NCBI GenBank assembly: GCA_032358165.1
Contig: JAALGY010000038.1
Location: 868,001 to 932,000, forward strand
Direction: 5' to 3'
From: Diplosphaera chodatii
Lineage: Eukaryota; Chlorophyta; Trebouxiophyceae; Prasiolales; Stichococcaceae
DNA length: 64,000 nucleotides
Under the pieces are notes generated by a model. The model did no database searches, was not told the DNA's origin, and was given only the letters and a program-made list of their open reading frames with translations. Within the stretch, counting starts at the first letter, position 1; every line of letters starts with the position of its first letter. Below, in pieces: positions 1 to 64,000 of this stretch. The translations under genes were made by a program, and so were the position numbers.

Positions 1-214
1 AAGCCCTGTATGGTGTACGGTACGCTCGGTCCACCTGTGCAGCAGCTCAACATTGGACGAAGGCTGGTTGAAGCCCTGGTTGCATACTGCTGTTGGCGAC
101 ACATGCGCTCTCATGAGACTGCGTGTGCTATGCACCTGCGTGCACTGCACGGTTGCCTCTTCATCAGGCTGTTCTGCAAACTGATGTTGGTGCGGCTTTG
201 CTGTGGTGTTGCAC

Positions 215-1820
215 CTAGCTTTCAAGCATCAGCTCCTGTTGGCAGAGCGGGCATGTCGCCTTGATGGCGAGCCACTCGTCCAGACAGTCCTGCACACCGT
301 CTGCCGCGTCACATCACCGTGCTCTTACATGCTCGACACATGAGTGCTTGAGTGCAGAGCACATGCAGAGGAAGGCAGTGCCGGTTGTCTCACCTTGTGA
401 TGTACATGGGTGCACTGCGCACAAGCAACAGGACCATCAGCACTGTAGCAAGGGCCCCCAGGCAACCCTCGGCAGCATGTCACCCCAGTAACACGCCATG
501 CAGGGCCTGTTGCTGCAGTGTGTGCAGAAGCTTACCGGCATGCTACGCAGGCAATCGCCCACAGCAAAGCTGCACAAGCAGATGGAGCAGCTGTTTGCCA
601 GCAGCTCGACGCCAGTGGCATCAAGCGTGTGGCACTCCAGCCGCTCGATCTGCGCAGATGTTGCACCAAGCACCTTGGGCTGCAACTGCAGGAGTGGCCT
701 GCGGTTGCCATCCTGCCGCCTGCCTGCGCACGCACCCAGGGGCTCCTGAGACCTTTTACAGACCCCTTGGGCACAAACATGGTGCAATACAACACAGGGC
801 GGCAAGCGTGATGAACAAATGCAGCAGTCTTCCTGCCAGTGGGTGCTTGGGCGCCAAGCTTCGTGGGGCGTGCCTGTGTGTAGGCTGTGCAGCAGGTCGC
901 GTGCTACAGCAGCCGCGGCTTCTGCCCGATCATCTGCACGGGTGATGATTAGCGGCAGTGCCTCTGTCGCCTCCCAACCGCTCAGCACACGCTCGGCCAG
1001 CTCCACGTGCATCAGCGCGGTGTTGAGCAGTGATACTGCCTGCTGCACCATGCTGTCCTGCAGTGCCAGGTGGCTACTTAGGATGCAAGGGAGTCTGCAC
1101 ACTCACAGCATACCTGATTGCTGCTAGATACAGTGCAGATGCAACAGGTGCAGCTGTGGTTGCCGAGCAGGCAGTGACGGGAGTGTGTGCCAAATAGCAC
1201 ACCATTGCTGAGTAGCCGGCCAGCTGCGGTTCAGCGGCAAGCAGGCACCGCAGCGCGCGCATCTGGCTTGCCCGCAGCCGCAGCTGCCGCCGTCGCAGCG
1301 ATGCGGTGGCAGTCACGTTGTCTGTGTAGGTCTGGCGGATGGCAGCAGTCCTGCTGTCGATCACATGCAGCGGGTGTGCAGGTATTTGGCGAGCTGCTGT
1401 GGTGGCAGCATGCGCATCTGCCATAATGTCCTGATGCAAGCGGCTGGGAGCAGCTGGCTCCGCTCCGAGCGCCAGAATGGCCGCGCTGCTGGCGCTGCCT
1501 CCGATGCCTGACCGAGGTTCATTAGCCTGGGTGATGGCTGCAGCTGTGCGCAAGACCGCCTCTGCTCGGTCTGCTGGTACCTGCCCCGCGGGGCGGCCAG
1601 CAGTTTGGCCGTATGTGGCCCTGGAAAGTCCCACTTCATCGAGCTCCAGTGCTTCACGCAGCGCCGCTCTCGCGTGATCATGCTGGTCTTCAGCAGCGCG
1701 CTGCAGGAGTTGCACCTCCGACGTCAGCGCATTTGCTCTGTTGATTGCAACATGCGCGCGGTCGATCACTGCCCGGATACGTTCAGCGGTCAGTGGGCTT
1801 GTGCCCTCGTCAGCGTCCAT
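215..1820 (-). CDS. RING-H2 zinc finger protein (probable E3 ubiquitin ligase)
   Basis: A spliced minus-strand gene starting at the ATG at 1820 (MDADEGTSPLTAERIRAVID). The N-terminal two thirds are alanine/arginine-rich and helical and match nothing I recognise. The C-terminus is a RING-H2 finger spread over three exons. Cys1-Cys2 and CSICLCSF lie in the exon ending at 536. CTHVHHK, carrying the central Cys and His ligands, is encoded by a 21-nt exon at 394-414. The last exon, 289-215, supplies DCLDEWLAIKATCPLC, and the protein ends ELMLES. The spacing CxxC...CxH..H..CxxC fits a RING-H2 domain that recruits an E2 enzyme, so an E3 ubiquitin ligase is the likely role. The substrate is unknown. 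Exon borders in the middle of the gene (about 600-1600) are tentative. It shares a roughly 320-bp divergent promoter with the next gene. Confidence 0.75.
394..414 (-). other. 21-nt microexon of the RING-H2 gene
   Basis: Reading the minus strand, the exon TGC ACC CAT GTA CAT CAC AAG is flanked by GCGCAG upstream and GTGAGA downstream. It encodes CTHVHHK in phase 0 on both sides. It joins ...GDCLRSMP, whose donor follows 536, to DCLDEWLAIKATCPLC, which starts at 289. Without it the RING finger would lack three of its eight zinc ligands. Confidence 0.7.
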
Positions 1821-2138
1821 TGTATGTGCGAGGTTCACGGCGGCATGCGTCGTGTAAAGGCTTGCATGCGCCCTTGCGGTGTGCGCACACAATGACAATG
1901 CAGCTGCTCAAGGCACCAACTCTTGTCGCTGATGATCAATGTGTGAACGCTGCTGAAACGCCTCTTGACTGGGCACTAATCAACTGCTGCGTGTTGGACC
2001 TGCGCTTGTGTAAGTGCATGCATGCAGACCAGCCCTGGGGCTGTATTGCACAGTCAGTCGTGCCACGTGCCAGGTGTGCCACTGCTGCGGTGGGGAGTCT
2101 TTGCGCATTGAACGTGATATTGTCGTGGGTGACGCATC
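1821..2138. promoter_or_regulatory. Divergent intergenic region, RING-H2 gene / DUF3783-like gene
   Basis: About 320 bp separate the two start codons, which point away from each other. It must hold both 5' UTRs and core promoters. I see no clear TATA box or other named element. Confidence 0.4.
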
Positions 2139-4333
2139 ATGAAGGCAGCTTTGCAAGCTGTGCGCGGGGCGTCGCTGGCCCTGCCGCAGGCACGGCCGGC
2201 CCAATGTCGACAGCAGCAGTCGAGCTACTTTCACCGCAGAAGGCCTGTCGTCCGCAGCCTGCAGGTTCCGGACGAGCCGGCATACGATGATATCCAGCTC
2301 GACGATGCTTTTTACAAGGATCTCGGCATCGATGAGGATGAGCGGGAGGCGCAGAAGAGTTATGAGCCGGATGACATAGGTGCCGCATGAACGCCGGCGG
2401 CATGTGGCAGCCTTGCTGCAGCATGTTCAGGTCTCGGCAGTCGAGTCAAACAGTGTGCCCCCGATGCAGATCCAATGGGTGTGTATGAGGACGACCTGGA
2501 GAGCATGGCGGCTGTGAATCCGGATGCATCGCCTGACCTGTTGGCGGCTCTGTCAGATGCCACAAATGTGTGGGGCCCCAAGGTAGTTTTGAAGCGGCAA
2601 CTCGCTTCTTGGTGCTGATTCGATCTTGCAGCCTTGTGAGGTCGGCAATCTACTCGTGCTGCTGCTGGATGACCGCAGCATGTGCAGGTGCCGCCAGCAA
2701 TGTGCCCATCCCTCTGCTGTGTCTTTCTGCAGGCATTGCTACTTGCTGGGCTGCGGCTGGAGGAGGTGGCGGTGACACGTGAGATCATGGATGCTCTGGG
2801 CGCTGCCGAAGTCAAGGTTGGTGCTGTCCTGCCAAAAATGGCACGGACTGCCGCCCCTGGTCCTGCACACGTGCACGGAGGTACAACGTCGCACTGAATG
2901 CTGACTGTGCTGGTCAAGGTGGTGCCCACGACCACCGTGATGCTGCACATGCCGCTGCGCGTGGCGCTGGAAACGCCAGAGCCCAACTGGGAGGAGCCGC
3001 GTGCGCCTGATGCCGCGCACGGCGGCGGCTGGGGCTCTCAGCGTGTGGCCCTGTTCTCGGGCCTCAGGTCAGCCCTTCCCCAAGGCTTGTAGTGGCCTTG
3101 CATGTGGGCGCGGTTGATGGCTGCCCTGTTTTGCGAGTACCTGAGTGAGATCGCTTATGGGTCACTGGTTGGCATGCCAATGAGGCGTTCCCTGCGGACC
3201 GCAGCGTCAAGGCGGTGGCGGCGGCAGTGGAGGTCCTGGAGGAGTCGGGCCTCCCGCCCCTGTGCGTGGCCATGGCGGATGAAGGAGATGCACAGCAGCC
3301 GCTGGGCCGTGTGCTCGCTGAGACTGTACGGGTGAGCAGCCACATGGTCCAGTCTGCATATTGCACAACGACCGGCTGAATCACCAACATTGATGACCGC
3401 AGTCTCCCATGCCAAGCATGCATGCAGATGCAAACGTGAGGGGCGTCTGCCAATGCTCTGCTTCAGGATCACCGCGGGCGCAAGAACCCCAGCAAGCAGC
3501 TGTGGGAGGAAAGCCCGCGCGTGTCAGATGCCCTCCCGGACCTTGACACCCTCATCAAGGAGGCCACCTCGGACCGCCTGAATGTGGGTGGTGCATGTGC
3601 ATGCTTTTGTGGGCTGGACCAGTGTACTTGAAGGGGCGCAACAACTGGTGTCTCGGCTGTGCGGATGCCGGGCGTTTCCTGACATTCAACATGCTGCTGC
3701 AGCAATTTGAGACTGCGGCGAAGGAGGGCAGACTGGAGGAGGTGCTGGCGGAAGGTGCGATCGAGATGACGCCGAGGAGGTGCAGCAGCTCAAGGCGCGA
3801 GAGGCAGCAGATAGTGCGGCAGCGGGGCTTGCAGACACGATGCCCAACCCACCAGAGGCAGGTCCAGCTACTCCTATGCCACAGCGGCGGCCAGGGCCGT
3901 CTGCGGATGCTGCCACAGCGGACACCATGCGACAGCAGCCAGCAGAGAGTGCTGCAGCGGCAGGCCCCAGTCAAGCGTATCCTTCTCACAGTGCGTCACC
4001 AGCGCCTGACAGGACTACAGGCGCAAGCAGCCCGGTAGATGGCCCCCGCGCCGCAGCAGCTGATCCTCGCAGCAAGGGAGCGGAGAGCTCAGTGCCCAGC
4101 CAGCAGATGCCTGCACAAACCAGCAGTGCCTACAATGGTCTTGACACACAGGTTGCGTCACCGACCAAAAGTAGCACGGCAGCAACTGGTGAGCACCAGA
4201 GTAGTAGTCGGCAGAGCATGTATCAACAGCCAGCAGGGCCACAGCCGCCACCCGGTCTGCTTGAGCGCGAGCAATTCCTGACGGAGCTCAGGCAGCGGCA
4301 GCAGCAGGAGCAGCAGGAAGCAGCTGCCGGGGC

Positions 4334-4375
<42 letters not shown>

Positions 4376-5754
4376 ACTGCCACAGACGGTGTCAACCCCA
4401 GCAGGGTCGGCGGCGGCAGCTCCCAGCCAGCCGAACAGCGATGCGCATGAGAACTTCCTCGCAAAGTACACGTTCGAGAGCCTGGCAATGCAGCGCGAGG
4501 CACAGGAGGCAGCGGCGGCAGCGGATGTGCCAGACGGGCCGCTGGGCTGGCAGGCTGAGCTTGCATCGGTGAGGCATGCTACTGTGTCGTGAGTCCCGCA
4601 TATCATGCTGCAGCCTTGCCTAGCAGCCTGTGCGCTTGCTGCAGCAGCACTTCAGCCGAGGCCATCAGCATCGTGACAGTCATACAAGGGTAGCAGGCCC
4701 GATTAGCAATCATCGGCGCATGTTGGTTTGCCGTCTGCTGCGGCTTCCTACGCATGCTCCCAAACGTTATGATGCACAGCTGAACCCTTCAGGCACTGTG
4801 CAAGGGTATAGGGTGCAGCTACATTAGCTGTTGCATCACGAAGTTTGGCCTCTGGAGGCATGCTCTGGAGCAGCACACTGAAGTCACACATCTTTTATAC
4901 CGCAGGTGCAGTCCTCGGGTATCACACGGACAGACGTGCTGGAGGGCCGGGAACCGCAGCAGCGACGTCGCTTCCGTGGCAGCACAGGCGACTTTGATAC
5001 CATCGATCGCATCGTGGAGCAGCCACAAGTCCCCGAAACAGACGCAGCTGCACGTGCTACCAGCAACGGGCCACTAGACAGGCGTGTGTCCGACATCTGC
5101 GGATGATGCTCTGCAACATCCCCTGCAGAGGCAGCCAAGAGGTTGAGCTGTGGCGGACAATGTTGCCAAGCTCATCTCACGGGCATGCTTGCATAAGCTG
5201 TGTGCATGAGACGTTCTGATGAGTCGGTCTGCCGCAATGCGAGCAGGGATGCGATTGAGGCGGCGCTGCGCAGCGGCATGGACCCGGCTGAGCTGAAGCG
5301 CCTGATTGATGAGGCGGCAGCTGCAGTCTTGCCATCTTCCGGCGGGCATGAGGCGATGCGGCCACCCAGCAGCGCTGCGGCAGCCACAGCATCGCCCTGG
5401 CAGCAGGGCCCTGGCGTCCGCCGCCGGGGCCGTCCCTCAATCTCGCGCAAAAGCCCTTTCGAGGGTGCAAACCCCAGGTGCTTTAGAGCGTGCCATCGTG
5501 CGCAACTGCCCACACAGTTGAATGTGCATTGCCTGATATCTTGGTCGTCAGGTGAATTGCATTTGAGGGCGATGCTCACGGCAGCTGCCTCTGACTGCAG
5601 ACCTCGCAGGCAGGCGGAGGAGGCGTCCCCAGCAGTCGAGCCAATGACAAGGGAAGAGATTGAGGCGGCCGCTCGCAAATTGGGAAAACAGCCTGAAGCC
5701 TGGCTGCAGGATGCCCGGGATCGAGGCATCTTAGCTGTGCCGGACAGATCGTGA
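2139..5754 (+). CDS. Plastid-targeted conserved protein with DUF3783-like domain
   Basis: The ATG at 2139 opens a basic, Ser/Gln-rich N-terminus that looks like a chloroplast transit peptide, then DDIQLDDAFYKDLGI. The donor at 2375 and an acceptor just after 2430 join in frame (EPDDIGLGSRVKQCAPDADP). Later exons give LLLAGLRLEEVAVTREIMDA, GWGSQRVALFSGL, VEVLEESGLPPLCVAMADEG and QPLGRVLAETVRDHRGRKNP. The pattern 'LFSG.. / L.E.G.P...VA / LG..L.E' resembles DUF3783 (from memory). A long Ala/Pro/Gln-rich region with a 13-residue polyglutamine run follows. The protein ends WLQDARDRGILAVPDRS. No catalytic motif is visible and the function is unknown. The frame breaks near 3766, where one inserted base would restore it: a sequencing error or a real lesion. 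Confidence 0.6.
4334..4374 (+). repeat. (CAG)n trinucleotide tract encoding polyglutamine
   Basis: About 13 uninterrupted CAG triplets lie inside the low-complexity C-terminal half of the DUF3783-like gene, next to other Gln/Ala-rich codons. The tract is in the coding frame. It is probably a length-variable microsatellite. Confidence 0.85.
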
Positions 5755-5932
5755 CAATGTGCAGAGTGCAGCTAGATCTAGGACTCAACAGATGCGGACC
5801 ATCATGGCTTGTATGTTACAGGCAGGACTTCTGTAAGCTGGCAGGAATGGACAGCTGGCTAAAGGTGCTGCTACATGCAACTGGTCTGGCCATCGTTCGT
5901 TGGCTATCGGTATCCCTCTTCCCCCATCCCAC

Positions 5933-7061
5933 TCAGTCATCTCGTGGCCCTCGTCGCCCTGCTTGCTGCATGTGCTGACGCTGCTGCGCCTCGGCAAAGA
6001 GCACGCTGGTCGTGCTGCCAAGCGGCTGCAGACAATGGGCACAGTCACCACACTGTCAGTTGGACTGCCTTAGATCATGGAGGTGGAGCAGACATGGACT
6101 ATCCCTTGCGATTCACCCGACCTGCGGGTTGGACAACGCCCACTCGATGCGCTCCTCCAGCTGCTCTGGTGCAACCCAATTGCGGCTCTGCTCTGCCAAC
6201 CATTGGACCCTGCAGCGGCGTGCAGCAACATCTAGATGTGGCTGCAAGCAGGCGCACCGCACGTGGATCACCCAAGGCATGCCTCTAGGTTGTGCTGCTG
6301 CAAAACCACTTTATTACGACCGCACCGATCCTCCCTGTGCATGTCGTACACAAGCTGGGTGGCACGCCGCCGCAATGCTGCCTCTGCTTTCAAGCGTTCC
6401 TGCAGGATTCCGTCGCCAGGCGTTGAGCAATACCCGCAGCTGATGGTGAGTTTGTGATTCTGTGAGCAGGAGCCGGTAAGTCGAAGGTCGCACCCGCTCT
6501 CGTGCCTCCTCTTGCAGATGTATCTGCTCTTCTTTTGCCTCAGCCCGCTGCTTGGCCTCCCGCCGGCGCTTTGCCTCTGCTTTGGCCTCTGCTGCAGCGG
6601 CCGTCCTCCTTGCCGCTGCGGCCTGCTTCTGCTGCCGAAGCTCTGCCTGCTGGTCGCCCCACTGCTTTCGCAGCCGACTGAGTGCAGCGCGGTGCTGCAC
6701 CCGCTGCTGCTGCAGCAGCTTGCTCAGCGCTGCACTGTCCTTGGTGTCAGGCGTGCCTCCCGCCATGACGTCTGACTCTGCGCAAGCAAGGATGTGTCTG
6801 ATGCGTCAGATCCGGGTGCAAAGACGGTAATTTGAGGCGTCAGATCCGGGGGCAAAGACGGTAAGATGGGTGTGCACGCGTGCAGAAGGGTGCGCATCGG
6901 ACCCCACCTTGCGCTGAGGCCGCAGCCGCAGCTGCTGCATGCTGTGCTGAAGTGTGTAGACTATGTGGTCCATAGCGGTGCTGCGAGGCAAGATCTACCG
7001 CATACTCGACCAGCTCGCTGCAACGCCTGCTGCGGAGCTGTTTGGGAGCCGCACGCATCAT
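5933..7061 (-). CDS. Mitochondrial small-subunit ribosomal protein mS26-like
   Basis: The start at 7061 gives a mitochondrial presequence (MMRAAPKQLRSRRCSELVEY, later HSLHTSAQ). Exon 1 is 7061-6908. Exon 2 is 6777-6494, a charged coiled coil (KLLQQQRVQHRAALSRLRKQ). Exon 3 starts at 6399 (ERLKAEAALRRRATQLVYDM). A further exon reads RNWVAPEQLEERIEWALSNP. The last exon, joined in phase 0, reads PLGSTTSVLFAEAQQRQ and stops at 5933. The long coiled coil followed by 'N(W/F)(V/I)(T/A)PE.LE.RIE.AL' matches the end of mS26 (MRPS26) as I remember it. That implies a structural role in the mitoribosome small subunit. The donor between exon 3 and the RNWVAPEQ exon is uncertain. The identification rests on a short motif and on architecture. 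Confidence 0.55.
6802..6868. repeat. Tandem direct duplication (~34 bp x2) in an intron
   Basis: GCGTCAGATCCGGGTGCAAA and its continuation through GACGGTAA recur about 34 bp later, starting at 6836, with almost no differences. Both copies lie in the first intron of the mS26-like gene. I attach no function to it. Confidence 0.85.
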
Positions 7062-7756
7062 TGTAGCTGTGTTTCCCTGTCGACCAAATGATGCTTTTTC
7101 ACCAGCAATGCAGGGGCGGTCGAAACGGCAACGCAGCCGTGCTGACCCTAAGTAGAGGACACAAGCTTAAATTGTGCATGCAAGAAGGTATGTGCCGCCT
7201 GCCGTCTGCCGGCGTGCATGTTGCAGTCGAGTTTTGCCAGGCACCCTCCCTGCAGCAGTACTCTCACAGCAGGCGAAGCGTGCGCATGGGTGATGGGTCA
7301 CTGTGCCAAAGTCACGTTTTGGAGTCACGTTCGCAAATGGACTAAGTTTTCTACTTTTTGATGCCAGCATTGTCGATCGACGGCCGGCGCATCTGTTAGC
7401 TCTCGATCCACCCCCAGACCAAGCATAGCAAGCAGTACTGTCGGATCGGTCGACAACCTCAGCTTGTTTCACCAGAAGCAGCATATATGGGATGCGAACA
7501 TACTACATGTGACCGCTACTGTTGACAAGCGTTGCCTCCACCACCGGTACATACGAAGTAACTGGTGCTCGTTCCATCTTCAGCAGCTATTCCATAGGCT
7601 GCCTGCAAAGTCCAGGAGCAAATCAGTGCGTTGATCCGTTTCTATCAAGACCGCAACGGGGCGCTCTGGCGCTGCCGTCACCAACTGGACACACTGACGG
7701 GCGCCACCAGAAAGCGCGACCGGCCGCTGAGCAGCGGCCCTGGCGCCGCTGCGGCC
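7062..7756. promoter_or_regulatory. Divergent intergenic region, mS26-like / RBR ligase
   Basis: About 695 bp lie between two outward-facing start codons. Open frames here are short, lack family motifs and look like chance GC-rich ORFs. I see no RNA gene. The region should contain both promoters. Confidence 0.4.
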
Positions 7757-10700
7757 ATGCCCGGCCCCGACCATGACATGTGACCGTTTGACATTGACGG
7801 CATGTCTGCATACTTCAGCTGCGTCTGTAGAGCGGTGGTTGCAATGCCTTTGCTGCCGTGTTCCTGAGCCTGGCCCAGAATGCGCTGCAGAATCGACCTG
7901 TGCTCAACTCAAGAGGAGGACGGCCGGTCGGACGAGCAGCAGGAGGACGACTGGCACAGTGACGAGGGCTGTGAAGATGAAGACGAAGAAGAGGAGGAAG
8001 ACGAAGAAGAGGAGTATGATGACAGCGGGTTCCTGGCCGAGCCCGCGGCGGCATCTGCCGCAAAGGCACCACAGAGCGGTTGGTCCATCCTGGACCGGGA
8101 CAAGCTGAAACAGATGCAGGTATGCATCGACCATGAATTCTGCCAGCCGATACGTTTGTCGCAGTATCGGTCCGTAGCCTGTGGCAGGCTTGTGTTGCAT
8201 GGTAATCAGCAGTTACAAGCGGTACATGTCAAAGCAGGCCGAGGCCCTGGAGTCGGTCATCAGCATCCTGGGCTGCAGCCAATCCACTGCCCGGCTGCTG
8301 CTGATGCACTTTCGCTGGGACTCGGACCTGCTGTTTGGTGCGCGTCTGGGTGCCCTGTGCGGAAGCTTGGCGCAAGCTGCAGCAATGCAAGGCGTCTACA
8401 CCAGCTCACTACTGTGCATGCTGTGTTCGCAGGTGCGCTGGCTGAGCGGGGTGCTGAGTTCATTTACCGCCTGGCACGTGTCACCCCAAAGTCAGACGAG
8501 ACGCCACCTCAGCCCAGCGGTGAGCGTTCCCGGTGCATGGGCTACCCCACAGAGGACAAGACATCCACATCATTCTCGCTGCCAGCACCCAGAAATGTTG
8601 TTGGGGTCTGACGTCTGCCTCCTCCTTGGCCAGGTCACAGCGCAGCCGAGATCACGTGCGGCACGTGTTTCTGCAGCGTCGAGCGCCATGAAACGACGAC
8701 CATGGAGTGCGGCCACACCTTCTGCGATGACTGCTGGCGGCAGCATTGCAGGATCCAGATCAGCGAGGGCCGCTCTCGGCAACTGGCATGCATGGCAGCT
8801 GGCTGCGGCGCTATCTGTGATGAGAGCCGGGTGCGTGGCTTGCAGTTGCCGTCATACCACACCGATCATTGCGAGCTGTATGGGCAACATCGCCCGAGTT
8901 ATGTATGCAGTCAATCGTTCGCATCACGCTGACCAGCGTTTGCTGCCTCTGCTGCCAGGTGAAGACACTCGTTACAGACCAGCCAGCGCTCCTGCAGCGC
9001 TACATAGACACCCTACTGGACAGCTATGTTGATGACAACAAGCGAGTCAAGTGGTGCGCAGCACTCTGGTCGCAGCTGGCCAGCATGCTGCACCTGGCAC
9101 ATGCTGTCAGTGCCTGCGTGTTATTGCAGCAACCGTGCATGCGCACATCCTGCTGCACGTGCTCCTGCACATGCTGCCATGGTGGTTGCGGCTGTTCGAG
9201 ACACTGCCTGATGTCATCGCACAAAGCTCACACAGAACCTATATTCACAGCTACATTGCACAAGCAGGTGCCCCAGCGTGCCGCACTGTGGGCGGGCGGT
9301 GCAGGTGGACAGCGAGCCACACTGCGAGCCGGCCTGCCACTGCGGGCTCCAGTTCTGCTTCGCCTGCTGCCAGGCGCCCCACAGCCCCTGCTCCTGTGAC
9401 ATGTGCGACGGCTCAGGATGCCCGTTTTGCTGTGAGATTCGGTGTCCTAACGCTCAATACTGCTTGAAACAAAGGTGCCCAAGGCTGTGCAGTTGAGGGC
9501 CTGCTGCAATTCCCAGACATTCCTCTGTGTGATGTAGTTGGCGGATGTGGCTGGAGAAAACGTCCGGCGAGAGCGAGAATAAGACGTGGATGACGGCCAA
9601 CACGAAGCCATGCCCCAGGTGCCAGTGGCCCGTGGAGAAGAGCTCAGGGTGCAACCACGTCACCTGCCGCTGCGGCCAGGTGCGAACCCCGCATCGTTCT
9701 GGGCTCGAGGCAGCACAAGAACGGTGATGTGGCTGCTCATGTGCTTGTTCAGCTGCCGGCATCACTCTGAGCGTGCCTGCATCGCGCTTGCTGCAGCACT
9801 TCTGCTGGCTGTGCGGCGCGGCCACAGGGATGTCGCACACATGGACGTCCATAGCTGCGCACACCTGCGGTCGGTACAAGGAGGAAGCAGACGTGCGCAT
9901 CGCAAATGCAGCCAGGTGTCTGGATCACCCTCTTCCGACAGCCACATCACATACCTTCACGGCCCGTGACCCTCCCCTGTCTTGTTGTATGCCGTGCAGC
10001 GTATCAGACATCAGGTCGGCCATCAGCAGACACTGCTGTTCTCGTGGTGCTGACAAGTGCTGACACATGCACCTGAAGGGACCTGAAGCGGTACCACCAT
10101 TACCTGGGGCGGTGGGAGGCGCACGTGGCCAGCCAGAAGCTCGAGGAGGAGCAGACCAAGACCATTCAAGTGGGCCTGCAGCCTCATGGAGCCCATCGAG
10201 CCCTGACAGCTGACAGCCTTGCTATGGTATGGAGCGTGGCATGCATGCTCCTCACTGCTCACCAGTGCGTGCTGACATGCTGCAGGAGAAGATCGCGACG
10301 CTGGAGGCCCAGGAGTCGGGCACCCCCGGCGGCGCCCCGATCCTCAAGGACTTCACCTGGCTGCAGCAGGTGTGTGCAACTCATACACATCTCAGGGCCC
10401 AGCCCTTGCGCACCCCTCACGGGGAAACAGGGCACACCCGGGCCACTCCTTCTCCTGCCTTGCTGTCGTCCAGCCTGGGCACCTTGTCGATCACTGCAAC
10501 GTGTGTGTGCAGGCGCTGGACCAGCTGTTTGTGGCGCGGCGCATCCTGGGCTTCTCGTACGTGGCGTGCTTCTACCTGTTTGACGGCGTGACCTACGCAG
10601 ACGACTTCAGCTCCGACCAGAACAGCCTGCTCAGGAACCTTTTCGAGGACGCGCAGGGCATGCTGGAGATGGAGGTGCGGCTTCCACCATTTTTCCGAGA

Positions 10701-11438
10701 GAGCGTCCGCTGCAGCCCTCTTTGTGCACCACTGCACGACCATGATTGCAGCCATGCGTCTGCAGCAGCCCATGTTGTGACCGTGTTCACCCTCTGCCAC
10801 ATCGGGCTCATGACTAGCTGATGCGTGCAACTCGGGACGGACGAAGCGGCACTCCATGCTGCCACGCAACGGGCAGGTTGGTGGTTGGATACATACCTGG
10901 TTGCCGGTGCAGGTGGAGCGGCTGTCAAAGTTGATCGAGGCCCCAGCCGAGGAGTTGGGCACAGACGGCCCGGTGCCTGGCGACGTGGCAACAAACAGGT
11001 AGCTGCTGACGTCGGGCTGCTCTGTCACATGCCAAACAGCGCAACTGTCAGGCAGATGCAGAGCGTCTCCGTCATGACCGTCGCACATGCATTCGAGCCT
11101 GTGCCTTTGGCTGACTAGCAGCTTCGGCGGCGCGAACGCCAGTGGCAGCCTGCGCCTCGACATCATCAACAGCACGGTCAATATCGACGCACGGCTGGTG
11201 AAGCTATACGAACTGCTGGAGAACGACATACTGGCCAGTCTGTCAGGAGCTGCAGCCGCATGCGCGCCGTACAAGGTGTGTGTCGTAGCTGGGTGCACAT
11301 GCTTACGAGGTACAGCAGACTGACTGCTGCTCACCCTTGGCACAGCCCCATCTTGACACGCAATCTGGTCGTCATCGCTATCGTCCACCCGTCGTTATGT
11401 ATGGCAGGGCCAGTCCACACTTCGGAGCGGTTCGGTAG
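7757..11438 (+). CDS. Ariadne-type RBR E3 ubiquitin ligase
   Basis: A likely first exon at 7757-7779 (MPGPDHD) joins in phase to 7891; the ATG at 7880 is an alternative start. An acidic N-terminus (DEDEEEEEDEEEEYDDSGF) is typical of Ariadne proteins. It is followed by a UBA-like region (ISILGCSQSTARLLLMHFRW), RING1 (ITCGTCFCSVERHETTTMEC), the IBR (CPSVPHCGRAVQVDSEPHCE...HSPCSCDMC) and RING2 (TKPCPRCQWPVEKSSGCNHV...HFCWLCGAATG). The Cys in SSGCNHV is at the position of the thioester-forming catalytic Cys of RBR ligases. TWTSIAAHTCGRYKEE and a helical Ariadne domain (LDQLFVARRILGFSYVACFY) follow. The family carries ubiquitin covalently from an E2 to substrate. There are at least ten introns. 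The 3' end is less sure: I place the stop at 11436, but another frame stays open further on. Confidence 0.88.
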
Positions 11439-12160
11439 ACGGCAGCGCCCCCCGCACCGGCCTGTCAATGCTGAACACTGGCGTCGGCGCGGCGGCAAAC
11501 GACAATGGTGTGCTGCTGTGTGTGAGCCTGCTCGATGGATCGGCATGGTCCTTGCAGAGCACAGCATTGCTTTTGCGCACAACATCTGCCACAGCAAGTT
11601 GGGCTCTCCATGCTACTTACTGCGCTGGGCATGGTGCAGTTATTGTGGCCCACGACAAATTGCTTTGACAGCCTACAATCGCTGTGAGGCTTGGGAAACG
11701 TGGCTACATAAACATCGTAACTCTCAAGCTAGTCTCTCCTTGGTGGCACAGGACCTTCATCGCCACCCCAGAAGGCTGCTCGGCGTGCTGCGGTTTGAGC
11801 GCCAGATGATCAGAGAATTTGCTGGAACCCTTGGGAAGTCGCCGCAGTACATCACCTGCAGGATGTCAGCCGCATCTGTGCAAAACGCCATTCTGTGAGT
11901 CAGCGCAGCATGCAGCCTGATAGTGCACAGCTGACACATGTATCACACGACTGTGCACGTTGTACCATAATTTCTGGCCATGCCCTTGTCTTCTGTAGTG
12001 TTCGGTGTACTGCTTTAGGGTTTGCTTGCATAGCTGATAGCTTGCATTGCTGCTGCATTGCCTTGGAAGTGAAACGGTAGATGCAACGAATGGCACCAAC
12101 CACTGTTTCGGCCATCACCACCCAGATCAGGTTGTCAAAGACTGCAGCATATTCCAGCAG
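11439..12160. other. Convergent 3' intergenic region with no confident gene
   Basis: This lies between the ends of the RBR ligase and aldo-keto reductase genes. A plus-strand stretch at about 11752-11898 follows a good acceptor and reads DLHRHPRRLLGVLRFERQMI, ending in a stop. It could be a terminal exon of the RBR gene or chance. Nothing else is convincing. Confidence 0.35.
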
Positions 12161-13887
12161 TCATGCGACGTCAGTGGGGTCCCACAAGTATCTGTGCCCG
12201 TCAGCCATGGCGTCCAAGGCTTTAAGGCTGGCATCATCTAGTTGCCATTCCTCCTGACCAATGCCCCACTCCTACAATCGACATCACCAACACGCATCAG
12301 AACGACGATGGTTGCCAAGGCATGCACACGGCAGCGGACATGTATGATGCTGGCCCTATTGCCAAGGACACTGGGTGAGGTACGAGCAGAACCTGGATGC
12401 GCCGCTCATTTGAAGACTTTGGGATGACCGTATTGCCATGTTGCAGGGACCATTGCAATAGCACCTGCGATGATGCACGTATGCTCAGCCAAGCCAGCCA
12501 ATCATCTGACGCCATTTGCAGGGCAACGTCGTTTATGTTCGCAAGAGCACACATGCCTGCGCCGGCGTCTTCTTCACTGCCTGTGCCACTGCGAGGACTG
12601 TTTTGTGACGCAGCAGCGGAGCGCCTGCAGTTGGAGTAAGAGCAGCGCTGTGCACGTGCCCTGATGCTGCCTGAGTTTGATCACCAGCTTGGGCCACCAT
12701 TATCATCCCACCTTCTGCTCCGAAGGGGCTGTAGGCTGTCACAACAATGTCCAGCTGCTGACATGCCGCCCGGAGCTCATTCTGAGGGAATCTTGGGTGG
12801 CACTCCACCTGCAACGTTGCAACACCAACGCGGTGAGCCGGGCAGAAGGGACCCGGTTGACCAGGTGGCAGACATGTCACTTGCCACTCTCGCAGCACCT
12901 GGTTGACGGCTGGCCTGAACTTGGCCACGCTTATGAGCTCCTCGAGGTGCCGCTCCTCAAAATTGGACACTCCAATTGCACGGAGCCTGCGTATCAGACC
13001 GCATATATAGGTGGCTCCGGACAGACGCAACAGAAGCCAGCGTATCGCCAGCTTCAGTCATCAAAACTGCAACCGCAGAGCAGCTTGGTGAGAGGGTGCA
13101 CCTGCCCTGTTCGTGCATGGACTCCAGGACACGCCATGTTTCCAGCCGCTTCACAGAATTTTCCCGCGAACTGGCTCGGACTCCAGACACGCCCGGCCAA
13201 TGTATCAGCATCAGGTCTACAAACCCGCCGAAGATGGACAGACTGTTCTCCACAGCAGCCGTGGCACGCTCGGTGCCTTGCTGCACATGTTAAGAGGGTC
13301 CCAACTGATTAAACCGCCACAAATAATGTCACGGCGCGGCGCTGAAGATGACAGACCTTCCAATGTAATGGTGAGCTTGGCTCGCATTGCTAGGTTTCGC
13401 TGACAGTCCGCTGAGATGCATGTGATGCCCTGCACACATGTGGCGGTAACTGGAAAACTGCACAATTCTGCACCTGAAATGGTGCAACTTTCGAGGTGAT
13501 GAACACGTCCTTCCGTTCGATGCCAGCCTCGTGCATTGCCCTTGCGATCTCGGCTTCGTTCTGCACAGCGGCATCTCATTGTCTGCAGCTGGGCAAGATT
13601 ACAATTGCAATCCGATTGTTGCACTGGATCGATGCATTCACCACTGAGGTACCCGATACAGCGAGGCTGTATCTATAGCCCGAATGCCAGCTTTGAGCGC
13701 AGCCCTGACCCCGTTCCGCACATCGCTGCCAGCCGCCAGGTACGTGCCAAAGCCAAGCCTGCGCCACATGACAGTGAGTTGCATGTATGACGCAGGCGCT
13801 GAGCTGCATGGACGCACCATGCGCATCACAGCACCAGCCACACCTGTGCATTTTGACGCCATTGTTCAGAGTCACATAGTTGCTCAT
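12161..13887 (-). CDS. Aldo-keto reductase family protein
   Basis: The start at 13887 gives MSNYVTLNNGVKMHR, spliced to LGFGTYLAAGSDVRNGVRAA, the usual AKR N-terminus. An in-frame ATG at 13965 would add 26 residues. Family motifs follow in order: AIDTASLY (catalytic Asp and Tyr), NEAEIARAMHEAGIERKDVF then ITSK (catalytic Lys), VDLMLIHWPG (catalytic His), RAIGVSNFEERHLEELI, VECHPRFPQNELRAACQQ, VTAYSPFGAEGG, and LQWSLQHGNTVIPKSSNERR, which binds the NADP(H) phosphate. The tail reads LDAMADGHRYLWDPTDVA. All four catalytic residues are present, so an active NADPH-dependent carbonyl reductase is likely. The substrate cannot be read from sequence. There are about eight exons. Confidence 0.88.
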
Positions 13888-14024
13888 CGTGTTACAAGAC
13901 TCCAGCAGCTTCAATCCAGACGAGGTAACGAGCCGCTGCAATGTGCAAGAATCCAATGTAGACAATGGCGTGCGGCGTGAAGTGCTTTTTGAATTGCAAT
14001 AAAATCAATGCAATGCTACGTGCA

Positions 14025-14609
14025 TCAACCAAGGGCTGCAGACCGAAGTAGGGTGGTCTGAGGGAACTTCACAATGACGGCTGGCGGAAGTGGGCACACA
14101 AGAGTGCTGTGGTGCTCAGGTGCAGTGACATGGTATTGGACGCCTGTCTGACTGCGCTGCTGCAGGGCAGCTGAGCAAGGAGCAGAATCATGCGACAGAT
14201 TTCCACGCGCAAGTGCACCCCGTACCTCTTCATACTCACGTCTCGGCTCACCTGATGCGACTGTCACCAAGTCTGCAAACAGCTGCAACTGCTGCAGGTT
14301 CTGAACTGGCTCCCCCTTGACGTCCCGAACCTGTGTTGGCACCACCGAGCCCTAGGCACTGGTCTGCTTTGCCGCGAATTGTTCGTGTTGCTCAGGCGGG
14401 TCTACACCTGTGCGCTCACACTTTCCGTTGCAAGGCAGTGGCATCGGGGTTTGGGGTTTGCGTACCGCAGGCAAGGGCGTCACAGTTGCGGCAACGGCAT
14501 GGACACTGCCGCCAGCTGAGCGAGCGCCCGCTTCAACAGCTGTCACAGAGCCTGAAGACCACAGCAAACTCCGAACGCTCCGATCATCTGCAGCGCTGGC
14601 TTGATTCAC
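14025..14609 (-). CDS. Small hypothetical protein (three exons)
   Basis: Three exons join in phase. The first (ATG at 14609) reads MNQASAADDRSVRSLLWSSG and ends TVTPLPA before GTACGC. The second reads VRDVKGEPVQNLQQLQLFAD and ends VTVAS. The third reads ALQQRSQTGVQYHVTAPEHH and ends LLRSAALG. The product is about 125 residues with a Ser/Ala-rich N-terminus that could be an organelle signal. 'V.DVKGEPVQNLQQL' faintly recalls a PDZ-domain strand-loop, which is not enough to assign a family. Its start codon is only about 45 bp from that of the divergent TraB gene. Confidence 0.4.
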
Positions 14610-14653
14610 ACTGAAAAGCTGCCGCGGCAGTTGGTCTGCGATAGAGCAGCACG

Positions 14654-16466
14654 ATGCTGCAGGCCCAGGTCACTACCGCAGAGGAGGCAGTGGTGGATGA
14701 CCCAGCTGAAAAGGATCTCCCAAAGCTGGTCAGCCTGCTCCGCATGCATCAGCCAGGCAACCCACTGGGCAGCGAGCAGAAGTTCTGGGTCCTTGGCACC
14801 GCGCACGTCAGCGCAAAGTCGTCCCAGGATGTCCGGTGGGTACAGGGCCTGCTCATCGCCGCCACCTGCCGCCCGTGATGTTCAGCCGCGGACTTGAGCT
14901 GCCCAACATGAGGGTATGGTCCCCTGGGACACATCGCAGTTGCCAGGTTGTGATGGTGCGCAGGCGGTTGGTGCGAGCAGTCAAGCCGCAAGTGGTGATG
15001 ATAGAGCTCTGCCCTTCGAGGAGAGGCATCCTGACCGTGCAAAAGCTCAAGGTACAGCCAGCACTTGCTACAGCGCTGGCATAATAGTCGAACAATGCAT
15101 AGACAGCATATATCACTGGTAACACTGACGGTGCAGGTGCCAACGACTGCGGAGATGGTGACGCAAGTGCGGCAGGGGCAGTCCACGGTGTTCCAGGTTG
15201 CGTATGCCTGGCTTCTTGCACGGCTAGGTGCGACACGCCACCCACTTCTACTTCGATCAGGCTGGCTGTGTGAGCAAAGGTGCCACAGACCCATAATATC
15301 AGGCCCAGCTCTGCGTCGTGCTGCTGGCAAAGCTCCCGAGCTTGCTGAGATGTTTGTGCGCAGCGGAAAACTTGGAGGTGATGCCTGGTGAGGAGTTCCG
15401 GGTCGCTCTGCAAGAGGCGCACGCCTGCGGCGCCCGCATCTGCTTTGGCGATCGCCCCGTGCAGGCATGTTGTCTGTCCCTCCGCCTGCCTGCTCACCTG
15501 CCGTCACCCTGCAACCTGCTCAGCAGAGGAATGAAGCACCATTATGGATCCCTGGCTGGTATGCTAGCGTCCATTCCGAGATGGGTGAGGCGCCCTGAGT
15601 CTGCGTGCAGGTCACTCTCGCAAGGGTATGGGCAGCACTTGGACTGTGGTCTCGCCTGCGGCTGCTGTGGAGTGTCGTTGGCACTGGCCTCTTCATGCCA
15701 GATGCGGAGGAGATGCGGGACATGATTGAAGGCCTCAAAGAGGCCGATGTCATGACAGAGGTAGGATACTGCTGCTCCCAGCTGTATTGATGGCTTAGCG
15801 AGGTTTCTTCATCGAACATATGCTGAAAGTGGCATGATATTGGAGATTCGTCGGCATGCCACCGGGCGATTGGGCAATAGACGCACCTGGGGGCGCAGGC
15901 TTTCAAGGAGCTGGGGCATCAGTTCCCAGCAATCATGGCGCCGCTCATCTATGAGCGGGACCAGTACATGGTGGCTGTAATGCGACAGCTGGCTGGCAGG
16001 TGTGCAGCATCAGGCAGTTGCTCATGGATGACCTGGCTCACTGAGACAACCATTGTATGAGCACTGTTGCTGGGGGAGCAACCATGGGCGTCCAATGAAG
16101 CTGCTGGTGTGCAGCGCATCACGCGTCGTGGCGGTCGTGGGAGCTGGTCACCTGCCAGGCATCAGGTGCGTTCACAATGACATGCACGACCCTAACTGGA
16201 GGGATCCACGCTCATCCTCGCAAGGGAGAGGGCCACCACCGTTGGGCTACCACCGTCGGAATAGACGTGATGACATGACAGCGTCAAACCATATCGACTT
16301 TATCTGTGGCCGCTTGCTCAGGGAGCACTGGGAGGCAGACATTGATGTGGAGGAGATATCTGCAATGCCGCCGCCACGGCGCAGCGTGCGGCGGTACCTG
16401 CTGCTGGCCAGTGGGCTGGCGCTGACAACAGTCGTTGTCGTGCGGTGGCGTCGTCACGCTTCTTGA
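14654..16466 (+). CDS. TraB-domain membrane protein
   Basis: The ATG at 14654 leads to EQKFWVLGTAHVSAKSSQDV, the conserved 'GTAHVS' opening of the TraB/PrgY/GumN fold. Later exons give VRAVKPQVVMIELCPSRRGI, VPTTAEMVTQVRQGQSTVFQ, VMPGEEFRVALQEAHACGAR, CFGDRPVQ, VTLARVWAALGLWSRLRLLW, FPAIMAPLIYERDQYMVAVM and RVVAVVGAGHLPGI. The conserved Glu and the 'GDRP' and 'VVGAGHLPGI' signatures are intact. The C-terminus holds a transmembrane helix (LLLASGLALTTVVVVRW) before RRHAS, as in tail-anchored members. The plant and animal homologues I know of (TTC1-type, TRABD) are linked to outer mitochondrial or plastid membranes; location here is inferred. About nine exons. Confidence 0.85.
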
Positions 16467-17079
16467 AGCACTGTATCTGGTAGCAAGCCTCAAACACGTC
16501 TCACATGCTGCAGTCTCCCATAGCAATGCAAACAAGAACGTCATCAGTGTGTGAAGGAAGTGACAGTCCTTGCTGTCGTGCTTCAATGTGGGTTGCCTGC
16601 TGAGTGCTGACCCTGGCACTAACACGAAGAAACTTGGTGCAGTGCAATGCACACAATTACTCCTTAGAGAATTTGCACTCGTTGTGACTGAGGTGACGGA
16701 GGGAGGCGTTGGTAGGAGGGTGTAGACACGCGACTCGTATCAGGTCCAGGTCAGGTGCAACCGATCAGTTAATCCAATCTGGCATCGGGCATCCAGTACA
16801 CATTTGTAGGGTTTGCCCCTTAGCCATTTGACGATCTGCTTCACAATCCACGATACTTACAGTTTCCATTCGAACTGTCAGCATGTGAGGCCGGAGGGAC
16901 GGTCACAAGCTTCCAGCAACACAGCTTGGTAGTACAGCAGACAGTAGATGGTAGGAGGACAACGCATAAGCCAAAGAGCAGGCACTCAGTGGCCGGCATC
17001 CACTGCTGCTGGGGGCCACCTTAGCATGCCGATCGGGGCCCGGTGACGCAGCGTCGCCAGTGGCACTGGTTGCCACACC
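16467..17079. other. Intergenic region between TraB gene and ATG1
   Basis: About 600 bp hold the 3' UTR of the TraB gene and the 5' region of the kinase gene. No coding frame with family motifs and no RNA gene is evident. Confidence 0.4.
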
Positions 17080-20000
17080 ATGGCAGAGGCGCCCAGCCGC
17101 CGCAAGGTGGTGGGCAACTACATCCTGGGCTCGCAGCTGGGCAGGGGCAGTTTCGCGGTCGTCTGGCAGGGCCAGCACCGCGTCACCGGCGCCACCGTTG
17201 CCGTGAAGGAGATCAACACCAACCAGCTGAACGCCAAGCTGAAGCAGAGCCTGGAGTGCGAGGTGTCCATTCTGAAGCGGGTGGAGCACCGCAACATCGT
17301 CCGCCTGCAGGAAACCCTCGAGGTGAGTGCCCCGCGCTTTCCCCGCCCAGCGGCCCCCATGCAGCTTTGTGTACACTCTGGCAACGACTGAGACCGGCGG
17401 AGTCGACCGCACGGTGCGAGGGCTGCAGTTTGCTCGTGTACCTGGAGGTCCCTCGTGTGTCAAAGCGGTATCTCGACTCTGGCATTTCTGTCCGCCTCGG
17501 CCCCGGTGCAAGCGTCCATAGCATGCACCAGTAGGCTCTCAGATGGCGAGCTACGCCTGTCGTGTCCCTCGGCGTCCTGCCTCGTCAGCTGATGTTTGCA
17601 GCTGAACGTTCCTGTCAAGCGCATGACTGGTCCCAGTTGTTGACCTGTCAATTCCGTCAACGTTCAAGCCGAGCATACGCACACATTCCTGTACTTGTCC
17701 GCTGTGCCATCAGCCCTCGGGCCTGTAGCGAGCAATGTCGACTTCGTTGCTAGCTGACTCTGCAAGTACCCAGTCAGACTGCGCAAGCTCAGTCTTTCAT
17801 GCCTTGCAGCCTGTGCGGTGCGCGTGGCTCCTCTTCCTCTTGCAAATATCGCACCTCAGAGAAGAACATGTAAAGCCAAATGGTTTGCAGGAGCGGAACC
17901 GCATGTACCTAGTCATGGAGTACTGCGCGGGTGGGGACCTGGCGCACTTCATCCGACGCTGCAAGCGTGTGCCGGAGGCCACTGCCCACGGCCTGATGCT
18001 GCAGCTGGCGGCGGGGCTGCAGGAGATGTGGTCCCACAACCTCGTGCACGTGAGACCCTTGCCCGCGGTCCACTATTGGGGGTGCTGCGCACTGGCGTGC
18101 TGTGCTTTGAATGCACCGTGAGGTGGTGGCTTGTTTCCACACCCTGTTTCTGATGTGTTGCAGAGGGACCTCAAGCCTCAGAACCTGCTGCTGTCGGCTG
18201 CTACGCCTGGCGCTGTGCTCAAAATTGCGGATTTTGGCTTTGCGCGAAATCTGCAGCCGCAGGTACTTTGCAGAGTGATCCATGCACTGGTCGTGTTGCG
18301 AAGGCTGTCCGTCTCTCAATTGACAGCGCCCACATCATCTCACAGTCCACCTGGATCAGTGTCTTTACTCACACTGCAGGGGCTTGCAGAGACGCTGTGC
18401 GGGTCACCCCTGTACATGGCCCCAGAGATTCTGCACTTCCACAAGTATGACGCCAAAGCAGACCTCTGGAGCGTCGGCACCATCCTGTTCGAGCTGCTGA
18501 CAGGGCGGCCCCCCTTCCATGGTGACCTTCCCCACTGGCTGTGTGTAGAATGGTGCATGCAACCTTCTGTGGTGGTCTGTTGGGCGGTTTATGTGCGCCT
18601 GGTGAGTGGCATTGCAGAACCTCCATCTCCCTGCTACAGGTGACAACCACGTGGAGCTGCTGCGTAACATCGAGCGCAGCCCGCCACGCATACCTACGGA
18701 CCTCAACCTGTCCACCGCCTGCCGGCGCCTGCTGTCGGGCCTGCTGAAGCGCAACCCGGTGGAGCGCATCTCCTTTGAGGAGTTTTTCTCGGACCCCTGG
18801 CTGACGACGTCTGGTGGCCCAAGTGCGAGCCCTGGAACCGCAGACATCAGCGTCGAGCGCTCTGCCGGCTCTGGCACCCGACCTGCAGGTCAGGCCGGTT
18901 ACCCACATCCAGCGTTACAACACAAAGCAATATCAGAGCATGCACAGTGATACATCTGACAAAGCATGTGAACATCATTGGTCGTCTGTACATGAACTGT
19001 GTGAGTTCAGCCCCTTCCCGCCTGACCTCCGGTGCCATCTGCAGGGTCCTCAGCTGCGAGCACAGGCACAGGCCTGGCGGAGGACCTGCTGCCGTTCATG
19101 ATCGATGGCTCCCAGGAGGGCAGCACTGGCGCCGCACGGCCTCTGCCCGTCGGCGGCGGCGTGCATGGTGCCCCCGGCGCACCGCTGCTGATGTCATCCA
19201 CACGGCTGGACGCATTGATTGGACCGCTCACCCCCAGCGTCAACGACAGTACGCATTGCAGCCGCTGTCCCCACGCCACTCTGTATTGTCAGCTGTCGGC
19301 CGTGGCATATCTAGCTGAGCACTGCAGGAGACTGCCTCGTCATTGGGACAAGGTTACCAGCCAACAGCCTGTGCTCACTGACTGCTTGTCTTTCCTGCCT
19401 GCAGCAACTCTTGCCCACATGGCGGGCAACAGCAGGGCCAGCAGCAGCAGCGGCGCCGGCGGCCGCAGGCCCGGCCAAGCAGCCGCCACCAGCAGCGCAG
19501 CAGACACCATGGACGAGGACGACTACGTCATGGTCGACGGCTCCTCCATCGGCGCCCGCGCAGCAGCGCTGCTTGCCCAGCAGCAGCCGCCATCCCCATC
19601 CAGGTCTGTAACTCAGAGGTTTCCCTTTGCGCAGGAGGGCATCATAGTTTGCTGTCATGGCCATCTTGTTCGTTATGCAGATATCTATCGAGCGAAGCAG
19701 GAGACTGCCATTCATCATCGTTGTTGCTTGTGCAGCCTTGCTGCCCTCCGGCGCCGTGGCCTGGCAGCAATGTGGCATCCGCTGACGCCGCCGGCGACGC
19801 CTTCAAGTCCGCGGGTGCCCGCAGCAAGACCGCCGCCCAGCCCCCGGGCTCCAGCGCAGCAGACCCAGCAGCAGCCACTGCACAGCCCGGCTGCACGGCG
19901 GCAATCAGCCGACCTGGCCGGCCAGCGGCGCCCATCAGTGGACAGCTCTGCATCCACAGCAACATCGCCGGGGGCTGCAGGGCTTGGACGAGCGGCGTCT

Positions 20001-20834
20001 GCCAACAGCCCCATCCCCCCGCACATCATCACCGCCGGCGGTGGAGCCATGACGGCCTTCATCGGCACGGCGGCCGGCGCCGCTGCAGCCACCGGCCAGC
20101 TGCCGCAGCCCCGCAACTATGGAGAGGCCCTGGAGCATGTGGCTGGCGCCCTGGAGTCCCTAGCTGCTCAGGCCACGCGGCATGGCTCCCCATCCAAGGG
20201 CCTGGCACTCCGGCTGCTGGCGCTGCAGCTGCTGCAGCTGGCACTGGTGGCCAAGCAACAACCGGGGCAAGGCACTAGTGAGGCGACATCCTCAGCACAA
20301 GCAGCAGAGCACCAGCAGCAGGCCGTGCTGCTCTGCCGCTCCAGCTCAGCACCCGTGCCACAGCCGCCCAGCAGCGGCAACAGCGCTCTTGACCAAGCAG
20401 TGGCATCGAGCGGCGCCGCCATTGTTGCCGACTTTTCGCCACGGATATCAGCCGCACTGCATGCGGTGTCCAGCAATGCGCAGCGCAACGCCACGGCTCT
20501 GGCACACTACGGCACTGGCAGCGGTGACCTGCCCGACGCCTGGGAGGCTGCATATGAGGGGGGGCTGGAGCTCAGTCAGGCCGCTGCTGCTGAGGAACTG
20601 CTCGGCAACTTCACTGCCGCGGCTCACGCATACGCCAAGGCGGTGGCCATCATGGAGTTCATTGCCGGCGAGGCTGCGCGACTGCCGCTGCAGCCGGCGT
20701 TGGAGCTCAACCCGCCGCAGCTCGCACGCGTGCAGCGCTATGCTGCCGCCATTTCCAGTCGCCTGGCCGCTGCGGCCGCCAATCTGCAGCAGCCAACTGA
20801 TGCCGGGACCCATGCGGCTGGCCAAACACACTGA
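17080..20834 (+). CDS. ATG1: ATG1/ULK-type autophagy serine/threonine kinase
   Basis: The ATG at 17080 opens directly into a kinase domain: [20 protein letters not shown] (Gly-rich loop) and [20 protein letters not shown] (catalytic Lys). It continues [20 protein letters not shown], then HRDLKPQN split by an intron before Arg, [33 protein letters not shown], and [20 protein letters not shown]. All catalytic motifs are intact. '[10 protein letters not shown]' and '[12 protein letters not shown]' are characteristic of ATG1/ULK kinases, which start autophagosome formation. A long Ser/Ala/Pro-rich linker follows; it contains [11 protein letters not shown], an acidic 'DYVxVD' motif seen in ATG1 homologues. 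The C-terminus ([20 protein letters not shown] to [11 protein letters not shown]) is helical and corresponds to the paired MIT-type domain that binds ATG13. At least eight exons; the last is very long. Confidence 0.85.
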
Positions 20835-20870
20835 TGTTCAGCGTTCCTCCGACAGGCCCAGCTGCGAGCC

Positions 20871-21809
20871 CTATGAAGCCGCCCGCAGCAGCAGCAGCGG
20901 GAGCTGCAGCGACTGTAGATCAGCAAATGCGTGCAGGCTGTTGCCGCAGCAGATGATGGCAACCCCCGGGCCAGGAACTTGCTCACGTCGCGTGAGCTGC
21001 CCATGCAAGGCCATGCAATGGCCCTCGGTGAAGGTCACCCCTGTTACCCTGTTCGTGTGCCCATAACAGTCATGTGATCTTTCCTGCTCCGCAATAGCAG
21101 CAGCCGCTGCCACAGTGGCAGCGCCGTCAGAGACGACAATGTATGTACCATGTCAGTGTCAGCATTAATGAGCTCCCATCCTGTCGGGATGTGATTTGTA
21201 CCGAATGACTTCATTTTTACGTGGCGGCGCCGCTGCTGGGAGGTCGCCGCAGGCTTGTAGACTATTGTACTGGAACGTATGTGCTGGTCAGGCTTTGCTC
21301 GTCTTTGCATTTGCAGCAGACAGGCGGTGGACCTTGCGGACAGCCACATGTACTGTGCTTGTTGTCTGGTACCTGCAAGGTGATGCTGCAACCGTGAGTT
21401 TTGCTGTACACAGCTGTCTGTCTGGCTTGCATGAGCTCAACGTAAAAGATAGAGCAAGCAGTGGCACATGTGCCGTCCAGTCGCCGTTGCAGATCTGCTG
21501 CAGTCCATCCATGGGGGCACCTCACGCCTGGCTCACCATCCAAGACCCTGATCTCCTGCTGACTCTCGCCTGCTGAGCTGGCTTGCCCACACCTGCATAC
21601 CCTGGGACCAAACCAAGCAGCTGGTCACGCACGTTCGACTTGTCATTTACAGGCGTCCGCAGATGCGTTCCAACCCATATGAGACCGGCACGAGCAGCGT
21701 GAGGTGGCTGCGGTGGCAGATTCCTTGCAACCTGTTCTAGCGCTGTTGCAAGTGGCGCACAGACATCCTGTGGCTGCAGTGCGTCCAATAGCAGTACTTG
21801 AAGGCACAT
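20871..21809 (-). CDS. Unresolved hypothetical gene
   Basis: Several minus-strand stretches look coding: MCLQVLLLDALQPQDVCAPL...GLIWVGTHLRTP before GTAAAT; EIRVLDGEPGVRCPHGWTAA; ACSIFYVELMQARQTAV; SFGTNHIPTGWELINADTDM; and a final open frame ending SLQLPLLLLRAAS. I cannot join them in one phase and recognise no family. The region may equally be the 3' UTR of ATG1 plus a short gene. Treat the coordinates as a search area, not a model. Confidence 0.25.
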
Positions 21810-21963
21810 GTCAGAATGAACTGCACAGGATCAGCTCATAGTCGCTGCAGTTTGTGGGCTGCACACCACGCTGTGTTGCACGGGCGGGGTGAGCCCACGC
21901 ATGTGATGACCAAGACGTGTGGGTGTCAGAGGTAAGCTGAGCTAAATACAGCTCGGTTAAAGG

Positions 21964-24900
21964 ATGGCAAGCAATGACCATGACGAGGAGTTCGCGCTTC
22001 TGGAGAGCGACAACGACGCCAGTGCAAGCGGCGACAGCTCTGGCAGCGATTTCGAACCCTCAGATGGCAAGTCAACCCTCCACAAGCAAACCCAGTGCTG
22101 GAGGCTTGACGCATATTGACCATGGCTGGTAACGTGCAGGTTACCACATGTCGTGTCTGAAGCATGTTGGCACGATCTGCAAGCGCATTATGCGATGATG
22201 CGGATCGTTGCTTCAGGCGACGAGATGCAGCAGACAGAGGACGAGCAGGAGGACGGCTGGGCCGCCGTGCGTGAGAACCCATGGGATCTCCAGGAAAACG
22301 ACGAGACTGCCTATCTTACCGGCACCACGGGTGCGTCTTTGGGGCCTTGTCCGCATGCACCTCTTGGACCTGCTGCAGTTGTCCTTTGTTGTTCCGCTAC
22401 TCAGAACGCCATCATAGCAGCTGGAGTTCCCTGATGCAGCCGGGGAGACGGACATTGAGGGCGGAATGGACTCTGACGCATCAGAGTTCTTCGGTGAGGG
22501 CTTTAACCCCCAGGCGGCCCTGCAGCAGATGGGGGAGGGAGCGCAAGATGGCTCTGGTGCACAGCCATACAAGGTGATGGGCTTGGTGCTTGTACAACAA
22601 CACGTTGCAAAAGGGCCGGCTGCGAGTCGGCATGTGCTCGACCTGATGCGACAGCGTGCCAGTTTCTGAAATGCAACAGGTCCTGGAGGCGCGGTCCCGT
22701 GCGGCAGCACACCCTGCGCCGGTACACATAGCTTCCACCCTCCTTCCCTGCTGGAAGTCAGAGTCTGACCTGGGTCGCATGCCCAGCGTGCAACACCAGC
22801 TGTTGGTGTGCACAATGCGTGTTCGCATCATGGCCGCTCAACGCCAAGACAGTGTGGCCTGCGTGCCCTGAAACGCAGCGGCGTGCCAAGGTGGCCAGGA
22901 TGCAGGCGCAGTCTGTGCACGGCGCCGACGTGGACGAGATTGCGCGCATGACCGGCCAGCGTAAAGGCCGCAGGCGGGGCAGGCGCGCACAAGTTTCCGC
23001 TGGCTGGGAGGGAACTCATGCATCTGCCTGTTTGCACATGTTCGCGACGGCCTGCATCGCATAAGCACACCATGGCTTGCTGCTGCATGCTGCAGGCCGC
23101 CGGGCTCGCGCAGGAGCACAATGTCCAAGGAGGCAGAGGAGCTTTACGGGCAGGCGACCCTGCTGTACGCCAAAAACAGGTCCAGCTTTGCACAGCGCCC
23201 AACCATGCCTGGCAGCACGCACCTGCCAGCTGCCAGACGTACCCTGATTGGGTCTGCATGATGCTGCTGTCCAGCAGCTGCTGCAATGCATCAACACTCC
23301 GCAGCGTGTGCTGTGGCAGGGCTGCGTGGGTGACGGCAGTTGCTGCGTTGAAGTGCGGGACGTGATGAGCTGTGCCACAGGGCATGTCGGGAAGACGTGG
23401 GTTGCTTGCACGCCAACATGGGCAGCTCTCAACGGTAGCGTTGCGCGGCAGGAACAAGGAGGCGCTGGAGCTGTGCACCGAGGTCATCCGGCTGGCGCCC
23501 AACACGACGGATGCGTACCTCACCATCGGCAGCATTCATGAGGCGATGGGCAGCCCCCGCAAGGCGCTCGACTTCTTCATGATTGCGGCGCACCTGCCGC
23601 CCAGGGTGATGTGCTCAAGCTTGCAATGTTGCTGGTGCACTGAAGTGCACCCTGGCAAGTAAGGTCATCAGACCATCAGATGGGTTATTGTTTCGTCAGA
23701 GCGTGGTTGATGACCTGAACCCATTTGGAACCTGTGCGTCAGGACGTCAACCTGTGGCGGCGACTGGCGAAGATGAGCAGCGACCAGGGTTTCATGCGGC
23801 AGGCGATCTACTGCTACAACCGGGTCATTGCTGCGGACAAGGGCGACCTGGATGCCCTGTGGGACCGCGCCGTGCTGTACTCCAATGTCGACCAGCCCCG
23901 CAGGGTGAGGCCGTCAAGTCGTACATTCTACACATGTAAAAGCTTTTACAGTCTTAACACGCGCTCCTCATCTGCCTGGGCCTACCTCAGCCGGAGTGCA
24001 CGTGCAACAGACCAGTATGGGCAAGGCATATTCACCGTGCTGCTGTGCGCAGTGGAGGTGTAGTGTGGCGCAGATCAGCGGTGTTCCTGAGTATGTGCAG
24101 TCTGTGCGTCACAATGGGATCGGACCTCATCAGTGAGCAGTCGAGCAGTCCCAGGCAACCTCTGACCCACTGCAGGCCATCAAGGGGTTCCAGAAGATCC
24201 TGGAGGCGCGGCCCTATGAAACAGAGACCGCCAAGACCTTGGCACGGCTGCACTTTCGCATCAAGGTAGCCAGCTTGCTGCCAATGATGCCAGGCTGCTT
24301 CATCAACTGTGCACTACCGCGCTCCCAAGCCAACCACTGACGGTGCCATGTAGCTCTGAATGAACCCTAAGCTGATGTGAAGCGGAGGCATGCAACAGGA
24401 AGGCGCAAAGGCACGGCAAGTGCTGGAGCAGTTCCTTGCGAAACACCCAGAGGCGGCTGATGCCACACTGATCAACATCCTGGCCGAGCTGTACATTGCG
24501 GATGAGGACTGGAAGGCAGCCTCCAGGCTGATCGCAGACGCAAGTGATCAGCTTGCAGCCGAAGGCGAGCTGCCCATCGATCTGCAGGTATGCGCAAATA
24601 CCATGTCATGCAGCCCCGTCATCTCATGCCCCTGCCGCACGGTCCAGTATTGTGTCCGCAGATTCCAGGCTGCTGGCCGGGTTGTGCCTCTGCTTCTGAC
24701 ACGGTTCAGGATCATCGTGGACCTACCCAAAGCAGCAAGTTCACCTTTGCACTGATGTGTCTTATGATGCTGCAGCATCCGTACTGCATGGCCTCCGCAA
24801 TCATGCTCATTGACGCCACTAACGCTGCAGGTGAAGGCGGGCATATGCGCTGTGCACGAGGGCGAACGGGCAGCAGCTCAGCGCCACTTTGCAGCGCTGC

Positions 24901-27900
24901 GCGATCAGGACGCCGCCGAGTGTGGCGACCTCTTCCTCCAGGTGCTGCTGCAGATGCAAACGACCGTCGCTGCATGTGATGCCACAGCACCTGTAGTCTC
25001 TGGCAATGTGGGCTTTCCGGCAAAGACAGCCTTGCTGGGGCACGGGTGTCCGTGAGTGCCTTGGGTTGCAGCCACTCCTGAGACGTGCTGTCTGCTGGCC
25101 AGGTCGCAGAGCTGTGGCTGTCGCAAGGCTGCCATGCGGAGGCACTCCCCCTGCTGCAGGTGCCCTGCGGTGCCCTCCTGCTGTGCACGCCCGCGGCGAC
25201 GTACGCACTCCAGATGCACCACCATGCAACTCGTTTAAAAGGCACCGCGTGATCTATTTAGCACGTAAGTTTGCAAAGCAGGCCTGCGCATGCGTAGGCA
25301 GTGCGGAACGGCAACAGCGATCTGGACGGGCCGCAGCTGTGGGCGCAGCTGAGCGAGTGTCTGCAGGCGGTTGGGGACACCAATGGCGCCATAGCCACAT
25401 ACCAGGACGTCATAAGTGGTGCGTACACCATGAAAGCAGATAAAACTGGCGTGTCTAGGTTTGATGCCCTCGAGAACAAGCTTGGGCCCGGGCTGCGATC
25501 ATGGCCAATTCAATCAATGTGCAGGTCTGGAGGAGGGAAGTGCAGAGTTCATGGAAGCATCGCTGGCACTGGCAGACCTGCTGTTCAAAGTGGGCCACGC
25601 CGATGCTGCCTCGCAGCTGCTGCTGGGTGGGGGCGGTGGTGTGGTGAGCCCGCAACGAACTGCTGTGCTGCATTGTCATGCCTGAAGCGCGCATGTTTTG
25701 GTGTGACAACTGCAAACGCAGCACAGCAGTTGGTGAGGTTGGCATGCGCTTGACTTGCGATGCAACAATGCCTGCTCCTCAACTCCACAGCTGGCTCAGC
25801 GCCGTTGCGTGCATCTGCAGGGCCCCAGTCAAGGGCAGCCGGGCGAGACGTTACCCGCCGTGATGAGGCGAGCCCACCTCCTGATGCAGCTTGGCCAAAG
25901 CGAGCCCGCTGTCCAGGTGACACCACCCCTCAGCAGGACCTACTGCCAGACGCGAACAGCTGTGGGTCGGGCAGGTTACAGGCATGAAAGCCCAGGGTGG
26001 CTGAACGCTGGCCCCCAGCTTGCCCCACCATGCTCGCTGTTGCTGTGCTGCTCAGCAGAGCGAGCGAGTTGCGCCCTGTGGTGCCCAGCCACTCTGGCTG
26101 CTACCCCGCAGACAACCTGGCCGGCTGCGGTGACAGGTGGTGCGGCCCGCGCTTGCTTCAGTAAGTCGTGAGCAGCACTGCAGAGGTGCACGTGTTTCAA
26201 ACACGTGGTTGCAGGCGGCGCTGGTGGACGCGGTGCTGCCGGCGGTGTCGGCGACGGTGCGGCACTTTGAGGCCGCCTTTGCCGCCACCAAGGACCTGGA
26301 CCCGGCGGTGGCCAAGGCGCTGCGCCGCCGCGCCCGCCGCACCATGGCCCAGCAGCCCGGCGAGGAGCTGGACACCATGTTCAAGGCGCGCGCTCTGTGC
26401 TCACACATCGGTGCTGTCCCAGCACCGGCGGCACCTGGCACCACCGTTTGCCTGTGTGCACTCTGCAGCCAAGTGGCACTACTTCAGCATGGCTCTGGGC
26501 CGCTAGTCTGTGCGGTGCATCCTGCGATGCATGATTCAGCACGACAGACATGTAGGCACACGCGCGCTGGCTTGCAGCGTCCCAAGGAAGGGTTGCCAGG
26601 GTGCCGTGTGCTGCCTCCTGCCAGCTGACTCCAGGTTGCATGGTTTGAAGAGCCCAGTGTGCGACTCTGACGGTGGCTGATTGCAGGGGTGGCAGACGCG
26701 CGATCGGCGAAAGCCGCACATCAAGAAGGCAGACGAGGAGGCGGATGCACTTGCCGCACAGCTCACGGATGCAGATACAGAGGGTAATGCGAAACTACCT
26801 GCAGATGGCATGCTCATTTCTTGTGCTCCTCTGTCAGGCCACATCGTGACGATGGAGGTATCGTCAGCATGAACAAGGCCACCTGCAGCACTGGTTTGCC
26901 AAAGTTGGGCCGCACCGCTGGTGCGCCAGGTGAGGGCGATGACGAGGCGGCGGTGCTGCTGGACGTGCTGCGGGACGATAAGCAGTTCGAGGTGCTGGCG
27001 GCGACGCTGCGGGCGCTGGTGGCCACCGGCCAGCCCGCCACAGCCGCCGCCCTGTGCACCGCCTGCATCCAGCTGTTTGGCAAGTGCGTGGCTTCGACCC
27101 CCCTCAACACTGTGCCTGACACCTGTGCCGAGAGTGGCAATGGGGAATGTCAGGTGTAGTGAAGCCCAGTCGCAGGCTCAGCAGCGTGTGCGGAGGCTGC
27201 TGCCAGTCAGCAGCCGCAGGATGCTGTGGCCCTGCGGTACCGTCCAGCTGTCGGCGTGCCGTGCAGGCGGTGGGCGGACAAGGGGAAGCGGGACAGGGTG
27301 CGGCTGGCGGCGGCGGAGGCGGAGCTGGCGGCGGGGCAGCCTGCGCGCGCCCTGGAGCACCTCAAGCTGGCGGCGCCCCGCTGGCCGCGCTCCCGCCGCC
27401 TGTGGGCGCTGTTCTCCAGGTGGCGCTCCCAACCCTCGGCAGCACGCCGCAGCCGAAGACGTGGCGCTCCACGCTCCTCTGCGGCCCCCGGCAGCACGCC
27501 GCAGCGAATGGTGGTTGGCCGCCCCGTGCGGCCGCTGGCTTGGTGGTCACACTGCTCGTCGGTTGCAGCAGAGTCCTGGGGGCTGTGTTCTCAGGATGAA
27601 CCAGGCGCACTGGCACGCGCCATGACCCCGAGCTGCAGCCGGTACTGCTGCAGGATCCTGATGACAATGGGCGCTGTGGCGCACACCACCAAGTTCATCC
27701 GCAGCCAGCGCATGAAGCACCCCGACTCGGAGCCCCTCATGCTGCTGCTGGGCCACTGTTACTCCAGCGCGGTGGGTCCAGCATCGCATTCTGCTCGCAC
27801 CGACCACGCGGCACTGCAACCAGTTGCTGGGCACCAGTATATGCAAAGCATGAGGGTGTTGCGCCCCGAGGCACAGCGCAGCAAGCGGTCTTGGCGCAGG

Positions 27901-28742
27901 GGTCCTTCGCGGAGGCGCTGAACCAGTACTTCCACGCCTACCGCCTGCTGCCCACCGAGCCGCTGCTGGCGCTCAGCATCGGCATCGCGTTCTGCAACCT
28001 GGTGCTCGCGCGTGCATATATGTTGACATTGACGGTGCTGACCGCTGCAATTCGCACGCCAGCCACGCCAACATGTACCTGTACTCAGCTTGGCATACGT
28101 CCACCACCAAAGCTGTCCGCTCTAAGCAGTTCAGTTTCTGATCGGTTGCACCGATGTTCAGCCAGCTTGCCTCGGCCGCAGGTGATGTCGCGCAAGGTCG
28201 AGGACCGTCACTTTGCAGTCGTGCAGTCCTTTGCCTTCCTGCGCGAGTACGGCAACCTGCGCGGCCACCCGCAGGTGACTGCCCTGTCTTCACTGTACTG
28301 CTCGTCTGTGAAAACCCCTGAAACCCCAGGTGCAAGGGAGAGTGCAGTGGCATCACTGCGGTCGTGAGCACCAGCCAACGCAACGAGCACCCGCCCTACA
28401 GGAGGCAGCATACAACATGGGGCGCGCTGCACACCAGCTCGGCCTGCTGCACCTGGCCGTCCCGCTGTACGAGCGCGCCCTCAGGTGGGGGCCCGACTAC
28501 GGCCGCCTGCACGCCCTGCATGACCACGAGCGCAGGCTGGCTGCACTGCATGCAGCAGCACGTCGAGCTGCATCCCGACGAGCTGGATGGTGACCGAGTG
28601 TGGCGGCGTCTGCTGCAGCGAGGAGCACAGGGAGGGTGCCGACATGCGGCGGGAGGCGGTGCATAACCTGGCCCTGATCTACCGCAAGAGCGGCGCCCCC
28701 AACCTGGCGCGCGACGTGCTGCGCGCCCACTTCACGGTCTGA
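21964..28742 (+). CDS. TFIIIC TPR subunit (GTF3C3 / tau131 type)
   Basis: The ATG at 21964 starts an acidic region (MASNDHDEEFALLESDNDAS), as in yeast Tfc4 and human GTF3C3. A basic stretch GQRKGRRRGRRA follows. Tetratricopeptide repeats come next: MSKEAEELYGQATLLYAKNR, then ALELCTEVIRLAPNTTDAYL with IGSIHEAMGSPRKALDFFMI, LWRRLAKMSSDQGFMRQAIY, IKGFQKILEARPYETETAKT and KARQVLEQFLAKHPEAADAT. A second TPR array follows near 27.2-28.6 kb (QEAAYNMGRAAHQLGLLHLA). The end (REAVHNLALIYRKSGAPNLA...LLRAHFTV-like) matches the family C-terminus. The subunit helps TFIIIC bind tRNA and other Pol III promoters and recruit TFIIIB. It is the longest and most intron-rich gene here, with 20 or more exons, so individual junctions are not all secure. 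Confidence 0.82.
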
Positions 28743-29180
28743 AGTGATTCTGCACTCTGACGGGTGATGCTTGGTCGGCTGGGAGGACAACTTGTCATGG
28801 CTGGCGTGTTGCCTTCAGATGCCGAGGTGTGGCTGGAATTTGTTGCAAGCAGAAGCGGCTGCAGCCCATTTACGCGGAACTGCTGAAGTTCAGTGCCTAA
28901 CTCACTCCCACTCATCCTATACGTACCTCATGAGTACACCACAAAACGCAATCATGCCAGGATGCTGGCATGTAAAACATCAAAGACTCTGTACAATTTC
29001 TTGGGCACAAAACGGTGACACCATGACACACTGACACCAACGTGCCCCTGCCAGCCTGTGCTGCTGTGCCTTTCTGCGCGAAATGTCTCATGCATGCGGA
29101 AGTGAGGCACCTCGAATAGATGGACCGCCATCATGCTCGCACACTGATCGCCCCACCCACAGCCGAGCAATCAATGTACA
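28743..29180. other. Convergent 3' intergenic region
   Basis: About 440 bp separate the stop codons of two genes that end facing each other. I see no coding frame, RNA gene or repeat. Confidence 0.4.
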
Positions 29181-31481
29181 TCATCGGCGTGCTGGCTTTG
29201 GGCCGCTGGGCAACTGCTGCATTGCGGCCGCGATCGTGACGACCTGTGGGCGCACTTGCGCCTTCAGCTGTGACGGCGCCATCCGCAGCGCCTCCTCCGC
29301 TGCAGCCCATGTTGCCGCTGCACGCTGCATCGCTGCTTGGGCTGTGGCGCTGCCATCGTTGCAGGCTGCTGCGGCCACAGACGCTACTGCTGTGCAAGTC
29401 GCCCTCAGCAGTGGGGCGGCATCTGCCGCACGCATCTCCAGGGCCGTAGGGAGGGCGAACAGCAGGGCCTGGACCGCACGCGCCTGCAGTGCCGCCTCGC
29501 GCAGCTGCAAACCCGACGCGGCATCACCGGTTGTGACTGCGTTGCCCGCTGACTGTTGTCCAGCCAGCAGCATGGTCGTCAGAATGTCCACGCCGGTAGC
29601 CACCACACGCCGCCGCTGCTCTGCTGCTGGGGCGGCCGCCTTGGCCGGCTTGTCGCCGGGGCCAGGGCGCCACTGCACGGCATGCATCATTGCAGCGGCT
29701 GTTGCCGCCGCGACCGCAGCCGCTGTGTCCTGCTGGACAGCCGCAGCCCCGCGCGCGGCCGCCTGCTGCTGCCCCTCCAGCCACCCCGCGGCCGCGAAGA
29801 TGGCGTTGCAGGCCGAGGGCGCTGCTGAGGCACCTGCCGCCTGGTCGGGCGCCGGCAGCGGCCATCGCAGGTATGCGGCGAGCGCAGGCAGGGCGCCCTC
29901 TGCAGCGAGGTAGGCCACAGGGTCCCTGCAGTGACGAAGGGCGCGAGCATCGGCTTGCGTGCCCGCAGCCCATCTCAAGTGAGGTCCAGTTGCGTGCACT
30001 CGTGCCATGGTCGGCCACCATTCAGCATGTGCGACATGTCGTGCCTGCCCACACCTGCGCAGCCACCGCGAGCTGTGCTGGTTCGTGAGCTGCAGGCAGG
30101 TGTCGGCCAGGAGGCCGGCTGCACTGCCTGCCAGGCGGGCCAGCTGGCCGAGCAGCGGCTCCTGCTTGCAGGCGCTGTTGCCGCACAGCGGGGCCCTGGT
30201 GGGCAGGCCCAGCAGCCTGACGTCGCCCCCAAACCTGTGCTGACAGCAACATGCAATGTGGGTGTGAACGGTTCAGCACAGCTAGTGCTGGAGGCTATGG
30301 CTAGCAGCCTGTTTTGCACATGTGACACGACCTGCTGTAGGCATGCACATCAACGGACGGAGGACCCACCATGTGTTGCACTGCTGCAGCACTGCAACAG
30401 GCAGCGCCACGCGGTTGCGCAGGCTGGCACGGCCAGCTGCAGTTGCTGGCACTGCATCGCATGCGCATCGCAGCAGAAGCGCCATCGCCGCCGCCTGTGC
30501 AGGATCGCAGCTACTGTCAGCCTTGGCATGCACTTGGCACTTCCAGCCATCATCAGCATGTGGCCTGACAACAATCAACACCACATCATGTAGGAACCCC
30601 GAGAGTGAAGTTTGTGCGCATACATCATAGATCACCTGGGGAAGCAGGGCCTGCACACCCAACAACGTCTGCCCTGCCGCTGTGACGCACCACTGTCGCA
30701 GCTCGCAGGCAGCGTTCAGAGCCACGCTTGCCGGTGCAGATGCTGCGGTCGCCGGCTGCACCAGCGGTGCGGCCGCCGACGCAAGCGACCCCGCCTGCAG
30801 CACTGCCGCTGCCAGGGCGGGCCGCTCGCCCGTGTGTTGCGCCGTGGCCTGCAGACGCCACAGCAGCGGCGCGGCCTGGGACGGCTGCAGCGACGCCCCG
30901 TGCGTGTGCAGGGCGGCGGCTGCGGCCAGGGCAGCTGCCAGCGCCGCAGCCAAGTCATCTTCCGCCGCATCCCCGCTGTCCGGCTCCGGCTGCGCCCCGT
31001 GCTGACGGGCCTCCGTCTGCCGGGCCTCCACTGCGTCACCCAGCGCCGTGCCGCAGCGCTCTGCCAGCTGCAGCGTGGCCGCGAAGTGCGCAGGGTCTTC
31101 CGCCAGCGTCACCCACAGCTGCCGGCTGTCGAGCCGCAGCCCGCTGCCGGGTGACAGGTCCGCCACCAGCTGCGCGATCGACCGCGCGACCCGCAGGCGA
31201 GGCTCCGTGTCCAGCGGGGCAGCTGCTGCAAAGGGGACTGCGTGTGACAGCGCTGCCGCGGCAAGCTCCATGGCCGCAGCCGCCTCCCGCCCGGCGCCCG
31301 CCCGCAGCGCTGCAGACGCCAGCTCGGGTGCCACGTGGGCGTGCGAGGGCTGCAGGTGCGCTGCGACGCCTGGGCGTCGCAGTGTGGCGGCGTACCGTGG
31401 CGTCAGGCATGCCAGCAGCATGTCATCGGCGTGGGCTCCTGGCCTACTCGCCCTGAGCCCCTGCTTGTGCACCCTGCCAGT

Positions 31482-31513
<32 letters not shown>

Positions 31514-32187
31514 TGCTGTCAGCCTGGGACTTTCTGCCATATGGGCACTGCAGGTCGCCACCGCTGCCCCAGCGCGCATGCACGGAGATGAGGTGCACAG
31601 CTACGCAGAGCACCAGCGCTTGGTTTGCCGGCTTCTGCAGGATCTCAGTCAGTGCTGCCATGTGGACCATGTGCTGATGAAAATCCACATCGTCGATGCC
31701 CCTGCAGTGTGCCTCCTGGATCCTGCAGCAGCAGGACTCCCGGGCGCTTGTCAATATGGCATCGCTACATGTATCGCCACCCAGGTGACAGGCACCAGAC
31801 AGTGTTGGCTGTGCAGCCAGCCATTGGTTACCTCTGCTGTACCAGATCCGGATGCTGTTTTGCCTCTTCTGCGGTGTGCTGCTGAAACTCAATCATCTGC
31901 ATCTGTATGAAGCTGCAGCCGTGTGCTTTCGCCAGCGCGGCGGTATGTTCCACCATTAAGTCAGCATGCTCCCGATTGCTTTTTACACGCTCCGCCACAT
32001 GCCTTTCGATCAATTCAGCATAGGACCTGTCACGAGCCACATACCACGGTGCTTCGCTTTACTTGCAATCGGCTTCTACCGACATGCAGAGGTCGAGTGC
32101 AGAGGCAGAGCAGATGCAGCATATGACGGTTCACCGCTGCTGCACGCCTTGGGCGAGCCGCGTGGCAGACGTTCTTTGCTTCCCCAT
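29181..32187 (-). CDS. Large alanine-rich hypothetical protein
   Basis: A short first exon from the ATG at 32187 (MGKQRTSATRLAQGVQQ) joins in phase 2 to SYAELIERHVAERVKSNREH...HPDLVQQ. That joins at a GTAACC donor to IQEAHCRGIDDVDFHQHMVH. The frame then runs through a long exon. That exon holds a (Ser/Ala)-Gly-Gly repeat and alanine/leucine-rich helices such as MELAAAALSHAVPFAAAAPL. A later exon contains PTRAPLCGNSACKQEPLLGQ, and the last ends QLPSGPKPARR. The 'CGN.AC' element resembles a motif I recall from long Ala-rich chlorophyte proteins of unknown function, where a MYND finger can follow. No MYND finger is visible here. I cannot propose a function. The Ala-rich helices suggest an alpha-solenoid-like scaffold. 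Confidence 0.55.
31478..31514. repeat. Short tandem GC-rich repeat in coding sequence
   Basis: GCTGCCGCCGGC-type 12-mers repeat about three times. On the minus strand they encode Ser/Ala-Gly-Gly units in the alanine-rich protein. This is low-complexity coding sequence. Confidence 0.7.
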
Positions 32188-33021
32188 TGTGAGGCGTTGC
32201 ACTGCAAGCGTGATGCTGCTCTGCTACTGCATGGCGAAATTGCTGTCAGCAAGTCACCACGGCATAGCCCGCATGTTCACGAATTGCTGCTGCAACATCC
32301 GCTGCGATAGGCTTGTGGCTGTTCTGGTTGATCCGGCTGACTGCATGCGCTGCGTAACAACGTGGCTGCACCCGCAAACGATAGTTGCATTTGCACCCCC
32401 ACCGTGCACATGTCACCCGACCGGGTGTCGCCTGCTCAGGAAACCTCATCGGATACAAGTTCAGCGCTTGTGTCATTAAATGACAGGATGAGACGCTGCA
32501 ATGCACGATCATGCGCGCTGGACATGCACCTGGACGCAGACAACAGTCCAGGAAACTTGCCCCAGGGCTGGTCCCATGTTCATCATTCACAACCTCACAG
32601 GCACCAATGCTTGCGTTATCCAGTTGGCAAACCTCTGGTCAGGACAGCACTGGCTTCACAGCACGCCTCATTACATCTGTGTATACCTCAGCTAGGGTAC
32701 ATACGAAGCAAGCTGCACCCTGAGCAGCGCACGACACTGCGCATCGATGCCATCTGAATGCCCCAGGCCGCAGCATCCTACCGCTCGTCAAACAAGTACA
32801 TGTCAACCTCACTCTTCCTAGATATCGTCAGATGTCATGTTTGCAGCTTGCAATCGCCAGGCTGGTCACGGTCCTGGTCTCCGCCCTGAGCTAGTGTCTG
32901 GGATACAGCTGGGGGCAGCTGGCCTGCCGTCGATGCACACCCATACTGCAATTGCTGCCTGGCGCAATACCCTCTGTCGTACGTCATATCGGTGGAGCTT
33001 GTCCTGTGCCTATGCAGCCCC
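32188..33021. other. Intergenic region between two minus-strand genes
   Basis: About 830 bp. A minus-strand stretch near 32290 reads HKPIAADVAAAIREHAGYA and could be a stray upstream exon of the alanine-rich gene, but it has no matching donor that I can defend. The rest shows no coding signal. Confidence 0.35.
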
Positions 33022-36000
33022 TCACTGTGCCACGCTGAGTGGCTGCTGCACGAAATGCTGATCCCCACTTCCACCCAGCCTGGCTCTTTTGGCACCCCCA
33101 ATGATTGGCGTGACGCCTACAGCTGAGCCGCTGCTTTTCGTCGCTTCGTTACTGCGCTTGTCGAGGGTGCTGCCATGCGGTTGCAGCCCGTATGGCTGCA
33201 TCGCTGTGTTGCTGCCAGCCTGCTGGGTTGCAGCATGACCCTCTGGCAACTGATCAAATGCCGCTGGGCCTTGCAGTGCTCTGGCACGCTGTCCTTCCAG
33301 TAGGTCGCCAGCACTGCCTGCAGCTGTAGCTGCTGTTGCGTGTGCTGATGTTGCTGTGTACACGTGGCGCTGCCCCTCAAATCGTGGTACCTGCATGGGC
33401 ATGTCGTGATCTTCAGGTGTAAGGGGGCAGAACAAGCCAATCCACACCTCAGCGGCGGATTCGTGGCAGGCTATCACATGTGCATGCAGCTTGACAAGCT
33501 CAATATCCTCATTGTGTTGCCAAGCAGATGCTCTGTGCTTGCCAGCAGCTCCTACCGTGGTTGTGTCTTCGTCAAAGTGTGCGTCTCTCCCGTTGAGGTG
33601 GTGACCTGCACCTGTTTCGGCTGATGCGTCGGAGCCGCCTGCTGTCACCAAAGTGCTGTGGCCGTTCGGCAGCGACACGACATCGTGGCTGGCGTGCTTG
33701 CTTGGTGCTGACATGGTGACTGTGCCAGACAGCGCAGCTGTTGACACAGCCGCCTGCTGTGCGCCCGCTGTTGCCTGACTACGCGCACTGCTGTGGTCTG
33801 CTGCCTGTGCCGTCGACTGCTGGTGCGGACCTGCCGGGGTGATGAGCCCGGCGCGCACGACATCTTGCAGCGTCAGCCCACTGCTCATGGCGGCGGCCGT
33901 CACTGGTGCTGCGCCTGCTGCTTCTGCGCTGCCGAGCTGCATGGCGGATGCCGGTGGGATGTACGGGGGCAAGCCTCTGGCCACGACAGCAGGCGCGAAT
34001 GGGCCCAGACCGCTGCCCACGCTGTGCAGCCCAGGGGCCTGCCACGCGCCCGCCTGCTGCAGCTCGGCAGCGGTCGCTGAAGCGGCGCGCGACATCGGCA
34101 GTGGCTGCGAGAACCAGCCCGCCGGCAGGCCGGGCGGTGACAGCGCCGCCAGCGTGGACAGCGGAGACTGCGTGCCGGGCCAGGCGCCGCTGCCGGGGCG
34201 CGCCAGGTCCCCGGGCTGCATGAACGCGCCCGCTGGCGAGGGGAACAACGAGCCGCCAGACGCCTGCATGCATCAGCATTTGCCATGATGTCATCATCGT
34301 TTTTGCGTTGTCCGCAGCGCTGGCCGCTGACACATGTGTCTGCTCCTTGTGCAATGACCCAGACATGCACGCTGCTTCCTGATCCATGGCTGCACATGAA
34401 GCCCTTCTGAACAAAGCAGCTCGCCTGCATCAGCGCCGTCCAAGGCGAGTTGGCGGTGTCCAGGGGGCTGCTGGGCTGCGGCGTGACGAAGCTGCGGGCA
34501 ATCGGCCGGATGAGGCGCGCATGCCCGTCCCCCTCGGCACGATCAGCGCTGCACGCCTGGACAGTATAAACGGGAATATGGTAGTAAGTATACAGTAGTG
34601 CTGCGTGATGAACAAGCTGTAACATGGTGCGGGGCCAGGCCTGCAAACATGGCGCCAGCAACACAGGGAAGCTGCAGGTTGCTTCTGCGCACCCTGCGGA
34701 TGGGCGCCGGCTGTGCTGCTCGTGGGACTGGTGCCTGCACATGTACATCAGCGGAGAGGCTTCATCTCAGATATCAGGCAATGCTGGCCATCCTGTGCAG
34801 CCTGTGACATCCGATACATGCATGACATGAGCCGCCACTTGACATATGGCAGCGGCAGCAGGGAGCACACCTGCGTGACATCGCTGCGCGCGGACAGCTG
34901 CGGCACAAGCTGTTGGCGCTGCACAACGACAGCGAGGCCGTTGGGGGCCTCGGGCGCCGCCACGACCTCGTAGGACAGGAAGCGGATGCCAAGGTCCATG
35001 TCGCGGTTGACATACGACACCTGCGTGGGCCGCTGTGAGGGTCACATACCATGCGACAAAGACTGCAGCATGCAATGGCCCAACACTCCTGACAGCAATG
35101 TCGCTCAGTCAGCCTACCTGGTGCAGGTCGCTGGACGGATCATACCCAATGACCTCGCCCAGCTTGTAATTGCCTTCGTTTTCGAACCTGGGACATAGAG
35201 CCGCTTGGTTTGACAGGTGCCAAGTCTGCAATTGCGTCGAGCCTGGTGTACTGCAGCATATCTGCTGTGGTTGCCATGCAGATCATGATCCAAGGCTAGC
35301 AAGACTCACCAGATCTTGCAGTACATGCGCACGAGCTGCTGCTTGGTAAGTTGCAGGCGGCCAGCTGCAGCGCCCGGCTGCTGCAGGGGTGCCTGTGGGA
35401 GCGCTGGCACCTGTGATGCCTGCTGCATCGCCAGCAGCGCATGCAATGCCATGCCCGGCGGGGCGCTGGCGTGCTGCTGGGCGCTGTCTGAGATTGAACG
35501 TGCGATGGCGACTGCTGCTGGAATGACCCCGGCAGCGCCTGGTGCGCCGGACTTGGAGGGCGGGTCCAGCTCTGCTGCAGGTCCGTGTGCCGCTGCTGCT
35601 ACAGCGGTCGCGACGCCCGCAGATGCAGCACGCCGGGGGGCGGCGCGTGCTGGCACCGATGCTGCGCTGCCACTGCTGCCTGCCCTGTGGTTGCCCCGTG
35701 CTTGGGCCTGCTGCTTCCTGCTGCCGCTGCCACGACCGGCTTCAGAGTCGGGACGTGGCCGCGCCTCCTTTGCGATTCGCGCCACCGGCGGCGGCTCACC
35801 GCTCTCCTCGAGTAGCTTTTGCGGCACATAGCACCTGTGTGAGGCAGGCCCTGGTGGTTGGACTGGGCCCCTATCGCTGCAGCTTTGGCCTTGCTTGGCT
35901 TGCTGGGAGAGAGAGGGGACCAGAGCCCATGCAGAAAATGCTGGTGGCAGGAGTGACGGTCCTGCACCTCAAGCACCAGATGTTCGTGCCCGCAAAGTGG

Positions 36001-36240
36001 AAGAAGTGCGCCCTGTCCCGCACCAAGTCGCCCGCAATCTGCAGGCAAGTGGCACATGCTCACCACATAGCATCGACATCTGTATCTGCGCCATCAAGTT
36101 TGCACATGCGCATGCGTCATGACGGGTCTCACCTGCCCAAGTGGATTCTTGTTGCCCTCAAAGTTCCTCAAGCCCCTGTTGACGATCTCCCGAAGCATGT
36201 CGCTGATCGGCAGGCCCCTCCGGTAATCCTTCAGCACCTG
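33022..36240 (-). CDS. HARE-HTH / Tudor-like putative chromatin protein (5' end unresolved)
   Basis: Exons join in phase from about 36240 downward. The first reads VLKDYRRGLPISDMLREIVN, then GLRNFEGNKNPLGQ | IAGDLVRDRAHFFHFAGTNI WCLR | CYVPQKLLEESGEPPPVAR. This has the shape of a HARE-HTH winged helix ('VL...G.P......I..RGL....G..P...I...L..D...FF..AG...W.L'). That domain occurs in chromatin proteins such as ASXL and plant homeodomain-DDT factors. A basic, low-complexity linker follows. A small beta domain then reads FENEGNYKLGEVIGYDPSSD LHQVSYVNRDMDLG...LSYEVV, resembling a Tudor/Agenet module. The rest is disordered (Ala/Ser/Gln-rich), ending GDQHFVQQPLSVAQ. A role in transcription or chromatin is inferred from these domains. 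The start codon is unresolved; ATGCAG just before VLKDYRR is one option. Confidence 0.55.
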
Positions 36241-37223
36241 CATTTGCAAGTGCAAACTGTGACGCGTAGCTGATGCCAGCCCGAGCATCGCAACGTTGCA
36301 GGATATCGAGCAGGCTGATGTCAAAATTGTTCTACGATGTAAAGGGATCACACCAGACGCAGCGGCTCTGCAGACCGCACCTCCCACAGGCACCATTTGG
36401 TGCCGGGCTGCGACCTGTCCCTAGCGCCCACTGGATGCCGGGCATAGGGGTTTGGCGGCGCACACGCGCTGTCGGCCTCCGTATGAGGCGGCTCGGATGC
36501 AGTCTGGAATTCCATCCTGCCGATAGCCTGTACACCCCAGGCGTCAGCATTGCTCCCAGCCATGATGCTGCACACCAGGCAACGCCCTATCCCTGCACAG
36601 ACGCAGTGGCCCCGTGTGTCTCCCTTCACAGGACAGTATCAGAGCACCATGCGTTTCTGACATGGAGCACACCAGCTGAAGCCGTGGATATCTCGCCAGC
36701 TCCAGCCAGCTTGATGGGAGCAACCTCCATGCATTCCAGGTCAACACAGCAAACGCACTGTATCGCGCCCACCTCCATCGAAGGATAGATCGTCGCACCA
36801 GCGCTACAGAATCCAGGCGCCGCTGCCCATTGCTGAGCCCGGCTCACGCCGTAGACCCAACCCCAGTGGATCACGGGCCGCGGGCGTCGCGTCCGCGTGC
36901 AGCAGCAACCCCAGGCGCCGCCCCCAAGCCCAGGTCATAATCTATCCCCTAGAACCCCATCCCGATGACGCGGAAGGGTGCGCAGCTTGTCGATTGCCAC
37001 TGGTGTCGATTGCAACGCTTGACGCTTGTATCTGGGTCCCCCCTCGTTGGGTGCCGCATGCCTAGTCCTCGCGATCCACGCACTGATCATGCGCAGTCAG
37101 GCAGCACACCGACGCGTGCACTATCTGTGGTACCTCCGTGACAGATCGAGCACTAGCTTGGGTGTTGGAAGACTCACTGCAGAAGACTCACTGTTGCAGC
37201 CGAGCGGTGTAGATTGGATCAGC
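36241..37223. other. Region with possible upstream exons of the HARE-HTH gene
   Basis: On the minus strand at 36245-36335 the frame NNFDISLLDILQRCDARAGI looks coding, but it is out of phase with the HARE exon. At about 36380-36520 another frame (RMEFQTASEPPHTEADSACA) also looks plausible. I could not connect them. The right part should contain the promoter of the plus-strand gene at 37224. Confidence 0.3.
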
Positions 37224-39113
37224 ATGGCCTCTCACCTGCTGAACTTCAGTGTTTATCAGAACCTGCATCAGAGCTTCAGATCGACCAGGACCCAAGCAAG
37301 GAGTCAGACTAACCGGAGCAGCCTGCACGTTGTTGCTGCACAGCCTCTGGCAGTTTTGAGGGTCAGCAGCATTGCGGCAACATGCATTTTTGGCACTCTC
37401 TACTGCATGACCGCCCATGACACACTCTGTCAAAATGACTGATACGAAGCAATGATCTGTGTAGGATGGCGTGCAAAAAGCAGGCAAGGCGGCGCTGATC
37501 GCCGTAGTGCTCAGCACCGGCATCAGCATCGCACCGCCAAATTTGCAACTGCTGCAGCCTGCGCAGGCCGATGATGACGTGGGTACCAATGTGCATGCAT
37601 TCCATGATACTGGAAAACAACTATGCCGCTCTGCTGTGTGAACTCACCGCTGGCTGCATGCATACAGGCAGGTATGTCGGCATCGCAGAAGCGTTTTGCT
37701 GCAAATGAGCGCCGCAAAGCCCTGCTCGCCAGAGCGTGAGCACGTGTATCAACTGTTGTGCGGAGGCCCTCTGCATCGTCATGCCATCGTGTTCTTGACG
37801 AGCTGTTGTAGCATATGTTGGATGAAGTGGCCATTCTGTCTTGGGGCAACAGGCGAGAGACTGCACTGAGCAGAGGAGAGCTGGCAGGCAGTGGAGATGC
37901 CACGCCCTCAGACAGCAGCAGCGGCAGTGGTGACATTGACGCAACAGGCGGTCTGTACTTCTTCAACGTCAAGCCAGAGCAGCCGCAGCTGAGGACGGAA
38001 TCCTCCGCGGTGCCGGCATCAGCCAAGCCCGAGCTGCCAAAGATTCCAGCGCCGGAGCTGCCAAAGTCGTCCATGCCGGAGTCACCCAAGTGCGGGCTTC
38101 CTAACCCTTTGTGGCGGTCGGCATCTGTGCAAAGCTGCATCTAGCAACGATCGCAAGGCTACGAGGGTGTCCCGCCGAGATGTATACCCAATGACTGCCA
38201 GGTTCAGCATTCCCACCAAGCCGGTGCAGCCGCCGCCCGGCCCCAGCATTTCATCGCCAAAGGAGGTCCCCAAAACGGAGTCACCGGTGGTGCCGGTCCC
38301 CGCGCCGGGCTCCGCCAGCAAGCAGGCAGCAGCACCCGTCACACAGATGACCGCAGCGGTGTCGGCGCCAAGCTCAGAGGGCACCACCGGCAGCATGCAG
38401 GGCTTCAACTGGGGCGACTTGGCAAAGGTGACCATCGACACCGCAGTGCTGCCACATGATCTACCTGCTAGCTGGTGTGCATGCAGGTGCTGCAGTGAGC
38501 CATAGGCCATAAAAAAGCCGCTGCCTCACCTGGCGTGCATGCTGCAGGACACACGTGAGTCGAAGCCGAAGACAAACCCATTTGCTGCGGTGGAGCCAGA
38601 AAAGAAACAGACCGCTATATCTCAGGACACGAAGGACCGCCTGGCAAAGCAGGTGCGCAGCCGTCCGGCAACATCACACAAATGCATGCATGCACTGCAA
38701 TCATGGCGAATCTGTCTGAAGGAACTGTTGTCCCGATATCACTTCTGTTATGGCACCGATAACAGGCTCAGCAGCAGAGTGCGCCGGTGGACAAGCGTAA
38801 GTCCAAGAGGCATGGCCCGCCCCTGTTCTTGGTGCAGCTGGTCGTCACAGTCGGCATTGTTGGCGCCCTTGCCGCCGCCATCATCAAGTGAGGCGTGCAC
38901 TACAATGTGGTGTCATGCATGGCATTGCCGGTACATGCATCAGGGTGTGATTCGAGTCGCCTACTTGTCAGCTGCGACAACGGTGGTGTTTGCTGCTGCT
39001 AACTCTTTCGCAGGTACGATGGTATGATGGAGAATGGCGCAAAGCTGGAGAAGCTCATCATTCAGGTGGCAGAGAAGGTGCAGCTGCCGAAGTCCCCGGC
39101 AAACGACACATAG
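37224..39113 (+). CDS. Plastid protein with thylakoid-type signal and C-terminal transmembrane helix
   Basis: The ATG at 37224 opens a Ser/Arg/Gln-rich transit peptide (MASHLLNFSVYQNLHQSFRS). The second exon joins in phase 0: DGVQKAGKAALIAVVLSTGI SIAPP...LLQPAQADDD. That is a hydrophobic core ending in Ala-X-Ala before acidic residues, the form of a thylakoid lumen signal. Later exons read GLYFFNVKPEQPQL, repeated Pro/Lys units (PELPKIPAPELPKSSMPESP), KPVQPPPGPSISSPKEVPKT and NPFAAVEPEKKQTAISQDTK. A membrane helix follows (LFLVQLVVTVGIVGALAAAI), then EKLIIQVAEKVQLPKSPAND to the stop at 39111. I do not recognise the family. The layout suggests a protein in or at the thylakoid or inner envelope membrane with a Pro-rich linker. 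Confidence 0.6.
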
Positions 39114-39298
39114 ACCTTAATGAAAAGCATGCTCTGTTGTGGAACATGGGCCGCACCATGGTTGATTTTTACAACATCCATTGGCATTGCTGCTGATGTT
39201 CAGATCTCAGATGTTCAGAATGATATTGCAACTTGATCAGACTCGGTAACAATGGCGCAGTTGAATTCGTGAGCAGCAGGCAGGAAGTGCTCGCCGTT

Positions 39299-41821
39299 TC
39301 ACAGCTTGCCCTGCTTCTTCAGCCCATCTCTGAAAGCCTCCAGCACGATGGCAATGTTGGCGGGACGAGCGTTGTGCCCCTGCAGCGTATCGTGACCTGG
39401 GTGAGCATCATTGCTGAGTATGCCAGCAGGTCACCAAACGCACTTCACCGAGGGTGACGCGAGATTACCATGATGCCGACGCGCCACACTTTGCCGATGC
39501 TTGGACCCAGGCCGCCTGAGATCTCCACATTGTAGACGTCCATGGCGTTCTTGATCAACGCGGCAAAGTCCACACCCTCTGGGATCTGTGACGTAGCGGG
39601 AAGCGCCCTGTCAAGACCGCCGCTGTCCGTGAGGACATCATCACAACTCAAGCGGGGATGCTGCAGGATGCATGCGCAGACCTTGATGGTGTTGACGGTG
39701 ACCAGCCGCTCGTCTGGGTTCTCCACATACGGCTCAAGACCTTCAGCAAGCAGCAGTATCAGTTGGCGCACACGGGTGTGTTGATGCGTCACCACCAAGG
39801 TCACACTGCCTGGAGGCATGGCATGCAGCGGCAGCATCACGTCCGACTCACCCATCTCAGACAGGCCGGCCCACAGCTGCTCATGGCATGCCCGGTGGTC
39901 CGCCCACAGCTTGTCCAGCCCTTGCCGCGTCGTGATGGCCAGCGCCTCCCGCATAGCATACCTGTGACAGGCAACTCGGAGTCATGCCTCCCTGGATGCA
40001 CGTGCATCGCCCACTCTCAACTGCTCGCTCGGTCCAGCTGTCACCGTCACTTCGCATGCTCACCAGGTGGACACCGCGCCAGTGTGGTGGTAGAAGCGCT
40101 TGTCGAACCAGCCTGTGGCATGCAAGGCATGCTGATGAACACATGTTGTGGTGATGTAAACCTTCCCAAGACAGACTCACGGTTCGCAGCCCTGTGAAGA
40201 GTACAAGCGAGACCACACGCTCTCTGTGCTCACCCCAGTAGTCACCGACCAGGTTCAGGTCCATCGCATACGTTGCTGGCTTCGTTTTGCGGTCCAGGAT
40301 CTTCTGCATAGCCCGCTCGCTCAGGAACAGCGGCGCGGCGCCTGTGGCAAGGGGGGGTTCCTCTTGTCCTTCGGCAGTGGACAATCTTTGTCCATGGCAG
40401 CATGTCATGTTGGAACAACTGACAGCGCATCACTATCGCTGAATCACGTGAACGTGCACCTGGCGGCCCGCCAAGGACCTTCTGGGAGCCGGAATAGATC
40501 GCGTCGATGCCCCAGGCATCGGCATACAGCGGCACGCCGCCCAGCGTGCACACCGTATCCACCAGCAGCAGCGTGCCATTCTTTTGGCACAGCTCACCCA
40601 GGCCCGAGAGATTTTGGTGCACGCCTGTGCTGGACTCGCCCTGCAATGGCCACCAGATCAGGTGCATCAGGACTGCAAAGGTCCCTGCAAGGACACTGCG
40701 TTTTGAATCGACCACAGGGCTGGGTTGGTGTGGATGCCTGCCAACCACGATAAGCCACCTGGCACAGGAACAGGACGGCTGGCTTGTGCGTCTCCACAGC
40801 GGTCTTCAGCTCGTCGTATGTGAAGCCACGGCCTCCCTCACACTCCAGGTTGATCACGTCCGCTGTCGAGTCAAGCACAGTATGTCAGTCTGAGCTGTGA
40901 TGCCACTGAGCCGGACCTCGCCAGCCAACATCATGGCAGCTTACCCACGATCACGAAACCTGTTTACCATTATAGCGGCCGGCCATGTCCACCACGCGGC
41001 TGCCCCAGATGCCGTTGTTGCCAACGACAACCTTCTCTCCCGGCTCCAGCAGGTTGGCCACGCAGGTCTCCATGCCATTGTGACCTGCAATTGCATGCCC
41101 GAGCAGATGAAACCAATGCCGGGTCACCAAATCGCACGGCTCAAAGTCAAGCATTCACTATCTGGTCAATGTGCATTCCGTCCAGCTTTCTCACCTGTGC
41201 CGGTGACAAGCAAGGTGTACTTGCTGTCTGTCTGGAAGGTGTAGCGCAGGCCTTCCTGGATGTCGTCCATAATCTTCAGGAACGGCGGGTGCAGGTGTCC
41301 TGTACCAGTGTGGTGGAAGGGATGTAGGGTACCAACAGGCTGTGCATCTGGTCTGGTGTGCAATGATTTCATATGAGAATTTGCAAGCAATCTGGTGCTT
41401 GCATGCCATGACTCTGGCCACATTGCATGGCAGCAGGTGCACACCAAGCAGCGGCAGGGACTGTGCTGCCAGCACTGCGGGGTGAGCGTTGCTGGGACCC
41501 GGGCCCATCAGCAGCCGCTCGGGCACCTGTACAACGTTGGTGCAAAACGGTATCGACATGCACGTACTAGCGGCATGTGATGTGTTGTGCGCAGATCATG
41601 CATGGGATACCCCCGATGACAGACAGTGTGATCGGCGCACACTACAGCCCACAACGTACCACCATCTTGCCGTTGAGCGCGGCCTGGTGGGTGTTGCTGA
41701 TGGACGGGCAGTCCTCGCCTGGTCGGCCCACTGGAGCATGCAGCTGGGGTGTGGTGCTCAGCGACCGCATGCATGCCTGCCCCTGGGCAAACAGCCGCTG
41801 GGCGACCGCTCGTCTGGACAT
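39299..41821 (-). CDS. AGT: Alanine-glyoxylate aminotransferase (AGXT type), mitochondrial
   Basis: This PLP enzyme converts L-alanine + glyoxylate to pyruvate + glycine. The ATG at 41821 gives [24 protein letters not shown], a typical mitochondrial presequence. Family blocks follow in order: [130 protein letters not shown] (PLP Lys), [44 protein letters not shown] and [18 protein letters not shown]. This is close to human AGXT along its whole length. The C-terminus is GKL, not a canonical PTS1 but of the same shape as the weak KKL of human AGXT. About nine exons. The gene is head-to-head with AlaAT, which would regenerate its alanine. Confidence 0.92.
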
Positions 41822-42166
41822 CCTGTGGCCTGGCGCGCAGCGATCCGCACCCTACCTCGGGTCCAGCAAGCGCACTCCACCTTCACAACACCCCAACCTC
41901 AACCACCAGGATGGAGGCCCAGGCGACGTGTGTTCCCCGGGATCTGACCACAGTGGAACGTAATGCTAATTGCAGGATCGATCACAGCGTCTGGGCCAAT
42001 ACTGCGCGTCGCTCTGTGTACACACCGATGCGCCACACATCGGGCCGAAGGTTTGCTGGATTCCCAGCGGGGACTCGCAGCCCGATTGCAGCGATAACCG
42101 AAGCATGTGGCAGCCAGTCACATGCCCAGCACTGCTCTGGGTGCGTGGCAAAACCGCAAGCCGCGC
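41822..42166. promoter_or_regulatory. Bidirectional promoter region, AGT / AlaAT
   Basis: About 345 bp (300 bp if AlaAT starts at 42122) separate the outward-facing starts of two enzymes of one pathway. A CCAAT pentamer lies near 41986 (GGGCCAATACTG). CAGCAAGCGCACTCC near 41864 resembles CAGCAAGCACATCC near 47800 in the GYD1/SGAT spacer, but the match is short. No CIA5/EEC consensus was found by eye. Confidence 0.5.
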
Positions 42167-43753
42167 ATGTTGATCGCCGCGTGCCGACGACAGCTGCGCC
42201 TCGCACAGCTCGTCCCGCGCCTGGAGCTGTTGGGCGCAGACAGCTCATCTGCATCTTCCCAAACCTACAGACAACTGCACAGCATGGTGACCACAGCGGA
42301 GGTGGAGAAGGTCGCAGCAAAGCCCGCCTGGCCTATCACAATCGACAACATCTCGCCGAACCTCGTCACAGCCCAGTATGCAGTGCGTGGAGAGATCGTG
42401 GCAATGGCGCAGAACATCCAGAAGGAGATGAAGGATGGCAAGTCCTTTCCGTTCAAAAAGGTGGTCATGTGCAACATCGGCAACCCCCAGGCGCTGGGCC
42501 AGCAGCCCATCACCTTCTTCCGCCAAGTGCTGGCGCTTTGCGACTATCCCAAGCTGCTGGACGACCCGAATGCGGCAAAGATCTTCCCGAAGGATGCCGT
42601 GGCGCGTGCGCGCAAGTATCTTGACGCCATTGGCAGCACCGGCGCATACACCGAGTCGCAGGGTGCCATGGTGTTCCGGGAGGAGATTGCACAGGGCATG
42701 GAGGAGCGGGACGGGCACCCCGTGGACACCAACTGCCTGTTCATGACGGACGGCGCGTCGCCCAGCGTGCACCGTGTCATCGAGCTGCTCACCCGCAACA
42801 GCGATGACGCCTTCCTGACGCCCATTCCCCAGTACCCCCTGTACTCGGCGGCGCTGGCGCTGCACGGCACCACGCTGGCGCCCTACTACCTGGACGAGGA
42901 GAGCAACTGGGGGCTCAGCATCCCGCACCTGCGGGAGCAGACCAAGAAGGCAAAGGCGGACGGGAAGACTGTGCGGGCGCTGGTGGTGATCAACCCGGGC
43001 AACCCCACTGGCGGCGTGCTGGCCAAGGGCAACCAGGTTGACATTGTACGGTTTTGTGAGGAGGAGAACATGGTTCTGATCGCAGACGAAGTGTACCAGA
43101 CAAACATCTATGCGGCCGGCAAGGAGTTCCATAGCTTCAAGAAAATCGTGCGGGATCTCAAGAGCGATGTGCCTCTGGTCTCGATGAATTCGACCTCCAA
43201 GGGATTCTTTGGGGAGTGCGGCCGGCGCGGCGGGTACTTTGAGATAGTGAACATGAGTGACGACATCCAGCAGCAGCTGTACAAGGGTGCATCCATCAAC
43301 CTTTGTTCGAACCTGGGCGGCCAGATTGTTATGGCACTCGTGATGAAGCCACCAAAGTCTGGGGAGGAGTCGTACGAGCTGTATGAGAAGGAGCGGGATG
43401 CGGTGCTGGGCAGCCTCAAGCGGCGCGCCCTCATCATGGTGGACGCCCTCAACAAGCTGGACGGCATCTCCTGCCAGCCCACCGAGGGTGCACTGTATGT
43501 GTTCCCACAGCTGCTGCTGCCCAAGAAGGCAGTGGAAGCGGCGAAGGAGGAGGGCAAGTCGCCCGACTTCCTGTACTGCCGCGCCCTGCTCCAGGAGAAG
43601 GGCATTGTGACGGTGCCAGGCAGCGGCTTCAAACAGGCAGACGGCACCTACCATTTCCGGACCACCATCCTGCCCAGCGAAGAGGACATCGAGCACGTTG
43701 CGCAGGACCTGTCTGACTTCCACAACGGCTTCTTGAAGAAGTATCAGGACTGA
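42167..43753 (+). CDS. AlaAT: Alanine aminotransferase, mitochondrial, intronless
   Basis: A PLP enzyme for L-alanine + 2-oxoglutarate <-> pyruvate + L-glutamate. The chosen start at 42167 gives the Arg-rich presequence MLIAACRRQLRLAQLVPRLE; an in-frame ATG at 42122 would add 15 residues. At 528 residues it has the usual length for plant and algal AlaAT. Motifs: NISPNLVTAQYAVRGEIVAM, VVMCNIGNPQALGQQPITFF, IGSTGAYTESQGAMVFREEI, FMTDGASPSVHRVIELLTRN, PIPQYPLYSAALALHGTTLA, LVVINPGNPTGGVLAKGNQV, VLIADEVYQTNIY, and SMNSTSKGFFGECGRRGGYF with the PLP lysine near residue 345. It ends FHNGFLKKYQD. It is one uninterrupted frame, unlike AGT, SGAT and HPR1 nearby. It can refill the alanine used by AGT from the pyruvate AGT makes. 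Confidence 0.95.
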   Translation: MLIAACRRQLRLAQLVPRLELLGADSSSASSQTYRQLHSMVTTAEVEKVAAKPAWPITIDNISPNLVTAQYAVRGEIVAMAQNIQKEMKDGKSFPFKKVVMCNIGNPQALGQQPITFFRQVLALCDYPKLLDDPNAAKIFPKDAVARARKYLDAIGSTGAYTESQGAMVFREEIAQGMEERDGHPVDTNCLFMTDGASPSVHRVIELLTRNSDDAFLTPIPQYPLYSAALALHGTTLAPYYLDEESNWGLSIPHLREQTKKAKADGKTVRALVVINPGNPTGGVLAKGNQVDIVRFCEEENMVLIADEVYQTNIYAAGKEFHSFKKIVRDLKSDVPLVSMNSTSKGFFGECGRRGGYFEIVNMSDDIQQQLYKGASINLCSNLGGQIVMALVMKPPKSGEESYELYEKERDAVLGSLKRRALIMVDALNKLDGISCQPTEGALYVFPQLLLPKKAVEAAKEEGKSPDFLYCRALLQEKGIVTVPGSGFKQADGTYHFRTTILPSEEDIEHVAQDLSDFHNGFLKKYQD

Positions 43754-44177
43754 TCAAAAGCAGCTCACAAAGTTGTTACGTTTGGGGATTTGAAGTTCAT
43801 CTGTTTTGGCGTGTGTTTCTTGTTGCTTTGCTGGCTGGGCAAATGCACAGAACTCACGATTGATTTGTAACATATGCTGTTGCTCTCAAAAGCATGATGC
43901 TGCTGACCAGCTGATGGTCTGCTCACTTACAACAGCATTGAAAGCAGCATGATTCCTGATCCTGGCCTGTAAAGCAGCATGTGCACTGCACAGCAGCAGT
44001 ACTACAATGGTGAATCCCGACCCGAAAGTCCCAACGGTGCCTGGCCAGCTCGAGGCAGATTGCTGTTCTTCTCTCTGCACTCTGTCAACCAAACCCACGA
44101 ATACTTGCAAAACCACTCCCCAGCTCCTCCAATTCCTCCAAGGCGAGTCATGCCAGGGGATAGAGGTGGCACAGCTT
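43754..44177. other. Convergent 3' spacer, AlaAT / GYD1
   Basis: 424 bp lie between two stop codons facing each other. The sequence is more AT-rich than the flanking coding regions, fitting two 3' UTRs. TGTAA, a common chlorophyte poly(A) signal, occurs near 43868 on the plus strand. No gene is seen. Confidence 0.45.
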
Positions 44178-47100
44178 TCAGTTGTCAATTGTGACATCTG
44201 GCACATCCGGCACCTTCCCGCCGCTGCTGGCTGCCTTCTTGGGCTTGGTGGCCTCGTCGATGAGGTACACCAGGCCGCGGAAGTTGATGCCCGAGTGGTT
44301 GCTGAGGCTCATCTCGCAGGTGCGGCTGGTGGAGTAGCCGTCGGAGCAGCCCGACGTCTCCAGGTGCTGCAGCGCCCCCGCCGTCAGCTCCGGGTACCGC
44401 ATCCCCCGGTCGCCAGCCATGCCGCAGCAGGGCACGCCGGAGGGCACCACCTCCTCGGCGCACATGGCGGCCAGCTGCGTGAAGGCGTCGGACACGCCCA
44501 TCTTCTTGCTGGAGCAGGGCACGTGCACGGCGATGCGCTGCTTGACCTTCGAGAACTCGAGCTTATCTGCCAGGAACAGTTTGATGAACTGCACTGGCTC
44601 GTACAGCGCAAACTTGAGGTCTGGAGTCTGCAGCGCGCCCTTTAGCGTCGACAGGCAGGGGCTGGTGTCACACACGATGGGGATCTTGCCGCCGTCGCTC
44701 GCCTTCATGAGCGCCTCCTCCAGCTCCCCGGCCTTCACAGCGGCAGCCTCCTTGAAGCCGCGCGAGTTGAATAGCATGCCACAGCACTGGTTGCCCAGGC
44801 TCTCGGGGTAGATGACCTCGTAGTTGGCCTTGCCGAACAGGCTCAGCAGCTTGTCGTGCACCGGCTCCGACTCGGGGTCGCCCCGCGAGGGGCCCATCAT
44901 GCGCGTCACGCACGATGGCAGGTACACCACCTTGCGGGGCACGCCCTCCGCAGGTGCTGTTGGCTTTGGAGGGTTCATGTTGAGCTTTGAGGCACCCCGA
45001 GGCATGTAGGGGTTCCACTCTGGGATGAGGTGGTTGCTGGCCTTGTTGAGGCGGCTGCTGATGTACTGCAGGGGCGTGGGGCCCAGCAGCCGGTGCGCAA
45101 AGTCCACCGCGTTCAGGAACGGCGGCACCATCGCGTTCAGCTTGCTGAAGTTGTTGGCCAGTGACATGGCGCCGCTGGACGCGCGCTTCCACTCCTTGAG
45201 CTCCTCGGACCGGATGTGCTTGATCAGCTCGCCCGTGTTGATCTTGACGGGGCACTTCTCCTGGCACATGCCGTCCGCCGCGCAGGTGGCGTCGCCCTGG
45301 TAGTCGTAGATGGCCTTGAAGTCCTTCAGCCGCTGCTGCTCCGCTTGTGTGGGGCTGGGCAGCTGCTGCAGGCGGGCCATCTCCTTATATGAGGCGATGC
45401 GCTGGCGCGGCGTCAGCGTGATGTCACGGCTGGGGCAGTTGCTCTCGCAGAAGCCGCACTCGATGCAGTGGTCCACAATCTCCGAGGCAACTGGCGATGG
45501 CTTGAGGTGCTTGATGTGCAGGTTGGGGTCCTTGTTCAGCACGACGCCAGGGTTCAGCACATCATCAGGGTCGAACAGCGACTTGAGGCGCCACATCAGG
45601 TCGTACGCCTTGCCTCCCCACTCCATCTCAACATAGGGAGCCACGTTGCGGCCGGTGCCATGCTCGCCCTTCAGGGAGCCGCTGTGCTTGGTGGCGACGA
45701 TGTAGCACATCTCGTCCATCATAGCGCCAAAGCGCTCGACCTCCTCGGGGGTGCGGAAGCCCTGGGAGAACACCAGGTGCAGGTTGCCCTCGAGCGCATG
45801 GCCGAAGCAGGACGCGTCCTTGTACCCGTACTTCTCAAACATCTCGACCAGGTCCGTCGTCATGTCCGCCAGCTTGTCCACCGGGCACGCCACATCCTCA
45901 ATGAGGAAGGATGTGCCAGCCTCGCGACCGCCGCCAACAATGGGAATGAGACCCTTGCGCACGTCCCAGAAGACCTTGGACTCGGCATCGTCCTTGCGGA
46001 AGGGGTAGTTGTCCAGGCCCTTGAGCTGGTCGGTGTGCGCTCCAAACGGCAAGCCGCTGTCGATCAGAGCGCTGTTCACCTCGTTGATGCGAGCCTTCAG
46101 CCCCTCAGCCCCATTGGCGCGGCACTCGATGAGCAGTGCAGCGGCGGTGGGCCCAGCGTCCTTCATGTCGGGCACCAGCCGCTTCAGGTCCTCGTCAATC
46201 TCGCACTCCCTGAGGGCAGCGCGGTCAAACATCTCCACAGCGTCCACTGCTGTCTTGTCGCGCAGCACAGATGCTGCGGCGCAGGCCGAGTGAACATCTG
46301 GGAACATCACAAATGCGGACGACTTGTTGGGCCACTCAGGCACAGTGTTGTAGGTCGCCTGTGCCACAAAGCCGAAAGTGCCCTCGCTGCCAATCATGAG
46401 CCGCTTGATGATCTCGATTGGGTCGCTTGTTGGGAAGTCCACAAGCGCATTGAGCGAGTACCCTGTGGTGCACTTGATGGCGAACTTGCGGCGGATGAGG
46501 TTGGTCAGCAGCTGGTCCGACTGCACCTCGGTGGCCAGGGCAACCACACCATCGCACAGCTCCTTGTGCGACTCCAGGAATGCAGCGCGGGAGGCTGCGT
46601 CAGCAGTGTCGAGGACGGTGCCATCGACAAAAACGACGCGCATGTCCCTGAGCGTGTGGTAGGTGTTCTGGCTGACGCCGCAGCACATGCCAGAGGAGTT
46701 GTTGGACACCATGCCACCAACCATGCAGCTGTCAATAGACGATGGGTCAGGTCCGATCTTGTACTGGACAGGGTGGTTGTGCTTGTTCTTGTGGGCTGCA
46801 AGGATGCGGTTGACCTCGCCACCAATCAGCCCAGGCTCGACCGTGATCTGGCTGCCATCGCCGTGGATGGTGTAGTTGCGGAAGTTCTTGCCGGTGTGGC
46901 TGAGCTTCAGCAGGACGCTGTCGGTGATGGCCTGGCCCGACAGGCTGGTGCCCGCGGCTCGGAAGGTGACGGGCACCTGCATCTTCCGCGCGATGGGCAG
47001 GATGCGCGCCACCTCCGCCTCGCTGTGCACCTTGACCACCAGCTTGGGGTTGAGCCGGTAGAAGCTGGCGTCCGTGCCGTACGCGAAGGTGCGCACGGGG

Positions 47101-47561
47101 TCTGTGAACTGCCGCTCCTTGGGGATGAAGGAGCTGATGGCCTCGCTGAAGGCGGCGTAGCGGCCGTCCTCGATGCGCTTGCCGTCCTTGTTCTGCCACA
47201 CTGAGGAGACCTCCGCGCTGCCGTCGTCGCAGAGCATGCTGATGGCACCAACATGGTCTGTGACGACCTCTGGCGAGGAGCCCGAGCTGGACACAACCCT
47301 GATGGTCTCTTCATCTGACAGTTCCTCCTGCCGTGCTGGAAGGGCTGACACCAGCGACCGCGGCGCTGACAGGGCGTCGCGCGTGGCAGGGGTGCTCCTG
47401 TCGACTGCGGTGCGGATGCTGGAGCCGCGGGAGGCGAGCAGGCCGGAGTGGGCAAGCCGCACCAGCTGCTGTTGCTCACCGGCGACCACGTTGGCAGTGC
47501 TGTTGCTGCCAAACAGGACCGCCGAACGCCGCGCGAGGCGTGCTAATTCGCGACGCCCCAT
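44178..47561 (-). CDS. GYD1: Glycolate dehydrogenase (FAD / Fe-S / CCG fusion), mitochondrial, intronless
   Basis: It oxidises glycolate (and possibly D-lactate) to glyoxylate, passing electrons to the respiratory chain. The ATG at 47561 gives MGRRELARLARRSAVLFGSN, a mitochondrial presequence, and an 1127-residue protein. That is close to the Chlamydomonas enzyme (about 1.1 kDa x 1000 residues, from memory). The FAD domain has VPVTFRAAGTSLSGQAI (about residue 195), GGMVSNNSSGMCCGV and KHSGSLKGEHGTGRNVAPYV. Two 4Fe-4S motifs follow: CIECGFCESNC (about 695) and CAADGMCQEKC (about 759). Two CCG cysteine-rich domains carry GNQCCGMLFNSRG (about 922) and GVPCCGMAGDRGMRYPEL (about 1040). It is thus a fusion equivalent to bacterial GlcD/GlcE plus GlcF. 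One uninterrupted frame despite its size. Head-to-head with SGAT, tail-to-tail with AlaAT. Confidence 0.93.
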   Translation of the reverse strand: MGRRELARLARRSAVLFGSNSTANVVAGEQQQLVRLAHSGLLASRGSSIRTAVDRSTPATRDALSAPRSLVSALPARQEELSDEETIRVVSSSGSSPEVVTDHVGAISMLCDDGSAEVSSVWQNKDGKRIEDGRYAAFSEAISSFIPKERQFTDPVRTFAYGTDASFYRLNPKLVVKVHSEAEVARILPIARKMQVPVTFRAAGTSLSGQAITDSVLLKLSHTGKNFRNYTIHGDGSQITVEPGLIGGEVNRILAAHKNKHNHPVQYKIGPDPSSIDSCMVGGMVSNNSSGMCCGVSQNTYHTLRDMRVVFVDGTVLDTADAASRAAFLESHKELCDGVVALATEVQSDQLLTNLIRRKFAIKCTTGYSLNALVDFPTSDPIEIIKRLMIGSEGTFGFVAQATYNTVPEWPNKSSAFVMFPDVHSACAAASVLRDKTAVDAVEMFDRAALRECEIDEDLKRLVPDMKDAGPTAAALLIECRANGAEGLKARINEVNSALIDSGLPFGAHTDQLKGLDNYPFRKDDAESKVFWDVRKGLIPIVGGGREAGTSFLIEDVACPVDKLADMTTDLVEMFEKYGYKDASCFGHALEGNLHLVFSQGFRTPEEVERFGAMMDEMCYIVATKHSGSLKGEHGTGRNVAPYVEMEWGGKAYDLMWRLKSLFDPDDVLNPGVVLNKDPNLHIKHLKPSPVASEIVDHCIECGFCESNCPSRDITLTPRQRIASYKEMARLQQLPSPTQAEQQRLKDFKAIYDYQGDATCAADGMCQEKCPVKINTGELIKHIRSEELKEWKRASSGAMSLANNFSKLNAMVPPFLNAVDFAHRLLGPTPLQYISSRLNKASNHLIPEWNPYMPRGASKLNMNPPKPTAPAEGVPRKVVYLPSCVTRMMGPSRGDPESEPVHDKLLSLFGKANYEVIYPESLGNQCCGMLFNSRGFKEAAAVKAGELEEALMKASDGGKIPIVCDTSPCLSTLKGALQTPDLKFALYEPVQFIKLFLADKLEFSKVKQRIAVHVPCSSKKMGVSDAFTQLAAMCAEEVVPSGVPCCGMAGDRGMRYPELTAGALQHLETSGCSDGYSTSRTCEMSLSNHSGINFRGLVYLIDEATKPKKAASSGGKVPDVPDVTIDN

Positions 47562-47812
47562 GCTTGCAGGTGTGCTGCAGCTGCTGCAAGTGCGGTGCAA
47601 AACGTATCCAGGCTCACCGGGCGCTGCTGGACGCCACTCTCTGCCTCAGGATGTCAGGGGAAGCACAGGGGGCGTGATAAGGGATCAGCATACGTGGCCC
47701 CGATGAGGTTCTGGCCACTCGCGAAGCCAGACTGATCTACGGTACTCGTGCCTGTCCATGCAGCGTAGCAGCACGGGCGCACACCCCTCAACTCAGCAAG
47801 CACATCCCCGCG
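47562..47812. promoter_or_regulatory. Bidirectional promoter region, GYD1 / SGAT
   Basis: Only 251 bp separate the outward-facing ATGs of glycolate dehydrogenase and serine-glyoxylate aminotransferase. No TATA box is obvious. Shared cis-control of both genes is inferred from the spacing. Confidence 0.5.
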
Positions 47813-50369
47813 ATGCTTCGGCAGGCGGCAGGCCGCCGTGGGGGCCTGTTGAGCCTGTTGTCCAGAGCCGGGTTGAGCAACGGCGAAGCCTGCGCATGCA
47901 GCGCCACACAGCTCACCAGCGCGCAGGTGCGCAGTGTCAGCAACGCGTTTGCGGGTTTTGCATGGTGCACGATCGTCGTATGCGGCTCTGGACGCACATC
48001 GCATTGCATGAGGCCACAGATCGCTGGAGCAGCTGGAGCAGCCTTCAGCACGTGTTGTGCTGGCGTGCAGGAGGCCTGCGGCAGCAGCGCGCAACTTAGG
48101 ACAGCGGTGACATACGCTGGCTCTGCAGACTTTAAGTATGTCCCGCCGGGGCGCAACCACTTGTTCGTGCCGGGTGAGGCACCTGCCGCTTGCTCCGTCC
48201 GTTGTGGCAGCGATCGATGCCATGCATGACGCACGCGGAGAGCAGACAGACACACAGCACCATGGACAGCCATGGCACATCGCCTGGTGACCACAGGCCC
48301 TGTCAACATCCACGACCGGGTTCAGCGGGCAATGGCGGTGCCGTCACTCAACCACCGGGACCCGTGGTTCGCCGACTTCTTCATCAAGGTGCTTGAGGAT
48401 GTGAAGGTCATCTTCAACACCTCCGACGTGGCGCCGAGCTCCAAGATCACGCCGTTCATCTTCCCCGGCACGGGCACTGGCTGCTGGGAGTCAGCGCTGC
48501 AGAACACGCTGTCACCAGGCGACAAAATCGTCACTTTCCGCTACGGCATGTTCTCCAAGCTCTGGGTACGTGTGGCTTGAAACGTTGCACGGTCACGATG
48601 GCTATGCATGGCTCTGGAATAGTTCTGGACCAGTGTGCTGTGCATCATGTGGTAACCCTGATTGACAATGCATGTGATGCATGTGTGTAGGTGGACATGA
48701 TGGAAGAGCTGGGCCTGGAGGTGAAGGTGATCGACTCACGGTGGGGCGAGGGTGCCAACGAGGAGAAGCTGGCGCAGGCTTTGAAGGTGAGGGTTGGCAG
48801 TGTCATGCAGCACCCGCGGCAGACTGTATGTGACCATCCACCTTTTGAAAGATGGTGAGCCACACACCTACCCTTTGAGACCGCTGTTCGTGATGCACGC
48901 GTAGGCAGATCCAGGTATCAAGGCTGTTGCCGTGGTACACAATGAGACTGCCACGGGCGTCACCAGCGATATTCCCCGCATCCGGCAGACCATGGATGAT
49001 GCGGGCTCAGACGCCCTGCTGCTGGTAAGGCTGAGACGATGCCATGTCAGTGGTGGTCTGACACAGCCTCAGGCGGATTGCTCACGGTTGCAGCTGCTTG
49101 CAGGTCGATGGTGTGTCATCGATTGGCGCGCTGCCATTCGAGATGGACAAATGGCGAGTGGACGTCGCTGTCACCGGCTCCCAGAAGGCGCTCTCGCTGC
49201 CGACGGGCCTTGGTGTCATGGCAGCGTCAGAGAAGGTGTGCATACCCGAGACACTGCATGTCTGTGCGGACTGCTGTGCAGCGTGAAGTGGAGTGCTCAG
49301 CACAGAGCATGTAGTGGCTGCCTCAATGCACCTGACTGTGTGCACATCACCATGTCCCTGCTTGTGATGCAGGCGCTGGAGGCGCGCAAGAGTGCCAAGA
49401 TGCTGCGCAAGTACTTTGACTGGGACTGGCAGCTGGGCCAGAATGCATCCGGCGGCGTGCCCTACACCCCATCCATCCCGCTGCTCTTTGGCCTGCGCGA
49501 GTCACTGGACCTGCTTACAGACGAGGGCATTGCTCAGGTCGTGGCACGCCACCAACGGTGAGCCATGCTGAGTTTCTGCAGGGCCCCGTACCGATATGCT
49601 GCCTGCGCAGCATCAACTGCCAGTAGCACTCCCCGAAACACTGTTGCCTGCGCTTTGGGCTGCCTGCATACAGCTGATAATCGGTCCGATCTGGAACTGT
49701 AGGCTGGCAGAGGGCACCCGCCGCGCCGTTGCTGGCTGGGGCCTGGAGCTGCTGTGCAAAGAGAAGCGGTGGAAGAGCGACAGTCTGACTGTGGTGGAGG
49801 TGCCGTCCTCAGTCAACGCCGACGACATCGTGCTCAACGCATACTCGCGATACAACCTGTCACTGGGCGTCGGCCTCGCCAAGGTGTCTTGAAGGCTACA
49901 TACGGAGTGCATCTGCACTCAAACCTGTGCTGTGACGTCAGACAGCAGCCAGCCCGACCCCAGCTGATCATTGACGCTTGCGCTGCGCGCACAGGTTGCA
50001 GGAAAGGTGTTCCGCATCGGACACCTTGGCAACAGCGATGAGGTGATGATGCTGGGGGCGATTGCGGGCGCAGAGATGGCGCTGATAGATGCGGGCTACA
50101 CCAACTTCACACCCGGCGCCGGTGTCGGGGAGGCCGTCAAGTACTGGCAGGTGAGCCATACAGTCTTTGCTACTGTACAGCGGCACGAATGCACAGAGTG
50201 CAACCCGTGCAATCACTATGCGAGCAGAGTGTTCACCAGAACCTGGACACCATCTGCCTGCTTCTGATGGCGGCCTGCACTGATGTATTGCGATATCAAT
50301 GCCCATTTACTTCATGCCGTGCAGTCCACCGCCAAGTCCATCCGCGGCCGGGAGCTCACAACCAAGTAG
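47813..50369 (+). CDS. SGAT: Serine-glyoxylate aminotransferase, mitochondrial
   Basis: A PLP enzyme converting L-serine + glyoxylate to hydroxypyruvate + glycine. The ATG at 47813 gives a mitochondrial presequence (MLRQAAGRRGGLLSLLSRAG). Conserved blocks: YVPPGRNHLFVPG | PVNIHDRV, ITPFIFPGTGTGCWESALQN, LSPGDKIVTFRYGMFSKLW, VVHNETATGVTSDIPRIRQT, VDGVSSIGALPFEMDKWRVD, VAVTGSQKALSLPTGLGVMA (PLP Lys in GSQKAL), GGVPYTPSIPLLFGLRESLD, YNLSLGVGLAK and VAGKVFRIGHLGNSDEVMML. It matches the plant photorespiratory AGT1/SGAT subgroup, not the AGXT type of the neighbouring AGT. The end is STAKSIRGRELTTK, without the C-terminal SRI signal of plant peroxisomal SGAT. About nine exons. The first intron (47927-48070, 144 nt) has no in-frame stop. 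Its product feeds HPR1, the next gene. Confidence 0.92.
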
Positions 50370-50832
50370 ACCTCAGCAAAATGGGAGAGCACGGTCAGAA
50401 TCAGAGTTGCAAAGGCAGGGTATGCAGATGCTGGGCCGCACATTGTTTGCACTGCTATCACAGCTGACGGTTGCAATTCCTGCGTGCGTTGCACCCAGCG
50501 TGGCTTGCGAAGCGCTGGCTGCATGCAGGCAAGCCCAAGCAACGATCGGTATCAATGTTCAGGCCAGACACCCAGGTCATGTCCTTGTGTTTCATGTTAT
50601 CTCTGCTGTAAACTGTCGTACCTGCCTCTACCATCCAGCTTCCCTCTAATCGAGTGCCGGAGCAGAGCAAATGATTGGTTGAGATCAGGGCTCACCCCGT
50701 GCAAAATTCCTCTGTGCGGCTTGTTGCACGCTCATTGTATACTCACGTTGGTAGTGTACTCACACACACAACCTGACCATCCAGACAGTTGTTGACAGCA
50801 GACCAGGCAAATTGTGAGCAGGTGGCTAGGTG
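50370..50832. promoter_or_regulatory. Intergenic region SGAT - HPR1
   Basis: About 460 bp between tandem plus-strand genes. It should hold the SGAT 3' UTR and the HPR1 promoter. No coding frame, RNA gene or repeat is evident. Confidence 0.4.
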
Positions 50833-53081
50833 ATGGCCCTCCTGCGGAGTGCTCTGCTCGGACTCCGCAGCAAGGCAGCGCCGGCTCGCCTGTGCACCAG
50901 CATCCGTGCTATGGCTTCGGAAGCCGGCGATCTGCCTGTTCAGGTGTGCTGCCCCACCATGATCAAGCTGTGTTTGGATGCCGCAAGCCGCATGCATGCA
51001 GCGAGTTCGTGTCGCTCTGTTGTGGTCAGGTGCACAATGAGGGCGGCCAGAAGCGGGTGCTGGTGACAAAGAATCTGCCAGGCGAGCGGTGGCTGAAGCT
51101 GCTCACATCAAGCGACTGCCGCGTGGAGGTGTGCACGTCGGAAAAGACCATCCTCAGCAACGATGACATCAAGAAGCTGATCGGCGACAAGTGCGACGGC
51201 GTCATCGGCCAGCTGACAGAGGTGAGTAATGCAGAGATGGAGCAAAGCTGATTGGTGCCGCTCACATGGACCTTGGGCTCAGCGGGCTGAAGGAGCAGCT
51301 TGCTGCAGGGATGGAATGCCGATCTGTTCGAGCCGCTGAAGGCGGCGGGCGGCAAAGCGTACAGCAACTATGCAGTCGGCTACAACAACGTTGACGTGCC
51401 ATCTGCAACCGAGCGGGGCATTGCTGTGGGCAATACACCAGGTGACATGCCATATGCCACACCCTTTGTTGAGCGGCGTCAGCGGCACATTTGATGAGAA
51501 CAGTCCTGAACTCTCCTGCTTGCGTGCTATCGATGTCGATCTCACCGATGTCGCTGCATCTGCATAGGTGTGCTGACAGAGACCACGGCAGAGCTTGCAC
51601 TAGCGCTGACGTTCGCAGCGGCACGGCGAGTGGTGGAGGGTGACAAGTTCATGCGGGCTGGGCAGTACAAGGGCTGGCTGCCGAACCTATTCGTCGGTGA
51701 GTTCTACTTGCAAGGTGTCATGCACGTGCAGCGTGCAATATTAGTCACGCTGATCACTTGAGCTCTGGCACCTAGCAACCATGATGATACTCTCTTTGCA
51801 ACAGGCAACCTGCTGCAGCGTAAGACAGTGGGCATCATCGGTGCTGGCAGGATCGGGACAGCATATGCACGCATGATGATGGAGGTGGGCAATCCCACCA
51901 CCAGTTCAAAGCAACTGGGACTGCTGGTCGCACAAGCAGCCCACACGACATGCATGTGAACTCTGAGATTGTATTCTGCACCCGATGCAACTACATGGTT
52001 CGCACGCTGAATGCAACCGACGAACCGCACGCGCACAGGGCCACAAGTGCGACGTGGTATACTATGACGTGATGCCCAACTCGCGGCTGGAGGAGTACAG
52101 CAAGGAGTACAGCCGGTTGCTGGAGTCGCATGGCGAGGAGCCGATCTCCGCGCGGCGCCTCGACACCGTCGAGGATGTGCTGAAGCAGTCAGACGTGAGT
52201 CTGTGGTCTACATGTCAGCATTTCACCGCCCCAAAAGCTTGCTTGTCGCTTGTTGGCCCTTCGATCCACACCAGCAGCGACCTTAGCACTGCATCCAACG
52301 ATTTCTGACCACACAGCTGGCAGCATGTTCGCCGCAGGTCGTCAGCCTGCACTGCGCGCTGGACGAGAAGACGAAGCACCTGATCAACAAGGAGCGGCTG
52401 GGGCTGATGAAGGAGGACGCGGTGCTGGTCAACGCCGCGCGGGGGCCCGTCATCGACGAGGTCGCGCTGGTGGAGCACCTCAAGGCCAACCCCAACTTCA
52501 GGTGCGCAGCTTGGGACGCTTTGTGTCTTACCTCAGAGAGTACCTAGCATGCTCTGTTCTGTGTGGGGACCTGCGGTGTTGTCCGCTACCCTATCGTCTG
52601 GTTTTGGCAACAAAAGTCATCTTGGCCTTGACATGCGGGATCAAAAGCAGCCCCGCGAACGATGTCCCTTGGTTCCCTGCAGGGTGGGCCTGGACGTGTT
52701 CGAGGACGAGCCGGACACAAAGCCGGGGCTGCTCGACTGCGAGAACGCGGTGGTGGTGCCCCACATCGCCTCCGCCTCCTTCTGGACGCGCGCCGGCATG
52801 GTGCACTTGCGCCTATTGCCAAGTCCCTACACTAACGCGATGCATCTGACAGTGGCCAACGCAGCGAGCACCTGGAGATGGCCTGATGGTTCTGCACGCA
52901 GGCGACGCTGGCAGCGGCCAACGTGGCGAGCGTGCTGAAGAAGTGCCCGGTGTCCACCAGCCCGGACGTGCTCGCCTGGGTGGACGGCGAGTATAGTGCC
53001 ATCCCCAAGGCGGCGCCCAGCATCGTGAATGCCAAGGACCTGGGGCTGGAAACGCAATCTGGAGGTGGCAGCGCATACTGA
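50833..53081 (+). CDS. HPR1: Hydroxypyruvate reductase, mitochondrial
   Basis: NAD(P)H-dependent reduction of hydroxypyruvate to D-glycerate. The ATG at 50833 gives [23 protein letters not shown], a mitochondrial presequence. Exon 1 ends at 50943 and exon 2 is about 51030-51220. The protein follows plant HPR1: [100 protein letters not shown] (Rossmann loop), [20 protein letters not shown] and [40 protein letters not shown] holds the catalytic Arg, [20 protein letters not shown] the Glu, and [17 protein letters not shown] the His. The end is [12 protein letters not shown], with no SKL-type peroxisomal signal. About nine exons. It uses the hydroxypyruvate made by SGAT just upstream. Confidence 0.93.
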
Positions 53082-53444
53082 AGCTCGGCACACAAACGGC
53101 AGTGATGTGGCTAGGGAGCACAGAATTGACATGTGGACACCAACTGGGACTCGGAATGGTTTACAGTGCGAAACTGCATCTGCTGGGACATACCACGAAT
53201 GCTGTTGTAGTTTCCCGGACGTACTTGCAGATGTTGCAAGGCATACAGTGTACAACATAAAGGCACAGCGTGTTTCCCTGGAACAAATTCCACGGGCTCC
53301 TCTTCATGGTGTGTTCCCTCTCTACTTCAGCCGACTTTGCAAGTCATAGCATACACCATGATCATAGCACTTTGAAGTGCAATCTATATTGGCATGCTGA
53401 GGTTTGACCCTTCAGTTCCAATGATGCTGTTCTTGCTGTGGCAG

Positions 53445-55841
53445 CTATGCCAAGCCCACATCCGTGCGCAGCTGCTGCCACCAGGCCGACCACTCGGCAG
53501 GCTGTGTGCCTTCAGGGTGCCGCACCGCAGCAGTGTCAAGGATCTGGCGCCGTGCTGCGGGGTGGCCCGCCGCCAGCAGTGCCAGGCACTTTCGGGCCGC
53601 ACCCTGGCACGGGCCCGTGAACTCCAGGCTCTGCATCTGCATGAGTGCCTGGATGCCACCTGCTGCAATCACCTGCAGACGCACACGCTCTGCAGGCGTA
53701 ACTGCTGGATACAAGGTGCAGTGCAGATGTCTCCACACTGGGAGGTGCAGGAGATAACCTGTCTGCAAACATGGTACACTCGGGAAGCAGCCGGCTTTCG
53801 CCCATGTAAAGAATGTGGCATACCACACCTGCTGCTGCAGGGCTGGGCTGTCGGTGTTGCAGAGGTTGACGACTGCTATGGACACGTCGACCAGAGGGCT
53901 ATGTGACGGCAGCATGGCTGCAAAGTCCACCAGCGATGCCAGCACCGCAGACTCCCCCAGCAGCGCAGCATGATACCGCCCCTGAAACCGTGTCAGCATC
54001 GAGAGCGTGGTGCTGGCCTGGTGCTGTGCCTCCTGCGGTGTATGGGTCAGCCATGGCCGTCAGTTGAGCCTCCCTGAGCTGGGCTGCTTGTGAGAAGGAC
54101 ATGGCCAGCGACACCCTCCTACGATCGCCTTCCTGCCATGTTTTGTGCATGACAACAGACGGCACCTTGCTGGGGCTGTGGAGCAGGCTGGTGAGCGACG
54201 TGACGGCGCCGCCATCGAGCAGCTGCCACCGCACACCCTGCCGCAGGCCATCTTGCCGCACTGGGTCCTGCATTGCAATGGCAAGGTGCACCCTTGACAC
54301 GCAACCCGAGGGCTACAGTCCACAGTCTGTGAGTGAGGACTTTGCGTGTTCAACCGGTCGTGCAGAAGCTGCCCACTGCATGGTCTAACACAGTTGCTAT
54401 GCAGTCAGCAAGAGGCACGTTCCTCATTCTACTTACGTGGGTGCGCAGCTCATGGCGAATGAGCAGCGTCAGCATGCCACAGCAGCGTCCCTGGATGACC
54501 CAGCTGGTGCCAGGCTGTAGCAGCGGCACCAGAGCCTGCACCATGTGCATGGCCTAGCTGACAAACGTCTCGCAGATCCCTATCAGCAGTGTTCCCACAA
54601 GAGACTTTGACTGTCTACTGCACACACCGTGCCTTGCATATGCTTGCCACAGCAGCAGATCTGCTGCCAGCAGGCATGATGCCAACAGCCCACCTGCGCG
54701 ACGTCAGACTGGGCCGCTGCCTGTGCAGCTCGGTCTGCAGCGTTGGTTACAGCGTTGCTCCGCGTCCAGGTGCCCAGCAGTGACAGCAGCGCGGTGGTGG
54801 CCAGATACTGCAACTCCGGGTGCTGCAACAGCCGCAGCACCACCGCTAGGCCGCCCTCCTCGCAGAAGCTGCGGGTGTAGGACAGCAGTGTGCAAAAAGT
54901 TGACAATCCCTTTCACTGACATGACTTGCCGGCCAGCTTTGCGACACAGGTAGTGCGCTCTCCTGTTTGCAAGTGCATGCAAACCAGCTGCAGGGCTGAA
55001 GGGCGCACTTGATATGCAAATTCTGTTATGAGCTAGCTGCAAGCTTGACCTGCTGAGTGTGGCATGTCTCACCTGTCGCGTACGTTCGACTGCAGCGGCA
55101 TGTTGTAGCCAAGCGACATGAGCGTCTGCTTGGCAAGGTTGACTGCCGTGGCTGCCTCATGCTCATCCCACAGCGCAGCTGCTTGCGGGTCGTAGCGCTC
55201 TGCATTCTGCAGGCTCGTCAGCATGTCTGCCACCGTCCAGCTGCTGGCCGGCGTGGCGCTGGATATGGCTGCTGCCGCTGCCTGTAATGGACCAGAGCAC
55301 AATGCTTGTTACTCAGCACCAATGCACCAGGACAAGCACAAAAGCACGATTCTGGATGCCATGCATGAAACCATTATGCACAGTCCGGCACAAACACCAC
55401 GTACATGTCTGCCGGGTGCGAACGCTCGAGAGCATATTGTATTCGTGACATGTCTGCTGGGCAGCGTGCGCCAACAACAGCTGGGCTGCAGCTGCCCTTG
55501 ATATGTTGGCTGGCATCGCCACAGGCCGCTTTGCATCGTGAGAGTGACAGACTGAACGTCAGGTGTGCAACATCGATGCGGCTGTGCGCAGGGCAACCGT
55601 TACACTGACGGTTTGAATCACGCAGGTGTGCACTTACTAGGTTGTGGGTTGTATTGACAAGCTGATCCCTGTAACTACTTGGTGATGATACGCTCGAAGT
55701 GCGAGGCAATGCAGCACCGCAGGCGTAACAACGCACAGGCCTTGGCAGCTCACTTGTGAAATCAATGTTGCTCAAACCTCGTCTTGCACGTGCGGGCACG
55801 TGCACAGTGGCAGCTTTGGCATGCTTCCTGCTGCGATCCAT
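53445..55841 (-). CDS. Armadillo-repeat hypothetical protein
   Basis: The ATG at 55841 gives a basic N-terminus (MDRSRKHAKAATVHVPARAR), then LPRPVRCYACGAALPRTSS with a CxxC pair. Later exons read WTVADMLTSLQNAERYDPQA, FCEEGGLAVVLRLLQHPELQ with YLATTALLSLLGTW, LVPLLQPGTSWVIQGRCCGM, WQLLDGGAVTSLTSLLHSPS, and TLSMLTRFQGRYHAALLGES with DVSIAVVNLCNTDSPALQQQ. VRLQVIAAGGIQALMQMQSL comes near the end, and the protein ends QLRTDVGLA. The recurring 'GG(L/I)..L(L/M)..L' helices are armadillo-type, forming an alpha-solenoid for protein binding. The binding partner is unknown. About seven exons. Confidence 0.6.
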
Positions 55842-55931
55842 GATCGATCCTGGTCAATTTTCGCCAGCCTTGCATCATAAGGACAGCAGTGGTTGACAGT
55901 GCACTGGTGGGCAGGGCAAGGCAGGGCACCA

Positions 55932-56860
55932 TGGCTCAGTTGATAGGCTGCGTTCTGCCGCCCAGATGCATGCCCTTTGTGAGTCTGGCTCCTGGAGGTA
56001 CAGCCGCTGTGCAGCGGGATTCGCTACCAGCAAGCTGCAGCTCGGACACCTGCATGACTCCTGCAAGACTCACACACAACGCCACCGACAGCAGCTGCCA
56101 TGGGTTGCAGCGCCGCCACCGGACCACTTGCGCGGTGGCTGGTGTCTTGAGTCTACTGCGCAGCAGTCTTGATATGCTGCACACTTGAAGCAGCCACAAC
56201 TGTACTCACTTCACGCGGATAATGCTTGCAGGGGGCGTTGGGCTCAAAGGCCATGCAACAGTGGGCAGATTTGGCAACTGTCAATGGCGACGAGGCGTAT
56301 GTACCAGAGGAGGATCCGGTGTTTCAGGAGGACATCAACAGACTATGCAATGTTGGCCTGAAGGCGATGCTCCGGGACGAAAGTCGAGAAGTCAGCGAAT
56401 GGCAGGACGAGTTGAACAAGGTGTTTCCACACACCTCATGCTGATCAAGCGCTGTGTCAATGCGAATGCGGGGTTGTTTGTACGTTGCTGTCATGTGCTG
56501 ATGGTGCTTGTCACTATGCAGTACGGATCGCACTTTGGAGAGGAAGGCAACCGTGACGCTGCAATATTCATTTACACACTGTACCAGATGTCAGAACATA
56601 AGCTGCCCACAGGTGCGCCATGGCAAGCTGCAGCAAGGATGACCAAAGGAGCGTTATGATGCTGCATGCTAATTTTCTGACTCCCAAGATCAACCATTGG
56701 CGTGCTTGCTGCAGAGTCGTTGCAGCTCAGCGGCATGTACTTGCGCGCGTTCGAAAAGATCTTCAATGTATTGGAAGACAGCGGCTGGGCGCTCAAGAGA
56801 GGCGACGAATCGGATGGCAGCGATGATGATGAAGGGCTCCCATCATTGCCCGGAATGTGA
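55932..56860 (+). CDS. Small helical hypothetical protein
   Basis: A possible first exon from the ATG at 55932 (MAQLIGCVLPPRCMPF) ends at a GTGAGT donor. A strong exon after the acceptor near 56230 reads ALGSKAMQQWADLATVNGDE AYVPEEDPVFQEDINRLCNV...WQDELNK. Then come YGSHFGEEGNRDAAIFIYTL, and a last exon ESLQLSGMYLRAFEKIFNVL EDSGWALKRGDE with an acidic tail ending LPSLPGM (stop at 56858). The first exon is uncertain. No family is recognised. Confidence 0.45.
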
Positions 56861-56952
56861 TGGCAAACAGACTCTGACTGTCTTGCACTTAATAGGCTGA
56901 CACATAGTCAGCCTCGATGAAATTGATCAAAATATAGCTGTGAGCACTACCA

Positions 56953-59015
56953 TTAAACGCACTGTGTGAATCCCTTTGGAGTCTCAACGCAGCTGGTTGC
57001 GCCAATCGCATCCGCTGGTGGCTCTACACGACGCATGTCCATCGTGTACTCAAAGACAGCCTCCGGCTCTCGTCCCAAGACAACACCTGCGTTAGAGCAA
57101 GTTCACAAGGAGCACGTGCTACTGCAAAGTGGTGCGGACCAGGTCGCCAAGCAAAGCCATCCTTCAGGGCTACTGGAACAGACAACATGATCGGTCCTCA
57201 CCTGCCAGGTCATCACGTGGAGGGTAGTACACCTCTCGCTGCTTTGCGGTCACATGGTCTGCAGATACTCGTGTGAAAGTGGTCAAGTACTCAAACGAAC
57301 TCTCCTGCCCTGCTTGCGCCTGCAGGAGGAATTGAACAGCATCGGCATAGCTGATCGCTATGGCTGCGTGCATGTTGGTATCAAGGTATGTACGTCCAGT
57401 CTTCATCGCGTTTGCAAACCCAAGTAACTGACACTTGCCTGCGAGTATGCCTCACGGGCACAGAAGCTGCCAGTGTCTGCTTCACCGCCGTCAATCAGGT
57501 CCGAAGCGACGTAGCTGCCCTTGAGCACTTCCAGCTGCAGCTGCACCAGCTGCGGAGCGCCACCAGCGGGCCCTGTGGAAGATACTTTGCTGGCTTTATT
57601 GGAAGGGAATGTCATCATTTTGCCCTAGACAGCATTATGGCACACATGCCTGACAACGGAATCTTCTGTTGACCGACATGAGCTGGGAGTCCTGTTGACC
57701 TGTAAACAGCATTTTCTGGGTGGCAGGGTCCCGCGTGTCGTACACAGCGTCAGTGACCACCTCATACCTGCACCTCCGTGTCAGCAAGGCCGTTCAGTAA
57801 CCTTGCGAATGCTGCGCTGTACCTCTGGAAAACAGCATCGTCTGTGCGCTATCTCACTAACTGTGCAAGATTCCTCAGTCATGGCAACTCACCCGCCATG
57901 CGCATTGGCAGCCTGCGTGACATTGAATGCCCTGCAAGCCGCAGAGCAGACATCAGCGACATTGTTTAGGGATCTATGACTCAAGTTGTGCAGTGCGGGG
58001 CATCTGTAAATGCAGTCAGCCTGTACCTATCGGCGATTATGGCATCCTGTGGCATCTGACCCACGTTCATGCGAAAGCTGTTCTCAAATGTGTCGGGCAG
58101 CGTGGAATAATAACGCTGAGTGAAGGCCACAGTGTCTCCGGGCTTTACAAGCCGGCCTGATGCCTGCAGTTCCACATGACAAATTGCCCGTTTCAGTGAG
58201 CATGATTGTCACGTTGAGCAAGGCAAGGCTGGAAGCCTGCAGATCAACAAGCAGCCCCTGGCAGAGCAGTGTATATAACATGGTGAACAGCAGGCACCTG
58301 CATGCTGTGCACCGCCAAGAGCGGAGCGCCCGCCAAGACTGGGTTGCCAACATACTTTTCTGTGACCCTCCACTCCCCGAAAAGCCACTGCATGATGCAA
58401 TTGCCATCATGAAGCTGCCGCCCCACCAACATGCTGATGAGGCGTAGCACTGTTGTCATAGTGAAATACATCAAGGCTGCAAGCACGGCCACCTGGGGAT
58501 AGTATATCTGCTGCTTGAGCAGCTGCGGGCCAGTCAGCTGCTCACGCAACAAGGCGGGGCTCATCGCCACACGCTCACATACATCCTCTGCCGCCCCAGC
58601 CTTCCGCGCTGCCACACGCATGACAATGTGCTTAGCAGGTCGCTGAGCGAAGAGGCTCAGCATCGAGGGTGGCTCTAAACAGCAGAAGCAATCGCTGAAC
58701 TCTGACACGCTGCGAGTTACCTGACTGCAGCCACAGATACTGCCCGCCAATTGCGGCAGCAGCAGCCATGGCCCCCTGTGCAACAACAGACCGCCTGCTG
58801 GGCCGAGGGCCAACATCACTCGAGGCCGCGCCATGCGCTGCCGCTGATTCCGATGCTGAATTGCTCTTCTGTGTGTCCCCATGGTGTTGCTGTGGCTCCT
58901 GGTCATCTGCTGACTTCGCGACCGGGCGCCACTGTGAACGGCGATGCCAGGCTGGCCTTTGCTTGTGAGCACACCTGCACTGCGGCGGCAGCCGTGACAG
59001 CGCAAGTTCAAACAT
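56953..59015 (-). CDS. Thylakoid lumen protein, DUF6816-like
   Basis: The ATG at 59015 (MFELALSRLPPQCRCAHKQR) opens a plastid transit peptide. RPSRRSVVAQGAMAAAAAIG follows: a twin-arginine motif before a short hydrophobic stretch, as in Tat-imported lumen proteins. Later exons give MLSLFAQRPAKHIVMRVAAR, QIYYPQ | WLFGEWRVTEKYVGNPVLAG, GRLVKPGDTVAFTQRYYSTL, IIADR | AFNVTQAANAHG, YEVVTDAVYDTRDPATQKML and LQLEVLKGSYVASDLIDGGE. They continue with VSADHVTAKQREVYYPPRDD, then GVVLGREPEAVFEYTMDMRR and a tail to the stop at 56953. 'YYP.W..G.W.VT' and 'ADRAFN' fit the cyanobacterial/plastid DUF6816 family as I remember it. Its biochemical role is unknown. About nine exons, joined in phase where checked. 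Confidence 0.6.
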
Positions 59016-59150
59016 TGAGCTGCTGTTGGCTGCGGCGGAAGGTCAGTGCTTTGCCTCTTGCTGCAGTGCTCGCCAGTTGGCAATTGCGCGCTGGACCGCC
59101 CTATCAGCAGCCTGCTGAGTCTTGCTATCCCAGCGTTCCCGACCCTGCGT

Positions 59151-59800
59151 TCAACGCATCCAGTGTGAATGTCGACGTTCTAGCAACATGATAAGCTTTG
59201 AGTTGACCATGTGATGAAGACCACTGCAACCGCCCGTTTGATCTGCTCGGCGCACTTCTATGGAACCGGGTGATATGATCTCGACCACCTGCTGAACACC
59301 CTGATCGAATGACCTGCAGGATGTTGAACCAGCCATTCGAAGGCAGATGGGAACTCAAGCCTGTGGCCGCCGAAAAGTCTGCATCACAAAGCATGCATGC
59401 ATGGGTGCACACGCTGAACACTCGCCTGATTTCCTGCTTTGCGCGACGCACAAGGGGCCCTGCATGCGTTGATGATACAGTGTTATCCATCCATCAGTTC
59501 ACGCGCATGACGTGCGCGACACCACCATCAACGATCAACTTGTCGCACCTAACAATGCCTTCAGAGGTGATGCCATGCGCATGAGCACATCAATGCGCGG
59601 CTGGCTGCGTGCGTGCTGCTGGACAACAAACAGCCAAGGTGATGAGCCTGAAAGTGCGAAATGATATGGATCTTGTCGCCATCAGCGGGGTCATTTAGTG
59701 TTGCTCAAGGGCTGGTGCGGTAATGCTGGGGAGCTGGGCACACGTCACATGTGAGGGGCAAACTACCATTTAGACCATGAACCGTGATCATCACGCCTGC
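59151..59800 (-). CDS. Possible small gene, structure unresolved
   Basis: Minus-strand stretches look more protein-like than the surroundings: SSPWLFVVQQHARSQPRIDV LMRMASPLKALL; an overlapping frame GIVRCDKLIVDGGVAHVMR; GPLVRRAKQEIRR; and, after a CTGCAG acceptor, SFDQGVQQVVEIISPGSIEV RRADQ...LLERRHSHWMR to a stop at 59151. I could not connect them in one phase and recognise no family. Confidence 0.25.
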
Positions 59801-59979
59801 TTATAGCTGCACGAGAACGCTGTATTGCCGCATGCTCTGGTTACAGTGGAAGCATGACCGTGGGCGGCGGGTCGTATGGCAGTTTGTCAGTAGACACACG
59901 GTGTATATCCTGACCTTCTGCTTCAGGCGGCCTACGTGGTGAAGCACGCCGAGTAACCGGCTGTGCCCCCGTGTATGCA

Positions 59980-60758
59980 TCATGTGTGCTGCTCAGCAGT
60001 CCGTACAGTATCATGCTGCTGTTCCGCCTGCTGGCTCCCTTGCTGCTCATTCAGCTTGAGCCCATCATCCTCTGATTGATCCGATGGCTGCACGTCTGAC
60101 AGCTCCGCCGACATGTCTCCCAGCGGCGGGACGAGCTGTGTCCGCCTGGATGGGGGCGGGTGAGGAATGGCTATATCTGCAGGTGGCAGATCCAGCTGCA
60201 CTTCTGACCACGCCCGCCAATCAATCTTCTTTTTGGGTCGGGCCTGCACACATGCATACTGTGGAGTGTTGGTGTTATTCACAGCTGTGCTGCACTGCAC
60301 TGCAACCTTGACACACTTCAGGTGCCTGGAAGGTTTGACGCAACTCACCTTCCCATACGAGCCCTTGAAGACCTACGTAGCACATGAAATACGGAGTGTT
60401 AGCTGCAGCACAATGACCGTTGCGCCGTGCACAGTACACAAACAGTCCCAGTTTCTCGTGCCGTGACGGTTGTCTTCGCCACAGCGCGCTAATCAGTAAC
60501 AGTCACCTTGCCCCTTCTTGTTCGTGGATCGCCTCGCCCCATCAGCAGCTGCGGCTCAGCGGCGTTCCCCAAGGCTGCAGCTTCTGGCAATAGCGCGCTG
60601 CTGGACACTTGCGGGCGTTGCCACCCACAATGCGCTGCCGATGCAGACGGCTGATGCGTGCTTTGCCAGTGCAACACCCCATCATACACCACGCCTGCGA
60701 CAACCGGAACTGCAGACGACCAGAGGTACACCCGCCCGCTTCTGAGCAAGTGCAGCAT
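59980..60758 (-). CDS. Organellar ribosomal protein bTHX (THX / PSRP4 family)
   Basis: A small basic protein of the small-subunit head. The ATG at 60758 gives MLHLLRSGRVYLWSSAVPVV, an organelle-type leader. Exon 1 ends LLMGRGDPRTRRGK before GTGACT. A 24-nt exon reads VFKGSYGK between CTACGTAG and GTGAGT. The next exon starts ARPKKKIDWRAWSEVQ. The joined core 'GRGD.(R)T.RGK...GSYG..RP(K)' is the THX signature (bacterial Thx, plastid PSRP4, mitochondrial bTHXm). The Leu/Arg presequence makes the mitochondrion slightly more likely than the plastid. Unusually for this tiny family, a tail of about 70 residues follows, rich in Pro, Asp, Glu and Gln. Another frame past the stop (DIHRVSTDKLPYDPPPTVML) also looks coding, so the 3' end may be spliced differently. 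Confidence 0.75.
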
Positions 60759-61063
60759 CACGCCCCACGTTGTACAAAGGTTGTTGTCAAGGACCAGCGA
60801 TCGCAGATGATGCAGCGTCCTCACAATGCGCAGCAGATTACCTTTTAAGGCTGAGATGCTGCTGAGATGTGCACAAATGCTGCACTGAAGGTGGCCGCCC
60901 GGCAATGGCAGGTGGAGTCGGCTGATCGGGATTTTGTAAGGCATTCGGGGATTCTGCCTTCTGCATATGTATGGGGAAAGGCGAACTAGAAGGGGTGGCA
61001 CACTGTCACAATGTCACATGGAGCGGTGGCTCTCCCGCGTTGCGTCTAAATGCATCCCAGAAG

Positions 61064-63969
61064 CTACCTAGTGACTTCTTTCAACAGCCCGCCGACGAAC
61101 TTCTGCTTCTGCTCCGGCCGCCAAAATGGATTGCGCTTGACCTCATCCAGGCTCAGGGCGATGTGTGGATACATTGGATGATCCCGCGGCAGCGCTTTGG
61201 CCACCATCTCATCCAGCGTCGACTCCTCCCGCTGTGACGCAGGTGATCCAACTGTCAAATGTACGCTTAAGGCCAGCAGGCTGGTACCGTGGCCTGGTGT
61301 GCACATCTCAGTCAGGCAAGTGAGATCGCCGGCAGATGAGACAGGTCTTCATGTTCGATGCATGACCAGTCGCAGGGTAGCAAGCTTCACTTGGACTGCA
61401 GCTACCTGCGCATCGTGACCCTCCAGTAGGCTCTTGACGCCGTCGAGGCCGACGAGCGCAGTGGCGGCCTGCTGCGCCCACTCAGTCTCGCTGTTGATGC
61501 CCAGCTGCTCCATGAGCATCGGCTTGAATGCTTCGAGAACCTGCACATGAGAAGTACGGGTGTTTCAAAGTGCCGGTACGAACAGTGGCTAAGGGTTGGA
61601 TAAAGAGGTGTGTGTTTCTGAAGCAGGACCGGGCCCCCACCTTTGCAGGGTCGCGCTCCTCCTCAGTGCGCCGCTGGGGAGTCATGCCAATGGGCATGTT
61701 GTACTCCTGATCATAGTCCATCTGCAAGCAGAACAGACGGCGATTTGGCTATCATATTATGCAATGCTTGGTCTCGAGCCTTCCACCGACATGGCTGCTG
61801 ATAGTAGGATAGTGAGCTTGCAACATCTTGCCACAAGTGGTGGCCACAGCGGCGCCATACCAATCAATCGACCAGGCCAGCACGGGAGCAGCCAGCTTGT
61901 CATCTGAGCTTGCACAAACCCTTGGGCAGTGTCTCGTGAGGTCCCCACCGCTCACCTCCATGGCGCGATGGAAGTCACGAATCTCCTCGGTGTCCCATCG
62001 GTATTCCGCCTGCTGCGGGTCTGGCGGCGGCAGGTTCGCCTCCATGGTCAGCATCTCGTACTGCTTGACCTGCACAATGTCTGTACCGCTCAGCCCAGGC
62101 TGCCGTGCCAATAGCAGCTTGCTGCACAGCATGTCCCAGCGGTAAGCAGATGCCCAAAGGCGTCTGGCAGCCGTTGGCGCCTAGGCGTAAACTGGCTGGC
62201 TGCGTCGACATCTGAGGTTTGAGCCATGTGATGCACGCAAAGTCCACCTGCTCTTCTGATGGCATGAGGCCCGCCTCCTGCCACTCGTCCAGCTGCTGGT
62301 TGAGCTCCTGAAGCTGCTCCCAGTCCTCTGCTGTCAGCGCCTGTATAGAACCATGTGACGCACCAAGCTTGCAACACCATGTGGACCTGTCAAGGCTCTG
62401 AGATAGCCTCCAGAGGACAGCCATCTGCTGCAAGCATAGGGGAGGAGCGGTTGGGCGGGAGCACGACGTCCAATCACCTCGATGGTGGCCTCATCAACGA
62501 CGGCCCGTTGTGCTTCCGCCGCGCCATCCGCCGCTGCTGCATCGAGCCTCCGCTGCTCATCGAACAGCTGCAGATGGCACCACACTCCATGCATCAGTTT
62601 CGACCTCGACCTCTGTTACTTCCAGCTCGGTGGCATGACAGCAGGCATCTCCAAGAGCCGCTGGCCCCGAGCGACTGATCACCCTTCCAGCGGTAACACT
62701 TCCACAAGCTGGCAACAACAACGTCCATGTATGGCGCACTTTCTGGATGTCTTCCCTGGGCGGGAAGCCCATGTACTCGGCCCTGATGGTGTCCAGCTCC
62801 CGCTCGGATGGCTCATCGTCCTCATCGTCAAACTGCCGGGAGCGCCGTGGCGGACGGAAGTCACGGTAGTCCGCATCGGGGTCCGACGGCCTGGACCACA
62901 CCAGGCCGATGCTGCTGAATGCATGACCGTGCAGGTTGCATGCAGGGACAATACCATCCTCTGGCACGTCATGGTTGTGTTGAATTCTAAACCCTAATTC
63001 CCCAGCAGCGCACCCCTGGGCCATCCTGGGCGGCTGGCGGCCTGCCAGGCGGGGGCGGTCACCAGGCGGCAGGCCGGGCCCGGGCCTGGGCCTCTGCAGG
63101 TGTGCTGGTACCGGCGGCCGTCCGCCTGACGGGTCGGCTGCCGGCCGCCAGCGCCGGCGCTGGTCTGGCGGTTGGTCGCCGGGGCCGCGCGGCTGGCGAC
63201 GGGATGCGTCCATTGGCGGCTGGCGCTCGCCCCGGCTGCCCTGCTGCTGCTGCTGCTGCTGTGATGGCCGCGCCTGCGGGGTCGGTAGCATCGTAAGGCT
63301 GACCTGCCTTGCAGCTGCCTGAAAATACAGCGAATGGCGCATGCAAGCCTCCCCTCAGGCGTCTGCACAGTAGATCCGATCGAAGTCGAGCACATCCTGC
63401 ACGGAGGCCAACCTGTGTCCACGGCTGGTCGCGTCCACCGCTCGGAGGCCGCCTGCCCTCAGGCGGGCGTCGGCGCGAGTCGCTGCGCTCATATGGCTGC
63501 CTGACCAGGGGCATTGGCGGGATGACCCGCTGGGCGCCTTGCGCAGCGTCCCTCAGACCTGCGGAGCAGAACAGCAGCATCTGCAACATGCACGCAGAGT
63601 GCTTGTTTCTAGCTGTCTGCGGACTACTGCGTGAGCTTAGCGTTATCGACAAGCACCGGCTGACTCACCCAGGTTGTCTGCCAGTCTGCTGGTTGCGCGG
63701 CCTCTCCCGCCGCCGCCCTGAGACGGCCCTGCAGCGGCTGCTGATCCTGGACCTGCATCCCGAAAGATGCGTTGCGCCGCGGGGGGTGCGCCGGGGGCTG
63801 ACGCCGGTCGCCGCGCAGTCGCCGCCCCTCGACCGCGCCCTGCATATACGCGCGCCAAGAGCTCAGACGCTTCTATCGCAGATTTGAGCACTACACGATC
63901 GATCCATGACCTCTGTGGACACTGTTTACTGCGTATCCAGCAGAGCAACGTGTGAACTGCTGCAGGCAT
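61064..63969 (-). CDS. Proline/arginine-rich conserved hypothetical protein (5' end uncertain)
   Basis: The most upstream open frame begins at 63969 (MPAAVHTLLCWIRSKQCPQR). Splicing there is unsure and the true start may lie beyond the window. Exons joined in phase give SRLADNLG | LRDAAQGAQRVIPPMPLVRQ and PYERSDSRRRPPEGRRPPSG. A Gln/Arg/Pro/Gly-rich exon includes seven consecutive Gln. Then come RPSDPDADYRDFRPPRRSRQ, FDDEDDEPSERELDTIRAEY MGFPPREDIQK, LFDEQRRLDAAAADGAAEAQ, ALTAEDWEQLQELNQQLDEW, and SKLLLARQPGLSGTDIVQVK. The end is MDYDQEYNMPIGMTPQRRTE, VLEAFKPMLMEQLGINSETE and LSLDEVKRNPFWRPEQKQKF before the stop at 61064. The C-terminal half looks conserved and helical; the N-terminal half is disordered. 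No function can be proposed. Confidence 0.5.
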
Positions 63970-64000
63970 TACAGCTCTCTGGCAGGTACACCGCCCAGCA

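Follow-up and report, generated by a model that had tools for sequence, protein, structure and literature searches.

A five-gene photorespiration cluster present in two diverged copies in Diplosphaera chodatii, one copy with intronless AlaAT and GYD1 genes best explained by replacement in place

Five consecutive photorespiratory genes, AGT(-), AlaAT(+), GYD1(-), SGAT(+) and HPR1(+), are located at positions 39299-53081 of the window, i.e. the whole stretch of 64,000 nt from contig C32 of Diplosphaera chodatii that was analysed, and the segment is collinear with a second copy on contig C12 of the same genome. It is very probably a photorespiration cluster of the trebouxiophyte type, doubled by the presence of two chromosome sets, in which the AlaAT and GYD1 genes of the window were overwritten from reverse-transcribed spliced mRNA. 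Nothing else in the stretch is as unusual as the loss of 34 introns from these two adjacent genes, which was overlooked in the original prediction.

When spliced at GT-AG introns, the gene models gave five intact ORFs at the positions originally predicted, and the segment is composed of the following features:

39299..41821, minus strand, AGT, alanine--glyoxylate aminotransferase (Aminotran_5), 12 exons, 423 aa
41822..42121, divergent interval between the start codons of AGT and AlaAT, 300 bp (C12 298 bp, 88% identical)
42122..43753, plus strand, AlaAT, alanine aminotransferase, single exon, 543 aa (528 aa from the ATG at 42167)
42373..47211, tract with all 34 lost intron sites, from the first lost site of AlaAT to the first lost site of GYD1
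43754..44177, convergent spacer between AlaAT and GYD1, 424 bp, TGTAA on both strands
44178..47561, minus strand, GYD1, glycolate dehydrogenase, single exon, 1127 aa
47562..47812, divergent interval between the start codons of GYD1 and SGAT, 251 bp (C12 243 bp, 81% identical)
47813..50369, plus strand, SGAT, serine--glyoxylate aminotransferase, 10 exons, 463 aa, exon 1/2 junction uncertain
50833..53081, plus strand, HPR1, hydroxypyruvate reductase, 9 exons, 420 aa

The families of the five products were assigned with Pfam, and the best PDB matches were alanine-glyoxylate aminotransferase 2huf for AGT (E 2e-120), alanine aminotransferase 3tcm for AlaAT (E 6e-175), serine-glyoxylate aminotransferase 6pk1 for SGAT (E 8e-128) and glyoxylate reductase 2dbq for HPR1 (E 9e-61), which together with the spliced ORFs bears out the proposal that the five named enzymes are encoded side by side. 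GYD1 combines FAD_binding_4, FAD-oxidase_C and an Fe-S part in one chain of ~1100 aa and is a relative of C. reinhardtii GYD1. The comparison with the Chlamydomonas enzymes that had been suggested as a check agrees with the naming: GYD1 is 68% identical to CHLRE_06g288700 (93% coverage), SGAT 62% to CHLRE_01g005150 (92% coverage) and HPR1 67% to CHLRE_06g295450 (98% coverage). Three of the proteins matched prokaryotic NCBIfam models far below the cut-offs, and the naming was made without these models. A scan of viral contigs with the GYD1 alignment found no relative, and the flanking ORFs in 10 pieces of the window, a part of all, gave no Pfam family above the cut-off.

Two details of the models call for comment. 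In C12 the AlaAT gene is open from the second ATG (527 aa) and a one-base difference lies upstream of it; since the frame 5' of this ATG is thus broken in C12, the ATG at 42167 is the likelier start codon judging from the sequence, and it would extend the AGT/AlaAT interval to 345 bp. For SGAT an alternative GT-AG choice at exon 1/2, examined in the window copy, gives three residues more, and the junction in the window model is probably wrong, leaving the intron counts unaffected.

The five coding regions are separated by gaps of 300, 424, 251 and 463 bp, lengths that suggest little room for a further gene. Both divergent intervals, AGT/AlaAT and GYD1/SGAT, are candidate shared promoters. When searching them for a conserved 8-mer common to both, none was found, and one 8-mer is common to the AGT/AlaAT and SGAT/HPR1 intervals (shuffled mean 0.36). 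With ~250-350 bp between their start codons the two head-to-head pairs probably have common promoters, which would hold the neighbours together and keep them co-expressed.

When comparing the copies on C32 and C12, the gene order was found to be conserved across all 54 kb compared, cluster flanks included, and this extent makes the collinearity uninformative on selection for the cluster. The identical order on a second contig renders a misassembly, raised with the original prediction as a possible source of the arrangement, unlikely. Between the copies dS is 0.216 for AGT, 0.288 for AlaAT (computed with some codons 5' of the second ATG included), 0.237 for GYD1, 0.234 for SGAT and 0.249 for HPR1, with dN/dS of 0.04-0.10, and the pairs with an intronless member (GYD1, AlaAT) are no more alike in dS than those of AGT, SGAT and HPR1. 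The genome appears to consist of two related but diverged chromosome sets, of hybrid or duplicated origin, and the occurrence of both in the nucleus (or in the assembly) would account for the two copies of the cluster. A genome search in which all first-look candidates were scored gave matches to GYD1, AlaAT and HPR1 only at C32 and C12. Neither the second copy nor the intronless state of two genes in one of the copies had been noticed in the original prediction.

Intron counts obtained with a splice aligner restricted to GT-AG introns are, for the window and C12 respectively, 11 and 11 in AGT, 9 and 9 in SGAT, 8 and 8 in HPR1, 0 and 12 in AlaAT and 0 and 22 in GYD1; all 28 introns of AGT, SGAT and HPR1 are thus present in both copies. 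Measured against the GT-AG junctions, 33/34 removals are exact to the base and keep the reading frame. At the remaining site, AlaAT intron 1, no GT donor fits; a GC donor, which this intron of C12 probably uses to judge by the bases present, leaves a one-codon difference from the window. AlaAT and GYD1 have kept their original position and flanks and no second copy was found elsewhere by genome search. As the two genes occur at only two loci, a spliced version has replaced each gene in place, and recombination with same-lineage cDNA accounts best for the replacement. Conversion between the copies, with the C12 side as donor, was considered and rejected, the dS of the intronless genes not being lower and the fourfold differences being spread along GYD1.

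The same state, one copy intronless, was verified by sequence on other contigs for NFS1 (10 introns), SHMT (at least 13) and GCV-T (at least 7), and the match pattern indicates a similar state for citrate synthase and an ATP synthase-type subunit. As other genes of the genome are likewise hit, the process is a recurrent one. No intronless state was seen in 15 chaperonin or tRNA-synthetase pairs, and introns are kept in AGT, SGAT, HPR1 and GDC-P, all of the same pathway. In this tally contigs were paired by position; GYD1, AlaAT, AGT, SGAT, HPR1, NFS1, SHMT and GCV-T were read as DNA and the rest judged from the match pattern, three of the genome searches having 12/37, 87/134 and 36/60 candidates scored, and C14:73362, C26:288435, C51:1193142 and the C3/C10 citrate synthase, being ambiguous, were left out. 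Loss was found in 4/8 photorespiration-related pairs (GYD1, AlaAT, SHMT, GCV-T); the Fisher value for 4/8 against 3/24 is 0.047, and an earlier tally gave 0.03 and 0.013, all of them post hoc because the families were partly picked after the first losses were known. The data do no more than hint at a preference for mitochondrial or highly expressed genes. It is conceivable, and we put it forward tentatively, that a burst of whole-gene, cDNA-templated intron erasure took place in one parent of the hybrid and favoured strongly expressed genes for carbon and nitrogen metabolism in the mitochondrion, including the four photorespiration-related ones and probably citrate synthase, and left the intron-bearing twin of each in the other set as a built-in control.

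We infer that the direction of change was loss. The reverse, an ancestral intronless state with introns gained on the C12 side, is very improbable; it needs 34 insertions across the two genes, on top of those in NFS1, SHMT and GCV-T, while the adjoining AGT, SGAT and HPR1 have the same intron sites in both copies, and gain of the introner type was rejected since the 62 C12 introns of the five genes show no similarity to each other at E<1e-3. Being intronless, full-length and intact, the window GYD1 and AlaAT also resemble processed retrogenes of the dispersed kind, inserted into the cluster while the originals were lost. A processed retrogene occupies a new genomic site, but both genes occupy the homologous site and are flanked by the same neighbours, the spacer and upstream intervals align to C12 and the genome search found no other copy of either, which makes this reading very improbable. 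Unlikely too, though less so, is a single event in which overlapping tail-to-tail mRNAs of AlaAT and GYD1 primed each other's reverse transcription and one intronless molecule replaced a 4.8-kb tract. All 34 losses do lie inside one unbroken tract, and the poly(A) signal TGTAA is found in the 424-bp spacer at 43866 and 43968 on the plus strand and at 43927 on the minus strand, with the same set in C12, so AlaAT transcripts ending at the second TGTAA would overlap the GYD1 ends in either copy. Against it, complete loss in single genes elsewhere means that one-gene events suffice, and the chance that two of five cluster genes are neighbours is 4 in 10.

It could also be argued that the adjacency of the five genes has no functional cause, the order persisting for lack of time. 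The collinearity of C32 and C12 takes in the flanks too, and among the best 120 rows the Nannochloris HPR1 and the Myrmecia SGAT are on other contigs. However, locus tags among the best 120 of ~8000 rows show GYD1 and SGAT as neighbours in Chlorella vulgaris and Nannochloris, and in a Micractinium GYD1 lies two tags away from HPR1 (adjacent or near-adjacent tags in three species). In the GYD1 tree all three belong to a different branch from that of the window, and PMC7826186 describes a conserved green-algal neighbourhood; chance is accordingly improbable. A wider tally was made by eye for GYD1, SGAT and HPR1 only, from locus tags and longest contig in the best 120 of ~8000 rows per gene. In trebouxiophytes 9/13 gene pairs are on contigs of equal length, with at least one linked pair in 9/9 species, while for non-trebouxiophytes the figure is 1/17 pairs in 13 species. 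Equal length was taken as the same contig, and the value may refer to another member of the protein cluster; a shared long contig is no proof of closeness, nor, with a fragmented or second assembly (maybe Haematococcus), are different contigs proof of distance. Removed ahead of the tally were Auxenochlorella (GYD1 and SGAT from different assemblies), Coccomyxa (different species per list), rows lacking an NCBI name and species represented by a single gene. For these three genes the neighbourhood is hence conserved in other trebouxiophytes, as the proposed synteny check was to reveal, and the original view that such genes are scattered in plants and algae holds for part of the green algae but not for Chlorella vulgaris, Nannochloris and Micractinium, nor in the light of a cluster published since 2016.

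In the pathway GYD1 would convert glycolate to glyoxylate, AGT and SGAT would convert glyoxylate to glycine, the amino group coming from alanine or serine, AlaAT would regenerate alanine and HPR1 would reduce hydroxypyruvate to glycerate. The five steps are probably mitochondrial as in Chlamydomonas, for which PMC8264790 places HPR1 in the mitochondrion. The N-terminal 40 residues of the products contain 5-7 K/R and 1-2 D/E by composition, and the C-termini are GKL, YQD, IDN, TTK and SAY, none of them SKL. In the proposed cDNA-mediated replacement, reverse-transcribed spliced mRNA of AlaAT and GYD1 would have recombined homologously into its own locus in the chromosome set of the window, taking out all 34 introns and leaving flanks and proteins intact, the probable donor being mRNA from the lineage of that set rather than from the C12 copy.

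Clustering itself is already known in algae, and what is new is the five-gene extent and its surroundings. Picochlorum has a reported photorespiration cluster (Foflonker 2016, cited in PMC7826186); in this and other green algae (Foflonker et al. 2016; Foflonker and Blaby-Haas 2020, PMC7826186) the genes are likewise nuclear neighbours conserved between species, while the present cluster has five members including AGT and AlaAT and two diverged copies. PMC7826186 also names the nitrate assimilation gene cluster, found in Chlamydomonas and further chlorophytes, which belongs to primary metabolism too but to another pathway. Few primary-metabolism clusters are known from eukaryotic phototrophs; the present one adds a case with five members, and it points to the head-to-head GYD1/SGAT pair as a conserved core. 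Auxenochlorella UTEX 250, a putative allodiploid hybrid (PMC12636532), is another trebouxiophyte whose genome has been interpreted as combining two species, the present one differing in being 85.6 Mb; a search of the main text of that paper found no mention of photorespiration, a gene cluster, intron loss or GYD1.

The erasure of introns is a larger point than the cluster. In intron loss by cDNA recombination, the subject of the review PMC3488318, introns are likewise removed at splice sites in their own locus; here all introns (22 and 12) of long genes are gone, two adjacent convergent genes and several further genes are concerned, and each intronless gene has an intron-bearing counterpart in the same assembly. 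According to that review the reverse-transcription route badly needs experimental corroboration. Several genes are available as intronless and intron-rich versions at homologous places of one assembly, and as the versions are paired and the coding divergence of the cluster genes equals that of their neighbours, it can be studied directly how introns affect expression and what traces the erasure left (tract ends, donor and targets).

The region 39299–53081 of the window is filled by the genes of five intact proteins, with reading frames spliced at GT-AG sites, and the same order is found on a second contig of this genome (C12), which confirms the original prediction of five consecutive glycolate pathway genes. 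The window corresponds to positions 868001–932000 of contig C32 in an assembly of 85.6 Mb and 55 contigs. The enzyme identities were borne out by Pfam, which backs the family assignments, by the nearest solved structures, agreeing with the families for AGT, AlaAT, SGAT and HPR1, and by Chlamydomonas matches for GYD1 (68% to CHLRE_06g288700), SGAT (62% to CHLRE_01g005150) and HPR1 (67% to CHLRE_06g295450). The models allow alternatives at the AlaAT start (second candidate at 42167) and at the first SGAT junction.

Cluster genes from left to right, with introns found by splice-aware alignment of the window coding sequences to C12 (GT-AG introns only), and spacing of neighbours
AGT, minus strand: 11 introns in the window, 11 in C12
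AlaAT, plus strand: 0 introns in the window, 12 in C12
GYD1, minus strand: 0 introns in the window, 22 in C12
SGAT, plus strand: 9 introns in the window, 9 in C12
HPR1, plus strand: 8 introns in the window, 8 in C12
AGT/AlaAT: head-to-head, 300 bp between start codons (345 bp with the AlaAT start at 42167)
AlaAT/GYD1: tail-to-tail, stops 424 bp apart
GYD1/SGAT: head-to-head, start codons 251 bp apart
SGAT/HPR1: tandem, 463 bp

A search of the genome with AlaAT returned the window and a row of exons on C12, where positions 168315–228000 are collinear with 9384–63900 of the window in inverted orientation and carry all five cluster genes; aligned pieces longer than 600 bp are 75.7–87.7% identical and dS between the copies of the five genes is 0.22–0.29. 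GYD1, AlaAT and HPR1 have matches at these two places only. Since further families are likewise paired on paired contigs, the genome looks like two diverged chromosome sets, arising from a hybrid, a duplication or a mixed assembly. A search for ATP synthase gave two uninterrupted matches on contig C55 and a single one near the end of C54, which we infer to be one plastid and one mitochondrial genome; such single organelle genomes would speak for a hybrid rather than for two mixed algae.

In the chain of alignments between window and C12, the removals of the 34 introns of AlaAT and GYD1 follow one another without a break from 42.37 to 47.21 kb, while in the 54 kb compared only one more intron-sized removal in the window lies outside this interval, at 20171. 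The latter, a GC-AG segment of about 120 bp kept in C12, is the loss of one intron in a different gene, apart from the others, and in the opposite direction about 106 bp at 38092–38197 of the window are absent from C12. At 33 of the 34 sites the removal is exact to the base, the exception being AlaAT intron 1, for which a GC donor can be assumed at the cost of one differing codon; with this donor the C12 AlaAT reads through intact. The C12 introns are 81–338 bp long, and a search for mutual similarity among those of the cluster genes found none. The spacer between AlaAT and GYD1 can still be aligned to C12 (43644–44254, 76.6%).

Between the copies, dN/dS of the intronless genes is 0.042 (AlaAT) and 0.044 (GYD1). 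Their dS (AlaAT 0.288, GYD1 0.237) is no lower than in the neighbours with introns (AGT 0.216, SGAT 0.234, HPR1 0.249), which speaks against a recent copying of intronless versions from the C12 side, and the two genes would therefore derive from mRNA of their own lineage. Recombination between gene and cDNA is described in PMC3488318 as a plausible and common mechanism of intron loss that is short of direct evidence. Both genes could have been converted in a single event, in which overlapping tails of the AlaAT and GYD1 mRNAs prime each other for reverse transcription, giving one intronless molecule. The genes are convergent and in both copies two TGTAA motifs on the plus strand (window positions 43866 and 43968) surround one on the minus strand (43927 in the window), so that an AlaAT mRNA ending after its second TGTAA would overlap that of GYD1; however, single genes elsewhere in the genome have lost all introns, which makes a joint event unnecessary, and the chance that two of five genes are neighbours is 4 in 10.

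Among these single genes, reading of the DNA showed an uninterrupted Aminotran_5 gene, an NFS1-type cysteine desulfurase (C49:1156053–1157144; 10 introns in the C46 counterpart), an uninterrupted SHMT with an N-terminus of mitochondrial type (C51:82001–84200; at least 13 introns at C1:1984801–1988600) and an uninterrupted GCV-T, the glycine cleavage T-protein (C7:1469801–1471700; at least 7 at C18:1620801–1623500), the last two counts excluding one further short intron each, reported near the end of the stretch compared. By match pattern only, a citrate synthase (C13:1640348–1641463, split at C53:83862–86173) and an ATP synthase-type subunit (C26:2717817–2718482, split at C27:1528615–1529792) also appear uninterrupted. 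Another citrate synthase has one long 3' match at C3:854058–856415 and is split at C10:3391800–3394278, possibly a partial, 3'-sided loss. The match pattern indicates introns on both sides for GDC-P, a second SHMT, a second GCV_T-like gene, the C18/C7 Aminotran_5 gene, two ATP synthase-type pairs, the C7/C18 citrate synthase pair and, among scored candidates, 11 chaperonin and four tRNA-synthetase pairs. Complete loss thus affects 4 of 8 photorespiration-related pairs versus 3 of 24 others (Fisher 0.047, match-pattern cases included), a lead rather than a result with families partly picked after losses had been seen. The products of the five genes with verified loss, presumably mitochondrial, with basic N-termini, may be abundant as well; AGT, SGAT, HPR1 and GDC-P, presumably mitochondrial too, retain introns.

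The predicted termini of the five window proteins would fit a mitochondrial route, none ending in SKL and all having more basic than acidic residues among the first 40. For HPR1 of Chlamydomonas (CHLRE_06g295450) a mitochondrial location has been shown (PMC8264790).

Linkage in other green algae was surveyed in protein listings of GYD1, SGAT and HPR1, using the best 120 matches for each and taking contigs of equal length as the same contig. Nine of the species with matches we take to be trebouxiophytes. Tags of GYD1 and SGAT are adjacent in Chlorella vulgaris (D9Q98_005775/005776) and Nannochloris (g09647/g09646) and those of GYD1 and HPR1 are two apart in Micractinium CCAP 211/92 (ABPG77_007858/007856), while a contig is shared by GYD1 and SGAT in Symbiochloris and Apatococcus, by GYD1 and HPR1 in Elliptochloris and Myrmecia, and by SGAT and HPR1 in Chlorella sorokiniana and Micractinium conductrix. 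The shared contigs are as long as 5.8 Mb, so that sharing one is no proof of closeness. Within these best 120 matches 9 of the 13 trebouxiophyte pairs are linked, and every one of the nine species has one or more of them, with Nannochloris HPR1 and Myrmecia SGAT on other contigs. Among 17 pairs from 13 other species, a single one lies on the same contig, GYD1 with HPR1 on Chlamydomonas chromosome 6, and there the tags are not neighbouring. The expected scattering of these genes holds for some green algae only. Metagenome contigs of about 13, 41, 51, 105 and 324 kb each carry at least two of the three genes, again judged by equal length, and those of 13, 51, 105 and 324 kb fall with Chlorella and relatives in a GYD1 tree that holds seven of the nine trebouxiophytes. 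In this tree the window sequence belongs to a group (98/95) with Coccomyxa, Myrmecia, Symbiochloris, Apatococcus and Elliptochloris, separate from that of Chlorella; the neighbourhood, if inherited, would be older than the divergence of the two groups.

The cluster exists as first proposed, and the interpretation offered with it is borne out in part: the cluster is not new in kind, given the linked pairs in other trebouxiophytes and a published green-algal cluster. Photorespiration is listed among earlier reported green-algal gene clusters with reference to Foflonker et al. 2016 on Picochlorum (PMC7826186), and the Picochlorum cluster is mentioned again in PMC12198440, together with co-expression of some of these clusters under salinity stress. 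The cluster of the window would be a larger, duplicated example of the same kind. No description of a five-gene version or of intron erasure in such genes was recognised in titles and abstract openings of the open-access papers that literature searches returned. What merits follow-up is that two neighbouring genes lack 34 introns in place, a state with parallels in the same genome.
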